Positions 1 through 64,000 of a stretch of 64,000 nucleotides of DNA are shown in pieces (the stretch's first letter is position 1; the number at the start of each line of letters is the position of its first letter). The position numbers and the translations under genes are program-made. The stretch is from positions 868,001 through 932,000 of the forward strand of contig WSYJ01000157.1 in the NCBI GenBank assembly GCA_020186115.1. Reading direction: 5' to 3'. The notes beneath the pieces were generated by a model. That model did no database searches. It saw only the letters and a program-made list of their open reading frames with translations, and was not told the origin of the DNA. Source of the stretch: Histomonas meleagridis (Eukaryota; Parabasalia; Tritrichomonadida; Dientamoebidae).

Positions 1-315
1 CTCATTTCGCACTTGGAAGAACTTAACGGCGAAAAAACCGAAAAAAATTTGGCAGAGCAAAAAGTGCCACCTGTAACCGAAGAATTTGTTGAGCAGCTAA
101 AATCACAGCAAAACATTGTGAAAGGGTTATGCTGGAAGCTTGCAGAAGCACAGATGGAATTAAGTGAGTTCCAAGTCTCTGATTCTTATTCTGATTTAGT
201 TGATCAATTAAATCAGATAAATAAAAAATGTTTGCAATTGCAAAAAAAATTGCTCCAAAAAGAAGCAAAAGAGACAAAAAATATAGAGCTACATATAGGA
301 GAGAATGAAGAATAA
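1..315 (+). CDS. C-terminal part of a coiled-coil protein (5' end outside window)
   Basis: The frame is open from the first base and stops at 313-315, so this is the last 104 residues of a gene that begins upstream. There is no ATG in the visible part; the TTG at 13 is only an internal Leu codon. The product is rich in Glu, Lys and Gln with heptad-like spacing, consistent with a coiled coil. No catalytic motif or family signature is visible, so function is unknown. Confidence 0.6.
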   Translation, partial: LISHLEELNGEKTEKNLAEQKVPPVTEEFVEQLKSQQNIVKGLCWKLAEAQMELSEFQVSDSYSDLVDQLNQINKKCLQLQKKLLQKEAKETKNIELHIGENEE

Positions 316-488
316 ATTTTGTTTGATTTTTTTTCTGAAGCATTAAGTGTTTTGTTTTGGAGTAATATTATTCGGATTTTCATCATAACGTTAATCCCCT
401 GACTATGGAAAGGAAAACAACATTAGATCACATGACAATATTAAACTAGAATTTAATTTCAATAAAATAAATTATAAAATATGTTTAG

Positions 489-1289
489 CTACCACCAACC
501 GAATAGGCTTTTGCCTTTATCGAGTGCCCTTATTTCATTTAACTCATTTTCGGTGAGTTCGAAATCATCAACTTGTAAATTTTCTCTCATCCTCTCAATG
601 TGAGTAGATTTTGGTATTATAATGATATTTTGCTGGTACAAAAACTTCAACGCAATTTGCGCTGTTGTTTTTCCATGCGCTTTCGCAATCTGTACTAAAA
701 CAGGATTTTTAAAGATTCTGTTTTTTCCTGCAGCAACTGGCGACCATGCCTCATGAGCAGTTCCATATTTCTGTAAAAGAGGAACCAAATTTTTCTGTTG
801 TCTGAACACATGTGTTTCGACCTGATTGACGGCTGGAATGACGCGACAATTGTTTACGAGTTTCATGAAATCATCTTCAAGGAAATTAGCAACACCTATA
901 GAACGTAATTTGCCTTCGTTATATGCATCTTCCATAGCGCGATAAATCTCGAGATAATTTCCAGTGGGTTCATGAATCAGTAAAAGATCAATATATCCAA
1001 GATCAAGTTCGCGTAATGAACCATTGATGGATTTTACAGTATCTTGATATCCACGGCATCCCCATAGCTTAGTAGTAATAAATACTTGTTCTCTAGGTAT
1101 TCCAGATTTTTTCACAGCTAGGCCAACTTCATGTTCGTTCCCATAACATTGAGCAGTGTCTATTGATCGATATCCTGTGTTTAAAGCGTCTAAAACGCAT
1201 TGCTCTGTCTTATTAGATGGGATTAAATAAACACCATATCCAATCATAGGCATTTCCACGCCATTATTAAGGCGAATGCTTTTCATCAT
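489..1289 (-). CDS. Aldo/keto reductase
   Basis: A complete 266-residue protein of the NAD(P)H-dependent aldo/keto reductase superfamily, probably cytosolic, reducing small aldehydes or ketones. The family's catalytic tetrad is visible: Asp44 and Tyr49 in SIDTAQCYGNE, Lys74 in TTKLW and His106 in LLIHEP. The substrate-barrel signatures GVANF and IIIIPKS(T) near the C terminus, which bind the cofactor phosphate, are also present. The length is close to the bacterial and plant 2,5-diketogluconate-reductase-like members (about 270-280). The start is one of two tandem ATGs at 1289. The exact substrate cannot be read from sequence. Resemblance to bacterial AKRs makes old lateral transfer possible, but that is inference. 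Confidence 0.92.
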   Translation of the reverse strand: MMKSIRLNNGVEMPMIGYGVYLIPSNKTEQCVLDALNTGYRSIDTAQCYGNEHEVGLAVKKSGIPREQVFITTKLWGCRGYQDTVKSINGSLRELDLGYIDLLLIHEPTGNYLEIYRAMEDAYNEGKLRSIGVANFLEDDFMKLVNNCRVIPAVNQVETHVFRQQKNLVPLLQKYGTAHEAWSPVAAGKNRIFKNPVLVQIAKAHGKTTAQIALKFLYQQNIIIIPKSTHIERMRENLQVDDFELTENELNEIRALDKGKSLFGWW

Positions 1290-1595
1290 GCTTGCTTTAA
1301 ATAAAATGTTAGGCGATCATCTCAGATTACCAATTTATCGTAACTCATTCAAATTTTATTGTGACACAAAATATGCCACTTTCCATTGAAAATTGGTATC
1401 GTGATATTGTATATTATATCGTCTGTACAATTTTTGGGGTCCCCAATTTTTATCTCGTGATTAAAAATAGAATTACCCCTAAGTGTTGAGTTGAGTTGAA
1501 ATAATAATAAACTCACATATAATAAATTGTAATGAAATTATTTCATTCCTTATTAAAAATATTTATTTTATTAGTTAATCATAATTAAAAACACC
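1290..1595. other. Intergenic, upstream of the reductase
   Basis: No gene is visible. It contains a perfect GGGGTCCCC palindrome near 1437-1445 and a GCCACTTTCC motif near 1375 that resembles the start-proximal motif seen before other genes. The remainder is AT-rich. Confidence 0.4.
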
Positions 1596-2234
1596 TTAAA
1601 AGATGATACATGTTTCATTTTCCTCTTCTTTTGGTGTAGATTTTTGAAGCTCCAAATTCTTTACATAACTTTGTAGTGATAGCTCAAAGACTTCGTTTAT
1701 GTTATATTTGGTTTTGGATGAACATTCAATATAACCAAATGCTTCAATTTCTTTTGAAATTGTTTCGCCTTTCTCTGTTGAAATAGGTTCAAATAGTGTG
1801 CTCGTTTTGAGATTTGGTTCATCTCGAAGATCTGATTTCATTCCAACCAAAATAATAGGCGTCTTGGATGCAACTGCTTTAATGTCAGGAACCCATCGCT
1901 CAGTAACACTTTCCAAAGAACTTGGATCTATAAGCGAAAAGCAAATTAGAATAACATCTGCATTTTGATAACTGGAATCGATAAACTTCCAATCTTCTTC
2001 AGCCATACCGCGATCATAAATACACAATTTAAATGTTTTCCCTTCACAGCTAACTAGCTTTGATTTCATTGCAGGAGATTCATTATTTGGAGAAGATTCG
2101 TCTGAATTAGTGGAAGCATTAGGAATATAAGCTGATATCAACGAACTTTTGCCAACATTACAATCACCAACGATTTGGGTATTGACTTTATTTCTTGTCT
2201 TGTGGCGAGTTGACTTTGTTTTGTTGTTTTCCAT
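1596..2234 (-). CDS. Rho-family small GTPase with degenerate switch II and CAAX box
   Basis: A 212-residue Ras-superfamily protein closest to Rho/Rac. Evidence is the P-loop GDCNVGKSS (23-31), the Rho-like stretch ILICFSLIDPSSLESV followed by WVPDIK, IILVGMKSDLRDE in place of the usual TKxDLRDD, and ECSS as the G5 motif. The C terminus CIIF is a CAAX box, so membrane anchoring by prenylation is predicted. Odd points: the switch II DTAGQ is replaced by DRGMAEED, so the catalytic Gln is absent, and switch I is unusually Ser/Asn-rich. Weak GTP hydrolysis is therefore expected (inference). The next gene on the same strand, 435 bp upstream, is a RhoGEF. An AAAAGTGGC motif (2244-2252) lies just upstream of the ATG. 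Confidence 0.85.
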   Translation of the reverse strand: MENNKTKSTRHKTRNKVNTQIVGDCNVGKSSLISAYIPNASTNSDESSPNNESPAMKSKLVSCEGKTFKLCIYDRGMAEEDWKFIDSSYQNADVILICFSLIDPSSLESVTERWVPDIKAVASKTPIILVGMKSDLRDEPNLKTSTLFEPISTEKGETISKEIEAFGYIECSSKTKYNINEVFELSLQSYVKNLELQKSTPKEEENETCIIF

Positions 2235-2668
2235 ATTGAACGCAAAAGTGGCATTATTTATTGGAAATCCCCAAAAAACATGTTTTAAATATTTAAAAAT
2301 TATTTATATAAACATTTAATATAATCATATACATAATTTTCTTTTTAAAGATTTATTTTCTTTCTGATACAGCCAATTCAAAAATAACAAGAACTTGATT
2401 TGATAATTAACATCGCTAAATAAACACGCTTTTCTCCAATTAAGGGATAGATGGTTTCTAATATTTGGCCTAATTCTTATATAACATGAAGCTAGTACTG
2501 CTATAAAGGTGGAAATATTTGATTAGTTAATCATTAAATTTTAATAATTCATCGATATTATTACACAGCATAAATTGTATTTCCCTCTATTCATGAGTTG
2601 GTAATTGATATTTCTCACAACATGTTGATCTATATAAAACATAAATTAAAAATGGTATAATAATTTTA
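2235..2668. other. Intergenic between RhoGEF and Rho-like gene
   Basis: AT-rich DNA without a supported ORF. It must hold the 3' end of the RhoGEF transcript and the promoter of the GTPase; the only recognisable site is AAAAGTGGC at 2244-2252. Confidence 0.4.
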
Positions 2669-3943
2669 TTAATCTTTCTTCATTAATTTTTGAACTTTTG
2701 TAATGAAGTCAATATTTTCCTTGTTTGCTTTCATTTTTAATATTGATTTCCTTGTATTGATAACAATCATTTCATCACCAATTTTTATGTCCATAATATC
2801 CTTTAAGTAAAGGGCTGCCTTCAAAGTTCTTTGGTGTTTCTTTTCCTTTTCTTTGCTATCAAATTTGGTTAATAGGATTACATCATTTAGTAGATTTAAT
2901 TCCAAACCATTACTTAATTGATAAGCGCAAATTAGTGTTCTTGAAGGCTTTATAATTCTTGACGATTTAGGAATTGTTAATGCAAGTTCAACTAATGCTC
3001 TTTTATTATCATTTTCAGTACATTTTCTATCTGCTTCTTCTGCAAGTTGTTGAATCCTTTCAATAACACCTCCAAGCTTCTTATGATCTTCATGCCAATC
3101 GGGGGTTGCTTTATCGATAGTTTTTAGTAAAAGTACATATCGTGTTAACCGCTGTATCGGCATAATCATCAGTGACATGAAAAGTGTCGTCGGGTTTGTC
3201 GTTTCGATCGTTTGAATGAGTTTTTTAGCTTTCTTGTTTGTAGCAATGAGTTTACTATATTCAGAAAGTATTTCATTATAACTTGAGATGTATGGAGCAA
3301 AGATTCGGAGTGATTCGTTGGTCTTGAAACAATTGGAAATAACGCATTTGTCAATGCCTCGTTTGTATTCTTTGGCAAATGAATCACTATAGGATTTACT
3401 AAGTTGAATGAGTGGTTCGATGTTACCAAAGAAAAGTTTGTCGGTGTCTGGAGGTATAACTTTGGAAAGATTTGATCGATAAAGTGTAAGAAGAGTTTCA
3501 AGAAATGATTTGTATTTAACTTCTGTGGTAATGAGTTCGTTGATGGCATTAGTACGATCTGTGAATTGCTTTTGGTCGAACTTGCGTTCTGCTTTTTCTT
3601 TCTTTACATATGAATTATAAAGATTTTTAATTTCTTCTTTCTTGGAATTTTGAACTTCAGGCGCTGGCTGTTCTTCTGTAACAACAAGTTGTTGTGTAAT
3701 GAAAATCTTACTTGTGATATCAAATTGGGTGTTAACAATTTGAGAATCTATTGTACTTTCTTCTTCTTGTTCTTGACTTTTGGTTGGTTTTTGAGAAAAG
3801 AATGATTTAATTAAATTGAAGATCCAAAGAAGAAGATGATACAACAACAAAAAAAGATGTTTGGAGACATTGAAAGCAGACTTTAATATGATGTGTTCAT
3901 CATTCGCTTTGACTTGTGTGTCTTTTTTCTCTTTTTCGCTCAT
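2669..3943 (-). CDS. RhoGEF (DH-PH protein) with N-terminal hydrophobic segment
   Basis: A 424-residue guanine-nucleotide exchange factor for Rho-type GTPases. The DH domain spans about 128-310: CR1 around TNAINELITTEVKY, and the diagnostic CR3 helix with MPIQRLTRYVLLLKTI near 261-276. A PH domain follows at about 325-422. A hydrophobic stretch at about 29-50 could be a membrane anchor or hairpin. The start ATG at 3943 is preceded by AAAACCGTTTT at 3956-3966, a Myb-type site also seen before other genes here. The adjacent downstream gene on the same strand is a Rho-like GTPase, a possible partner, though most trichomonad Rho/GEF pairs are unlinked. Confidence 0.9.
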   Translation of the reverse strand: MSEKEKKDTQVKANDEHIILKSAFNVSKHLFLLLYHLLLWIFNLIKSFFSQKPTKSQEQEEESTIDSQIVNTQFDITSKIFITQQLVVTEEQPAPEVQNSKKEEIKNLYNSYVKKEKAERKFDQKQFTDRTNAINELITTEVKYKSFLETLLTLYRSNLSKVIPPDTDKLFFGNIEPLIQLSKSYSDSFAKEYKRGIDKCVISNCFKTNESLRIFAPYISSYNEILSEYSKLIATNKKAKKLIQTIETTNPTTLFMSLMIMPIQRLTRYVLLLKTIDKATPDWHEDHKKLGGVIERIQQLAEEADRKCTENDNKRALVELALTIPKSSRIIKPSRTLICAYQLSNGLELNLLNDVILLTKFDSKEKEKKHQRTLKAALYLKDIMDIKIGDEMIVINTRKSILKMKANKENIDFITKVQKLMKKD

Positions 3944-3955
3944 AAATTTTCCCTT

Positions 3956-3966
3956 AAAACCGTTTT
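3956..3966. promoter_or_regulatory. Myb-like AACCGTTTT site before the RhoGEF
   Basis: AAAACCGTTTT lies 13-23 bases upstream of the RhoGEF ATG. The same core, in either orientation, occurs before Rictor, the BEACH gene, the proline-rich gene and the E2 gene. YAACNG is the known core of Myb recognition sites, and Myb elements regulate Trichomonas promoters; the role here is inferred. Confidence 0.4.
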
Positions 3967-4265
3967 ATTTGTTCAATTTTTGTTATAAAATTCTTTTGAA
4001 CTGGCGCTTTTCAGTCTCAAAACTGAATGTCCATTCAAATTTCAAGGCGGACAATTTGTAAGATGATAAAAAAAGTTAATTGCACCAAAATTTTTTTTAA
4101 AGAGGCAAAATCAATAACAAAAAGGAAAAAATATGTAATTGAATTTATCATTTACAGAACATTTTGACAAATTAATTTAAAAAATTGATTTCGAAAAATT
4201 TCAAATTAAATTTATATCAAAGAGTACCAAATATACTTTGGTATCATTACACAAAGTTCATCGCC

Positions 4266-5141
4266 TTATTTCAATATTCTTGGAACGATTATAGTTGGCG
4301 TTGTTCTTCCTTGGGTTGGAATTATTTCATGTTGCATATTTTTAAAAACTTTTTTTTCTTTTTGCAAAACTAACTTCATTCTGTATTCCATTGCTCTTTG
4401 CCTTCTCCTTTCCCTTAACTCAGCTTTCTTTCTTAATTCTTCCATTTGTTGATCTTTTATTTGTTGCCTTCTTTCTTCTGCTTGATCAAATTTTTGCATT
4501 GTTATTTTCATTTTTTGGTTTTGAATATTTTCTATTTTCTTCTTTCTTGCAGAAATCTTGTGATCATGTTGGATACGTTTCGTTTTCATTTCGTTAATTC
4601 TCTGAAGCTTAAGTTGCTGTGCTTGCTCAATTCGTTTTTGATAATCTAATTCTTGTTTTAATGCAATTCTGTCAATTATTTCGTCTTGTTCTTGTTGTAA
4701 ATTTTTGGGTTTAAGAATTCGCCTTTTGTACTGTTTAACATCTGGTACAGGTTTAACTGTATCTTTTGGGAACTTATTTTTCCTATGAATTTTCTTATGT
4801 GTCTTAATTACAGGTTTAAATTGATTTCCATTCACGACATTTTCTTTCTTTTTAATTCTTCTTTTTCTTTTCTTCTTTTTGACCTTAGGTTGTTCATTTT
4901 GATTACTTATTATTTTTTCAAAAGACATTGATAGAAAAATTTCAGGAATGTTGCGATTACTATGTGTAGGAGAATTGTCCATTTCAGGTAATTTTTGCTC
5001 TTGTTGAGAAATTGTGTTATTTTTTGGGATTATATCGATGTCTTTGATACTTGAAAATGAAAAACCATTTTGTTTGTTCGACAAATTACTCCCAGGTGAC
5101 TCACTTGATGATGTTTGATTTATTTTTCCTGGAAATTCCAT
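4266..5141 (-). CDS. Basic coiled-coil protein, function unknown
   Basis: A 291-residue ORF from ATG 5141. The first ~90 residues are Ser/Asn/Gln-rich and probably disordered. A strongly basic cluster, KKKKRKRRIKKK, follows at about 97-108 and could serve as a nuclear or nucleolar signal. Residues about 145-270 form a long charged helix rich in Glu, Arg, Gln and Lys, typical of a coiled coil. I recognise no family. The upstream flank has an AAAAGTGA motif close to a TTATAAAT stretch. Confidence 0.7.
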   Translation of the reverse strand: MEFPGKINQTSSSESPGSNLSNKQNGFSFSSIKDIDIIPKNNTISQQEQKLPEMDNSPTHSNRNIPEIFLSMSFEKIISNQNEQPKVKKKKRKRRIKKKENVVNGNQFKPVIKTHKKIHRKNKFPKDTVKPVPDVKQYKRRILKPKNLQQEQDEIIDRIALKQELDYQKRIEQAQQLKLQRINEMKTKRIQHDHKISARKKKIENIQNQKMKITMQKFDQAEERRQQIKDQQMEELRKKAELRERRRQRAMEYRMKLVLQKEKKVFKNMQHEIIPTQGRTTPTIIVPRILK

Positions 5142-5525
5142 TTTTTTTTTTGCTAAAGGGTAAATCTTTTACCTTTAGTTCGTTATTTTCACTTTTGTTT
5201 ATTTATAAAATTTCTTTTTTGACGGCGCCAAATTTCTATATTCTCAAAATTGAGAGTATCATTGCGTTTTATTCTGTGAAAAAATGGTCGGACGGTAGGA
5301 AAAGTTTTATTATTTTCGCATGAAAACTCCATCAACATCAAAGAAAAGAACAAGATTTCTCAAAAAAGAAAAAATATGAGTTTTATTTTGAATAAAGAAA
5401 GTTGAATTTTGGAGTTTGGATAGTTTTTACCGCCAAAGTTTTGAATCTTTTGATTGAAGGACAGTGAACCAATAAATATAAACTATTCAAACAAGGGAGT
5501 TCAGCTTAAATTTTTTCGTTGAAGC
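5142..5525. other. Divergent promoter region
   Basis: The 384 bp between the coiled-coil gene (minus) and Mob1 (plus) must hold both promoters. There is a TTCACTTTTG site near 5188-5197 for the minus-strand gene and a TTTTTACCGCC segment near 5426. No ORF is supported. Confidence 0.4.
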
Positions 5526-6167
5526 ATGAGCGGATTCAAGAAACTCTTCAACCGAAACGGAACATTTAAAAAACACCACCACCTTAAGAATGCCCGTCAA
5601 GCATGTCTAATTCAGCACAAGAGAGCTACACTAAATGCAGGAGATTTTTCAGAAAGTTTAAAGTTACCACCAAATACAGAACTAAATGATTGGCTAGCAG
5701 CAAACATTGTTGATTTTTTCAATGAGCTTTGCGTTGTTACTGAAAATGTTTTAGAATATTGTAATGAAGAAACATGTCCAACAATGTCGGCAGGAGAGAA
5801 ATATCAATATCTTTGGGCTGATGGCAAAAACTATAAGACACCAACAAAACTTCCAGCCAAACAATATATTGAACTTCTTTATGAATGGGTATTAAATTTG
5901 TTTGATGACCAAAATGTATTTCCTCCAGACCCAACAGTGCCATTTCCGAAAAACTTTAAAGATGTAATAAAACAGATCACAAAAAGACTGTTCCGAGTTT
6001 ATGCACATATTTATCATCATCACCTAGAGGATGTCAGAAGACTTGACATTGAAGCACACTTTAACACTGCTTTTAGACATTTTTATTGTTTCATTGATCA
6101 ATATAGTCTGATGCCTAAAAATGAGCTCGAACCACTTCGGCAAGTTATTTTAAGTTTCCAAAAATAA
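5526..6167 (+). CDS. MOB1: MOB kinase activator (Mob1)
   Basis: A complete 213-residue Mob1/phocein protein, the co-activator that binds NDR/LATS kinases in the Hippo/mitotic-exit pathway. The family's zinc site is intact: Cys79 and Cys84 in YCNEETCPTMSAG, and His161 and His166 in YAHIYHHH. The surrounding signature KYQYLWADG and the C-terminal HFYCFIDQYSLM region match Mob1 proteins, and the length equals the family norm (about 210-220). The start ATG at 5526 directly precedes the conserved N terminus. It acts in the cytoplasm or at basal bodies in other protists. Neighbours give no operon-like clue. Confidence 0.96.
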   Translation: MSGFKKLFNRNGTFKKHHHLKNARQACLIQHKRATLNAGDFSESLKLPPNTELNDWLAANIVDFFNELCVVTENVLEYCNEETCPTMSAGEKYQYLWADGKNYKTPTKLPAKQYIELLYEWVLNLFDDQNVFPPDPTVPFPKNFKDVIKQITKRLFRVYAHIYHHHLEDVRRLDIEAHFNTAFRHFYCFIDQYSLMPKNELEPLRQVILSFQK

Positions 6168-6411
6168 ATTTCGTATTTTCTCTTTAAAAATTGTTTTTTG
6201 TTTTTTAATATTGTTCAATGACAAACAATCTGACATAAGTCAATTTCTTAAAAAATGCTAATAAATTTTTTTAAACAAATCATTACAGTAATGAAATGTT
6301 TATGATATATTACTTTAAACTATCTTTAAGCTGCAATTCCATTTTAGTTCTAGATCTAGAAAAATATATTCAAAAATAGTGGATGCTAAACGACATTTTT
6401 TCATGGTGATT

Positions 6412-6420
6412 AAAAGTGAC
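6412..6420. promoter_or_regulatory. AAAAGTGAC start-proximal motif
   Basis: AAAAGTGAC lies 18-26 bases before the ATG of the chromo-barrel gene. It is the complement of the GTCACTTTT motif found before the BEACH gene and resembles the GCCACTTTT before Rictor. The sequence repetition is direct observation; promoter function is inferred. Confidence 0.4.
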
Positions 6421-6437
6421 AGTTTTAAGGCTAAGCA

Positions 6438-7655
6438 ATGGATGATATCCCAAATTTCGAAAGAATTGATAATCCAGTTTTCCATGTAGATGAATATGTT
6501 TACGTAATTAGTACCAACGAATACGATATTTATGAAGCTGTAGTCACTAGTGTAGATGGTGACAATTATCATGTCCATTATCCAGATTATCCAGACGATG
6601 ATGAAACAGTTGAAGGAACAGAACGTATCCTTAAAGAGACAGAACAAAACAAGAAAATCTTCAATAAACAAGAACGAATTAGACTTGCCAAAGAAAAACG
6701 CATGGAATCAGATAGCGACGAAGATTTCATTGAAGATGACATGCCTAAGAAGAAGAAGAAAAAGCGAGAACCAAAACCGAAACCAGAAAAAAAGAAACGT
6801 GAACCTCGTCCAAAGAAAGAGCATAAACCACGTGAACCTAAACCCAAGAAAGAAGGCAAGCGTCGTACAAAAGAACATCATACTGATCCACTTAAGATTA
6901 AATTAAATGATGTTCTTCGTCGAGCTCAAAGTCAAAGACTTCCAGTTGATGAATTTGACGCTTTTCTTAAACGTGAGTACCGCGATGATGAAGAAGTCTA
7001 CAGAAGGCGTGATGAGCTCCAAGAAAAATACGAAGCGATTCATGCGAAGACCGTTAGCGGGGGCACCCCAGCGATACAACAAAATCTTTATGACGAAGAA
7101 AACTCTAGCGATGATTATTATGATTATTATGATGAGCAACCCGAAGAAGTTGTTCAAGTCTTTGATCCTGAGACCATTGTTTTACCTGAACGCCGATGTA
7201 AATCGATTGATCCTTGTACAGAACTTAAGTTGAATTCTCTTAAATTTCAAAAGAAAGACGAGAACTATTCCATCCTCTTTGATGATGATGGTAATTCCAA
7301 TTGTTTCATCTATCGGACAGATACTGGTATTGAATATCTTATTCTTAATGGATATAAGTTCGAAATAAGGAACATGAACCAAGATACTAGCGACCTTTTG
7401 TATTATGGCTTGCCTGTGTCTGGTAACAAAATCGTAACATCGCATGTGTATTACCCCGAAAAGATAATAACTTCATCGCGATTGATCCCACGGCCGCCGG
7501 ACCTAAGCAAAAATGATATGATCGGACAGAAGAGTGGGCCAAAGCAATGGGAAGAACTCCCCGACGAACCGAAACAGCAAAACAAATCGAGATCAAGAAG
7601 CAAAGGAAACTCGCGCGAATTTTTGGCAGATGTCGAATACTCTAGTGATGATTAA
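6438..7655 (+). CDS. Chromo-barrel / Tudor-like nuclear protein
   Basis: A 405-residue acidic/basic protein. Residues about 14-70 resemble an MRG15/MSL3-type chromo barrel: VDEYVYV, then YEAVVTSV, then YHVHYPDYPDD and ERIL. Such domains bind methylated histone tails. A low-complexity Lys/Glu/Pro/Arg tract (about 103-150) is likely a nuclear signal and DNA-contacting region. A helical segment with RREELQEKY-like charge runs to about 205, and a C-terminal beta-rich portion follows. The MRG helical domain is not recognisable, so it is not a simple Eaf3/MRG15. Chromatin function is inferred from the barrel only. Confidence 0.7.
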   Translation: MDDIPNFERIDNPVFHVDEYVYVISTNEYDIYEAVVTSVDGDNYHVHYPDYPDDDETVEGTERILKETEQNKKIFNKQERIRLAKEKRMESDSDEDFIEDDMPKKKKKKREPKPKPEKKKREPRPKKEHKPREPKPKKEGKRRTKEHHTDPLKIKLNDVLRRAQSQRLPVDEFDAFLKREYRDDEEVYRRRDELQEKYEAIHAKTVSGGTPAIQQNLYDEENSSDDYYDYYDEQPEEVVQVFDPETIVLPERRCKSIDPCTELKLNSLKFQKKDENYSILFDDDGNSNCFIYRTDTGIEYLILNGYKFEIRNMNQDTSDLLYYGLPVSGNKIVTSHVYYPEKIITSSRLIPRPPDLSKNDMIGQKSGPKQWEELPDEPKQQNKSRSRSKGNSREFLADVEYSSDD

Positions 7656-7984
7656 ACAAATGATTTTTTTTTATATATTTTGCAAAGAAAAGATACGAAA
7701 TAATAATAAATCACAAAAAAAAAAAGTTTAATGTGATAAAATTATTGCTTTTGATTTTGTATTTATAAAAGATGGGTTTAGGCTTATATTCTAAATGTGT
7801 TAAAATAAAACAGAGTATCATAGAAGTTTCAAAAAAATATGCGGTTATTTTATTATGAGATATTTATTCTTCGAAAATAATAGAAAAATATGTTTCTTTT
7901 TTATTTGAATGATTTTTCTATTTTTGTATTGATATATTTTAACTATTTTAAATATTTAAAATAAATAAATTAATTAACTGTTTG
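7656..7984. other. Intergenic, no gene seen
   Basis: AT-rich sequence with an A-rich run near 7716-7726 just after the chromo-barrel gene. I see no ORF, RNA gene or repeat. Confidence 0.4.
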
Positions 7985-8158
7985 TTCATGAAGTAATTTC
8001 ACTATTTCTGAATAACTTTTTTCTGATGCTTTCAAAAGCGCTGTTTTAAATTATTCAAATAATTTCCAAATATTATTTTGAATTTCTAAATTATCAGATT
8101 AAATATTGAATAAAACAAATAAATATCTTTAGTATTAATATCAATTCCTTTTTGTTCA
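7985..8158 (-). repeat. Ankyrin-unit relic with an 83-bp spacer
   Basis: On the minus strand this contains the consensus ankyrin segment (KASEKSYSEIVKLLHE-like) and the adjoining conserved spacer. Between the ACAGC start of the ankyrin segment and the next AATACTAAA codons the spacer measures 83 bp, as in the complete gene at 42685-45047. The unit breaks off at about 8158 inside an EQKGIDIN codon series and is joined to unrelated sequence. There is no start codon, so it is a relic. Confidence 0.7.
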
Positions 8159-8159
8159 C

Positions 8160-8354
8160 AATGGATGTAAGTTGTTTGAGTTGAATAAGTTACAAGACTG
8201 TGTATGTGTGTTCGCTGCTGCAAATGAGTTTCATCCTGTGCTGTATATCCTGTTTTCAATGGGATTAATCACAGACGCATACTTCTTGATGAGGGATTTG
8301 TTGCAATGTAATATGCTGACAGCAATTGGAGAGAAAGAATTCGAGTTTAAGTGA
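8160..8354 (+). pseudogene. Possible orphan coding fragment, family not recognised
   Basis: An open stretch directly abuts the broken ankyrin unit at about 8158. It is less AT-rich than its surroundings and would encode about 60 residues ending at TGA 8352-8354. The only ATG nearby (8161) is in another frame. It may be a gene fragment captured at the breakpoint, but no family is recognisable. Confidence 0.25.
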
Positions 8355-10294
8355 CATCGCTTGTTTGGATGATGTCTGTAACATGATAAAGAATCAGTTC
8401 GAAATGAATTTGATAAGATTAGAATTAAAGTAAATGTTAGAGTGTAAAAAATTATCTAAAATCTTCTTTATATAAAATGGAAAAACCATTTTTATTAAAG
8501 ATTTCTCATTTATTACAATAAATGTAAAGTAACATAACGTTTTGCATGATTATGATTTTCTATGGCTTATATGGAAATTTGAATTGTATCGGTTTTGATT
8601 TTTGAATACGAAAGATGTTCGTTAAGTAATGCATTATGCTTTTTTTGTTTTATTGACTCTTATTTACTTGGATTCTATATTTATTTCAGAAAATATATTA
8701 TCATATTATTAAATAGAATTTAGCATATTAATTTCAAAATAGGATTTTTGCTTTTATGATGATTTGTTCATCATTTTTCCTAATTTTCTTAAATTTTTTT
8801 TCAGGACCATGTATACTATTCCTTATATAAGGAAAATGTATAAAAATGTGATAGAACGATTTTTTCATCTAATTTTAATATGAAATTTAATTATCTGTCA
8901 TATTTTATCGAATGTCTTAATATTTTGATAAATAATAAGTACATCATTGAGTAGAGATATTATTTATTTTTAATCGTACGTATTACATTCAAACACCGGT
9001 ATTTCTTGATAAAAAACAAGAGACCGTTTATGAATTTATCGAATGATCGTTTTCTATTCAATTTAGTGGACTCCACCTTTAAATCAGATTTTCTTTCCTT
9101 TGTTAAATTTGGATTTTTTGAATATTATATAATTATCCTACAAATCATTTTTTTTTAAATAATACAAATAATGGTTATTCTAATTATAATAGTATAATAA
9201 TTTCTTTCCTATTATATATATCAAACTATTGATATATCAATTATATAGATGAACAATGACTTTCACGTTGATTGATGCATAATTTTTTTGGCCCAATAAC
9301 AAAATAATTATATTAAACTTTGACTTTAATTACTTTATATGGCTTAACATTACTTTTTACATTATTTATATTATCTCTCACAGAAACTCGACTTATTATC
9401 AAAACAGCACGTATCGAGGCATCTGAAAATGATTATACAGGAAAAGTTAGCTTACTTCTTGAACGCGAAAAAATCGATATTAATATTAGAAATATTATTT
9501 TGTTATATTTAAAGTATTTATAAATAATTTGATATTTCACATAAACATTTGAAATTACTTATGGACATGTAAAACAGTGTATATGGTAGCATTAAAAAAT
9601 ATGTACACAGATATTATTCAAATAACGTTATTTGAAATAATACAGTTTTTATTTTGAAATCTTTTGATCAAAGAATAGTTTACACATACATAAAGTATTC
9701 AATAAATTATTGTGACATACATCACTTTTTTAATGTTTTTTAATCGGACTGTATTTTGCCAAACCGTTGTTCGTTTTATATTTTCATTTAAAATATATGT
9801 CATATATATTTTTATTGAAAATTAAATTGACAGAATAATAATTTCTCTTAAAAAGTGGAATCTCTTTCTATCGTTCTAAATTTACTTTTTAAAAATCGAT
9901 TGAGAGGATTCGGAGGTTTGATCTGACATCATCACACCGATATTACAATCAATAATTAATAATGACACTAAAACTAATATGAATATCGATAAAATTTTGA
10001 AAATCATTCAATGAATTAATTGAAATGAATTAAATTCTATTATAATCGAAGGAAACGAAAATAATTCATATAAATGTGAAATTGATATGATACATAATAC
10101 GATAAATGTTTTGGAATAAAAAATATATTATTAATTTTAATTTTCATTTTCATAAATAAAAAAAAATCAAAACAAAACAAAACAATTCTTTTAATAATTT
10201 GATTTTTCATATTTTAACTATGTTTGTTATGTCAAATTTTAATTCAAGTTCATTTGCCACTTTTATGTAAACAATAAAAAATTAAAATCCAAAA
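8355..10294. other. Gene-poor AT-rich stretch with ankyrin relic
   Basis: No complete gene is visible. About 9389-9504 (plus) retains a decayed ankyrin segment (ACAGCACGTATCGAGGCATC then CTTCTTGAACGCGAAAAAA). Around 8933-8955 and 9905-9955 are partial matches to the dispersed repeat at 12432-12672. The rest shows nothing I can support. Confidence 0.5.
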
Positions 10295-11500
10295 ATGAAC
10301 AAAATGGAAATGATTAAATCAATCCAACAAATAATATCTAATTTAAATAAAGAAAATGTTTCTCAATCTGCACAATCAATTCTATTTATTTTTGATTATA
10401 AATAACCATTTTCATTTAATCAAGTTATTATTATTCAATTTAAATATTTCTTTCTTTTTGATCCAATGAAAGATTTTGATATTTATTTAAGTTTTCTAAA
10501 TGAAATTGAACTATTTGAAGAAACTAAACAAATTCAATCCAAAATATTTGATGTTTTTTCACATCAACTTTTATTTTCAAAATGTCAAGAAAATAATTAT
10601 CCACTTTCAAAGATGTTTGAACGAAACTTTCTTAAACCTAACGCATTAATATATAAAGTAAATCCATATTTTGTTCATTATATGAGTCAAGAAGAAATTA
10701 ACAAGCAAAAGAACAATTATTCATTAAAACAAATCATGGAAAATTATTCAGAATTATCAAAAAATAAATGGGAACTTCATAAGGAATTAATTACTGAAGG
10801 AATTAATCCAAACAAAATAGCGAAGATAATTCGAAAAGATGAAATAGAAAAACTTCAAGAAATATCATCAAAAGAAGGATTTGATTATAATCAAAGAATT
10901 CCAAAATCACTTTATGAACGAAATTCATTCATTAATCATAAGAAAGTTACATTAATTGATTATGCAGCATTCTTTGGATCAATTCAATGTTTTAAATAAT
11001 TACTTATGAATGGATCTGATCTCGAATGCACAGGTAAATATGCAGTTGCAGGTGGAAATCTTGAAATCATTCATTTATGTGAACAATATCATTCATCATT
11101 TGAAGGTTCATATGAAGTAGCGATTAAATTACATAAAAATGAGATTTTTGAATATATTTATGAAAATAACTTAGAAGAAAACAGCTGTAATATTAATTAT
11201 TTGGGATGTTTATGTGTTAAGAATATGAATTATGACATCTTTACATATTTACAAGGGAAAGGAATGAAAATTGATGAAAATATTATTAATGAAGCAGCAA
11301 GAAATGGTAATTTATATCTTGTTCAACATTTTCAGAAAGAAAATTCACTTCCATTCGATATTTTGGTATCATCAACAGAATCAGGGAACATTGAACTTGT
11401 GAAATATATTCTTGAACAAAAAGGAATTGATATCAATACTCAAAGGAACAAATCTTTCAATCATTTGATATTTCAACGTAATATTTGGAAATTATTTTAA
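10295..11500 (+). pseudogene. DUF3447/ankyrin gene interrupted by two in-frame stops
   Basis: From ATG 10295 a single frame runs to 11500 and aligns throughout with the unique domain of the intact homologue at 43875-45047. Shared blocks include NLN.EN, KWELHK...INPNKIAKIIR(K/N)DEIEKLQE, TLIDYAAFFGSI.CF, GKYAVAGGNLEIIHLCEQ and GNIELVKYI. TAA codons at 10403-10405 and 10997-10999 interrupt it without any frame change; at the second, the homologue reads CFRFLLLNG where this copy reads CFK-stop-LLMNG. The third stop (11498-11500) ends the unique part just before the array of ankyrin units. Function of the family is unknown; ankyrin repeats usually bind proteins. Probably a young pseudogene. Confidence 0.8.
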
Positions 11501-11509
11501 ACATATTAT

Positions 11510-12110
11510 ACAGCACTTATAATTGCATCTCAAGGAGGTCACTTAGGAATAGTTAAATTACTTCTTTCAAAAAATGGAATTGATATTAATCTTAAAGATT
11601 TTTATTTGTTGTTTTTAATAATTGTTTTAATATATTAGTATCTCAAAATAATATTTGGAACTTATATAAATTATTTCGAACAGCACTTATGGGCATCTAT
11701 CAAAGGTTGCAAAGAAATCGTTAAATTACTACTTGAACAAGAAGGGATTGAGATTAATGTTAAAGATGTTTATTTGTTTTATATTATTTTTACTTATATA
11801 ATTTTATATCTCAAAATAATATTTGGAAATTGTTCAAATGATTTTGGACTGCACTTATTTGGGCATCTTCACTTAACTATAAAGAAATAGTTAAATTCCT
11901 TCTTGATAAAAAAAGGAATTGATATCGATGTAAAAAGTATTTATTTTATTTATTTAATCTTTATAATAATAATTTAGTAATTCAAAGTAATATTTGGCGT
12001 TTATTTAAATTATTTGAAACAGCACTCTCAATTGCAACCAATAAGAAATATACTGACATAATTAATTTAATTACATTTACCTCCTTATTAAAAAAAAATG
12101 CTAAGCTATA
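11510..12110 (+). repeat. Ankyrin array, 83-bp spacers, decayed coding units
   Basis: Continuation of the gene above. Ankyrin segments lie at 11510-11596 (87 bp), 11680-11764 (85 bp), 11848-11935 (88 bp) and from 12019 on. The spacers 11597-11679, 11765-11847 and 11936-12018 are each exactly 83 bp. Two coding units have lost or gained bases and no longer read through, while the spacers keep their length. The spacers share a core containing AATAATATTTGG. Confidence 0.8.
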
Positions 12111-12895
12111 ATTTATCAAAATTTATATACTTTTTGCACTAAAAAATACATTTTTCAAAGTTGAATGTTTTTTTTAATTCCTTTAAGATTTAAATACAAA
12201 GAAACAAAGATAGATCGCAAAACAAGTATCCCAGGAGTACAATAGTACTTAAATTAATTCTTAAAATTTGATATTTAAAAATTTTCATAATAATCAATGA
12301 CAGAACATTTGATAACTTCTGAAAAAGGTCACAGTCATAGCTAAATTACTTTTTGCAGTAAAAATAATCAAAATCAATGCCAAATATATTATATCTTTTC
12401 CATTATATAAAGGACAATAAATAATTTCTATATGTACTTACACAGAAACTATTTTATTGATAATAATTATTAATCAGGTTAAATAAGTACATCATTGAGG
12501 TATCACGAAAATATTCATATCATTTATTTCCTCATTGAATTAATAAATAAATTAATTTCAAGAAAATCAAGATTTCATATAATTATTTGGAATAAATAAA
12601 AAACCACGTCTTTGTTAATAAATTCTACGATTTTATTTCTTAACAAATTAAGGATCATTCAATTTGTCTGCCATCATCATCACACAGATATTACAATCAA
12701 TAATTCATAACAAAAATTCTATTTTGAGATCAAACCGTCATATAATTATGAAAAATACTATATCGTTCACTGAAATTTTTTTGACAAAATTCCTTTACGC
12801 AAATCACATAAACAAAATATCTGGAATCAAATACAACAAGATATTATTTTCGAACAAAAGAAGAGATTCATGATATTTAATAATATTGTCATACA
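12111..12895. other. Intergenic with ankyrin relic and dispersed repeat
   Basis: About 12300-12395 (plus) carries a strongly decayed ankyrin segment. 12432-12672 is copy 1 of a dispersed repeat described separately. A short ORF at 12664-12873 has no supporting feature. Nothing else is seen. Confidence 0.5.
12432..12672. repeat. Dispersed repeat R1, copy 1
   Basis: Shares long blocks with 18838-19075, for example CAGAAACTATTTTATTGAT, TATTAATCAGGTTAAAT and AAGAAAATCAAGATTTCATA, in the same order and orientation. Both copies sit beside ankyrin arrays. Partial copies appear near 8933 and 9905. I see no terminal repeats or ORF, so it may be old flanking DNA duplicated together with ankyrin genes. 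Confidence 0.7.
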
Positions 12896-13237
12896 TTAAT
12901 TTGTAATATCCTTTGCAATCTGTTCAAGTGCCACACGTGCTTCTGGTATTGGATATACTGGATAAACATGATTTAGTCCATTTCCAGTGATTAACGTCGA
13001 GTCAACATTGCTTTTATTGAGTTTCTCATGAAACAATACACAATCAGGATATAACAAATCGCGTGTTCCTACATATTGTATAATGGGTGGTAAGCCATTT
13101 AAGTCACCATATATTGGACTTATCTTATAATTCTTAAGATTTTCTCCACCAGCCCACGCAGCACCCCATACTCTAGCAAGCTCTCGAGAATTACATGGGT
13201 CAACTCGTTCATATTTGGGAATATCTGGGTTTGTCAT
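12896..13237 (-). pseudogene. C-terminal fragment of an acetyl-esterase (alpha/beta hydrolase, HSL/GDXG family)
   Basis: 113 codons match the C-terminal half of HSL-type alpha/beta hydrolases such as bacterial Aes. YKISPIYGDLNGLPP precedes the strand carrying the catalytic Asp (Asp60 of the fragment, in GTRDLLYPD), and the catalytic His is His90 in GLNHVYPVYP. The nucleophile elbow and HGG motif are missing. Upstream, an ankyrin segment reads up to KLL and then joins the esterase directly at about 13238, so the fragment has been spliced into an ankyrin array by recombination. It is less AT-rich than the flanks, consistent with capture of a gene possibly of bacterial origin (inference). Presumably inactive. 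Confidence 0.8.
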
Positions 13238-14892
13238 AGTAATTTAACTATTTCCTTGTGACCATAATAAGATGCTAATATAAGTGCTGTCATAAAAAAT
13301 TGAAATAATTTCCGAATATTATTTTGAAATGTTTTAATCAGATTTTAAAACATAGAAACAAAAATTTTTTCCATTAATATCAATTTCTTCTTGTTTAAGA
13401 AGTAATTTAACTATTTCTATATAACCATTTTTAGATGCCAAAATTAATGCTGTTTGAAATAATTTAAATAATTTCCATATACTTATTTGAAATATAAAAT
13501 TATTTATATAAATTTTATATGCAATATACAAAAATCTTTAGTATTAATATCAATACCTTTTTGTTCAAGAAATAATTGTATTACTTGTGCATGACCATTT
13601 AAAGATGCGTGAATAAGTGCTGTTCTAAATTTTTTTTAGAATTCCAAATATTATGTTAAAGTTTCATATTGTTAAAAATTATTCTAATTAAGTCAAATAA
13701 ATATCTTTAAAATTTATATCAATTTTTTCATTGTTAAGTAATAATTTAATGATTTCAACATAACCATGGCCAGACGCTTTTATTAGTGCAGTTTCAAATA
13801 ATTTATATAATTACCAAATACTATTTTGAAATATTTAATTTAATTAAATTATATACTTTAATTAAAACTAATATATATCAATAACATTTGTTTCAATTTA
13901 TTCTTTTTCTAGAAGTAATTTTACTTTTTCTGTGTAACCTTTATCAGATGCAATTATAAGTGCTGATTTAAATAATATAAATATTTCCCAAATAATATTT
14001 TGTATTTTCAAATTTTTAAAATAAATACAATTTTTAGTATTAACACCGATAACTTCTTGTTCTAGAAGTAATTTAATTATTTCTGCTTTTCCAAATTGAG
14101 ATGCTAACATAAGTGCTGTTTTAAATATTTGAAATAATTTCCAAATATTATTTTGAAATCCAAAATTATTAAAATAAATATTAAATCAAACAAATAAATA
14201 TCTTTAGCATTAATATCAATTCCTTTTTGTTCAAGAAGTAATTTTACAATTTCTGTTTTGTCATATTCAGATGCTAAAATAAGTGCTGTATCAAATACTT
14301 TAAATGATTTCCAAATCTTATTTTGAAACATAAAATTATTAAAATAAATTTTAAATAAAATAAATAAATGCTTTTTACATTAATATCAATTTCATCATGT
14401 TCAAGAAGTAATTTAAGGATTTCTGTGTTATCACTTCTAGATGCATACATGAGTGCTGTATAAAATTAATTAATCAATTTCCAAACGCAATTATTGAACT
14501 TCAAATGATTAAAACGAAGCATAAAATATAAAAAACAAATATCTTTTTTATTAATATCAATGCATTTTTGCTTAATAAGCAATTTAACGATTTCTGTATG
14601 GCTATAAAGAGTTGCAATTAGAAGTGCTGTATTAAAAAATTTAGATAATTTTCAAATAAGATTTTTAAACTTCAAATGATCAAAATAAAGAATCAAAACA
14701 AACAAACAAATGTCTTTAATATTGATATCAACTTTTTCGTGTTCAAGAATATATTGAACAAGTTCAAAATTTCCTGATTCGGATGAATGAATTAAAATGT
14801 ATTTTGGAATTTGATTGTCTAGGAGAAAATGTCGAATAAGATATAAATTACCATTTCGTGCTGATTCATTTATAATAGCTTCATTAATATCG
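13238..14892 (-). pseudogene. Headless ankyrin gene array (minus strand)
   Basis: The 5' end (14892 downward) encodes INESARNGNLYLIRHFL and SSESGNFELVQYILEHEK, which match the end of the unique domain of the intact gene, so the first ~300 codons are missing. Nine or ten ankyrin units follow, ending at the esterase junction. Spacers measured from the T-A-L codons to the preceding K codon are 84 bp in the first two units (after 14632 and 14460), 83 bp near 14290, 14118 and 13449, 82 bp near 13620, and shorter near 13967 (66) and 13288 (77). The mixed lengths and the missing start mark this as a decaying copy. Confidence 0.75.
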
Positions 14893-15720
14893 TTAATTTT
14901 TATAATTATAATTATATTTGTTTTTATAATTTTTTATTTCAAAATAATATTTGGAAATAATTTAAATTATTTAATACAGCACTTATGTATGCAACTGAAA
15001 ATGGTCATAAAAAAATAGTTAAATTACTTCTTGAACAAGAAGGAATTGATATTAATGCTAAAAATATTTATTTGTTTGATTTAATATTTGTTTTAATAAT
15101 TTAATTTTTCAAAATAATATTTGGAAATTATTTAAATTATTTAGGACAGCACTTATGAATGCATCTTCAGAAGGTCATACAGAAATAGTCAAAATACTTC
15201 TCGAACATGAAGGAATTGATATTAATGCTAAAAATATTTATTTGTTTGATTTAATATTTGTTTTTATAATTTTATATTTCAAAACAATATTTGGAAATTA
15301 TTTACATTATGCGAAACAGCACTTATCTATGCATCAACGCAAAATACTTATATCGCTAATTTACTTCTTGAACATAAAGGAATTGATATTAATGTTAAAA
15401 ATTCTCAATTGCTTTATTTGATGTTTATTTTAATAATTTATAAATTCAAAATAATATTTGGCATTTATATATACAATTTCAAACAGCTCTTATGCTTTCA
15501 GCTTCATATAACGAGGACAAAATAGTAAAATTACTTCTTGAACATGAAATAATTAATATCAATGCTAAAGATGTCCATCGTTTTTATTTAATATTTATTT
15601 TAATAATTTTTTATTTTGAAATTCTATTTAAAAATCATTTAAATAATTTCAAACAGTTTTTACATATGCTTCAAGAAACAAAAAAATATTAGAGTTAATT
15701 CTTAAACATTATATAAAAAA
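14893..15720 (+). pseudogene. Headless ankyrin array (plus strand) head-to-head with the previous one
   Basis: Ankyrin segments lie at 14976-15062, 15146-15232, 15316-15399, 15483-15569 and a decayed one from 15653. They are separated by spacers 15063-15145, 15233-15315, 15400-15482 and 15570-15652, all exactly 83 bp. The array has no unique N-terminal domain: at 14892/14893 it abuts the oppositely oriented gene in the middle of a spacer. Coding units are 87, 87, 84 and 87 bp, all multiples of three. Confidence 0.75.
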
Positions 15721-15929
15721 TATTTTGAACTTCATCCAAAAGGTTAAAATATATATTCTTCAACTATAAATAAAATAATTTGTAATAGAAAATATATCAT
15801 ATGTAATATAAACATCTTTATTAGAAATTTTAAATCTATACTTTAGAAGATTTACTTGTTTCTGTTTATGTGCTTGCTTAGAATAAATTCATATCTAAGA
15901 AATCTTAACAATAATTTTTTATCGATAAT

Positions 15930-15969
<40 letters not shown>

Positions 15970-16208
15970 TGATTAAGTTTCACAATAGTTCGTATTAACA
16001 TTCATTTTTCAATTCGATAGTTTCGTCGTGATCTTTTTTTGCAACGTTGCGAAACCCCACAATCCTGTCAATTTTACACAATTTTTGAGTGGAATAAACC
16101 CGTTTATATGAGTCCATTGTTTTTTGCAGTTTTCAATATATTAAAGTCTTTCAATTTTCAATGCGTATTAAATTTTCAATCAAAATTCATCGTTCTTGTA
16201 AAATTCAT
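15721..16208. other. Intergenic with a 37-base poly-T run
   Basis: Positions 15932-15968 are 37 consecutive T. It could be a retroposition tail on the minus strand, a slippage tract or a nucleosome-excluding element; no gene lies immediately beside it. The remaining DNA up to the Ras-like start holds the promoter of that gene, with TTCATATGG overlapping the ATG. Confidence 0.5.
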
Positions 16209-16814
16209 ATGGAAGTTTCCATTTTTGAGTTCAGCCTTGGGGCAGTTGGGAAAACTGCACTGGTAAAACAATACGTAGAAGGTTACTTTATTACTGACTA
16301 TGACCCAACAATTCAAAAAACTTGTTATCAAAAGGAGATCAATGTTGGAAATCAAACAATTAAAGTAAAACTTTTCGACATTCCTGGCCAAGAAGACTTT
16401 AAGCCACTGTGGACCTCGTTTGCAAGGGAAGGCGATGGATTTTTACTTTTATATGCTATTGATGATCAATATTCTTTTCAAAGTGTTCAAGATTTTTACA
16501 GTTTAATAATGAGTGCAAAAGGTGATTTCAGTGTGCCTTTTGTTGTGTGTGGTACTAAATGTGATTTTGGAGAAGAGAGACGTGCAGTCAGCCAATCAGA
16601 AGGTGAAGCTATTGCACAAAAACTTGGAGCATCATTTCATGAAGTTTCTTCCTTGACGTGTTTCGATGTTAGGGAAACTTTTGAAGATATCATACAAAAA
16701 ACTATTCATGCCAAATATCCAAATAAAGAAACAAAAGGTGGGAATGGAAACAAAAAAGGAAAGAAAAATAAATCGAAATCGAAACAACAAAAAGAAGCCT
16801 GTAACATTGAGTAA
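16209..16814 (+). CDS. Ras-like small GTPase with altered P-loop and polybasic tail
   Basis: From ATG 16209 the protein has about 201 residues. Ras landmarks are all placed: P-loop S-LGAV-GKT (the first Gly of GxxxxGKT is Ser), effector region YDPTIQ, switch II DIPGQED with the catalytic Gln present, GTKCDF as the NKxD motif (Asn to Thr) and EVSS. An upstream in-frame ATG at 16161 would add 16 residues with no homology, so 16209 is preferred. The tail is rich in Lys and Ser and ends in CNIE. A Cys at the CAAX position is present, but Glu as the last residue is unusual, so prenylation is uncertain. Likely a membrane-proximal signalling GTPase. Confidence 0.8.
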   Translation: MEVSIFEFSLGAVGKTALVKQYVEGYFITDYDPTIQKTCYQKEINVGNQTIKVKLFDIPGQEDFKPLWTSFAREGDGFLLLYAIDDQYSFQSVQDFYSLIMSAKGDFSVPFVVCGTKCDFGEERRAVSQSEGEAIAQKLGASFHEVSSLTCFDVRETFEDIIQKTIHAKYPNKETKGGNGNKKGKKNKSKSKQQKEACNIE

Positions 16815-17580
16815 AATCATCGATTCTAATTCCGTTCGTGTCATGAATTTTTTAATACATTTCGTATTCCCGATTAAAATTGATAATTTCTTTTTGTTTC
16901 ATTAATTATTTACAAGATGATTTTTTGAATTGATTTTTTTCATTCAATTTTGATCAATGCGAAACGACAATTATCACATTCAATTTTTCTAATTCCATTT
17001 CACTTGGCGTAAAGTGTCACTTATCGAGAAAAAATTTGAAAGCATAAACTATACAATATCGTTACTATCGTTATGTAAAATTTACAAAAAGTCGAGTGAA
17101 AAAAATGGATGATCAATGATCATAAGCACGTAAAAAATGCCACTTTTAGGTAGTTTTCGATAAAATTTTACTCAAAATCTCTGATCGGAAAGAAAAAAAA
17201 GTGATCAATGATCAAAAGGGTAGCTGGTACGATTCCATACAAATATTTTGTATTATGGGACTAAAAATAATAAGGTGTACTCAATAGATTTCCATTAAAT
17301 ATTAAGAGTAAATAATACTATGAATACTATTTAATTTTTTGTTGTTATGAATTTTTCATCATTTTTTTCACAAAAATTATCATCAAATTATATGAAAATC
17401 ATACAATGAAATATGATATAAAATATTATATTTATCAAATTTTGATTCATATAATAATAATATTAATCAGATGAAATGCGTTAATAATAATATATGAAAA
17501 CAAACTGAATTTAGGAAATGTTTATTTCAATATTTAAATATTAACTCTTTTATTTTTGAGAATCTTTTAATTTTATTATG
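16815..17580. other. Intergenic with palindromic TGATCA motifs
   Basis: No ORF is supported. GATGATCAATGATCAT (about 17107-17122) and GTGATCAATGATCAA (about 17201-17215) are near-palindromic copies; a related ATCATCAATGATCAT lies at about 45306-45320 before an ankyrin gene. ATCGTT repeats at 17060-17075 resemble Myb-type elements. This could be a promoter left without its gene. Confidence 0.4.
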
Positions 17581-18078
17581 TCGTCACATTTATGATGTTG
17601 AATTTTGTCTGCAAATAATCGAATAATTTCTGCATTTTTCTTTTCTGATGCTATCATAAGCGCTGTTTTATATGTTTATAAGTAATTCCGAATGTTTATA
17701 TGAAATTTCATATTATTTCAAAATATTTTAAATAAAACAATAAAATATCTTTAGCATTGATATCAATATTCTCTTGTTCAAGAAGTAATTTAACTATTTC
17801 TGTATAACCTTCATCAGATGCTAAAATAAGTGCTGTCCTAAATAATTTAAATAATTTCCGAATATTATTTTGAAAAATAAAATTATCAAAATAAATTTCA
17901 AATATAACAAATAAATATTTTTAGCATTAATATCAATTTTTTCTTGTTCAAGAAGTAATTTAACTATTTTAGTATAACCATTCCAAGATGCCCAAATAAG
18001 TGCTGTTCTAAATAATTTGAATAATTTCCAAATATTATTTTGAAATATAAAATTATTAAAATAAATTTCAAATAAGAC
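17581..18078 (-). pseudogene. Ankyrin array remnant
   Basis: Three ankyrin units on the minus strand plus a terminal piece, with no start codon or unique domain. Spacers just below the K codons near 17754 and 17918 are 83 bp each. The array breaks off at about 18078 in mid-spacer. Confidence 0.7.
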
Positions 18079-18837
18079 ACATTCACACATATCAAAAATA
18101 ACTTATATACGACAATTACATTAATATGCCATCAATACATTTGAAATTTTTTGAGCTTATTAATATTTTCGATAGATCTGAAAAGAATTTAATATCAAGA
18201 TTATATATAATCAAATAAAATAAGTAATATTTCATCATTACCCAAATAATTTCTGAGTTTTTAATTACTTAATAGATCAAGATATTATTCTTAGTTTTTT
18301 ATTAATCATAAATGCACCATGTATTTATAAATACATCAAGATCGTAGGATGATCGCTATATACGATTATAATCCGATTATAGATCATTAATATCATTTTA
18401 CATGTTCAAGCGGTTCGAAGTCAAATTTGAATTAGTGAACGAATAAAAATCACTCAATCAGCTCGTATCGTGCTCAAAGACAATTTTAGAATAAAGCTTG
18501 CTCAAGAAACCGTGGTATTGAATCATATTCGGAAAAATAGAGAAATCAACATCATTACATAAAATGTACAATAAATTGAAAAATGTAATATATTTGAAAT
18601 TTGAAAGCACACGAGTAATATGAGATAAAAGGAATCGATAAATGTATCTCAATTCAGTTTTTTTTAAGATAATTTGCAAATTGCATTTGTATAGATATTT
18701 ATTCAATAAAATTGAACATTTTGCTAAAATACAAAAATAAAAATAAATAAAAAAAAATCATCAAAGAAATTCAATGATCAAGAATCGTTTTGTTCAGAAA
18801 AAAATATTTAGTTTGTACCAAGATATCTCAAGAATGG
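18079..18837. other. Intergenic with dispersed repeat R2
   Basis: About 18275-18372 matches 20968-21077 (blocks ATTAATCATA.ATG, ATCAAGATC.TAGGATGAT and GCTATATACGAT in order). A minus-strand ORF at 18458-18706 shows no domain and is probably chance. Nothing else is recognised. Confidence 0.45.
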
Positions 18838-19075
18838 ACTCATACAGAAACTATTTTATTGATTATAAACTATTAATCAGGTTAAATTCGTACTTCATTA
18901 AGGTATTACGAAAATTATCACATCATTCATTTTTTTCAATAAATTCATAAATTCAAGAAAATCAAGATTTCATATAATTATTCGGAATGAATAACAAATC
19001 ACGATTCTATGAAATAAATATAAAATTTTTGTTTCTTAACAACCCGAGAATCATTTAATTTGGCTGTTGACATAT
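18838..19075. repeat. Dispersed repeat R1, copy 2
   Basis: Collinear with 12432-12672, with scattered substitutions and small indels. It ends about 60 bp before the pogo-like transposon, whose insertion separates it from R2 on the right. Confidence 0.7.
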
Positions 19076-19133
19076 TACAATGATGTAAATAAATAACGTA
19101 TCTTTTCGAGGAAATAGTAAAATTTTGATAATA

Positions 19134-19182
19134 CAGTTAGGGATTTAAACGTGTCCCATGAATTAAAGTCGTCCCATACGTT
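19134..19182 (+). repeat. Left terminal inverted repeat of the pogo-like element
   Basis: 49 bp beginning CAGTTAGGGATTTAAACGTG and ending CCCATACGTT; 45 of 49 bases match the complement of 20801-20849. Confidence 0.9.
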
Positions 19183-19509
19183 TTCACTTAGATCCAGAAA
19201 TTCCTGACAAAAATTTGAAACAAACATAAATATCTCATTTATTTATTGGTTTTAATAATTAATATTTATACAAATGATTTAAATTATTCTTTTAAGTATA
19301 AATATATATTTAAACTATAATATCTCATATAAATGAGTAAAAATATGCAATTTAATTTTTGTTGCAAAAGTTTATTTATTCCATCTTCATCTCCATATTT
19401 TGGAGTTTCGTTGCTAATTAAAGTACAACCAGGTAAATTGTATTTAGAATTCACGATGCCGAATTTGTGTTGCCTTTTTTTTGACTTCATCGATTTTTAT
19501 ATTAAAATT

Positions 19510-20696
19510 TCAAAGTCCATGAAATCCCGGATTCGAAACCAGCTCTTGGGCAACAAATTCAACAACTCTCTCACCAGCAACAGTTTTAGTACTTATTCCT
19601 GCCCTTCTGAAAACCCCACGAATGTTAGATGGTGTTGTGTTCTGCTCGTATGCCTTTAATATGACAATAATTGCATTTTCTACCATTTTTTGGCTTTCTT
19701 CATCTTCAACAATATTTTTGATCTTTTTAAAAACGCCAAATAATGACAAATCAAGGGCTTGAAAAATGTTTGTGGTATGAAAATGAAAACATATAACAAT
19801 TACTTCATTTTCTCCTAGAACTTTCTAAACATCAACGTTACAATGCGCACCAAATGAATCCATTAATAAAATTGCTTCATACTTATCAACTTCATATTTT
19901 TCTCTTACACATTTGACATATGGAATCAATACATCGTTAATATATTCATTAAATAACTCAGAATCAACGTAAGGTGGATTTCGAATACGAATCATTACAT
20001 TTTCATTTTGTCGTAAACCGTTTATTCATAAATCATCACTATATAAGTGTTTGGTTATTAACATGGAAGTAAGAGCATCACCTGCTGCTGAAACACATGT
20101 AAGGAGTGTCATATGAGTTACTTTTCTTGTTGAAGATTGATGAACATTGTTTGAGTTAATTTTAGCATCAACGAAAACTTTTGTCGATTTTCGATCTTCC
20201 CAAGATGAAGTTCCTACTTCATCTGAAATAAAAACTAATTCTGTTAACCTTCCATCCACATGTTTATGCATGTTTTGGAAGTGTTCTCTTAAATGCTCTC
20301 TAGGAACTGTCATTCTTGTGTCTTCTTGAGGAAGTGATTTACATTTTTTAATTTTATCTATATTTCTAAGATAAAATTGATTTATCCATCCCTATGTTAA
20401 AGATTAATCATATTTTTTTTGATAATAGATAATAACTGCCTTTGGGTCATTGCATGAGTTTTATTAGATGAATTAATAATTGCTTGAACAATTATTTCTT
20501 CTTTATCTTCATCTAATGCTCTATGTCGACCTAAAGATTTCGGATCTTGTGGGCCGTTTGAAATACTTCTAGATACCGTTTTACGGCACATATTAAAGAC
20601 GAATGCTAGTTGATTAATAGTGAAAGTAACATCATCGAATTCAGATGCATATTTGTAGAGAATACAAAGCTGATGATTTTTATATTCTAAGTTCAT
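19510..20696 (-). pseudogene. Broken DDE transposase of the pogo-like element
   Basis: Reading 3' to 5' on the plus strand: 20696-20397 encodes an N-terminal HTH (FTINQLAFVFNMCRKTVSRS). A frameshift near 20400 moves to the frame with WINQFYLRN. The first catalytic Asp is in FISDEVGTSSW, the second in LLMDSFGAH and the third in FQALDLSLFG, about 36 residues apart. In-frame stops occur at 20026-20028 and 19825-19827. So one frameshift and two nonsense codons separate it from a working gene. No intact start-to-stop product is possible. Confidence 0.85.
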
Positions 20697-20800
20697 AAAG
20701 TCTGGATTCCTTAATAATGATCGAGTAAATCTTTGAGAAATACCAATGTTGACATTGAGAAAAATGAGGTTTTATTAAAGATTATTTATTAACGTATTTT

Positions 20801-20849
20801 AACGTATGGGACCACTTTGATTCCTGGGACACGTTTAAATTCCTAACTG
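20801..20849 (-). repeat. Right terminal inverted repeat of the pogo-like element
   Basis: Complement of the left repeat with four mismatches; followed by the TA duplication at 20850-20851. Confidence 0.9.
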
Positions 20850-20851
20850 TA

Positions 20852-21197
20852 TTTATTATCGTTCAAATTCGCTCCTATCGTCACTTATCGTTGTTGCTAT
20901 CGTTTGGTATAAACCATGCAAAAGTCGATCATTGTCACTTTTTGGAATAAAAAAATAAATTTATCTCGTGCTAATCATGATATTATCCTCAGATTTATAT
21001 TAATCATAGATGAAACTATTAATATATATTGTATATAAATAATATCAAGATCATAGGATGATTGCTATATACGATGGGTGGAAATAGCAAGTCGAGTTTG
21101 AACTACTATTATATTAATAATGTCACTTTTCATTTTCTAACTTTTATATATTATGATTACACAGTTATTATTTCTATATGTTCATCCAAAAATTCTC
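20852..21197. other. Intergenic between two transposons, with repeat R2 copy 2
   Basis: 20968-21077 is the second copy of R2. ATCGTTCAAATTC and CTATCGTTTGG near 20860-20910 resemble the ATCGTT cluster at 17060. No gene is supported. 21190-21197 (AAATTCTC) is the left target duplication of the Merlin element. Confidence 0.5.
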
Positions 21198-21467
21198 GGG
21201 GATGCCGAGCGTGGCTTCCCCAATTCAGAGGAAACCTCTCAATTTTTCAATTAATTCAATTTTCAATAAACGATAACTATGAATTTTGAATATATCTGAA
21301 ATTTCTTAATGTTATGACAAGATAAATTGAATGAATTCATTTTTCAATCAACGATACCTATCGTTTTATTCTTGAATCATTTGTATTTTGTTTTAAAATG
21401 TGACTTTATTCATAATAAGCATGATATACACGTTAGCAACATACTAACAATGAAAAAACATTTTTAT
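21198..21467 (+). repeat. Left 270-bp terminal inverted repeat of Merlin
   Basis: Reads as the complement of 23080-23349 without any mismatch I could find. Near-identity indicates recent transposition or gene conversion. Confidence 0.88.
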
Positions 21468-21577
21468 ACATGAAATATATGATATGCACACATGAAATAT
21501 ATGATATGCACACATGAAATATATGATGTGCACACATGAAATATATGATATGCACACATGAAATATATGATGTGCAC
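21468..21577 (+). repeat. 22-bp tandem repeat, five copies (left end of Merlin)
   Basis: Five units of ACATGAAATATATGATRTGC plus AC (positions 21468, 21490, 21512, 21534, 21556), differing only at one A/G site, then a partial unit. The right end has only three units (23014-23079). Confidence 0.9.
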
Positions 21578-21681
21578 ACATGAAATAATCAACATCTTAA
21601 ATATTAATATCAAATCCATATCATTACAATTATTTATCATTAAAATGATATTTAATTATGTTATTTTTGATGATATAAATT

Positions 21682-22548
21682 TCATATGGAAGTAAGTAAA
21701 TCACTTTTGTGATTATAGCGGTAGCAAAATTCATTAATGTAATCTTCTAAATAAATACGATCTTTGTACTTATGAATTCTTTTCCATTGCTTTACAGCAC
21801 TCCACATTGATTCAATCCTTTAAGTATGAACTTTGGTAATTGGATCAACAAAATTCTTACTATGATTTACAGTGAAATGGAAATATTTTTTTCTTTGTAA
21901 ATCAATATAACCTCCCCATTGATCAGAAATCACTGTCGAGCCTACGTTTACCCATTGTCCTATACATCTTTCTAGATTTTGTATATCTCTTTCAGGAACA
22001 ATGGTAAAGTAGCATTTACCTCCTTTAATAGCTTCGCATGCTCCAAAAACCCATATTGGCGAGACTTTCCTCCCTTTGTTATCTTTTCTTTTGGTGAAAA
22101 GAGATTCATCAACTTGAACAATTGAGCCAAGGGGGAAATTACTCATTTCATAAATGATTTTTAGTACTGCTTGTTCTCTGAACTTCTGATAATAATGCGA
22201 ACATGCATCATCACTAATCCCTATTATTATTGATGCAGCTATATGAATTGGATAATCCATACAGAAGCATGCATAAACAAGGTAGAACTCACTGTCATTA
22301 ATTTTTCCATTGTTTCTGGGGAGAGGATGCCAAATAGAAAGATGACAATCGCATTTTCGATTCCGACATCGGTAGAATATTTCATGTGGATAAAATGTCA
22401 TAAAACTGTTACATTTTGGGCACATTCTGAGCATATTTGAATTTTGAACAATACCATAGTGAATGGCGATTTCAATAGCAGGGACATTGTTGTGAATAAG
22501 TCGCAATATTTCGTTGAAGTCCAAGCTTCCGATATAAATATTCATCAT
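21682..22548 (-). pseudogene. Merlin transposase (ISXO2-like) with one in-frame stop
   Basis: From ATG 22548 the frame encodes a zinc-ribbon (CPKC...CRNRKC, about residues 43-65) and the ISXO2/IS1595 DDE domain. The first Asp is in VQVDESLF and the second in VISDQWGGY; VNHSKNFVDP follows and then the third acidic residue in RIESMW. A TAA at 21820-21822 sits between HT and RIESMW, exactly where the family has Gln/Asn, and the frame then continues to the natural TGA at 21682-21684. Without that stop the protein would have about 288 residues, normal for Merlin. So this copy lacks the catalytic Glu unless the stop is read through. Confidence 0.9.
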
Positions 22549-23013
22549 TGATAAAATGATATTGAACTATATACGTTAAACGCAAAATTAAGTATCTAAC
22601 AATTTCTTTCAATATTTCTACTTTAAATGCGAAAAGAGACGTTAACATACAAATATTTGCAAATGCATGACGTTTAGACACAATTTTTGAGATAATTATA
22701 TAGTTTCAGAAATTCAACAGATAAATCGATTTTGATACATAGTTTATTCTTTCAAGTTGAAAACATAGTAAATATATCATATTCTACTAATAGATTAGAA
22801 TATATCAAAATCGGAGTATGTTATTTATCCTATAGCTACAAAACATAAATTCGAAATAGAAAATTATATGTGACGGTTACTCACAAATAATTGAATGATC
22901 TTGATTGAAAAATTCAATTCGAATTCAATATATTCAATGATTGATATCACATTTTAATTATGTTTTTATTCCATCATATTATCTGTATGATTATGATATT
23001 TCATTGTTAATAT

Positions 23014-23079
23014 GTGCATATCATATATTTTATGTGTGCACATCATATATTTCATGTGTGCATATCATATATTTCATGT
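23014..23079 (-). repeat. 22-bp tandem repeat, three copies (right end of Merlin)
   Basis: Complementary to the left array, units at 23014, 23036 and 23058. Copy number differs from the left end (three against five) although the outer 270 bp are the same. Confidence 0.9.
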
Positions 23080-23349
23080 ATAAAAATGTTTTTTCATTGT
23101 TAGTATGTTGCTAACGTGTATATCATGCTTATTATGAATAAAGTCACATTTTAAAACAAAATACAAATGATTCAAGAATAAAACGATAGGTATCGTTGAT
23201 TGAAAAATGAATTCATTCAATTTATCTTGTCATAACATTAAGAAATTTCAGATATATTCAAAATTCATAGTTATCGTTTATTGAAAATTGAATTAATTGA
23301 AAAATTGAGAGGTTTCCTCTGAATTGGGGAAGCCACGCTCGGCATCCCC
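23080..23349 (-). repeat. Right 270-bp terminal inverted repeat of Merlin
   Basis: Partner of 21198-21467; followed directly by AAATTCTC. Confidence 0.88.
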
Positions 23350-23691
23350 AAATTCTCTTTGTACACTTAATTTTGTGTTTTCTCGAGGAATTGCTTTTGC
23401 AAAACCGATTTTCAAAGAATCCAGCAAGCCATCCTTTGGTTACTTCTTTGTAAAATTTTGTGCTAATGTACGATAGTAATTTCTGTTTTGTAAGAAATTC
23501 ATTTTTTTAGGCCATTTTATTATTAAATTGTTTATGATTTATTTTGTGGTAATATTATTAAAATTTTCGTCATAGTTATAATGTCGGCGATGTAAAAATA
23601 ACCGTTTAGTTAAAAAATTGAATGCAAACAACCGTCTAATCAACAAATTGAATGCAGGGTTAACCCCTCAATCAGATCTAATTTGTTTCCA
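23350..23691. other. Upstream region of the BspA-like gene
   Basis: 342 bp between the Merlin element and the ATG. CAACCGTCTAATCAACAAATTG at about 23629 echoes AACCGTTTAGTTAAAAAATTG at about 23601, a tandem pair of AACCGT Myb-like sites. TCAGATCTAATTTG lies just before the ATG and could be the initiator. No ORF. Confidence 0.45.
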
Positions 23692-26600
23692 ATGCTTCTG
23701 TTCTTACTGGTTGGAATAAATTCTTTAAGCCAAGACGCAGCAGTTAATTTTAATGAAAAATGTTATTCTATTAGTAAAAGCAAAACAATTAGTAGAGTAG
23801 ATTTTGATAATGCTGGATATAATTGCATTACCATGGAACAAGATATTCAAGAAATTAAGTCTGATGCATTTTATGAGTGGCAGTCTCTTACCTCTTTTTA
23901 TATAGAAGGTTCAATTACATCAATTGGAAACAATGCATTTTATGGGTGTTCTTCTTTAGAGAAGCTTACAATACCCGACTCGGTTACATCAATTGGTGAA
24001 TATGTATTTTGTAAGTGTTCCTCATTAAAGAGCATCACAATTCCAAAATCAATCACTGTAATTCCCAATTCAGCATTTTATGAAAGTGGCTTAACAAGTG
24101 TTGAGATCTTGGGTCCCATAACAACAATTGGTGATTATGCATTTTCAGGTACGAGTTTAAAAAATTTTGAAATTCCAAGAGCAGTAACTACAATTGGAAT
24201 TTCAGCATTTTCATCATGTCTAATTGATGTCATTACTCTGCCATATGGGATTAAAACACTTGAAAATTATACATTTCAAAGATGTTATAATTTGGAAAAT
24301 GTAACAATTCCAAATTCAGTCGTAACTATTGGGGACTCAGTCTTTGAACACTGTCTTTATTTACGAAATCTTGAGTTTAGTGAATCAATAATTTCCATTG
24401 GTGCATCTGCATTTCTCGATTGTAAATCATTATTTGAAATTACACTTCCAAACACAGTTAAATCGATTGGCCCTAATGTGTTTCGTAATTGTCAATACTT
24501 AAATAGTATTACATTTGGTAATTCACTTAATTCTATTTCTGAATCAGCTTTTGCAGATTGTATTCGATTAAAGATAGTTAATATTACTGAACCAATTACA
24601 ACAATTTGTCGTGAAGCATTTTATGGCTGTAGTAAAATCACAAAAATTATAATTGGTAAAACAGTTTCAGAAATCCAAGAAAAAGTATTTGAAGGCTGTG
24701 TTAAATTACAATCGATTATAGTCTCTGAAGAAAACAAATATTTCCGAAAGGTAGAAAATGGAGTTATTCTTTATGATTATAACTTTAAAGAATTAATTCA
24801 ATTTCCACCAGCACGAGTTGGGACAGTATCAATAGCAGATACCACAGAAACAATTAAAAGTTATGCATTTTATAATGCTAAAATAAAATATTTAACTCTT
24901 TCAAATTCACTTATTACAATTGAACCTTATGCATTTAGTCATTGTTCTAATTTATATTCAGTTACATTCGGTAATTCGATTGAAACAATTGGTAAAAATG
25001 CATTTGAATATTGCGATTCATTAAAAAGTATTAAAATACCAGAAACAGTTAAAACAATTGGTGAATATGTATTTCGATATTGTTTCTCATTAAAAACTAT
25101 TGATGTTGCACAAACAAATAAATATTATGCTAATTATGTTGGCGATGGAGTTCTTTATGATTATGAAATTAATAAAATTATTTGTTTCCCAATAGCTAAA
25201 GGAACTTCTTATAATGTTCCTAATCCAGTTACAATAATTGATAATTATGCATTTTCTTGTTGTAGTAAATCAAAGACTATTTATTTCAGTAATTCAATTA
25301 AACAATTTGGAGAATATTCATTTTATAATTGTACTGTTTTAAGTTATGTTACAATTCCTTCTTCAATAACAGTAATTCCTGTTTTTGCATTTGGTAGTTG
25401 TAAAAGAATAAAAACATTAACAATTTCTAACTCAGTTAAAATAATTTCTGAATGTGCATTTCCTGATTGTACATTTTTGACTAAATTAATAATTCCAAAT
25501 TCTGTTGAAGTAATTGGTGATAGTGCATTTCGTAATTGTCATAATATTAAAGATTTAATTATTGGTGATTCAGTTACAACAATTGGAAATTATTCATTTT
25601 GTAATTGTTATAATTTAAATAATGTAACAATTGGTAATTCAGTTATTGAAATTGGAAACTCTGCATTTGAATATTGTTCAAGTTTAAAGAATATTAAAAT
25701 TCCTGATAATGTTAAAGAAATTAAATCTTCTGTGTTTTATGACTGTTATAAATTAGAAACTATCACAATGAGTGATTTAGTAGAAACGATTGGCGTTTCT
25801 TCATTTTGTTCATCTAAAATTACTGAAATAAAATTATCAAATAATCTTAAGACAATTAAAGCTTCAGCATTTTCTAATTGTACATATTTGAAGACTATTA
25901 TAATACCTGATAATGTTATATCAATTGGAAATAATGCATTTAGTTCATGTAAATATTTAACTAAAATTACAATTGGTAATTCAGTCACAACAATTGGTAT
26001 TTCTGCATTTAGTGAATGTAAGAATTTAAATAATGTTGTAATTAGTGATTCTGTTAAAACAATTGGAAATTCTGCATTTCTAAAATGTGATAAATTACAA
26101 AGTATTACTTTCGGTAATTCACTTATTGAACTTGGTAATAATACATTTGAAAATTGCGTTGAATTAGATAATGTTAATTTACCAAATACTATAACTACAA
26201 TTGGTTATCGAACATTTTACTCATGTATTTCATTAACTAAAATTACAATTCCTGAATCAATTACATTAATTCTTAATCAAGCATTTAATTTATGTTATAA
26301 TTTAACAACTATAACATTACCAAAATCATTAATAACAATTAGTGCATTATCATTTGGTCAAACAGGATTAAGAACAATATTAATTCCAGAATCAGTTGAA
26401 TTAATCGGTAATGAAGTATTTTCAGGTTGTACTAATTTATTATCTATTAATGTATCACCAAATAATACACATTATAAGAATTATAATGATGATGGAGTTC
26501 TTTATGATTTAAATCTTAAAGAAATTATTTGTTATCCACCAGCTAAAACAGGTTCATATATAGTACCAGATACAATTGAAACAATTAAAAACTTAGCATT

Positions 26601-28335
26601 TTATAAAACTAAATTAACAAGTATTACAATTGGTAATTCAGTAACAACTATTGGTAATTCAGCATTTCAAAATAGTGTTTCATTAATAAATGTTATAATG
26701 AGCAATTCAGTTAAAACAATTGGAATTTGTGCATTTTATAAATGTACTTCATTACAAAACATTATAATTCCTGATTTAGTTACATCTATTGAAATAGGTA
26801 CATTTTATGATTGTGGAAAATTAACTAAAGTTGAATTTGGTAAATCAATTGCAACAATAGGAATGATTGCATTCTATAATTGTATTTCATTAAATAACAT
26901 TATAATTCCTGATTCAGTCACAGTTATTGAAGACGGAGCATTTTATGCTTGTATCGCATTAACTAATATTAAATTAAGTGAATCAATTAAATCAATAGGA
27001 GAGCAAACGTTTGTTTATTGTATTTCATTAAGAAGTATTACAATACCAAATTCCCTTACAGAGATTAAATATGAAACATTTCGTTATTGTAAATCATTAG
27101 AAAGTATTACATTTGGTAATTCAACACTATCAATTGGTGATTATGCATTTTGTCAATGTGATTCATTAGAAAATATTACATTACCAAATTCACTTAAATC
27201 ATTAGGTTCATTTGCATTTTATGATTGCGATTCATTGAAAAGTATTACAATACCAAATTCGATTGAACAATTTGGTACATTATCATTTTATAATTGTAAT
27301 AATTTACGAGATTTTGATGGAAGTTATTTCACAGTAATTACTGAATATACATTTGATAGAATTGAAATACAAAGTTATCAATGTAGTTATGTTCATTTAG
27401 GAGAATGTGTTAAAGAAATTGGATATAAAGCATTTTGTAATTGGTATTATTTAGAGGAAGTAACAATACCAAAAGGAATCACAAAGATTGGAAATAATTC
27501 ATTTGCTTATTGTTCAAACTTAAAATCATTTGATTTCCCAGAATCAGTCACATTTATCAATAGTTCAGCATTCCGAAATTGCGTTTCATTAAGATACATT
27601 AACTTTAATAATGTCGAAACAATTAGTGATAATGCATTTTATTATTGTAAAAAATTGCAAAGTATTAAATTTGGTGATTCACTTAAGACAATTGGAGAAT
27701 ATGGATTCTATTTATGTAATTCATTAAATATTATTACATTTGGTAGCTCTCTTGAAGTCATTGGAGATTTTGCTTTCGCTTATTCAGGAATTAAAGAATT
27801 AACAGTACCTAAATCAGTAAAAACAATTGGAAACTCCGCATTTCTTGCATCGGATTTAGAAAAGTTAATAATTTATGATACAATACAATATATTTATGAA
27901 TACGCATTTAAGTTATGTTCTTCATTAACTTATATATTCTTTAATGGTACTTATCCTCCTAAATGTGATGATGATGTATTCCTTTATGTGCCAGCTGATT
28001 ATATTATTGTTCCTGATGATTTCGTTGGTGATTATATAAGTAATCGAAAAGTAAGAAGAATAAGTGAAAAAGATACCACAATTGGAGTTGGTACAATATT
28101 TGGTATTGTTGCTGCTTGTATAATTGTAGTTATAGTGGGCGTCGTAGTCACTGTGGTCTACATCAAGAGAAGAAGAAATTATAAGAACAACGAAGCATAC
28201 GAAGGATTGGATAGTTCTGTCGAGCTAAGAAATGATGCATACGCAAACGTGGAGTACAGATACACACAGCCTTATCAAGCATACCAAACATACGTATCTC
28301 AGGCAGAACAACAAAATCCTTATCAGGAATACTGA
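23692..28335 (+). CDS. BspA-like TpLRR surface protein, single-pass membrane
   Basis: 1547 residues from ATG 23692; the TTG three codons earlier is not used in this lineage. An N-terminal signal peptide (about residues 1-16, hydrophobic LLFLLVGI) leads into roughly 60 leucine-rich repeats of the 23-residue Treponema/BspA type, each like IPxSVxxIGxxAFxxCxxL. Conserved Ala-Phe and Cys positions are regular throughout. Three irregular inserts carry the motif NGVILYD / DGVLYD. Near the C terminus is a transmembrane helix (GTIFGIVAACIIVVIVGVV), a stop-transfer KRRR and a cytoplasmic tail of about 60 residues rich in Tyr with NPYQEY, a possible endocytic or adaptor signal. Family members are trichomonad surface proteins proposed to mediate adhesion and protein binding. 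Confidence 0.93.
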   Translation: MLLFLLVGINSLSQDAAVNFNEKCYSISKSKTISRVDFDNAGYNCITMEQDIQEIKSDAFYEWQSLTSFYIEGSITSIGNNAFYGCSSLEKLTIPDSVTSIGEYVFCKCSSLKSITIPKSITVIPNSAFYESGLTSVEILGPITTIGDYAFSGTSLKNFEIPRAVTTIGISAFSSCLIDVITLPYGIKTLENYTFQRCYNLENVTIPNSVVTIGDSVFEHCLYLRNLEFSESIISIGASAFLDCKSLFEITLPNTVKSIGPNVFRNCQYLNSITFGNSLNSISESAFADCIRLKIVNITEPITTICREAFYGCSKITKIIIGKTVSEIQEKVFEGCVKLQSIIVSEENKYFRKVENGVILYDYNFKELIQFPPARVGTVSIADTTETIKSYAFYNAKIKYLTLSNSLITIEPYAFSHCSNLYSVTFGNSIETIGKNAFEYCDSLKSIKIPETVKTIGEYVFRYCFSLKTIDVAQTNKYYANYVGDGVLYDYEINKIICFPIAKGTSYNVPNPVTIIDNYAFSCCSKSKTIYFSNSIKQFGEYSFYNCTVLSYVTIPSSITVIPVFAFGSCKRIKTLTISNSVKIISECAFPDCTFLTKLIIPNSVEVIGDSAFRNCHNIKDLIIGDSVTTIGNYSFCNCYNLNNVTIGNSVIEIGNSAFEYCSSLKNIKIPDNVKEIKSSVFYDCYKLETITMSDLVETIGVSSFCSSKITEIKLSNNLKTIKASAFSNCTYLKTIIIPDNVISIGNNAFSSCKYLTKITIGNSVTTIGISAFSECKNLNNVVISDSVKTIGNSAFLKCDKLQSITFGNSLIELGNNTFENCVELDNVNLPNTITTIGYRTFYSCISLTKITIPESITLILNQAFNLCYNLTTITLPKSLITISALSFGQTGLRTILIPESVELIGNEVFSGCTNLLSINVSPNNTHYKNYNDDGVLYDLNLKEIICYPPAKTGSYIVPDTIETIKNLAFYKTKLTSITIGNSVTTIGNSAFQNSVSLINVIMSNSVKTIGICAFYKCTSLQNIIIPDLVTSIEIGTFYDCGKLTKVEFGKSIATIGMIAFYNCISLNNIIIPDSVTVIEDGAFYACIALTNIKLSESIKSIGEQTFVYCISLRSITIPNSLTEIKYETFRYCKSLESITFGNSTLSIGDYAFCQCDSLENITLPNSLKSLGSFAFYDCDSLKSITIPNSIEQFGTLSFYNCNNLRDFDGSYFTVITEYTFDRIEIQSYQCSYVHLGECVKEIGYKAFCNWYYLEEVTIPKGITKIGNNSFAYCSNLKSFDFPESVTFINSSAFRNCVSLRYINFNNVETISDNAFYYCKKLQSIKFGDSLKTIGEYGFYLCNSLNIITFGSSLEVIGDFAFAYSGIKELTVPKSVKTIGNSAFLASDLEKLIIYDTIQYIYEYAFKLCSSLTYIFFNGTYPPKCDDDVFLYVPADYIIVPDDFVGDYISNRKVRRISEKDTTIGVGTIFGIVAACIIVVIVGVVVTVVYIKRRRNYKNNEAYEGLDSSVELRNDAYANVEYRYTQPYQAYQTYVSQAEQQNPYQEY

Positions 28336-28940
28336 TAAATAAAAAATGCTTTTTTAGTCATATTAAATGTGGTTGGACAAAATATCTTTCGATAACTTAA
28401 AGATATATTTTGAGGGTTCACAACTTGTTTAAGGTTTAGAGTCAGTGACCGAAATCATAAACCCAAAATAAAAAAAAAATAAAACAAAATCAATCGGTTA
28501 AACAAAAATTAAATTATTTCATATTAATTTTGTTGATAAATACAGAGGTAATTCAATAGTTTTTCATTGGAAATCAAAATATATAAACAACTTCGGGTGT
28601 TAAATTTAAATATAAATTTTTAGGCAACTGCCAGCATACAAACTTACTACAGAATATCAAATATGTCTTCATGTTGTTCCAGTTGACAAAGCAGAAATTG
28701 TCCACTTTTTTTGCCAAAATTTTTGATCGTCTTGTTTAATAGATGAATTACAACAAATATATTTCATAAATATTATTTTAGGATAAATGATTTTAGACAC
28801 TGGCTTCATTTGTCTATCTTAATTTTTTTTTCTTTCTCCTTTTATAATTTTATTCATGTTTTTTCAAATATATTTTTTTTTTAACATTCGGTATTTATTA
28901 AAGTTAAAATAAGATAAATTATATCTAATAATAATAAGTT
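28336..28940. other. Intergenic, AT-rich
   Basis: Mostly low-complexity. A short less AT-rich stretch at about 28623-28725 could encode KLTTEYQICLHVV and VDKAEIVHFF but has no start codon and no family I recognise. Otherwise nothing is seen. Confidence 0.35.
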
Positions 28941-29180
28941 GAAGACCTGAAAAAGCATCCATTCTTCGCAAGCATTGATTGGAATGATTTATTACTGAAG
29001 AAAATACCAATGCAATGGAAGCCAAAACTAAGCGATGTGACAGACACTTCGCAGTTCGAGAAGGAATTCACAAGCGAATGTCCAATGATATCTTATGAAG
29101 ATCAGGAGTTGATAAGTGCTGAAACACAAGATATGTTCACGGAGTTCGAAATGGAAAACACATATGTTATAGTTGAATAA
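28941..29180 (+). pseudogene. Orphan C-terminal tail of an AGC protein kinase
   Basis: 79 codons ending at TAA 29178-29180 with no start codon; a stop lies two codons upstream. The sequence begins EDLKKHPFFASIDW, the end of an AGC kinase domain (HPFF.xIDW). It continues with the AGC tail: KIPMQWKPK, then DTSQFEKEFT (the DxSxFDxEF motif), and a hydrophobic motif MFTEFEM near the end. The kinase catalytic core is absent, so it is a fragment. The phosphorylated Ser/Thr of the hydrophobic motif (FxxF[ST]Y) is Glu here, as in PKN-type kinases. Confidence 0.85.
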
Positions 29181-29203
29181 AGTTAAAATTATATAAATCT
29201 ATT

Positions 29204-30853
29204 TTAATTAATATGGGTTTTACTATTAATTTGGGCAAATTCAGGCGATTTATCATAAATTTTATTGTTTGCTTGTTTCTTTCTTCTAACGACAACGACA
29301 GCAACAGCAATTACCACTACAGCAATAGGAACAGCTATCACCACAGCAGTAGTGTTCGTATTACCTTTATTGGCGTCATTTCCATTTGCATTTGACTTTA
29401 ATTCCTCATTTTTTGCTTTTGCTTCTTCTAATATTTGGTTAAATTCTTCTTCTGTTTTAGCACTTTCTAATTTTCCAATGTATTCTTGTTGTGAATCACC
29501 CAAAAATTCCAATTTTTCAATTTCTTCTTTTGTTAATTCTTTTTTATTTGCTTTCAATTCTTCATTTTGTAATTGTGCATTTTCAACAATTTTTTTAATT
29601 GATTCGATATCTAATGCCTTATCAATTTCTTCTTGATAATTTTTAATTTTATCACTTTCAAGAAAACTGAATTCACTAATTTTATTCTTTGATAAAGTTT
29701 TTTGCGTTTTTTCATTTTCATCTGATTCATTTTGAGCTTTTATAACAATTTCATCTAATTCATTTGGTGAGATTGCATTTGAAATTTGTGTTTCGTAATT
29801 TGCTTTAATTTCTTCTTCTAAAAACTTTAACACATTAATTTTGCTTAATGCATCGTCTTTAAAGGTTTTATCATAATCAGAAAATGCCTTTTTTCCAATT
29901 AATTGAACTGTTCCAATTTATCTTTGGAATTTTCATATGTCAGTTTCTTTACATTACAAAATGCATTGGCAACAATAGTCAAAACGCCTCCTTCAATCTT
30001 AAGATCATTAATATCATTAAAGAAATTCTTCCATGGAACGAGTGTTTCGTTTTCAAAATCGCGCATTGGTCCATTTCCTTTAATCGTAAGAAGCCCATTT
30101 TTCAATGTCCACCGAAGATTTGATCCAATTAAACCAGAGTCTGTTGCTTCTTTTTGATAATATAGTGGCTTATCTTCAGGGTCTTGCCATGGATATGCTT
30201 TATATTGATAATCAACATCAGTCATTGGAAAACCATATTCCAATTCACCATTAATATAACGGTAATTTGACCGATGATAATTACCATTAATTCCCTTTAA
30301 GAATAATCCTTCTTTACCCCTCAGTCCCAAATAATATAATTTTTCTTCTAAAAACTTTCCCGCGCCTTCTTTTGATACTATAAATCCTTCATCAAACTTA
30401 AATTCATTAACATCAAACAAACATTCCCAGAACAAATGATCATATTCAACAGAGTTTGGATTATCTTTTTTGTTATAATACCATTTTCATTAACATTAAC
30501 ATTCCAACTTGTTTCAGTAAGATTTTTTGGATATATACATGTAAAGTGATCTTTGATATGTACTTTAACATTTACATCAATTTTCTCTTTGGGATATATA
30601 AGTTACTGGTTTTGCACCTTTAAGTTTAGGTGCCATATGTAAAGAAGGAGAATTATTAAAAATTTTATAGTCAGCAAGTGTTTTTTGATTACCTTGTTCC
30701 CTTCCATCAAAAACAAGTCTGTTTAGTTCCGTTGGTATTCCTTGAGAAAATGCTATTCGATTTTTTATTTCTTCGAATAATTAAAAAGGTAAAGCTAATA
30801 TCACTTAGCATGAAAATTAACGTGAATTGAGTTTGCTTGTTAATATCCATCAT
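29204..30853 (-). pseudogene. Frameshifted gene: ubiquitin-like domain + BspA-type LRR + transmembrane tail
   Basis: Reading the minus strand from a double ATG at 30848-30853: the segment 30777-30605 encodes a ubiquitin-like fold (FEEIKNRIAFSQGIPTELN, RLVFDGRE, TLADYKIFNN, LHMAPKLKGAKP), closely following ubiquitin residues ~24-76 with KLKGA in place of RLRGG. Further frames give PKEKIDVNVKVHIKDHF and SWNVNVNENG, then 30483-29899 a BspA-like part with TLTIKGNGPMRDFENETL-type motif (here LLTIKGNGPM) and ANAFCNVKKL. After a shift near 29900 comes IGKKAFSDYDKTFK, a Glu/Lys-rich helical stalk, a transmembrane helix (VVIAVPIAVVVIAVAVVVV) and a basic tail. At least four frame changes (about 30780, 30600, 30483, 29900) are needed, so it is a pseudogene unless the assembly has errors. 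Confidence 0.7.
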
Positions 30854-31050
30854 TTTTAGTCTCTGTTGAGGCTTAATTTAGGATTAAGAGCCAAAATTTT
30901 GTGAGCTTAGTGACTTACTATAGATAATGCTATTTTTAATAGATCATAATAGACATAGGAGAAATTAGATCATTACAAATTATTCGTTTATTTTCATTGT
31001 AATCAATCATATTTAATTCAATCTTTTGAATTTTGATAAAATTTTAAAAT

Positions 31051-31089
31051 GCCACTTTTTGACGAATGCTAAAAAGAATTAACGGTTTT
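31051..31089 (+). promoter_or_regulatory. Start-proximal motifs of the Rictor gene
   Basis: GCCACTTTT at 31051-31059 and TTAACGGTTTT at 31079-31089, the latter ending 10 bases before the ATG. Both motifs recur before unrelated genes in this window. Confidence 0.45.
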
Positions 31090-31099
31090 CGACAAAAAA

Positions 31100-34000
31100 A
31101 TGGTGAAAGAACCATTTTCAATAGCTCTAAAAGAGGTTTGTGACAGGGTTAATAACACGAACCTGATTAAATCAGTTCTTACTATTCTTGAAGATGACTC
31201 TGATAACATTGATTACTCTGGATTTCCATACCAATATTGTGCATCAATTCTTCATAATATTTATGTATCTCCGAATCCTCAAATAAGAGGATCTGTTCTC
31301 CGTATTATATGCAATATAGAATTAAATTCAGATAATTCAATTATTTGCAAATACAATTTTGATAAGTTAATTGCTCAAGCTATCGACCAAAAAACGCAAG
31401 ATGTTATTCAAAAGGTTGATGAAGAAAAGGTTGCTGCATTTCGCTGTGTTTCAGTTCTTATAAAATACAGAAGAATATTACCAATTTCAATAATACGAGC
31501 ACTAATCTCTCTTTACACAACACCAAAGCACCCATACAAGCCATTGGTTTTAAGCTATTTGTGTGAAGCCATTGTTCATTGTCATAATATGGATGATGTT
31601 CCTGAAATTTCGACAATTGTTGTTGATGCATTAACTGATTCAAGCAACTCATTTCTTATTGATTTTATTGGATATTGTTTTGAGAAGCAATTATGCATTG
31701 TTCGACAAAAACAATTTCTTGGAAAACTTCTTTCACCTCTTTCACATATACGCAATGACACTACGTCAATTCTTCCCAGTGTTGCAATAATTACCAAACT
31801 TCTACGTACATGGCCAGGGTTATTATATTTTGGTATTCATATGGGTGCATTAGATGATCTTGTTAAATGTCTTTTTCGTGAGACAACAAATGTAATCAAC
31901 ATCATCAAAGGCTTGTTTAAGCCTCCAGCAACGCAAAATTCCATTTTGATTCCATTTAACGGTCTCCTCCTCAATCAACTTTTTGAGAAAGGGTTTATTT
32001 TTCAGTTAAATGAAATCACCAAAGAACAGCCTATGTTTTCCAAACATTTAGATGAGTTTATGTCATATTCTAATCATTTTAATCCCGATCATATCTATAA
32101 GTCAACCATATCTACAAATTCTGAAAGTACCACATCTATTATTTATGATATATATAATTCATTATCATCACCAAGTTTACCGAATAATTTTATCCAAAGC
32201 ATTAATGCATCAACAGATGATTCACAACTTGATTGGGATACTATTCAATTACTTTTAACATCTGTTTTACCACATAATAATATTGATGAACTTAATTCAC
32301 AAACGAAACATTTTATAATTCGACTTTTAGATTATTTTTCGACAACTTTTTTCCAATTAAAAGAAATCCAAATGAAAAGTAAGACGTCAAATTGTTTATT
32401 AAGTTTAATACGATTCTTATTAGATGTTAAATGGGGAGTTTCATTATTAGGATCATCGACACAAATGAAGAATGCGACGACATATGTATTAACATCAATC
32501 CGTAAGAACAATATCATTGATGATAACTCACAAATTTGGTCATTTTTCCATGCGTTATCATTAATTATAGCTGATGTTAAAGGCACTGAAGTATTAAGTG
32601 AATTAGGAATGATGGAACAAATATTAAACTTAAGTAATTCGATAACAGAATTATCAAATGCGCAAAAAATGTTTTCTTATTTAAGTTTTTCACCTGAGCC
32701 TACAGTAACCTTTGGAATATTCTCGAAGTTTTTAAGCACGACAAATGAACAAATGTTTTTATGTGCACATAAAGAATTTCGAGTTAAATTCCTTAAAGCT
32801 TTAGAGTTCTCTAATGAACGCTTTAAGTTATTTTTATATCGATATATGTTATCTATTGAACAAAAGCCAACACAAATTAATTATACTTTAAATATGTTTT
32901 GTGATTTTATGGCTAATCAACCACAATTAATTAAATTAATTGCTAAAGAAGATTTAATTAAAACCTTTTTATATCAGAATTCAAGAATTATATATAGTTT
33001 ATTATTTTCAAATGAAGAACTTTTACCTAAATTAAATGTCGATGAAGAAATTAAATATTGGATCAATAATTGTAACATCGAATACTTGAATACTTTTGAT
33101 ACTGCTATAAAAATAGCATTCGAAGAATTAAATAATGACGAATATATAATGTCACAACCTTCGATACTAAAAGAAAATGGTCATCCACGAATTCCGCCAC
33201 ATTTATTTGGTGAATTAGTTAAAACGAAAGTCGGCGCTGAAAAGTTATATCCATTTTTACCAACTGTTTTAAATAAGTTACAATCTTCTTCAATCACTGA
33301 GAAAAGAAGTGTGTTTTTAGCACTTGCACATTTCGCTTCTTCTGATATTACTTTAGATAAATGTATCGAATTAAAAATTGTTGAGAAATTAATCGAAGTT
33401 GCAAACTCAACGTCATCATTCATATTAAAAGGTACTTTATTACAATGTTTAACAATGATAAAAACGAACACGAAAATTATGGACATATTACGAAATAATG
33501 GATTTGATATATTTAAGTTTGGTAAATTTAATTCAATTGTACCTAAAAATATTTCGATTTTCTTTAATAAATTAAAGAAAAATAAAACTTTAAAAATCGA
33601 AATTCAAAATTTAAATGAATTCGGTAATAAAGTTTCAGCATTATTAAATCCTTTACTAAATAAAAATATTAAAAATGAATTAATCGAAAAATATAAAAGT
33701 AACCCAAAAGAAATAGCCACAATAGAAAACGCAAATATTATTCATGAATTAATTGGAGTTTTTAATTACGATGAAAAAATTCGTTCATTTTTGTACATGT
33801 TATGTAAAGGAGTGCCACTTTTGGAGTTAAGCCATGAAAAAGTGGATAAACGTATTCAATGCGAAACTTATGAAAAAATTGAATTGTTTAAGACTCATTC
33901 GGAATTAGAATTGGAATCAAGTTTTATAAATTTGGATTTAAAGAAATTCGACTTAAAGAAATTAAACCCAAAGCCAAAATTCCCTGAAGTGTTTATAGGC

Positions 34001-34108
34001 GATGAAATGTTTGAAAGAATTTGCGGAATAACAAAAGATCAATTTTATGAATCTGATGAAGATACACAAATGGATTTAAGAGATAAAATATATCAATCAA
34101 TTCAATAA
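31100..34108 (+). CDS. RICTOR: Rictor, TORC2 subunit
   Basis: A 1002-residue all-helical protein recognised as Rictor (the scaffold of TOR complex 2) from two regions. Near the N terminus, EEKVAAFRCVSVLIKYRR through FIGYCFEKQL and TKLLRTWPGLLYFG follow the Rictor N-terminal armadillo region. Near residues 690-810, GHPRIPPHLFGELVKTKVGA, then RSVFLALAHFASSDITLDKC and ILKGTLLQCLTMIKTN, match Rictor domain V (LPPHLYGQLV, LWALGNIGSSNWG, IRGTCVYVLGLIAKT in animals). It is shorter than animal Rictor (about 1700) and lacks the long phosphoregulated region. TORC2 controls AGC kinases and actin. Raptor lies 3.4 kb away on the other strand. Identification is by motif memory, not a search. Confidence 0.85.
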   Translation: MVKEPFSIALKEVCDRVNNTNLIKSVLTILEDDSDNIDYSGFPYQYCASILHNIYVSPNPQIRGSVLRIICNIELNSDNSIICKYNFDKLIAQAIDQKTQDVIQKVDEEKVAAFRCVSVLIKYRRILPISIIRALISLYTTPKHPYKPLVLSYLCEAIVHCHNMDDVPEISTIVVDALTDSSNSFLIDFIGYCFEKQLCIVRQKQFLGKLLSPLSHIRNDTTSILPSVAIITKLLRTWPGLLYFGIHMGALDDLVKCLFRETTNVINIIKGLFKPPATQNSILIPFNGLLLNQLFEKGFIFQLNEITKEQPMFSKHLDEFMSYSNHFNPDHIYKSTISTNSESTTSIIYDIYNSLSSPSLPNNFIQSINASTDDSQLDWDTIQLLLTSVLPHNNIDELNSQTKHFIIRLLDYFSTTFFQLKEIQMKSKTSNCLLSLIRFLLDVKWGVSLLGSSTQMKNATTYVLTSIRKNNIIDDNSQIWSFFHALSLIIADVKGTEVLSELGMMEQILNLSNSITELSNAQKMFSYLSFSPEPTVTFGIFSKFLSTTNEQMFLCAHKEFRVKFLKALEFSNERFKLFLYRYMLSIEQKPTQINYTLNMFCDFMANQPQLIKLIAKEDLIKTFLYQNSRIIYSLLFSNEELLPKLNVDEEIKYWINNCNIEYLNTFDTAIKIAFEELNNDEYIMSQPSILKENGHPRIPPHLFGELVKTKVGAEKLYPFLPTVLNKLQSSSITEKRSVFLALAHFASSDITLDKCIELKIVEKLIEVANSTSSFILKGTLLQCLTMIKTNTKIMDILRNNGFDIFKFGKFNSIVPKNISIFFNKLKKNKTLKIEIQNLNEFGNKVSALLNPLLNKNIKNELIEKYKSNPKEIATIENANIIHELIGVFNYDEKIRSFLYMLCKGVPLLELSHEKVDKRIQCETYEKIELFKTHSELELESSFINLDLKKFDLKKLNPKPKFPEVFIGDEMFERICGITKDQFYESDEDTQMDLRDKIYQSIQ

Positions 34109-34615
34109 ATTTATGTTTAATATAATTTTTTTTTTGTATTTGAATATTTATAATAATATTATCAAAATCATTTAAACTTCAGCAAAAAAAAGTGTTTAAC
34201 AATGATAATTTGTGATTATGAATGGTGCAAATATTGAGGAAAAATGCACTTATTAATATTATTTTATCAAAAATATTGTGTATGTTTTTATTTTAATAAA
34301 AAAGTACCTATTAAAAATATTATATAATTTCTAACAGAGAAACAATTTTATTTCATAATTTCGCACCCAGTTAAAATTATTTTTATAATAATTTTGATAC
34401 CTGTGTGTTATTTATTAATTTAATTTTAGGAATGGGGAAAAGTGCATATACCCCAAACAATAATTCAGGCGAAAACATGAAATTATTTATTCACCCAAAT
34501 AAACATGTTGATGGAAGTACAATTAATAATAATTTTTAAATTTGGATTTTGTTTTATACGAACGTATTGAAAAGTGACAACGCATTTTGTTAAAAAGTGC
34601 ATTTTGATGTTTAAA
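34109..34615. other. Convergent 3' intergenic region
   Basis: Separates the 3' ends of Rictor (plus) and the proline-rich gene (minus). T- and A-rich, with no ORF, RNA or repeat that I can support. Confidence 0.4.
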
Positions 34616-35500
34616 TTACTTTTTAGTCATTTTCTTGAGTTCTTCAACACTTGCAAGCAAAGCAGTGAATGCCACTTCATACACATCATTTTCAAATGCA
34701 TCATTTGCAAGTTTCACGAGATCCAAAACTGAACTTTGATCTTGTTTCTTATTTTCAGAATTTGGATCATATCTCATACTTGCCGTTATTTCTGGATATG
34801 AAGGTGATGAAGGTGGTGGTTGAGTTTTAACAGGATCAGGTGGTGTATTTTGTGGTGTGAAAACAGGTGGTCCACTTGCCTTTGAAGATCCTGGAGTAAA
34901 TACTGGTGGACCTCCAGCATTAGAATCTGGTGTGAATACAGGTGGGCCTTGTGCATTAGATCCTGGCGTGAAAACAGGTGGTCCACTTGCCTTTGAAGAT
35001 CCTGGAGTAAATACTGGTGGACCTCCGGCATTAGAACCTGGGGTAAAGACTGGTGGTCCTCCTGCTGATGGCGCTGAAGTTGTTGGAGGGCTATAAGAAA
35101 GAAGTCCACCTTCTATTGATTGCATTTTATTTTGGATAACAGGAGATATTGGGCCATGAAGGGATGTAGCAGCATAAGCAACGTAAGCAACTCTTTTAAG
35201 TTCGCCAGCCAAAGATGCGTTTGTAAGAGCAGCTGATACTAAAGCATCGCCAAATTTTTCAAGTTCTTCTACTGAAGCGCAAGCAGCGCCATCAGCCATT
35301 GCATTCAAGGTCATCATATCGACGGATTTTTCTGGCATTGATTCTGCGTTTGGTATAACTTTTTTTATAAGTTCTGCAGCATAATGAAGGAATGTACCTT
35401 GCATATTTGGGAAGCTTCCTTTCAGCATTTCAGCGGCGGAAAGTACAACAGCGATACCATTTACTTCTTTAAAATGAGACGCGTCAATTCCACAGTACAT
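34616..35500 (-). CDS. Proline-rich repeat protein (possibly Vta1/LIP5-like)
   Basis: The first ATG is at 35500, giving 294 residues; the upstream frame stays open to TTG 35570-35572 but has no ATG and overlaps promoter motifs. Residues 1-115 are helical and Ala-rich. Residues about 125-215 contain six tandem copies of a GGPPVFTPGS-type unit in two alternating forms (one with SSKAS). A short C-terminal helix pair (about 260-294) ends EELKKMTKK. The layout helical N-domain / proline linker / C-terminal helices is like Vta1/LIP5, a VPS4 cofactor, but I see no decisive signature, so this is a weak suggestion. It lies between Raptor and Rictor. Confidence 0.6.
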   Translation of the reverse strand: MYCGIDASHFKEVNGIAVVLSAAEMLKGSFPNMQGTFLHYAAELIKKVIPNAESMPEKSVDMMTLNAMADGAACASVEELEKFGDALVSAALTNASLAGELKRVAYVAYAATSLHGPISPVIQNKMQSIEGGLLSYSPPTTSAPSAGGPPVFTPGSNAGGPPVFTPGSSKASGPPVFTPGSNAQGPPVFTPDSNAGGPPVFTPGSSKASGPPVFTPQNTPPDPVKTQPPPSSPSYPEITASMRYDPNSENKKQDQSSVLDLVKLANDAFENDVYEVAFTALLASVEELKKMTKK

Positions 35501-35522
35501 TATATTAGTTAAAGCAACCGGA

Positions 35523-35570
35523 AAACCGTCAAAATTTACAGCCACTTTTTGCCAACGGTTATTAACGGTC
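35523..35570 (-). promoter_or_regulatory. Promoter motifs of the proline-rich gene
   Basis: On the plus strand: AAACCGTC (35523-35530), GCCACTTTTT (35541-35550), CAACGGTT (35553-35560) and TTAACGGTC (35562-35570). Three Myb-like cores and one GCCACTTTT motif lie 23-70 bases before ATG 35500, the densest cluster in the window. Confidence 0.45.
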
Positions 35571-35622
35571 AAAAAGGAAAAAAAATTTTTTATAATTTCT
35601 CAAACAAAATAATTTTTTTTAT

Positions 35623-37509
35623 TTAATTTACATCAAACAAACCATTACGATATCTTTTCATGAAGCCAGGTTTTTTAACAGAATCTATTAAATAACCGAT
35701 CAAAGGGTTAATCATATTCTTTTTTCCATTTTTCACATCCAAAGCAATTTTCCTAATGAACTCTTCATTATCATTTAACAATTTATCCAAAACCATTTCA
35801 GTTTTATTTGATATACCGAAATTATAAATTGCATAAAGAACTTGTTCTCTCACTAAAGGAGATTCATCATTTATCATATTTAATATATCATTTAGCACAT
35901 TATAATTCTTTGAAATTCCTAATAAGAAAACAGTTGAAGCTCTAATATCATTTCTATTATTATTTAACAAAGGTAAAAATGTATTTAAATATCCTTGCAT
36001 TCGTAACATATCTCCGCCTTTTTCTATCAACAATGCGAATAATATTTCTGATAAAGGAGCGCATTCTATTGCTTTATCTTTACATGTTTGTGCCAACTGA
36101 TTAAATGAAGAAGTATAACTTGAATTAAATATTAAACATAAATTTAACATACCACTCATCAATATATTAATTTTCTTCGAGAAATAAAATCCGACGGGAA
36201 ACTTTGCGGCAATTGGAGAATTTATATCACGAACAATTAACTTCGCAAGTATCAAAAGACATTTTTCATTTGGTTTATCCATTTGTATTAAATATTTTGG
36301 CAAAGAAGACTTTAATGCATCATTTAAAAGTTTCTCATCATTAATATTATTATCCAAGAAACACAACAAATTTTCGGCAGCTTCTTCTTTAAATTGATTC
36401 GTATTAATAAAAAAAGAATATATCGAAAATACGCCGGGCGAAGGAAAAGATTTAAAAGTTTCCATACATAAATCAAATAAATTCTTCGACGCAATATTTA
36501 ATGGTAACGCTAAACAAAAATCAATTGCTAAGTCCCAAATCCCCCAAAACAAATGATTAATTGTCGACTTAATTTCGGGATACGCAATGCAATGGTTATT
36601 AAACGAATTCATAATCCTTTGCGCTAAGATAAAATTACGAAACAAAAATGCTATTGTCGGATCAACAATATATGACTCATAAACATTTAATGGCTGCGTC
36701 TCAAATGCAATCGCATCAAGTATCGAATCTAAAAAAGAAGAAAGAAATTCTTTCGGTATATTATTGTCATTATCGAAATTTTCCGAAATTGACGAATGTG
36801 ATATCTTATACCACCAAATCGCTGTATCATAATGATTCAAAAGACACGAAGAGAACAAATCAATTGGAGTGTTCGTCGATAGCGGTAATTCTTCTCCACC
36901 ATTACATGAGAAAAATGCAAATATATCTTTCTTCACTGTAGAAATAAATGGTAATAATGAACCTGACGAAGAACAATCGAAGATAAAACATAAAGGACAT
37001 TCACATAAATTAATGAGATTAAATAATTTGATGATCTTATATCGAGATCGATCATTGGAAAAAAAATAAACACTGCCATCTGTTGATGGGATGTGCGACC
37101 CTTGGCCATAGTAATGGATGAGAAGTCGCTCGTATGGTTTCGACGTTGCATATGTCTTTAATAGACTTTGTACGGTATCAATCGATGGATCGACTGCAAC
37201 CGAACACGAGCAGTTCAGCTTCTCCCTGTACAATTGGTTAAACGCTTCTTGTGAAGACGGGGAATAATATGATGGATCAAATGAAATTAATGGCTTTTGA
37301 CAAACTGTTTGTGGTTTGCGGACAAGGCGACGTATTGACGGAGTACGAAGCCCGTCAAAAAGACAGAGGAAACAGACGACATGTTTCGTTTTGTTGACAA
37401 TCGCCGACTTTTTGACCCGCGGTGACGAAGGCACCGCACTCCGCGACATGCTGATTGGCGTGCGGGTGACACGACGCGTTGGAGGAATATCGTTTTGGAG
37501 ACATATCAT
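35623..37509 (-). CDS. RPTOR: Raptor, TORC1 subunit, lacking the WD40 domain
   Basis: A 628-residue Raptor homologue. The conserved N-terminal caspase-like (RNC) domain covers about 45-330: DPSIDTVQSLLKTY, ERLLIHYYGQGSHIPSTDG, SVYFFSNDRSRY, FIFDCSSSGSL, then PIDLFSSCLLNHYDTAIWW and IAFLFRNFILAQRIMNSF with WGIWDLAIDFCLALP. HEAT-like repeats follow (RNDIRASTVFLLGI and ESPLVREQVLYAIYNFG, about 510-580), and the protein ends soon after. Animal and yeast Raptors are 1300+ residues with a C-terminal seven-blade WD40; none is encoded here before the stop, nor in the downstream gene. His of the caspase-like HYNGHG is Gln136. It recruits TORC1 substrates in other eukaryotes. Confidence 0.9.
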   Translation of the reverse strand: MICLQNDIPPTRRVTRTPISMSRSAVPSSPRVKKSAIVNKTKHVVCFLCLFDGLRTPSIRRLVRKPQTVCQKPLISFDPSYYSPSSQEAFNQLYREKLNCSCSVAVDPSIDTVQSLLKTYATSKPYERLLIHYYGQGSHIPSTDGSVYFFSNDRSRYKIIKLFNLINLCECPLCFIFDCSSSGSLLPFISTVKKDIFAFFSCNGGEELPLSTNTPIDLFSSCLLNHYDTAIWWYKISHSSISENFDNDNNIPKEFLSSFLDSILDAIAFETQPLNVYESYIVDPTIAFLFRNFILAQRIMNSFNNHCIAYPEIKSTINHLFWGIWDLAIDFCLALPLNIASKNLFDLCMETFKSFPSPGVFSIYSFFINTNQFKEEAAENLLCFLDNNINDEKLLNDALKSSLPKYLIQMDKPNEKCLLILAKLIVRDINSPIAAKFPVGFYFSKKINILMSGMLNLCLIFNSSYTSSFNQLAQTCKDKAIECAPLSEILFALLIEKGGDMLRMQGYLNTFLPLLNNNRNDIRASTVFLLGISKNYNVLNDILNMINDESPLVREQVLYAIYNFGISNKTEMVLDKLLNDNEEFIRKIALDVKNGKKNMINPLIGYLIDSVKKPGFMKRYRNGLFDVN

Positions 37510-38149
37510 TCGGAAGAAATATAAAATTTAGCTTGATGGGAACGATAGGGAATTTGTGTGCGGTTGTGAACTTTTTGAGGTAAGACGACGAAATTTGATG
37601 TCAAGCATTCGAAGTGTGAAAATGAATAACAAATTGCAGAGTTTTAAGCGGAAAATAAATAAATTGAAATTTGTTGTAGCTGTGGATGTGCACTAAAATT
37701 TTACTCTGATGTGATGATGAAATCAATAAAAATATTTTAATGCGAATTGAATTAATTCATTTGGTTTTGCTTGAGTGTGATTTTGTTTCATTTGTTTGCT
37801 GTTGTGAAGTCTGTCACCTGACTTTTGTTGTCTGACAAAAAACCGATCAAGTGATTTGACGTTGTGACTGTTTCAATTTCAACTGAAATAAAAAATGCAT
37901 CAAATGATATGTAAGAGCGCACAGTACTTAATGAAAACGATCGCGTATTATTATATTATTATTTTAAATCTTTTGAAATATATGAAATTGAAACTGGAAA
38001 TATCTGCATGATAATTTTCATCTGAAAACCATTTGAAAACATTATTATCTATTATTATTATGAGTTGTTCTTTGTGTTAATATATATATAAACGAAATCA
38101 TAATAAGATAATCTTGATCTATTAATAACAAATTCATACATTACGAATT
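37510..38149. other. Upstream region of Raptor
   Basis: No ORF is supported. It includes an imperfect inverted repeat, GACTTTTGTTGTCTGACAAAA, around 37821, and is less AT-rich near the Raptor start. The left part should contain the Raptor promoter; the right part grades into the FANCI 3' repeat. Confidence 0.35.
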
Positions 38150-38578
38150 TACTTCAAACATTTTATTATTCATTATTTACATCACGATAGTAAAATTATT
38201 CAAAACATTTTATTATTTATGAATCACAAATTGATTACATTACAAATTCACTTCAAACATTCTATTAATTAGTCAACAACGCTTCAATAGTGAATTTACT
38301 TTAAACATTTTATTAATTATTAATTACATTACAATAGTAAATTCACTTCAAACATTCTATTAATTAGTCAACAACGCTTCAATAGTGAATTTACTTTAAA
38401 CATTTTATTAATTATTAATTACATTACAATAGTAAATTCACTTCAAACATTTTATTAATTATTAATTACATTACAATAGTAAATTCACTTCAAACATTTT
38501 ATTAATTATTAATTACATTACAATAGTAAATTCACTTCAAACATTTTATTATTTATTAACAACAATTCAATAGTAAAT
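38150..38578. repeat. 47-bp tandem repeat at the 3' end of FANCI
   Basis: About nine units of roughly 47 bp with core TAAATTCACTTCAAACATTT and TATTAATTATTAATTACATT. Two alternate types (one with TTAGTCAACAACGCTTCAAT) form a 94-bp higher-order pattern between about 38250 and 38440. The last unit overlaps the stop codon of FANCI: its CAATAGTAAATTT encodes the final residues QIYY and TGA (minus strand). It may serve as the 3' UTR or simply be a minisatellite. Confidence 0.85.
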
Positions 38579-41500
38579 TTGCTCTTCGTCTCTTTCCTCG
38601 TCCATCATTTCGTCCTCTTCGATTTCTTTTCCCTTTTTCTTCCTATTGTTCATTGGTATTTTGATTTCCGTTCCCTTTAAGCTGCAGTACGTCTCCAACA
38701 GTTCTTCATCCAGTAATTTCTTATGTATCAAATTCTTTGTTGTTGATCTTACCTTATCGATGATGTAATGTAATTTCGGCGCATAATTTGCGTCGAATTT
38801 TTCTTGTCTTGAAATTCCTTTCATTACTTTCTTATCATTCATTTGATTTTTAATTGTGAAACGAATTACGTAATCATCGAAAGTTGATGTAATTTCTTTA
38901 ATTAATTCACTTAACACTTCGTTTGTTGAGTTTGGTAATACCATTGTCATTTCGAGTAATTTATTAATTGATTTATAATATTCGTTTAAGAACTTTACCA
39001 TTAATTCATAATAATTTGGAGGAAATAATTTGAAATCGATTTTTAATAATTCTTTTGATATTTTCTCTAATTGTAAAAGATATAAACATATCTTCATTGA
39101 GAAGTCCGAAATATCTTCTTGCTTAATTACATTTAATTGTGGTAACCAATGATTAATCATTATGTTTATGTTCATCAAATAATTATTAATAATATTTATC
39201 ATCTCTTGTAACATTGTCGATGAAGAATTTGGTTGTTCATCACTTAGACGTGATGTAATTAAATTTGTATATTGTAATAAGAAATCAAAATCAATTTGTG
39301 GTGCAAAATAACATGATAAATGTAATAACTTACCAGCATATAATGAATTAGACATTATTAATTGTTTTGTAATTTTATCAATGATTTTGAAGTTTTTTGA
39401 ATCATAACTACAATATAATGATATCTTTTCAGAGATATCACAAAAGTATCCAATGATTTTATTCGTTTTATTACGTACATTTTGTTTAATTCGTTGAATA
39501 ATTATTTGTTGTGAATCTTTAATTTCTTGTTTACTACTTATTAATCCAGATTTCTCTAAGAAATATTTAAAATTATTTTTATCATAAGTTTCAAAAACAA
39601 AATTAATTAATTGTAAACAACATTTGGATAATATTTCTATCAATGATATATTGTTCTTAATACCCGCAGGTGGTTCTGACCATTGTATATCATAAGAATC
39701 AAATAATATTTCGCCTAATATTATTACATATTTAAATCGATGTACACGTAATTCTAATCGTAATTCATTTAATTCGATTATCATTTCTTTTATTATATTT
39801 AATGAATAAAGTTGAATACCATAATCATCACTATAATCCCCTTTTTTATCTTTAAATAATTGAAATAATTTCTTTAAACGTTGAGTATCCATAAAATGTG
39901 GAAACTTTAAATTCGATTTTTGATTATTCTCTTCTTTATGATTTATCTTTTCGATTTCATATCGTTTATATTTAATTCGATCATATAATCGAAATAATGC
40001 TAATGCAATATCTTTATCTTCTAAAAAGACATTATTAAACATTACTAATATAATACTTATTACTATTTCTCGTACATCTGGTTTAGTAAATATACCTAAA
40101 TCTTCTTTTAATTTATCAAAATCTATTTCTGATGTTTCATTATATAATTTGTTTAATTTATATTCTAAATCATTCCATTCTTCATTCTTTTGTTTTATAT
40201 TATGTAAACATTTAAAGATACAATATATTAAATGTGGTGTTGATTCTTGAATTTTTAATGGAAATATTTCATCATTCGGATCATATACTTCATTCAATTT
40301 CTCTGTTAATGTTTGACATATTAAATTACTTAAGTTCGGATTATTCTTTAATAAAAATGGTATGAAAAATAATATATCCGCTTGAATTATATCTGATTGA
40401 TTTAAGCCTCGAATTAAAGCAGAATATACTTCGAATTGTAAATTTTCATTGATATTACTTTGATTATCATTAAAGTCTTCATATGTTTGTGTAAATGTTT
40501 TCTCTGGAATTGGTAATATTAAATAAAATAATGCAGCAACTCCATTTAATTTTGCTTTCTCTGTCCGATTAAAAAATACTTTTCGTGAGTTAATAATAGC
40601 TCTATCGAATAATCCTTCGTTTTGTATAATCTTCGGTACTGCAAATTTCATTAATTGTTCAATCACATCTAAATCTAAATATTGCATATAATCAATGACT
40701 TCTAATAAATGTTCTGGTGAATTTAATATTTGTATTAAATAAATAGAATTTGTGGAATTAGATATTAATCGTTGTACTATTTGATTATAGATTTCATTCG
40801 ATGATGAATGAAATAATTTTAATGACTTTTTAAGGATTTTAATTCCAATTTGTATTTGGCGTAATGGTATTGGTTTAAAGTCACTATTACATTCTTTGAT
40901 TTTTCCATTATCTTTCTTAAAATAACTTCCGAAATTTGCTTCATCAATTAATATAAATGCAAACTCTACAAAATAATGAGCATTACTTTCAATATGATAA
41001 CTTGACAATTGAATCGCTTTCGAAAACGCTTTCTCAATCGATATCATTGATGAAAACTCTTTCCGTAAATAATAATTACTTGTTAAGAAATTACTTCGGA
41101 TTCGAATCGAATCAATTTTAAGTTGTTCATTAAAGAACTTTAAAAATGTGTCTTTAACTTTAGGCGCAAGTCGTGATAAGTTAAATGTTAATGCAATTAG
41201 AAATGGGGTAAAATGACTCGGAAGTCCTATTTGCGATGTAAGTATCTTTACAAAGCCATCTAAGACTGTTCGTGATGATGTAGAGATTGTAAATAATGTC
41301 TTAATTAAATTACATAATGATTGGGAACTTTCAGCATTATTTTCTTTTTCTAATTCTAACGCTGTAAGAATAAATTTGTTTAAACATGAAAATGATAATT
41401 TGGGATACTTACGTAATGGTGGTAATATCTTTTCGGCGACAATCGATAATTTCGTCTCTTTAAGGGATGAAAAAATAGATTCAATGAAATCTGAGATTTG

Positions 41501-42133
41501 GGTTTCAGTTAATGGTAACTCCATTAATGTGTCAATGATTGATGGTAATGCATAGTCGGGGAATTTGGACATGATTATGTTGTCGAGCCATCTTTGACAA
41601 TGAACATTAGATGGAAATGCCCCATCTTTGTTCTCAAATTCAGTGGTTTCTTCATTTAAGATATTGAAGAGTGGTGGAATGATGGATAGAACTGCTTCAG
41701 ATATGTATTGTTTTGAAGGTTTCTCTTCTTTTAATGAACAAATCTTTTGAAATGTTTTATCCATGAGTTGAAATGACTTACGTAATGTGGACACTTGTGT
41801 AAGAAATGGTACTATCTTGGTAAGTTCTAATGTAAAGGCTCGAGCAGATTCTAATGTTTGAAATTGCCACCGAAGAATTGCTCGAATTGAACATAATACT
41901 GTCTCAGATATTAGAGAGTTTTGTGATTCTGCAAGAGATTCAAAAATTGCACGTAAAACACGATTGGGAGATAAATCAGATGCAATAGATTGTCTGATAT
42001 AATCACTAATTTTTTTTTCATTTAGACCAGAACCAAATTCAGACAATGCTCTTGAACTTGGGTTGTTTTCAGATTTGTTACTAGAGACATCATTGTAAAG
42101 TGTTAAGAGATTTTTGATTTCATCATCATCCAT
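38567..42133 (-). CDS. FANCI: FANCI-like protein (Fanconi anaemia ID complex)
   Basis: A 1188-residue helical-solenoid protein that I recognise as FANCI. Residues about 200-245 (LMELPLTETQISDFIES through KILPPLRKYP) match the FANCI solenoid-1 segment. About 325-545 (KDTFLKFFNEQLKID, HYFVEFAFILIDEANFG, RQIQIGIKILKKSL, YLDLDVIEQLMKFAVPKI, RTEKAKLNGVAALFYLILPI) follows the helical region holding the monoubiquitinated Lys523 in human. About 605-645 (LNEVYDPNDEIFPLKIQES) matches QFYEPKPDLLPPLKLE. Lys526 and Lys528 lie at or one residue from the human site. The C terminus is Lys/Glu-rich, like the basic/acidic tail of animal FANCI. FANCI pairs with FANCD2 on DNA at interstrand crosslinks; FANCD2 is not in the window. 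Assignment is by remembered alignment. Confidence 0.8.
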   Translation of the reverse strand: MDDDEIKNLLTLYNDVSSNKSENNPSSRALSEFGSGLNEKKISDYIRQSIASDLSPNRVLRAIFESLAESQNSLISETVLCSIRAILRWQFQTLESARAFTLELTKIVPFLTQVSTLRKSFQLMDKTFQKICSLKEEKPSKQYISEAVLSIIPPLFNILNEETTEFENKDGAFPSNVHCQRWLDNIIMSKFPDYALPSIIDTLMELPLTETQISDFIESIFSSLKETKLSIVAEKILPPLRKYPKLSFSCLNKFILTALELEKENNAESSQSLCNLIKTLFTISTSSRTVLDGFVKILTSQIGLPSHFTPFLIALTFNLSRLAPKVKDTFLKFFNEQLKIDSIRIRSNFLTSNYYLRKEFSSMISIEKAFSKAIQLSSYHIESNAHYFVEFAFILIDEANFGSYFKKDNGKIKECNSDFKPIPLRQIQIGIKILKKSLKLFHSSSNEIYNQIVQRLISNSTNSIYLIQILNSPEHLLEVIDYMQYLDLDVIEQLMKFAVPKIIQNEGLFDRAIINSRKVFFNRTEKAKLNGVAALFYLILPIPEKTFTQTYEDFNDNQSNINENLQFEVYSALIRGLNQSDIIQADILFFIPFLLKNNPNLSNLICQTLTEKLNEVYDPNDEIFPLKIQESTPHLIYCIFKCLHNIKQKNEEWNDLEYKLNKLYNETSEIDFDKLKEDLGIFTKPDVREIVISIILVMFNNVFLEDKDIALALFRLYDRIKYKRYEIEKINHKEENNQKSNLKFPHFMDTQRLKKLFQLFKDKKGDYSDDYGIQLYSLNIIKEMIIELNELRLELRVHRFKYVIILGEILFDSYDIQWSEPPAGIKNNISLIEILSKCCLQLINFVFETYDKNNFKYFLEKSGLISSKQEIKDSQQIIIQRIKQNVRNKTNKIIGYFCDISEKISLYCSYDSKNFKIIDKITKQLIMSNSLYAGKLLHLSCYFAPQIDFDFLLQYTNLITSRLSDEQPNSSSTMLQEMINIINNYLMNINIMINHWLPQLNVIKQEDISDFSMKICLYLLQLEKISKELLKIDFKLFPPNYYELMVKFLNEYYKSINKLLEMTMVLPNSTNEVLSELIKEITSTFDDYVIRFTIKNQMNDKKVMKGISRQEKFDANYAPKLHYIIDKVRSTTKNLIHKKLLDEELLETYCSLKGTEIKIPMNNRKKKGKEIEEDEMMDEERDEEQIYY

Positions 42134-42138
42134 TTTTT

Positions 42139-42168
42139 AAAAGTGCCAAATTTTAAAAGTGAATTCAC
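42139..42168 (-). promoter_or_regulatory. Start-proximal motifs of FANCI
   Basis: AAAAGTGCC (42139-42147) and AAAAGTGA (42155-42162) followed by ATTCACTT; on the coding strand these read GGCACTTTT and TCACTTTT, 6-30 bases before the ATG. Confidence 0.45.
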
Positions 42169-42331
42169 TTAATAGGGGTGCCCTAAAATGTAGAAGCCTT
42201 CCTGAAGTGAGTCCTTTCATCATGATGAAATAAATTTACAAAAACTAAGAAAAACATTCAAAATATAAACATTTAAAACTTTTTTTTTTTGATTTGTAAG
42301 TATAAAAAAAAATATTAACGATCAATTTAAC

Positions 42332-42337
42332 AAAAAA
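42332..42337 (-). terminator. RNA polymerase III T6 terminator
   Basis: Six A on the plus strand (T6 on the tRNA strand) start four bases after the 3' end of the tRNA gene, the usual Pol III stop. Confidence 0.75.
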
Positions 42338-42340
42338 TTA

Positions 42341-42412
42341 GGGGCGATTCGGGAATCGAACCCGAGACCTCTCGCACCCAAAGCGAGAATCATTCCACTA
42401 GACCAATCACCC
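42341..42412 (-). tRNA. tRNA-Pro (TGG)
   Basis: 72 nt fold as a cloverleaf: acceptor GGGTGAT / ATCGCCC, D arm with TGGTCTAGTGGAA, anticodon stem CTCGC/GCGAG enclosing loop TTTGGGT with anticodon TGG, and T arm CTCGG GTTCGAT CCGAA-type with GGTTCGATTCC as the B box. The discriminator base is C, which is usual for eukaryotic tRNA-Pro. No intron and no encoded CCA. Confidence 0.95.
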
Positions 42413-42684
42413 GTATCGATTATTTATATTAGTCATATTATCTATATTTAATTGTACTTCTTATAAAATCTAGATTTTATAACAAAGAAGCACAAAATGA
42501 CGATATTCACCTATGACTTCATATTTATATATTTTAAACACTATATTTCATATTTTAAAAATAAATTGAATGAAAAATTATCATATAGCACCTATGCATT
42601 AACTTATTTTTATAAAGCCTGAAGAGATAAATCCTCACCCACATTAAGTTAAAATAGAAATAAATTCAGGTGTCAGAAAATTAT
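42413..42684. other. Intergenic between the tRNA and the ankyrin gene
   Basis: 272 bp of AT-rich DNA holding the upstream flank of the tRNA and the 3' flank of the ankyrin gene. No feature recognised. Confidence 0.4.
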
Positions 42685-45047
42685 TTACTTTTTCATTTTT
42701 GAAAGGATTTCCTTGATACCTCTGTCAATTTGATTTTGATAAAACTGTTCTAAAGCGCTTAAAGTTTTAAATATTTAAAATAATTTCCGAATACTATTTT
42801 GAAAAACCAAATTATCAAAATTAATTTGAAATTAATTAAATAAATACTTTGAGTATTGATATCAATACCTTTTTGTTCAAGAAGTAATTTAACTATTTCT
42901 GAATGACCTTCTAGAGATGCTAACATAAGTGCTGTTCTAAATAATTTAAATAATTTCCGTATATTATTTTGAAACATCAAATTATTAAAATCGATTTTAA
43001 ACAAAACAAATAAATATTTCTTGCATTAATATCAATTCCTTTTTGTTCAAGAAGTAATTTAACTATGTTTATTTTACCTTTAAAAGATGCATACATAAAT
43101 GCTGTCCATAATATTTTAAATAATTTCCGTATATTATTTTGAAACATTAAATTATTATAATCAATTTTAAACAAAACAAATAAATATTTTTTGCATTAAT
43201 ATCAATTCCTTTTTGTTCAAGAAGTAATTTAACTATTTCTATATGATCATTTAAGGAAGCTACTATAAGTGATACTTCAAATAATTTCAATAACTTCCAA
43301 TTATTATTTGTAAATATGAAATTATTAAAGCAAATTTTAAATAGATTTAATAAATATCTTTGACATTTACATCAATTTCTTTTTGTTCAAGAAGTAATTT
43401 AACAATTTCAATGTAACCATTTTTAGAAGCATAAAGAAGTGCCGTGTAAAATATTTTGAATAATTTCCGAATATATTTTTAGAGCATCATATTATGAAAA
43501 CAATCATTAAATAATACAAATATACATCTTTAGCATTTAAATCGATTCCTTTTTGTTCAAGAAGTAATTTAACAATTTCTGTATTATTGTTCATCGATGC
43601 AAAAATAAGAGGTGTTTTCTAATGAATATATAAAATCCAATTTATGAATTGAAACATTAGGATTTAAAAAAAAAATTTAAATAAACAAATTAAATATATT
43701 TTACATTTACATTGATATTAAATTTATAATTCTCAAGAAAGAATTTAAGAATTTCATTAAGATTATTCAAAGATGCTGTAATAATTGGTTCTTCAAAACA
43801 TTTAAAATAATTCCAAATAATAAAATGAGAAATATTTTGAATGAAATAAACAGTAAAAAAATGATATAAATATTTTTGGTATTAACATCAAATTTCTTTT
43901 CTTCTATAATATATTTCACAAGTTCAATGTTTTCTGAGATTATTGAACAATATAAAATATTTGTTGGAATTCGATCATATCCTTCAAGAAAATGTTTTAT
44001 TAAATAAATATTTCCAATTTTAGCTGATTCATTAACAAGAACATCATTTGTTTTCATCCCTTCTTCTTCTAAAAATGATAAAAGTTCATAATTAAAAAAG
44101 AGAATACATTTCCTTCCTATCGCTGCTAAATCTTTAAATTGATATATCTTTTTATCATACATATATTTAAAGATATCATTTCGATGATATTCAATTGCTA
44201 TTTCATGTGTGTCTCTAAAATCAGTATGATTTTGTTCACATAAATGAATAATTTCAAGATTCGCACCTGCAATAGCATATTTACCTGTTTTATTAACATT
44301 CGCTCCGTTTAATAATAAAAACCTAAAACAATTAATTGATCCAAAAAATGCTGCATAATCAATTAATGAAACATTTTCTTCATTAATAAATGAATATCGT
44401 TCATAAAGTGATGGCTCAATTTCTTGATTAAAGTTAAAATCATTTTGTGCTGTCATTTCTTGAAGTTTTTCGATTTCATCATTTCGAATTATTTTTGCAA
44501 TTTCATTTGGATTAACTCCTTCTTTAACATATTTCTTATGAAGTTCCCAATCGTTATTCGATAGTTTTTCAATGTTTTTCGTAAAATAATTTTTAAAAGA
44601 ATTAAAACACTTTGAAATTATTTCATCTTTTGAAAAATAATGTGCAAAATAATATGTTGGCTGAGATTTTACAAAACTTGGATCAACTAAACCTTGTTCT
44701 ATCATTTTTTCTATAATATAATATGATTCTTGTGGTCTATATGAAAAATTTAACATTGAAAACAATTTATTCTTCGTATAATTGATTTTAATGTGTTCTT
44801 TATTCTTTTCTTGAAGTATTTTTAAAAATTGTATTGCAAAATCAAAATTACCCTTTTGTGATACAATTGAAGAAAATACTAATTGAGAAATAATATGTAT
44901 AAATAAATATGGAAAATCATTATCAAAAATATCCATTACTTTTTTGACAGATTCATCTAAGTTTTCAGTGTTTAAATTATATACTATATATTCGAGTTGA
45001 TTAAGGAATGATAAGTCCTTATTTTCATGTGAACTTTTTATTTCCAT
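42685..45047 (-). CDS. DUF3447/ankyrin protein gene with seven 83-bp frame-breaking spacers
   Basis: The best-preserved member of the family here. Coding segments on the minus strand are 45047-43875 (391 codons, unique DUF3447-like domain ending in a first ankyrin, NIELVKYIIEEKKFDVNTK), 43791-43699 (31 codons), 43615-43529, 43445-43359, 43275-43189, 43105-43019 and 42935-42849 (29 codons each, TALMLASLEGHSEIVKLLLE type) and 42765-42685 (26 codons plus TAA, a Lys-rich tail ending LSKMKK). Every segment is a multiple of three and together they would give 593 residues. The seven intervening spacers are each exactly 83 bp. Without removal of the spacers, translation shifts frame and stops soon after the first repeat (stop at 43767). 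A 34-residue ankyrin would need five more codons per unit, so part of each spacer may be coding. Confidence 0.65.
42766..43874 (-). repeat. Seven 83-bp inter-ankyrin spacers
   Basis: Spacers: 42766-42848, 42936-43018, 43106-43188, 43276-43358, 43446-43528, 43616-43698 and 43792-43874, all 83 bp although their sequences differ at many positions. On the coding strand the 5' end is like RATATTTATTTG and the 3' half carries AAATAATATNYGGAAATTAT then TTAAANTATTT. A 7-bp inverted repeat (AAATAAT ... ATTATTT) flanks the GG in most copies. No GT or AG is invariant at the ends. Confidence 0.85.
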
Positions 45048-45410
45048 CGAACAAAAAAATAAGATAATTTAAAATAAATAATGGGCAATTATTTTGGAGA
45101 ATTGTTGTTAGGATGACTTTTTGAAAATAAATTTGAGTATTTCACATCAATTTCTTAACTTTACAGCATATAGATGAAGTGAAACCGATTTTTCCCCGCC
45201 GAAAAAGTGATCGATCACATAATGTCAATTTTATCGTAAATCTTAGAATCACAAATTCAATCTTGAATTTATTTTAGAAAAATTTTCGGTGAAATTTCAC
45301 CAAAAATCATCAATGATCATAAATTAAATTGCAAAAAAGTTTTCAATCATCAATTAAATGAACGAACGGTATCATAAAAAATGAAATCCGAAAAAAACAT
45401 TTTTATTATT
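45048..45410. other. Upstream region of the ankyrin gene / 3' flank of BEACH gene
   Basis: Contains GTGATCGATCAC (about 45208-45219), a perfect palindrome, and ATCATCAATGATCAT near 45306. Likely promoter DNA for the ankyrin gene; no ORF. Confidence 0.4.
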
Positions 45411-48400
45411 TCAATCATGACCCAAATTGATATACATCAAATTTCCTTCGTTATCGGACAACAAAAATGTTTCATATTGTTGCAAGAATATTATATCCAA
45501 TATTTTCTTATCCAAGTTAATCTCGTCGATAATTTTCAACGAAGGCAAATCGATATATACGAAGTAACCATTTTCGAATATTGCTCCTATTCCAATGCAT
45601 CCATTATCTATTTCGACTTTGCAATATTTTTCCAACAATTTATTAATTTTAATTTCCCTTAAGTACATTGTATTCACGTTAAACAATTTAAATGTTGTTT
45701 CGACACCTGTTGTTTGTTTTTGTGATACCACAACAATATAACCCAAGTCGAACAACATTACATATTGTATAATTTGTTCATCGACGTCGATTTTAATTGA
45801 TCGAATATATCTTCCTGTTAGAAGCGAAGACAAAACAAGTTGTTTATTTTTGTCGATACTTACAATGATTTGTAAATTTGAATTTGCATCGATATCAACA
45901 ATCGATGTTAAATGTGGAGATATTCGATACAAAGGTTGAAGTTTATTATCGAAAGAAGAAATGTTCCATAAAGATAATGATGAATCTCTCCATGAAGTTA
46001 ACAAATAATTTCCTCCCGCATTACATACTGAAGTTAATAATGAATAATTTTGACTTTGCGAATATAAATGTGTTAAACCATTCTTTAAATCGATTTTAAA
46101 TATATGAAATGTATTATCCCATTGTGAAGATAATATAATACGAAGTGGATCATTAAAGAATGAAAATGATTTCATTGTATTAATGTAATTATTCTCTGAT
46201 AATAAATATGATTCAAATGTTCCATGTTGTGTAATAAATGGTTGGAATTCAATCGATTTAAATTCTTTAGGTAATGGAAATGAATAAAATTTCATTTCGT
46301 TACTTATCATAAACAAATGACTTTCCGCAAATGATAAATAAAAAATCGGGTTTTGTAGTGTTAATAATATATTTAAAGAAGAAAATGACGTAATTAATGA
46401 AGGTATAGGTACATAAGTACGTTTTGGATGTACGACATTAAATAATTGTTTAGGTATAATACCGAAATTACTTGCATGTATTTGGATATCAAATGTTAAA
46501 TCAGGATTATTATAAGCGTTATATTTCATTAATGAAGATTCATAACAATATGCATGAAATGTATTATTACATTTTATCGCATTTTCCCCATTTTGTGCAT
46601 AACCAAATATTAAATCGATCCATTCATTTAAATGTTCAGAGACATATTGACTTTCTAAAGCTTTACGATGAATACTAATGAAATCATCAGCATCTTTACT
46701 CCACGGTGGTAATATTACATCACCAATTTGTATATTTAAATCTTCATGAATTCCTAAATCAAATTGATTTTTATTAATCAAAAAATCAGGTAACGTGAAG
46801 AATTCGGGAATTATTTCCCTAAAATCATTGTTTAATGATGTTACTGCATCATAACTTTTAGCTATAGACCAAAATGTACGATTTGGTTTATCGAATTTTT
46901 CATCATGCATTCCAATATGTAAAGAAGTAAAAGGCTCAAGTCGCATTAAATAATGAACTATGTAAGAAGATGTCGAATAATGTAATCGATATAAACATTT
47001 TTCTGGTGATTCTGGACATAATTCATAGTCACGTTTAAGTTTATTTAATCGTTCAATGTTTAATGCACCAATTGGTTTAGATAAATCTCGATAATTATTC
47101 GGATCATTTAAATCAATTGTTTCAGATGTATAATTAGATAATATCCATGGAAAGATTGGATATTGTGATAAATCATTAAAACTTCGACCGGATAAAAGAT
47201 TTAAATATATTAGATATTCATAATTTGATATTTCCCCAATTTGCCAACGTTTAGTAAATTGATTTATATAATCTTTTGAATTCCATAATTTAATACCTTG
47301 TTTAAGATAAGGATAATTTAAGTTATTAATTTTTTGTAATATTTTCTCTCGAATTCCATTATTACAAAAATAAAAGAAATAACTCTTTTGTTTGATAAGG
47401 AAGAATTCTAATCCATAATTAAAATGTAAATATGCGCGATGTAATATCATTTTAATTGTTGATAAAGGGAATTGCACATAATGACTTTCATTACCACTGA
47501 AAAATATTTCGGTATTATATAAGAAAAATGTTCCATCGATTTGTCCATGTATAGTAATTAATTGACATTGCGTTGAAAATATACATTCTTGTGAAGATTT
47601 TTGGATTTCTTCATCTTTAATATTTTCTTCTTCTTCTTCTTCTTCAATTTTAGGTTCTTTAATATCGATTTTCTTAATTATGATATGATCACGTCGATCA
47701 GAAGCAATTTTATGATCATCAAATTTATTATTCGGCTTTAAGAACATTCGACGATATTTATTATCATAAATTGACCAAAGTTTCCAATGTTCAATTTTAT
47801 TAGAGATACACCAAGGCCCACCATTCGATAATAAATCTCTTGAAATATGTTTATAAGCTTTTTTACATGTTATCATTTTATTTTGTAATTCAGATAAAAA
47901 TGTTTGATGTTCTTGTTGAAACTTTATTGAAAATGTTGAAATATCAATGATGTTCTTAATTTTATTTGATATTTCGTTTAATTGTAATCTATTTAATCGA
48001 TCAATAGATATATTTTTCATTAGTTCAGATTTCTCTTTTAATAAATTAAAGAAATTTAAAGTAAATTCACGTGTAAGTTCATAAAACTCGGCTTGAATTA
48101 ATTGCTTAGAAAATATATTAAACTTTTGCGTATTTGATGGTATTATTTTATCGAAATAATTTTTAAATGTTTCTATGAAATCATTAAACCTTTGATAATT
48201 ATTAGGTTTAAGTATTTGATAAAAAGCTAAAGCAAAAAATGATAATTCAAATTGGTTATATAATGATCGATTTTTATATCTTTTCATAAAGATATCATAA
48301 ATATCATCGAATTGTTCAGGATCATTACGTATTATATAATAAATTATTAATGAATAAGCTTCATAATATTTTAATTGTTTATCAAAAAATGGAAAACTTA

Positions 48401-51400
48401 AATCAAAATTACGTTTTGCTTCTTGTTCTTTTAATGAAAATGTTGAATTTATTAAGTTAATCAAAGAATAAGCAATTTTTATATCAAGCCATTTACTATC
48501 TGAAGTAATTCTCACAGAAAAATTAAATTTATAATTATCAGGTATACGGAAATTATAATTTCCTTCTTTTAAATAAAGAGAATTATTAATATAACTAATT
48601 TTAGTTAAAGAATTATTAACATGATTATCATGTAAAGATAAAAGTTCTAAATTATAATAAAATGGTTCAACATTTGGTATATAAAACAAATAACAAAAAA
48701 CTTCGGACATTACTATAGATAAAATTGATTCATTTATATTATTGTTTAAGTTTTCTAATATTTCACATAAAATTTCTTGTACAAATTTAGTAATATCAAA
48801 ATGTCTTTGGATTTTAATATATTGGAAATATGTTAATAACTCAGAAAACCCATTTCTATTACCATTTTTAATAATAGTTATACTAATTTTAGCAAATATA
48901 TTTATTACTGATTTTAATTCATCTTTATTATTAAATAATATTTCGGGTCTATTCGATTGTAACATTAAATGGAATAGCCAATAATACCACGAATTTACAG
49001 ATGATATAGAATTACATGTTTCCATATTATCATCTAAAATTCGATTTAATGCAATTAAAAAATGTTTTATTAAAACAGTATCATAAAAATTCGAAAGATA
49101 TGAAATGAATGGAAATATATGATCCATTATGAATGGATTATTACTGAAGAATAATTCTAATGATTTATCCCACATTTTTTGTGTTAAGTTTTGATGATTA
49201 AATGTTCCTATTATAGTTAAAAATGTATCACTTAAATTACGTTTTGGTTTAATTAAAATTCCTTTTGATTCAAAGTCATAAATTAAGACTAAAAACTTTA
49301 ATCCAAATAATCGAATTTCTTCATGTTTAGATGTAAATAATGTAATAAATTCATCATAATAACCATATTTCTCAACGATTTTATGGAAATTATGAACTTT
49401 TTCGGACATTAATATATACATATTTTCTAATATTTCTAAATGTAATTCAACATTTAAATGTAATTTATCAACTGAATGTGATTCATCATCTAAAATCGAT
49501 TCATTATTTGTTTGTGATTTAGTATCTGAAGACAAAAATGAAAATTCATATAATGATTGCATATCAGTAAAATTAAAATTAAATTTTGCTAAAGATATTA
49601 TAAATTCCCATAATACTTTACGTATTTCTACATTTTTTTCATTAAATAATAATAATAAAATCGATTTAATTGATATAGTTGATATAATCAAATGAGGATC
49701 TTCTCTAAATATTTGTTCATTATCAGTTTTTATTACATAAATTTGTATATCGATAGGTACATGATGCCAAAGTTCGAAATTCATCCAAATATCATTTATC
49801 ATATTTAATTTATAATCATCACAATTTAATTCCAAATATAAATTCAACAAATGATTAATGATTTTATATGAAAAAGTCTTTGGACTAATTTCTAAAAATA
49901 ATGAAGCTAAACATTTAAATCCATCGAATTGATCAAAGTTAGCTTGAAGTATATCATTACCATGACAAAACAATGAAAATAATCCAAGTAATGACTCGAA
50001 AAAGTTTGATGAATAATCATTTTCTTCTTTTAATATAGATAAATTAACTTGTTTAAATAAAGGGAAAAATGTTTTTAATCCTCCAACATTTGCTACTACA
50101 TCAGAGAATGTTGTAGAAAATGGTATAATTTGACCTTTAACAGTTGCTTTACCAATTGAATTTTGTGCTAAATTTGCACAAAAATTATCAATTGTCATTC
50201 TCGCATTATAACAAAATAATAAATGTGAATTTAATGAATCATTAAATAATTGTATACATTCTTGAGGTAAAGCTTTATATAATGAAGTAGTTGAAGAAGA
50301 AAATGAATATATAAAATCATTAGGTAAATGTGATAAAGATATTATAGTTGAATTATTTAATGCTATATTAAATAAATAAACACAACTCATATTAAATATT
50401 AATGGCGAATCGAAGAAATTCTTCTTTGATTTAGATACATTACCTATTACGATATTAATTGCTTGATTAAATTTAATAGTTTTCTTACATATAAATTGTT
50501 GTGTTAATACACCATTAATATAAAATAAAATTATATTATTATCAACTGTTAATACAATGTTATACCATTGATGAGGTACAAAAACATGATTAATTTTATA
50601 TGTAATAATTTGATCTTTTTCATTAGATTGATATTCTATTACAAGATTTTTATCTTCGAAAAATAATTCAAATCGTTGATTAGAAGTAGTAATTAAAGAA
50701 AATAAATAAGGTTTAGTATTCGGAAATCCCCAAACTGCGCCAAGTTCAAATCTAATCATAAAAGAAAACTTATTATATATTAAAGAACTCGGAATTTCAG
50801 GAACATAAATTCCAGAAAGTCTTCCATCAAAATGTATAAAAGAAGAAGGATTTTCATATGTATTTGATGTTAACATATTAGTAAAACTTGATATTAAAAA
50901 ACTATTCCACCATGGGCGATATTTATTATCGATTATATTCATTGAATGAATACATTCGAAAAATGTCTTCCAATGAAATATAAATGATGAAACAGTAGAA
51001 AATAATGAAAGTAAACATATTATTGATTTTTGTTCATTTTCATTACAATCATTATAACAAGGAAATGATTCGAAATATTTTATAATACATATTGGCATTT
51101 TAGATCGAAAAACTTGTAATTTATTCGTGACAGATGAGATACAAATTTGATTAATATAATGAAATATTTGTTGATGTTCTTTCAGATGTTTTGTCATTCC
51201 ATGTAAAAATGGTAAAATTCTTTGGTTATGAATTTCTGCTGTATTTGGGCAATTTGATAATGAAATTGGTTGTTCGAATAATAAACGTAATAATATATTA
51301 ATAGTTTCTTCACCAAAAGGTAATCCTTGAATATATTTTTGTAATTCTATCATTGGGAATTTTGTAACTCGTTTTCGCATTTGATTATTACCTTCTGTTA

Positions 51401-53747
51401 ATGGTACATAACATCTTAAAACAGAATTTATTACTTTCATATGATCATTAAATTCAGTTGCAATACTTGGTAATAATGCAATAGTTTCCATATATTTAAA
51501 CTTTTCAATATATGATAAAATTGATCGACGATTTAATTGGAATATTTCAATGTTCATTTTTAAGAATTTTAAGATTAAATTTATCCAATTCGGATCATTT
51601 ATATGAATTAATGATTGATGAAATAACTTTATCATTAAAGGAAACAAATTATCAAATGGAGTTTGTTCCATTTCAGATAAATTAAATGAAAATGAATCCA
51701 ATAATAAACCTCTTTTAATTAAATCGAGTGAAAATGATTGAATATTTATATCGAATAAAAAATGAAATAAAATTTCAACAAATGATTTAACACAAAAGAA
51801 TAAACATCGAGTTTTATCATCACGTAAAACTAATTCAACAAAATTAAACATTTGTATACTTGATTGACATACAAAATGTAAAAAACTTGAATTAATTTCA
51901 TCAATCATCAAGTTTAATTCTAATGATTGTAATTTTAATTGATAATCAACACATATGATATTAATTTTATCAGATGATATTGCTGATATAAATGAATTTG
52001 GATCAGCTTTAAATAAAACAGATAAAAACTTTACTGATTCATCAATCATTTGAGGTGTAGAATTAGAAAAAATTCTACAAATTGCTGTGAAAACATTCGA
52101 CGCATTTTGTGGTGATTTAATATAAATTTGTTCAAATAATTGATAAATAGTTTTCCTTAAAAGACATATAAAGTTTAAATAACTATCAATTGTTTTTGTT
52201 GTCCACATATTATATTGTGGAAAAAATGCTAAACTATTAACTAATGAGTTATAACCATTAGTTAATGTTAATGAATTTGCAACCATATTAATATCAATAG
52301 AAAGTAAAAATTGTAATAAAAAATATAAAATTGATGATGAAATTAACTCAGGAATTGATGTCAATTTAATGGAATTATAATTTGGACTTAAATAATTCTT
52401 GGAAAAATTTAATATAATATCTATAAATGTCTCTAAAAACTTTTCAGAATATGGATGAATCGAAAAGCCTTGAAAGATTTTCATAAGTAAATTAAGATTT
52501 TCAACGTTTGTGATCATTTCATCAAGAATATCAAAATCATATTGTGATAATTGTGATGGATCTTTATTAAATGTAATACTTTCGGAGACTTCTAATGGAA
52601 ATTTAAATGCAGATATTGTTAAAAATTCAAATTTTTCAATATCAATTTTTTCTAGTGAATTTATAAATTCATTTGATGTTATTTCTAATTCATTTTTATT
52701 AAAATCATTACTAACTTCAAACGAAACATATGGAAATCGATCAATTGTCCATATTAAAAAGAAACATGTAAAATGAAACATTTGATGGTTCCATACAACC
52801 TTGGAAAAATCACATCCTAAAGATGCATAATATTCTAAAAATTGTAAAAATGAACACCCAACTTCAAAAACTTTTTGTATCGGTTTTGATCGATGGGGGT
52901 CCCCAAAAATAAAGCTCAGTAAATTGAATCCAACGAAAAGTATTGAATTTAACGTTGTGTTTGAAATTTTTATGGCAAATTCTTGATCGAGCTTAAGGAA
53001 AACCAAAGGCGCATGACAACACTGATCAAGAAGAGATTCATCAAACAGATCTGAATTACTTATATATTTCATTGCCCAAAATTCATAATATTCGGCAAAA
53101 AAATTAAAAATTGGTAAAAATTCATCTTTTGAACATGGTGAGTCCATAGAAAAGGAAATTAAAACATTAAAAAAGTTTGAGTAAAAGTCAATGTATTCTT
53201 TTTGTGGTAAATCTTCATTAAGAGATAAATATTTTTGAAATTGATCAAATAATGGTTTTGATAGTTGAATTACTTCTTCAAAAGAAGTCGGAATTTTTGA
53301 AAATAATTGAAAAAGAGATATGAGATTTTCATGTGTTACAATTGAATCTGTTTTGTCTTTTGCATGTTTGGGAAAAAGAAATTTGATTTTATTAATAAAA
53401 CGAATTAAATACTGGAATAAAACTGGTAATAATGTTGGAATAAAGTTTTCATAGTTAGGAATGGTTAACATGTTTGAATTTAAATAATTTACAATTACTG
53501 GATATTGTTGATATAAAGGTATGTCTAACTGAAATAACGTTGTGAAATACTCCTCTTCCGTTTTGTTTCCAATTCCTGTTAATTCTTGTTTTGTATAATT
53601 ATGTTCTGGTAACGATATTAATAATTGGAACACTTCTGGACACAGCGAAAACTGTCCATCTTTCTTTGGTAAAGGTGCGGTAAAAAATTTGATCCATTCT
53701 CTTATTACTGGATTATTGACTTGTCTATTTCGAAAAAATTTAAACAT
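45411..53747 (-). CDS. Giant BEACH-WD40 protein
   Basis: A 2778-residue protein of the BEACH family (LYST/neurobeachin/LvsA-like), which acts in vesicle traffic, lysosome size and membrane scaffolding. Most of the N-terminal 2000 residues are helical armadillo-like. A concanavalin/LamG-like insert sits at about 965-1130 (IHFDGRLSGIYVPEIP ... HQWYNIVLTVDNNIILFYING). The PH-BEACH module is at about 2045-2150 (QLITIHGQIDGTFFLYNTEI). The BEACH domain is at about 2160-2400 with RWQIGEISNYEYLIYLNLLS, YPIFPWILSNY, LSKPIGAL, YSTSSYIVHYLMRLEPFT, DVILPPWSKDADDFI and LNEWIDLIFG. C-terminal WD40 repeats run to the stop. An acidic EEEEEEENIKDEE stretch precedes the PH domain. The start ATG at 53747 is the first in frame. 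Confidence 0.95.
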   Translation of the reverse strand: MFKFFRNRQVNNPVIREWIKFFTAPLPKKDGQFSLCPEVFQLLISLPEHNYTKQELTGIGNKTEEEYFTTLFQLDIPLYQQYPVIVNYLNSNMLTIPNYENFIPTLLPVLFQYLIRFINKIKFLFPKHAKDKTDSIVTHENLISLFQLFSKIPTSFEEVIQLSKPLFDQFQKYLSLNEDLPQKEYIDFYSNFFNVLISFSMDSPCSKDEFLPIFNFFAEYYEFWAMKYISNSDLFDESLLDQCCHAPLVFLKLDQEFAIKISNTTLNSILFVGFNLLSFIFGDPHRSKPIQKVFEVGCSFLQFLEYYASLGCDFSKVVWNHQMFHFTCFFLIWTIDRFPYVSFEVSNDFNKNELEITSNEFINSLEKIDIEKFEFLTISAFKFPLEVSESITFNKDPSQLSQYDFDILDEMITNVENLNLLMKIFQGFSIHPYSEKFLETFIDIILNFSKNYLSPNYNSIKLTSIPELISSSILYFLLQFLLSIDINMVANSLTLTNGYNSLVNSLAFFPQYNMWTTKTIDSYLNFICLLRKTIYQLFEQIYIKSPQNASNVFTAICRIFSNSTPQMIDESVKFLSVLFKADPNSFISAISSDKINIICVDYQLKLQSLELNLMIDEINSSFLHFVCQSSIQMFNFVELVLRDDKTRCLFFCVKSFVEILFHFLFDINIQSFSLDLIKRGLLLDSFSFNLSEMEQTPFDNLFPLMIKLFHQSLIHINDPNWINLILKFLKMNIEIFQLNRRSILSYIEKFKYMETIALLPSIATEFNDHMKVINSVLRCYVPLTEGNNQMRKRVTKFPMIELQKYIQGLPFGEETINILLRLLFEQPISLSNCPNTAEIHNQRILPFLHGMTKHLKEHQQIFHYINQICISSVTNKLQVFRSKMPICIIKYFESFPCYNDCNENEQKSIICLLSLFSTVSSFIFHWKTFFECIHSMNIIDNKYRPWWNSFLISSFTNMLTSNTYENPSSFIHFDGRLSGIYVPEIPSSLIYNKFSFMIRFELGAVWGFPNTKPYLFSLITTSNQRFELFFEDKNLVIEYQSNEKDQIITYKINHVFVPHQWYNIVLTVDNNIILFYINGVLTQQFICKKTIKFNQAINIVIGNVSKSKKNFFDSPLIFNMSCVYLFNIALNNSTIISLSHLPNDFIYSFSSSTTSLYKALPQECIQLFNDSLNSHLLFCYNARMTIDNFCANLAQNSIGKATVKGQIIPFSTTFSDVVANVGGLKTFFPLFKQVNLSILKEENDYSSNFFESLLGLFSLFCHGNDILQANFDQFDGFKCLASLFLEISPKTFSYKIINHLLNLYLELNCDDYKLNMINDIWMNFELWHHVPIDIQIYVIKTDNEQIFREDPHLIISTISIKSILLLLFNEKNVEIRKVLWEFIISLAKFNFNFTDMQSLYEFSFLSSDTKSQTNNESILDDESHSVDKLHLNVELHLEILENMYILMSEKVHNFHKIVEKYGYYDEFITLFTSKHEEIRLFGLKFLVLIYDFESKGILIKPKRNLSDTFLTIIGTFNHQNLTQKMWDKSLELFFSNNPFIMDHIFPFISYLSNFYDTVLIKHFLIALNRILDDNMETCNSISSVNSWYYWLFHLMLQSNRPEILFNNKDELKSVINIFAKISITIIKNGNRNGFSELLTYFQYIKIQRHFDITKFVQEILCEILENLNNNINESILSIVMSEVFCYLFYIPNVEPFYYNLELLSLHDNHVNNSLTKISYINNSLYLKEGNYNFRIPDNYKFNFSVRITSDSKWLDIKIAYSLINLINSTFSLKEQEAKRNFDLSFPFFDKQLKYYEAYSLIIYYIIRNDPEQFDDIYDIFMKRYKNRSLYNQFELSFFALAFYQILKPNNYQRFNDFIETFKNYFDKIIPSNTQKFNIFSKQLIQAEFYELTREFTLNFFNLLKEKSELMKNISIDRLNRLQLNEISNKIKNIIDISTFSIKFQQEHQTFLSELQNKMITCKKAYKHISRDLLSNGGPWCISNKIEHWKLWSIYDNKYRRMFLKPNNKFDDHKIASDRRDHIIIKKIDIKEPKIEEEEEEENIKDEEIQKSSQECIFSTQCQLITIHGQIDGTFFLYNTEIFFSGNESHYVQFPLSTIKMILHRAYLHFNYGLEFFLIKQKSYFFYFCNNGIREKILQKINNLNYPYLKQGIKLWNSKDYINQFTKRWQIGEISNYEYLIYLNLLSGRSFNDLSQYPIFPWILSNYTSETIDLNDPNNYRDLSKPIGALNIERLNKLKRDYELCPESPEKCLYRLHYSTSSYIVHYLMRLEPFTSLHIGMHDEKFDKPNRTFWSIAKSYDAVTSLNNDFREIIPEFFTLPDFLINKNQFDLGIHEDLNIQIGDVILPPWSKDADDFISIHRKALESQYVSEHLNEWIDLIFGYAQNGENAIKCNNTFHAYCYESSLMKYNAYNNPDLTFDIQIHASNFGIIPKQLFNVVHPKRTYVPIPSLITSFSSLNILLTLQNPIFYLSFAESHLFMISNEMKFYSFPLPKEFKSIEFQPFITQHGTFESYLLSENNYINTMKSFSFFNDPLRIILSSQWDNTFHIFKIDLKNGLTHLYSQSQNYSLLTSVCNAGGNYLLTSWRDSSLSLWNISSFDNKLQPLYRISPHLTSIVDIDANSNLQIIVSIDKNKQLVLSSLLTGRYIRSIKIDVDEQIIQYVMLFDLGYIVVVSQKQTTGVETTFKLFNVNTMYLREIKINKLLEKYCKVEIDNGCIGIGAIFENGYFVYIDLPSLKIIDEINLDKKILDIIFLQQYETFLLSDNEGNLMYINLGHD

Positions 53748-53763
53748 GTTTCTTGCCTATACT

Positions 53764-53804
53764 GTCACTTTTATGTATCGAAACTACCCATAAAAAACGG
53801 TTTT
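53764..53804 (-). promoter_or_regulatory. Start-proximal motifs of the BEACH gene
   Basis: GTCACTTTT (53764-53772) and AAACGGTTTT (53795-53804) on the plus strand, 17-57 bases before the ATG at 53747. Confidence 0.45.
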
Positions 53805-54869
53805 GAATAGTTTTTTTTTCACAATTTTTGAATTTCAAATGAGAAACATAATTTTGCTAGGCAAATTTTTTTAATTCAAAACAAAACTAAGTTTTACTTC
53901 ATTACTTACAGTAATATTGCATTTTAAAATACGGAACATATTTCAATTGGTAAGAAGATTTTTCTTCAAGTCAAAATTTTTGACTCAGGGTACTTAGTAG
54001 AGAACTAGTAGAGAATTCTCTAAACGGTCGTTTGACACCAAATAGAATAAAATTATCTCGTTGTTCTCATTATTTTAATCCTTAAAAATATATAATAAAG
54101 ATTAATAATAACAGTAAATAATATTTTTATATCTTTATAAGACAAAAACTTTTATTTAAAGATTTGACACTTAAAAATAAAACAAATATATCTTCATATA
54201 AAATTGGTTTACGCATGTGATTTTAGGTGTTTTATAATATATTTCATTATATATATTATTTTTGATATTAAAAATAATCTAATTTTTATTAGAGAATTAT
54301 TGACTTTCTAGTTAAAATTGATAAGTCAGATAATGAAATAAGATATCGAAAATCTGTCTACTAGGAAATTAGTTTTTTTCATGGCATTTCTATAAATATG
54401 TTTATTTATTCAATATCTGAAAAAAAAAGACCTGTACCCAATCAAAAAATTTTTTTGTGATTTCTGAGACAGGGTCGACTTTTTCACTAAAATTTATACG
54501 TTAAAGGATCACTTCAACTTCACCTAATATTCAATTTGTCAGTTATAAACTCAACATAAAATGTAAATATCTTTATCAATATCGAATAAATATGCCATAC
54601 ATTCATATACAATAGGACCCGTTCTCTAAAAACGCAGATAAACTGGTGCGCCTAACTTACAGTGCTAATGTAAGATGTCAAGACGATAGGGAAATTTACT
54701 AGCAATTTAATAACAAACGATTGTTTTTCTATTCAAAAATTGAATCGCTAGACACTTTTTGAGTTTGATCACATTGGATTCCAATGATTGATTTTGAAAG
54801 TGTTTAATAATTCTTTACAATAAAAAATTCTTATTTAAACAAGATTTAATTTTCTAATTTCTAGATCAT
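53805..54869. other. Intergenic, no gene seen
   Basis: AT-rich. TAGTAGAGAACTAGTAGAGAATTCTC (two parts, 53996-54021) is a short direct repeat of TAGTAGAGAA. A less AT-rich patch at about 54618-54700 has no coding signature I recognise. GAGACAGGGT at about 54468 recurs at about 62747. Confidence 0.35.
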
Positions 54870-55060
54870 TACGTTAAGTTATAAAATAAGTGCTGTTTTT
54901 GATAATTTGAATAATTTCCAAATATTTTTATGAAATAGAATAAAATTATTTTTTGAAAAAATATTAATTACAATAAATAAACATCTTTAGCATTAATATC
55001 AATTACGTTTTGTTCAATATATAATTTAACTATTTCTGGATACCATTTTGAAATGCTTTT
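54870..55060 (-). repeat. Ankyrin-unit relic
   Basis: Minus-strand ankyrin consensus fragments flank a spacer lengthened to about 89 bp. No start codon and several frame breaks; an old relic of the family. Confidence 0.6.
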
Positions 55061-55444
55061 TTTTAAATAATTTAACTTAATTTTAAATATAATTTTATAA
55101 CATCAAATTATTGTAGAAATCAAGCTTACAATCTTATCATTAATCCAGTAATTAAACAATTTTTGTTATGAAACAGAATAAATATCGTGAAAATTTATTG
55201 ATATTGGATTTTTTTATGGAAATATTGGAAAATAAAGAAATTATCTGATGCAATTGATGCAGATATCTATTAATAAAAAAGTGTTATTAATTTCTTCTTT
55301 TTCAAGAAATGAAAGAATTTCATAGTTATTGCAATATGCAGAAGATACATCGCTCCCTAAAAGTTACCAAATATAATTAATGTTTTGATTAAAACAACAA
55401 AAATTTAATGATATTTACTTTTATTCAAATAAAAAAAATTTTTT
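55061..55444. other. 3' flank of the cyclase-like gene
   Basis: AT-rich. Short T-A-rich pieces near 55295-55320 (TTCTTTTTCAAGAAATGAAAG) may be a last trace of ankyrin sequence. No gene is supported. Confidence 0.35.
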
Positions 55445-58400
55445 TTAACTATTTCTTGTTAATTTCAAATCCAATAAATAAACTCCTTTACCATCAATTT
55501 GAAGTCTTGATGAATTTTTTGTCAAATTTTGTGGAAGTAATTCGAAAATTTTCTTTGTAATTATCAAATTACCTTCGTCAACACTATGTAAAGCGTTTAA
55601 CGCGAAGTGAACGTAAGATGAATAAACGAAGAATCCTATTCTATTTGTACTTACTGCTGATACTACATTTTTATTCATCACAATGCAACATTTAATTTGA
55701 TATCCATTATTAATTGCGAAATCATAAATATCGAAAACGAATCTTATACATTCAATTGTTGCATTATAATAATTCGAAGTTTGATTTGAAAGATTATTAC
55801 TTAATAAGAATGTATTTCCTACAGGACTTAAATTCACCAAATCTTTTTCTTTTTGATTACATAATAATTCGATTTGATTATTAAAACGTTCGAAATATTG
55901 TATCGATTCATAAGATGAATGATTTAAACAATAATCCGAAAAATTACATAAATCAATTGTAATAATGAATGAGAAATCGGATGAAATTTTTGTTCTTTTA
56001 TCAGATGTAAAGATATATTTCAGTTTCTCAGGAACAGAAGCAATTTTTATTGTTTTAATTCGTTGTTCTAATTCTTGAATTTGTTGTGTTTCAATTGTAT
56101 TATTATTTTCTTCCGAAAGAATTAATATTAAAGATACTTTATCATTAGGTACATATATTGATGTTAATTTAGTTTCAATGATTTTATTTGTAGAATTTAT
56201 TCGAATTTGGGTTAAAAATGAAATTTTTTGTGGAGTTTGATGTGTAACTTGTTTTTTAAGTTCAGTAAGGATTTCATTATCTTCAAATGTTATATAAAGA
56301 TTAATATGTGTTTGTTCTGGTATATTATCATCTTCTAATTGTATTAATTTCATTGCATTTGTATTAATTTTTATTAAATTAAAGTTTTGATCTAATTCAA
56401 ATATCGATTCAGGTATTTCAGATTCAACTTTGGAATATGAATTTATAATATTTTGATTTTGTGCTACTTTACCTTCACTAACACCAGAATATAATTTCAT
56501 TACGTTTGGTAAATCTTTATAATAATCAGGTTCAATCATTGATAATGTACCTAAAAGTGTTTGAAATGCATGTAATATATGATAATATACATTAAATATT
56601 AATGTAATTATTACTATACCGACTACAAAGAATAAAATACCTCCAAGAAATATAACAAAATTAAAACTATAGATAGAATCATTATATAATTGTTTCAAAT
56701 CAGCTTGAATTTCAGGCATTAAATTTGCTGGTAAATATGAACCTAATATCGAAATACCTAAATCTAAATCATCATCAAATGTAGCAGGATCATAATTAGG
56801 TTGTAATCCAATATAATCTCGATATTTAACTAATATATTTTTAGCAATTTGTAATAAGACAAATTTAGGTAACTTATAAAAGTTATCTAAATCAAATTTC
56901 CCATCCCATTCTAATACTTTATCCATCATTTCAATATTAGAAAAGAATAATCCAATATGATAACCATTCCAATCATTATATAAGAATTTCTCAATTAAAT
57001 TAGATAAGTTTAATGCCATTAATGTGTCACGTATAGAATCTTTAGTATCTTCATATATTAAAACTTTATCAGATAAATTAGCTCTAAGTAAAAAATTAGA
57101 TACATAAAATAATGTTTCAAATGAATTAGAAACAGATACATATAATATAGAACTTGTAGGTGATGAACTACTATTTCGAATATACATAGAAAAGAATGAT
57201 GAAGCAATTATTGATAATATTAATAATAAAATTACGAATATAATTAATTGCGTTATTGGAATTCCATTAATTGTACTTCGTGATGATGCCATATTAATAA
57301 ATAAATAATGATATTTAAATTCATCTTTTTGTAATTGTTCTTCTGTATCATTTGATGATTTGTTTTGACTATGAATTACTTTTTGTATTGCTACACGTGG
57401 TATAGAATTAAGTGTTTTAATTATAAATGTCCAATGTTCTTTAATATTAAGGATAAATTTAATTAATGGTATAATACATATTATCATTACTACTAAACAT
57501 ACTGATGATGTAATCATATGCATTGAAAATAATTCACCAAATAATGAAATTGCATCAGCAGTAAATTCTTCAACTGTTTTATAGATAGGTTCTTGTAAAT
57601 TATTATAACTATTTTCAAAAATCGTTAAAAATGTCGAATTAATTGCTTCCGCTGATGTTATATTATGATATAAAAGTCCATTAAAATAATTAAGTGATTC
57701 TATGATTGTTGATTGGATTGTATCATTAAGTACTTGTAAAGGAATTCGGAAACTTGAAAGAAATTCATTATTAATTAAACCTACGGCTTCATTTGTAATA
57801 GAATTTTGGAAATAATGGACATAAGAATCAATACTTGTTAAAAACGCATTAATTAAAAATGTATCATCTGCACCTAAATCAATTATAGGATAATTATTCT
57901 TTTGAAAGAGTGAATGTGTTGTGAAAAATGCAGTAGTAGAGAAATTAGTAAATACTGAACATAATGAATCAATCGTACTACTATACGTTCCAAGTTTTAT
58001 AGAATTTAAAGTAGCAAAAATGATTGGGAATAAAGCTAAAATATTAAATGCTAAAATAGATATATATATTAATATTAATATTCGATTCATAAATAAATGA
58101 TTTGTACTTTTTGCCATCTCTTGTATATTAGAACGTGAAAAATCAGGGACTTCATTCTCTATATCAAGTGGAGCATTAACATCAGCAGATGACATTATAC
58201 TACTACTATTACTAATAACAGTATTATTCCCTGTTTCTATTTCTGGTATATAAGGATTAATAGATCGAATATCATGTGGTAATAAAGGAAATCGGACAAA
58301 ACCTAATTCTTGTGTACGATCAAAATGATAACCACTATGACGATGTAAATATGCTTCTTTTATTCGCCATTCATGTGCAGATTTAGGATCAAATGCAACT

Positions 58401-59929
58401 TCTTCATAAAAATCAGCAAATTTCTTGGCTAATACATAATTGGTAGGCCACATATAAGTTAATAAACTAAATTTAGAGATACATGAATCAATTGATTTTT
58501 GTAAATTCGTACATATATTATACGTAGAATTAATAGAACAATCTTGAATAGAATTCCAATATATTACAATTAAGTTACGGATTTGTGATATTTCTTCTTC
58601 AACGGATTTTAATGAACTTTTTAATGATTTTGTTAAACTTTGATTACGTCCTTCTTGTATAAATCTAATTTGACTAACAAATAACTTCAAAAATATACTT
58701 TTTAATTTCTTTGTCTTTAAATTCATTAATATCATATTTAACGTTTCTTTTTCATCATAATAAATGACAATAAATTTAATATATTGTATCCATAATTGGA
58801 CATTAGTTGGCCATCGATTAATCGCTAATATAAATGGTTTCCATGATAATACATATGGATGTGCTTGTTGAAATCCAATTCGTGCATATACTAAAAACTC
58901 AGTTGGATTTGAAAATCGTTCATTAAAATCAATTTCATCTTGTGAAAGTGCATCTAATGTTTCTTTAACTCGTTTATATGTACGTTGTTGGAAATAATTT
59001 GATATTATAACACCAACAACTGATAATAATATCGATCCGTAAAAGATAATCGATGTATACATAGATGGAACAAATGCATGAATTAATTGTAATATTAAGC
59101 CAATAGTAAATCCAAAGACAACGCCTGTGAATAAGTTTTGATAGATACTGTCAATGAATGGTTGAAATATATATAAAAATAATAAATATGTGATCATGAT
59201 CAATAATAATACGATAATAAAAATGACAGCTGTAATGCCATTATAAAGCTCAGCTAGACGTGAAAAAAATAATACCATTGATGTGAATATAAAAATAATT
59301 GTATTAACTTGACTACTCCATGTAAATGATTTCCCAATTTCATAAATTGGTTCCGTAGGAATGGTTTTAAGAAAAACTAAGAATAAAAAAACTAAAATTA
59401 TAAGACAAACAACAAATTCAATGGATACTGTGACTTTGTTGATCGTCGAATCTTCTATTAACGCATAAAGAAGTGTGGCTAATAAAGAACTACACCATGT
59501 TATAAGCATTGGTAAAACTAAAACGAAAAATAAAAGAGATAAAAAGGCGATTACTCGACTTAATTTTCCGGAACGATATAAGCCTATATAGTTGGCTATG
59601 GGTTGAAAAGTAAAGAAAACTGTGAAAACAGCAATAATAATGATATTATTGGTGAAATCTTTTTCACTATAAAAATGAGAATAAAATCGATAAAAATATT
59701 GCATAAATCGCATCAAGTTGTTGTTTACATCACTTGTTTGCCATAGTATTTTGCTTCCAACAAGAAGGCAAGGATATGAAGATTGAAGTAAGATTATAAA
59801 TGATTTAAATGCAAATACAGGTGTTGGGAACGTTACGAAATTATTGCAAAGAATGATGACGTTACTTATGCTCTTTAGAAATCGACTAATTAATGATTGA
59901 GGGATGAATTTCTCCTTTTCATGGAACAT
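55445..59929 (-). CDS. Multi-pass membrane protein with PAS and degenerate class III cyclase domain
   Basis: 1494 residues from ATG 59929; the frame is open 11 codons further to a TTG that is unlikely to be used. About eight membrane helices fill the first 330 residues (e.g. IIIIAVFTVFFTF, VVCLIILVFLFLVFL, FGFTIGLILQLIHAF). A cytosolic helical region follows, then four more helices (ILILIYISILAFNILALF ... VIFLGGILFFVVGIVIIT), a PAS-like domain (IFELDQNFNLIKINTNAM) and a C-terminal adenylate/guanylate cyclase fold. The first metal Asp is kept (TIDLCNFSDY), but the second position reads PVGNTFLLS, with Asn for Asp, and the usual VNxAARxxS is YVHFALNALHS. So it is probably catalytically dead or a heterodimer partner. 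This architecture is a large family in trichomonads. Confidence 0.85.
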   Translation of the reverse strand: MFHEKEKFIPQSLISRFLKSISNVIILCNNFVTFPTPVFAFKSFIILLQSSYPCLLVGSKILWQTSDVNNNLMRFMQYFYRFYSHFYSEKDFTNNIIIIAVFTVFFTFQPIANYIGLYRSGKLSRVIAFLSLLFFVLVLPMLITWCSSLLATLLYALIEDSTINKVTVSIEFVVCLIILVFLFLVFLKTIPTEPIYEIGKSFTWSSQVNTIIFIFTSMVLFFSRLAELYNGITAVIFIIVLLLIMITYLLFLYIFQPFIDSIYQNLFTGVVFGFTIGLILQLIHAFVPSMYTSIIFYGSILLSVVGVIISNYFQQRTYKRVKETLDALSQDEIDFNERFSNPTEFLVYARIGFQQAHPYVLSWKPFILAINRWPTNVQLWIQYIKFIVIYYDEKETLNMILMNLKTKKLKSIFLKLFVSQIRFIQEGRNQSLTKSLKSSLKSVEEEISQIRNLIVIYWNSIQDCSINSTYNICTNLQKSIDSCISKFSLLTYMWPTNYVLAKKFADFYEEVAFDPKSAHEWRIKEAYLHRHSGYHFDRTQELGFVRFPLLPHDIRSINPYIPEIETGNNTVISNSSSIMSSADVNAPLDIENEVPDFSRSNIQEMAKSTNHLFMNRILILIYISILAFNILALFPIIFATLNSIKLGTYSSTIDSLCSVFTNFSTTAFFTTHSLFQKNNYPIIDLGADDTFLINAFLTSIDSYVHYFQNSITNEAVGLINNEFLSSFRIPLQVLNDTIQSTIIESLNYFNGLLYHNITSAEAINSTFLTIFENSYNNLQEPIYKTVEEFTADAISLFGELFSMHMITSSVCLVVMIICIIPLIKFILNIKEHWTFIIKTLNSIPRVAIQKVIHSQNKSSNDTEEQLQKDEFKYHYLFINMASSRSTINGIPITQLIIFVILLLILSIIASSFFSMYIRNSSSSPTSSILYVSVSNSFETLFYVSNFLLRANLSDKVLIYEDTKDSIRDTLMALNLSNLIEKFLYNDWNGYHIGLFFSNIEMMDKVLEWDGKFDLDNFYKLPKFVLLQIAKNILVKYRDYIGLQPNYDPATFDDDLDLGISILGSYLPANLMPEIQADLKQLYNDSIYSFNFVIFLGGILFFVVGIVIITLIFNVYYHILHAFQTLLGTLSMIEPDYYKDLPNVMKLYSGVSEGKVAQNQNIINSYSKVESEIPESIFELDQNFNLIKINTNAMKLIQLEDDNIPEQTHINLYITFEDNEILTELKKQVTHQTPQKISFLTQIRINSTNKIIETKLTSIYVPNDKVSLILILSEENNNTIETQQIQELEQRIKTIKIASVPEKLKYIFTSDKRTKISSDFSFIITIDLCNFSDYCLNHSSYESIQYFERFNNQIELLCNQKEKDLVNLSPVGNTFLLSNNLSNQTSNYYNATIECIRFVFDIYDFAINNGYQIKCCIVMNKNVVSAVSTNRIGFFVYSSYVHFALNALHSVDEGNLIITKKIFELLPQNLTKNSSRLQIDGKGVYLLDLKLTRNS

Positions 59930-60230
59930 TTTCAAAAAACGTTTTTGCAATGCCCAATTCAATTTTCTGGCAACATATCAAAACTTCGATTTTCAATATG
60001 GGTGATAAGCTTTTGTATAAATCATCGGTTGATTCATATGCTTTACATATGTAATCACTTGAAAGTGATTTTAGCACTATAAAACTGTAACGGAAAACGC
60101 CGTTTGGATTTTTTTGTTTGTTCCGGGCGATATTTTCCCCATTATGACAAAATCAAATGGTTTATGGCATTTATAATGTTGTTAATAAGAATATTTTTTT
60201 TAGAACAGGTTTAATAATTCTATTTATATG
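59930..60230. other. Promoter region of the cyclase-like gene
   Basis: 301 bp between the cyclase start and the 3' end of the E2 gene. AAACGTTTTTG lies 8-18 bases before the ATG and GAAAACGCCGTTTGG at about 60094 is a near-palindrome containing a Myb-like core. No ORF is supported. Confidence 0.4.
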
Positions 60231-60725
60231 TCAACAATAATCATAGGATTGTTCAACAGTCCTTCGAACTTTTCTCATATATTCTTGTTTGTCATTCCTA
60301 AAAGTTTTGGCAGCATCAAGGTTTTCAGGTGATTCACAATTTGGATCTGAAAGCATGGAAATAACTGAAATAAGAATAGATTCTACAGTATGAATTGGAA
60401 GCCATCTTTCGCTCCTATCTTCGTACTCGAAGACATCGTTGCCTGGTGGGTGCAAAATAGAAATACAAACTTCACCTGTTTCTCTGATATTTGGATGATA
60501 CATTGGACAAATAAATCTCATTTTGGGGGGATTGAGTGGATAGTCTTGAGGGAACTCAAGAATTGCAGGGAAAAGACCACCTTCATAAGGTGTTCCTTGA
60601 GGACCAATTAATGTGACCCTCCATTTAAAAATGTCATCATTTACCAATCCAGCCGAGAAACCGGAAGACGGATCCTGTTGAAGAGCTTTGAGTTGCTTTT
60701 GAAGCAAAACAGAGGCTGCAGACAT
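60231..60725 (-). CDS. UBC7: Ubiquitin-conjugating enzyme E2, UBE2G/Ubc7 type
   Basis: A complete 164-residue E2. The HPN motif (77-79) and the active-site Cys87 in GEVCISILH are present. The hallmark of the Ubc7/UBE2G group is the acidic loop after the Cys, HPPGNDVFEYEDRSERWLP (92-110), which lengthens the active-site lid. The flanking IHTVESILISVISML and PNLDAAK-like SPENLDAAKTFRND match UBE2G1/UBE2G2. These E2s build Lys48 chains in ER-associated degradation. There is no transmembrane anchor, so it would need a Cue1-like partner. Confidence 0.95.
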   Translation of the reverse strand: MSAASVLLQKQLKALQQDPSSGFSAGLVNDDIFKWRVTLIGPQGTPYEGGLFPAILEFPQDYPLNPPKMRFICPMYHPNIRETGEVCISILHPPGNDVFEYEDRSERWLPIHTVESILISVISMLSDPNCESPENLDAAKTFRNDKQEYMRKVRRTVEQSYDYC

Positions 60726-61268
60726 TGTCTTCCTAAAGGTGATATGGTCACTTCCATCCTTTTGAGCTTAAAAAGTTCAATGTTATCGGGCGCAGACCGT
60801 TATGAACAATAAATAATTTTGAATACTTTACAAAGATGATGAATCGTGGAAAAATTCTTTATAGAATGTACTTAATGGCATTATGAAATTTTTTGTGTAT
60901 TACTCATTTATTAAGATATTGAAGAAATAAGGTTTTTGTTTATTTTTACTTTTTCTTCGCATATATATTTACAATCAAACAATGTACCACTGATAACAAC
61001 ACATCGCACTGAAGCTGAAAATATATCGTGTGATAAAAAAATATTCATTTTTTAAATTTTGACTGCACCTCTTATATAATATAATAATATTTTCATTCTT
61101 TTAAGCATATAATTTGTAATATCAATTTTGAACACAATAATTTGTAATGCAATTAACAATAATTTATTAATTGTAACACTCTGAATGAAGAAATGTTATA
61201 ACATTTCAGCAAAAAAATATAACAAGGCGCGTTATGCTGTCGAAACACGATTGCCAAAATCCACACCT
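60726..61268. other. Intergenic: promoter of the E2 gene and 3' flank of the RRM gene
   Basis: GGTCACTTCC (60746-60755) and GACCGTTAT (60795-60803) precede the E2 ATG and match the two recurrent start-proximal motifs. The rest (60830-61268) is AT-rich without a gene. Confidence 0.45.
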
Positions 61269-61898
61269 TCATGTGTATCCATTTATGGACTTTTTGCTGC
61301 GAAGACACGGCTCAACTCGTATCTGACGTCCATTGATGGTGGCATCTTGAAGATCATTGATGGCTTGTTGGGCATCCTGCTCATGCCGGAACTGTACAAT
61401 TCCATAACCGCGTGAAACTAATTGTCCTTGCGGATTTATGTTGGTTGGAATCTTGCAGGAAATGATGTCACCAAAGTTAGCAAATGCTTCATGTAATTGT
61501 GAAACTTCGATTAATGGATCAAGACCCTTAATGATAATCTTACCAAGACCCCTCCTCCTGATCCTTTTGGTCTCTGCATTTGCAATAGAAATACGAATTG
61601 GTTGGCCATCGAGCTTTACATAGTTAAACTCAGCAATGGCTTTCTCAGCCATTTTACATGTTTCAAAGGTGATGAAGGCAAAAGCATATGGACGACCATC
61701 ACGATCTTCACGGTACTTAATAGTAACTCCATCCGGAATAATCTTTCCAGCCCCTCTGAAAAGATCAATAAGGAAACCTTTTGTTACAGGGATCTCACGA
61801 CTTTCATAGTTCATAGGGAGATCTTCAACATAGATTGTACAATATTTTGGAGCATCCATAAAAAAATAATTTTCGTTGTAAAATGAATTTGAATTCAT
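61269..61898 (-). CDS. Two-RRM RNA-binding protein, PABP-like
   Basis: 209 residues from ATG 61898, or 196 from the in-frame ATG at 61859, which begins MDAPKYCTIYVEDLP and may be the real start. RRM1 has RNP2 TIYVEDLP and RNP1 in YAFAFITF. RRM2 has IIIKGLDP and RGYGIVQF with LHEAFANFGDIISCKI. The RRM1-linker-RRM2 layout resembles the first half of poly(A)-binding protein, but the other RRMs and MLLE domain are absent, so a small PABP-like or spliceosomal role is possible. Nuclear or cytoplasmic location cannot be told. Confidence 0.88.
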   Translation of the reverse strand: MNSNSFYNENYFFMDAPKYCTIYVEDLPMNYESREIPVTKGFLIDLFRGAGKIIPDGVTIKYREDRDGRPYAFAFITFETCKMAEKAIAEFNYVKLDGQPIRISIANAETKRIRRRGLGKIIIKGLDPLIEVSQLHEAFANFGDIISCKIPTNINPQGQLVSRGYGIVQFRHEQDAQQAINDLQDATINGRQIRVEPCLRSKKSINGYT

Positions 61899-62055
61899 TC
61901 AAAATTCAAAGGAATAGTGTCAAAATATTTTTGTTTGGTAAAATGTCACATTGAGCCATTCGTTTTTAAATGATAAAAAATAATTAAATATTGCAGCTTG
62001 GTCTGGAGCAAAATCTTTACTCAGAAAAACTTAAAACAAACTTTGTACAAAGTTT

Positions 62056-62613
62056 TTACTGAACAAAGCATCCGCGATGGTCATTGTTTTTTAATGAACT
62101 TTCGATGTTTTTCTTTATTTGGTAAAGTGCAATAATTGATTCTGTAATATTAATGTTATTCATTGCTGATATCTCTCTGTAAGGCACATTTAAACGATGT
62201 GCAAGCTCTTCTCCTTCTTCTTTGCTGATAACACGATTTTCAAGATCACATTTATTGGCACAAATGATTATTGGGATATTGTCGGCTGTATCTTTTGTGA
62301 TTTTGTTATAAATGTTCTCCACTGCTTCGAAAGAAGATCTAATATCTACGGAGTAAACAATGAGAAATCCATTATTGGTTTTAATGAAAAGATCATAGAG
62401 TCTTATAAAATCAGAATTCCCTGCTTCAAAGTGACTAGCAAAAACATCTACCGACTCATTGTCAATAATAAGTGTTCGATTGCTCATATCTTCAACTGTA
62501 GGATGGTAATCACCATAAAATTTTCCAACACGAAATTGATTGCATATGTTTCTTTTTCCTGTAAACTTTTCACCAACAATGCCAACGTTGAATATTTCTG
62601 TTTGGTTTTTCAA
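62056..62613 (-). CDS. Ras-like GTPase without visible ATG, CAAX box present
   Basis: 185 codons of Ras-superfamily sequence. The P-loop is GEKFTGKR, with Arg replacing the Mg-binding Ser/Thr. Switch II reads SHFEAGNSDF, far from DTAGQE. ANKCDLENRVIS gives a canonical NKxD, EISA a G5-like motif, and CFVQ a CAAX box of farnesyl type. The frame extends upstream to a stop at 62656-62658 without any ATG; the first codon shown is TTG. Either a first exon lies upstream (the coding strand has ACTAATCATAG at 62619-62629, similar to the ACTAAC...AG 3' splice motif of trichomonad introns) or the start is lost. Start therefore uncertain. Confidence 0.75.
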   Translation of the reverse strand: MKNQTEIFNVGIVGEKFTGKRNICNQFRVGKFYGDYHPTVEDMSNRTLIIDNESVDVFASHFEAGNSDFIRLYDLFIKTNNGFLIVYSVDIRSSFEAVENIYNKITKDTADNIPIIICANKCDLENRVISKEEGEELAHRLNVPYREISAMNNINITESIIALYQIKKNIESSLKNNDHRGCFVQ

Positions 62614-64000
62614 AATGTCTATGATTAGTAGCTCTGAACTGAAATCAACCGATTGTTAAGAAACGTATCGTTTTGCCAGAACGATATGCTTTGAATTCAT
62701 TGAAACATCTTGACACACTGTTCAAAAATTGACAGATTAAAACTGAGACAGGGTTAAATTTTTGCAAAAATTTTGACTAACTACAGTCAATTCCTTTAAA
62801 TTTTCATGAGAATATTTCATTTTATAATCATTTACCATTTTGATTATATAGTTTCCTGGAATAACATCACATTGTATATTATATTTTATTAAAATTAAAA
62901 GTCATTTTATTTTCACTTTTTTTTAAATTAATTTTGAGAAATTTCGAAGTGCTAAGATTTTTTAAAATTATCAGTGCCTTCCAAGAACACACAATGAATT
63001 TAGTTATTTAGTATATGAAAATGAGAAATTGTTGAATTTCTTCTCAAATTTGATCAAATCACAAAAATTGAATATTTTACGCATTGTAAAGTATTGTAAT
63101 GACAAAAAGTGATTTATCTTAAAGTCAAATATCTCAAATTCATATATAACAGTGAGGTTGATTTCGTTTGCATTAATTGCAACTATAAAATTCAGAATTA
63201 AAATTAAAAATAAATGGTTTTCTTGGTTAAATGACTCCCTTTTGCGGTTTTAATTATTTTTTGAAGAAACATGAAATGCTCCAAAATTTCCTGAAAAGTT
63301 GAATCGATTACATAAAAGTGACTTATAATTAGTACATTTTTTTTTTTTTTTGCTTCGATTAATATTTTTTTCTCTATATGCCTGTTATTATTATATGAAA
63401 AAAATTGAGCGTTAGGACCCTTTTTAAGGGTGGCGTCCAGGTACGATCAAAATCAATTTTTTCAATACTTTAGAAAAAACATGTTTTTGTTTTTCATATA
63501 TCTCAATGTATCTAATAAATTTTAAAATTTCTTGTTGATCCAGAAAATAATACTACATGAACTTTAAGTTTATTATGTTGTTTCCGAAAAAAGGAAGAAA
63601 AAATAAATTAATACAAAATTAATCAATATAATATAGAAACCAAATTATTGTAATTTTTTTGATACAAGCATCATATGGTATTATGTTTTATAGTGCTAGA
63701 AATCAAATAAATTAAAACAAAATCAAGAAACCCACAAAATGAAAAAAATTAAGTAAGTCTGTTCAAAGTCAAAATATTTCGATGATATTGAGTGATTTAT
63801 GATATTGTCAAAAGATTCTGACAAAATAAGCAAAAAAGTAATAATTATGTGTCACCCTAGACTTGAATTTTTGATTGATGCTTTTGGTTTTTGGCTTGCA
63901 ATATAAGAGAAAGTGATAGGGCGCCAGTGGTTTTATGCAAAAAATGCTCATTATTATCATTATTAATTTGATGTTTTACAATCGGACGCGTCCTTAAGAG
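62614..64000. other. Gene-free right end of the window
   Basis: No ORF, RNA gene or array that I can support. GGACCCTTTTTAAGGGT with GGCGTCC (about 63415-63438) is a GC-rich palindromic island, and ATAGGGCGCC lies at about 63917-63926; these could be an end of a mobile element continuing outside the window. GAGACAGGG at about 62747 recurs at 54468. Confidence 0.35.

Follow-up and report, generated by a model that had tools for sequence, protein, structure and literature searches.

In the poultry parasite Histomonas meleagridis the ankyrin exons of a DUF3447 gene family are separated by AT-rich intervening stretches of near-constant length, and we propose, with a probability of about 0.6, that these gaps are unconventional introns which would be removed from the RNA by a non-established route. 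Coding selection acts in register on the exons but not on the gap, whether in the flanking frames or in antisense, and gap length is tightly held while gap sequence drifts. In the proposed mechanism each ankyrin repeat would represent an exon of approximately 99-102 nt followed by a non-coding intervening sequence, predominantly of 68-71 nt with minor classes of approximately 48-54 nt, and removal would yield a translated stack of 33-34-residue ankyrins behind the DUF3447 N-terminal domain. We infer that removal happens at the RNA level; the agent might be the parasite spliceosome acting on unorthodox sites, or a nuclease/ligase system measuring from a GGA element and a fixed length. A literature search covering mainly openly accessible papers found none describing such gaps.

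Organization of the focal gene

The focal gene (45047-42685, minus strand) lies in the window, a 64,000-nt stretch of DNA with a G+C content of 26.7%. As the original prediction had read it, the gene is composed of coding segments that are all multiples of three (1173, 93, five of 87, and 81 bp) and of seven gaps of 83 bp each, which together sum to the 2363 bp of its span (Table 1). It belongs to the DUF3447 ankyrin family by a PF11929 match in the ORF 43767-45047 (E 1.4e-08, 35 bits against a cut-off of 26.9). The description of the 83-bp stretch as a frame-breaking spacer stood for the length, which is found in seven out of seven gaps, but not for the extent, since the stretch is not wholly non-coding: the coding parts take up, or may take up, some 6-9 nt at the start (GAT ATT TAT) and 6 nt at the end (a TTT and a variable codon), and the core is of 68-71 nt. 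In all six focal-gene gaps bracketed on both sides by the exon HMM the core was 71 nt. A C5 paralogue (minus strand of locus L009), 86% identical at the DNA level, shows core lengths of 74 and 91 nt together with two TAG codons at column 57, which counts against the intron reading; so does the finding that the annotated protein of the focal gene was not among the matches listed in the NCBI homologue search (clustered at 90%).

Table 1. Coding segments and non-coding cores of the focal gene (window positions)
Feature	Position	Strand	Basis
Coding segment 1, 1173 bp, 391 aa, DUF3447 + ankyrin-like N-terminal domain	43875..45047	-	PF11929 match; 27 homologues
Non-coding core 1, 71 nt, within 83-bp gap 43874-43792	43798..43868	-	Exon HMM
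Coding segment 2, 93 bp, ankyrin	43699..43791	-	Sequence reading
Non-coding core 2, 71 nt	43622..43692	-	Exon HMM
Coding segment 3, 87 bp, ankyrin	43529..43615	-	
Non-coding core 3, 71 nt	43452..43522	-	Exon HMM
Coding segment 4, 87 bp, ankyrin	43359..43445	-	
Non-coding core 4, 71 nt; upstream-frame stop at core bases 4-6	43282..43352	-	Exon HMM
Coding segment 5, 87 bp, ankyrin	43189..43275	-	
Non-coding core 5, 71 nt	43112..43182	-	Exon HMM
Coding segment 6, 87 bp, ankyrin	43019..43105	-	
Non-coding core 6, 71 nt	42942..43012	-	Exon HMM
Coding segment 7, 87 bp, ankyrin	42849..42935	-	
Non-coding core 7, 71 nt	42772..42842	-	By eye; HMM missed short terminal exon
Terminal coding segment, 81 bp incl. 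stop	42685..42765	-	Short terminal exons in other arrays

For the N-terminal domain 27 homologues were found. Two NCBI Histomonas proteins were among the listed matches of the domain (clustered at 90%), a relative of the domain gave 101 genome matches, and the deposited annotation may lack a large share of the family. Seven homologues from other assemblies (P0003-P0005, P0009-P0011, and P0016) end directly behind the codon equivalent to the last pre-gap one (K-D-I, K-D-V, and K-G-I or Q-D-I being the readings), as though it were immediately followed by a stop or by the predicted end. The first junction of P0001 is gap-free; this does not amount to evidence for splicing of a transcript, because the best genome match of P0001 (60% identical) is likewise open there. 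Other DUF3447/ankyrin genes of the same genome (PF11929, PF12796) share the N-terminal domain and the ankyrin repeats, but in other ankyrin genes here the frame stays open over as much as 1,578 aa, whereas the focal family is gapped after almost every repeat.

Elsewhere in the window a RICTOR-domain gene (PF14668, PF14664; 31100-34108, plus strand) and a Raptor-domain gene (PF14538; 35623-37509, minus strand) lie close together and convergent, with an ORF at 34616-35572 in between; RICTOR and Raptor are the marker subunits of TORC2 and TORC1. These TOR genes are adjoined by a gene for a FANCI-like protein (PF14676, E 1.5e-11; 38567-42133, minus strand), and a tRNA gene (42341-42412, minus strand) separates the latter from the 3' end of the focal gene. 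An ISXO2-like (IS1595) transposase domain (PF12762) was identified at 21820-22548 (minus strand), and two ORFs at 29204-30435 (minus strand) with a frame change around 29833-29899 represent a broken gene, a short intron, or an assembly error.

Abundance and length of the gaps

The search covered a 43.28-Mb assembly of 121 contigs; the genome report, in the portion available, gives 43 Mb, approximately 28% G+C, and 187 contigs (PMC8529796). A 36-nt gap motif, allowing up to three mismatches, gave 3,738 matches genome-wide and an exon-gap-exon pattern gave 932 exact matches, with no match for the reversed control in either case; no exact exon-gap-exon match with a gap of 0-30 nt was present in the whole assembly. 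Among the 100 places listed out of the 932, 86 had the same core length of 71 nt, as counted by hand from coordinates and with a pattern that selects units with well-kept exon ends. In the fetched loci 240 of the 282 gaps bracketed by the exon HMM had a 71-nt core; the other lengths were 3, 48, 51, 54, 62, 63, 69, 70, 72, 73, 74, and 91 nt, so that lengths cluster at 51-54, 71, and 91 (two cases). The exceptional lengths are mostly 0 or 2 modulo 3 and seldom 1, the cases being non-independent. A broad length distribution, which the original prediction had named as a refutation, was not seen: the distribution is sharply peaked with minor lengths present. The dominant 71-nt core is not universal, other arrays of the window being less regular.

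A 47-nt anchor matching the conserved repeat picked up 304 units over the window and 20 loci, in arrays of up to 33 units; neighbours within 1 kb of each other formed 270 pairs, of which 234 were spaced by exactly 170 bp and 36 were not. Within the window, unit spacings were 153, 168, and 170 in the array at 11393-11884 (plus strand), where the unit at 11546 has a 2-bp exon deletion and hence an exon frameshift, and 171, 171, 170, 170, 153, 174, 169, and 170 in the minus-strand array 14765-13417. The stretches 11393-12334 (plus strand) and approximately 8008-8178 (minus strand) are less intact array copies in which an exon deletion, stop codons, or short gaps occur. In loci L030 and L032 the gaps, read by eye, are made of a 20-nt sub-repeat and measure 48 and 68 nt, those of 48 nt containing an in-frame TAATAA; a longer run of the sub-repeat is seen at the end of L032. 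Periodicity is weaker in the gap consensus of the main family (0.57 at lag 20 and 0.65 at lag 40, against 0.32-0.55 at the other lags from 5 to 44).

Homogenisation of the DNA, which had been offered as an explanation of the fixed length, can account for the similarity of many gaps but not for the diverged arrays, where 71 nt is kept in 22 out of 32 gaps of 20-250 nt at a mean identity of 53-70%. These arrays come from six loci chosen for a continuous first junction, one gap (221) spans a missed exon, and the mean gap identity of 0.53-0.70, from four comparable arrays, is to be set against 0.36-0.44 in shuffled sequence. Length in the diverged arrays is probably held tighter than would be expected under neutral drift.

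Coding selection on exons and the fate of downstream repeats

In 234 units of 170 bp the 19 upstream-frame codons that precede column 57 contained a single stop, and the downstream frame had none from column 128 onward. At the variable codons 131, 146, 155, 158, and 164 of the downstream exon 23.2, 47.8, 51.2, 6.5, and 4.8 stops were expected and none was observed at any of them, i.e., approximately 133 expected over the five against zero seen; the expectation derives from base frequencies with columns treated as independent and units are related, so that it serves for orientation and should not be taken as a P-value. Stops at codons within the gap were close to expectation (98 vs. 104.6, 29 vs. 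35.3, 17 vs. 21.2, 16 vs. 21.1, 12 vs. 12.4, and 8 vs. 8.1), and the stop previously reported at gap positions 40-42 (column 90) was indeed present in 98 of the 234 units. The gap-edge codons 57, 60, 122, and 125 show a mild shortage (2 vs. 4.3, 4 vs. 7.3, 6 vs. 8.5, and 3 vs. 5.5 expected), and this counts against the intron reading. Antisense coding of the gap was not supported either, as stops (1057, 1381, and 1314 against 1040, 1426, and 1303 expected) showed no avoidance. Flanking exons coding in register around a non-coding insert, the general hallmark of an intron, are thus what was found.

Exon length changes in threes, the anchor distance being 36 in 281 and 33 in two of 283 scored units, a set which leaves out 36 units with a poor downstream anchor. 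Of the corresponding gaps 42 were off the common length and fell into all phases, 30 being 0 modulo 3, seven 2 modulo 3, and five 1 modulo 3. When the initial 19 codons of each of the 319 pairs were taken together with the second block where scored, there were 21 stops in 9,738 codons, a count which includes wrong-strand false matches. Global alignment of the units to their consensus with gaps allowed produced numerous indels in the exons, some of them out of phase, but it placed gaps ambiguously in the AT-rich edge and included false wrong-strand matches (L027 minus and part of L013 minus); its indel counts are therefore set aside and lend no independent support. Across 3,000 between-locus pairs the constant part of the exon had a pN/pS of 0.63 at a pS of 0.155, the variable part had one of 1.70 at a pS of 0.164, and the p-distance of the gap was 0.121; the gap is therefore, if anything, less diverged than synonymous sites.

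A post-gap terminal segment with an F-x-T-A-like repeat motif was present in 19 of the 32 chains of at least three exons, 18 of them at 71 nt, the length tried first out of eight, and one at 54. Fourteen of these reach a stop after 22-41 residues, two run off the locus, two are very short (L014 and L019), and one is long (L028). No such segment was found in the remaining 13 chains, including the focal gene, whose segment fails the motif. Several chains end just past the outer helix (e.g., L009 minus, L010, L012, L018, L021, L023, L024, and L025). In-phase terminal segments after gaps, together with chains of this latter type, favour reading the array as one protein.

The alternative which survives best is that the downstream repeats are unexpressed, being silent cassettes or decaying tandem duplications whose exons are kept open by exchange with expressed copies while translation ends in the first gap. 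We regard this as improbable. Some arrays are visibly decayed (11393-12334 in the window), and the similarity of many gaps (0.121 being below the synonymous 0.155-0.164) indicates that the 170-bp unit may turn over fast; moreover, among 16 homologues from other assemblies (P0001-P0014, P0016, and P0018) seven end directly after a K-D-I-like codon and five run a short way into gap-like sequence. Against it, the stops missing from the variable codons require selection on the downstream repeats, the terminal exons are in phase in 14 of the 32 chains, and exon lengths change in threes in the 283 scored units.

Boundary of the proposed excision

Removal of 68 nt would restore the 34-residue repeat of gap-free ankyrins, as in the gap-free ankyrin gene L041, which has a 34-aa period counted by eye, and at the first junction of L042, the one gap-free junction in that locus within the same family (KNVLFESPL). 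Non-canonical introns with a 68-nt excision were the best fit among the options raised by the original prediction. In a set of 220 distinct units, six still have a stop at the junction after the best 68-nt cuts, one after the best 71-nt cut, and none after some of the 74-, 77-, and 80-nt cuts, although longer cuts test fewer codons. That no 68-nt cut is stop-free in these 220 units counts against the intron reading. Because of the repeat length the boundary is given as 68-71 nt, the exact base not being fixed.

Bypassing of each gap by the ribosome, in a hop of approximately 68 nt, would also suit a fixed length, harmless gap stops, and a lack of splice signals, and there are precedents in gene 60 of phage T4 and in the yeast mitochondrial byp elements. 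Translational bypass follows a rule of matched take-off and landing codons, and here the pairs at 54/122 (ATT-AAA), 57/125 (TAT-TTA), and 60/128 (TTG-TTT) are unmatched, as read by eye from the consensus in the 68-nt register only. In addition, cores of 48-91 nt coexist within one family, and a 33-unit array would need as many hops per protein; bypass is accordingly held to be very unlikely. Slightly less credible still is removal from the DNA itself in a cell stage or nucleus other than the one sequenced. The inserts are short and AT-rich with weak boundaries, and their lengths cluster, all of which would fit such removal, but boundary direct repeats, examined by eye, are inconsistent in the in-frame register, the assembly holds no exact gap-free junction, and H. 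meleagridis is a single-nucleus flagellate. Ciliate-type excision was dropped for the want of consistent boundary repeats.

Signals, structure and splicing machinery

That the spacer ends share no GT-AG was borne out in the 220 distinct units: AG is lacking in 161 of the cores, and in-frame, stop-free GT-AG removals were possible in 31 units against 31.05 in shuffled sequence, so that the GT...AG of trichomonad introns was not recovered. These numbers contradict canonical GT-AG introns that would take up only part of the gap, another of the explanations originally offered, and although GT stands at columns 62-63 in 173 of the 220 units we consider such introns highly improbable. Programmed -1 frameshifting in each gap, which had also been suggested and for which few stops in both flanking frames over approximately columns 57-90 and the relation 170 = 3x57-1 could be cited, is the least credible explanation of all and is contradicted by downstream-frame gap stops near the chance number, with no new frame opened, by gap lengths in all three phases, including cores of 0 modulo 3 (51, 54, and 72) in 28 of the 282 bracketed gaps, and by the TAATAA of L030 and L032.

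Trichomonad motifs were all but missing from the 220 cores, with CTAAC, as in the ACTAAC-type branch/3' motif, in none and the 5' site GTATGT in two, and the cores revealed no common splice-site sequences of the kind known from Stentor. AT-AC ends fit 183 of the 220 units against 154.5 in shuffles; AT-AC removal was rejected, however, as it would delete the stop-avoiding codon 131. Most gaps share a [TC]GG[AG] element located 17 nt before the 3' end (the downstream F codon), which is present in 222 of the 262 rows of 71 nt, five of the seven of 51 nt, and ten of the 13 of 54 nt, with the gaps of L042 counted twice. The 51- and 54-nt gaps thus differ upstream of this motif. Among 23 representatives, each selected at a length of 71 nt, conservation within the gap was strongest in a run centred on ATTTGGAATTTATT (columns 107-120) and in stretches rich in T.

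Single-sequence folding of 23 sequences gave no RNA structure joining the gap ends (mean z -0.12; 0.68 expected boundary pairs against 1.01 in shuffled sequence), and RNAalifold was uninformative, assigning zero energy to the alignment both before and after column shuffling. A 6-bp hairpin around GGA can pair in 98 out of 138 cells of the representatives (51-76 when shifted), but there is almost no two-sided change and it is not claimed.

The genome carries U2 with GUGUAGUAUC, U6 with ACAGAG (43.7 bits, just below the gathering score of 44), and Prp8. Ordinary spliceosome parts are therefore present, while the gaps are without the known signals of this machinery; U2 and U6 look ordinary, which counts against the intron reading. 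GTATGT followed within 3-33 nt by ACTAACACACAG had no match, and ACTAACACACAG alone was not enriched (three matches against two for the control). In L036, near 1501-1512, a frame judged kinase-like by eye is preceded by ACTAACACACAG, a candidate 3' end of an ordinary trichomonad intron. With neither GT-AG, nor structure pairing the ends, nor a trichomonad splice motif found, no known machinery fits these gaps, and this too counts against the intron reading.

Comparison with known introns

Trichomonas vaginalis, Stentor, and euglenid introns, as far as the available parts of the respective papers describe them, each share one feature with the gaps and differ in another. The 63 T. vaginalis introns are all GT/AG, with the branch motif fused to the 3' site and one intron per gene, and those of type B are near-uniform at 23-25 nt, with some located in ankyrin genes (PMC12316389). 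Type A and B trichomonad introns, as presented there, thus resemble the gaps in being short, in the element fused to the 3' end, in the near-uniform length of type B, and in the ankyrin context, whereas the Histomonas gaps are usually without AG, lack CTAAC, number up to approximately 30 per array, and measure 68-71 nt. The tiny introns of Stentor, on the available account, are AU-rich, 15 nt in 92.81% of cases and otherwise 16 nt, with a branch A at a nearly fixed position (PMC9505925). Their almost fixed length is matched in Histomonas, if less strictly, but Stentor has common splice-site sequences and the Histomonas gaps have none and are four to five times longer. Euglenid nonconventional introns, as the accessible text describes them, have variable length, a stem joining the ends, and a non-established removal mechanism (PMC4770533); the non-canonical borders are alike, while the Histomonas gaps are near-fixed in length with ends unpaired in the 23 representatives (0.68 vs. 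1.01 shuffled). It is conceivable, though we rate it as rather doubtful, that the gaps, of which there are several thousand in this single protist, represent a nuclear intervening sequence of a new class, which would be defined by fixed length and a 3' GGA instead of GT-AG and removed in a manner distinct from the GT-AG spliceosome.

Implications

In the available portion of the genome report, 573 and 638 introns are annotated in two H. meleagridis strains, at most one per gene (PMC8529796). If the gaps are introns, a single gap motif would add 3,738 to these, many per gene and without the usual signals, the ankyrin family would be an expanded one that gene prediction would split, and the arrays would offer a large natural data set on how length can define an intron. 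If, on the other hand, the gaps stay in, several hundred repeats would be held open by selection without apparent translation, which is equally hard to explain. Should the new intron class prove true, variable exon use could yield combinatorial repeat proteins, since the exons are phase-symmetric single ankyrins with their variable codons where ankyrins bind. Judged from the sequence, either the cell would remove these gaps in a non-established way or its ankyrin genes would need another unusual explanation.
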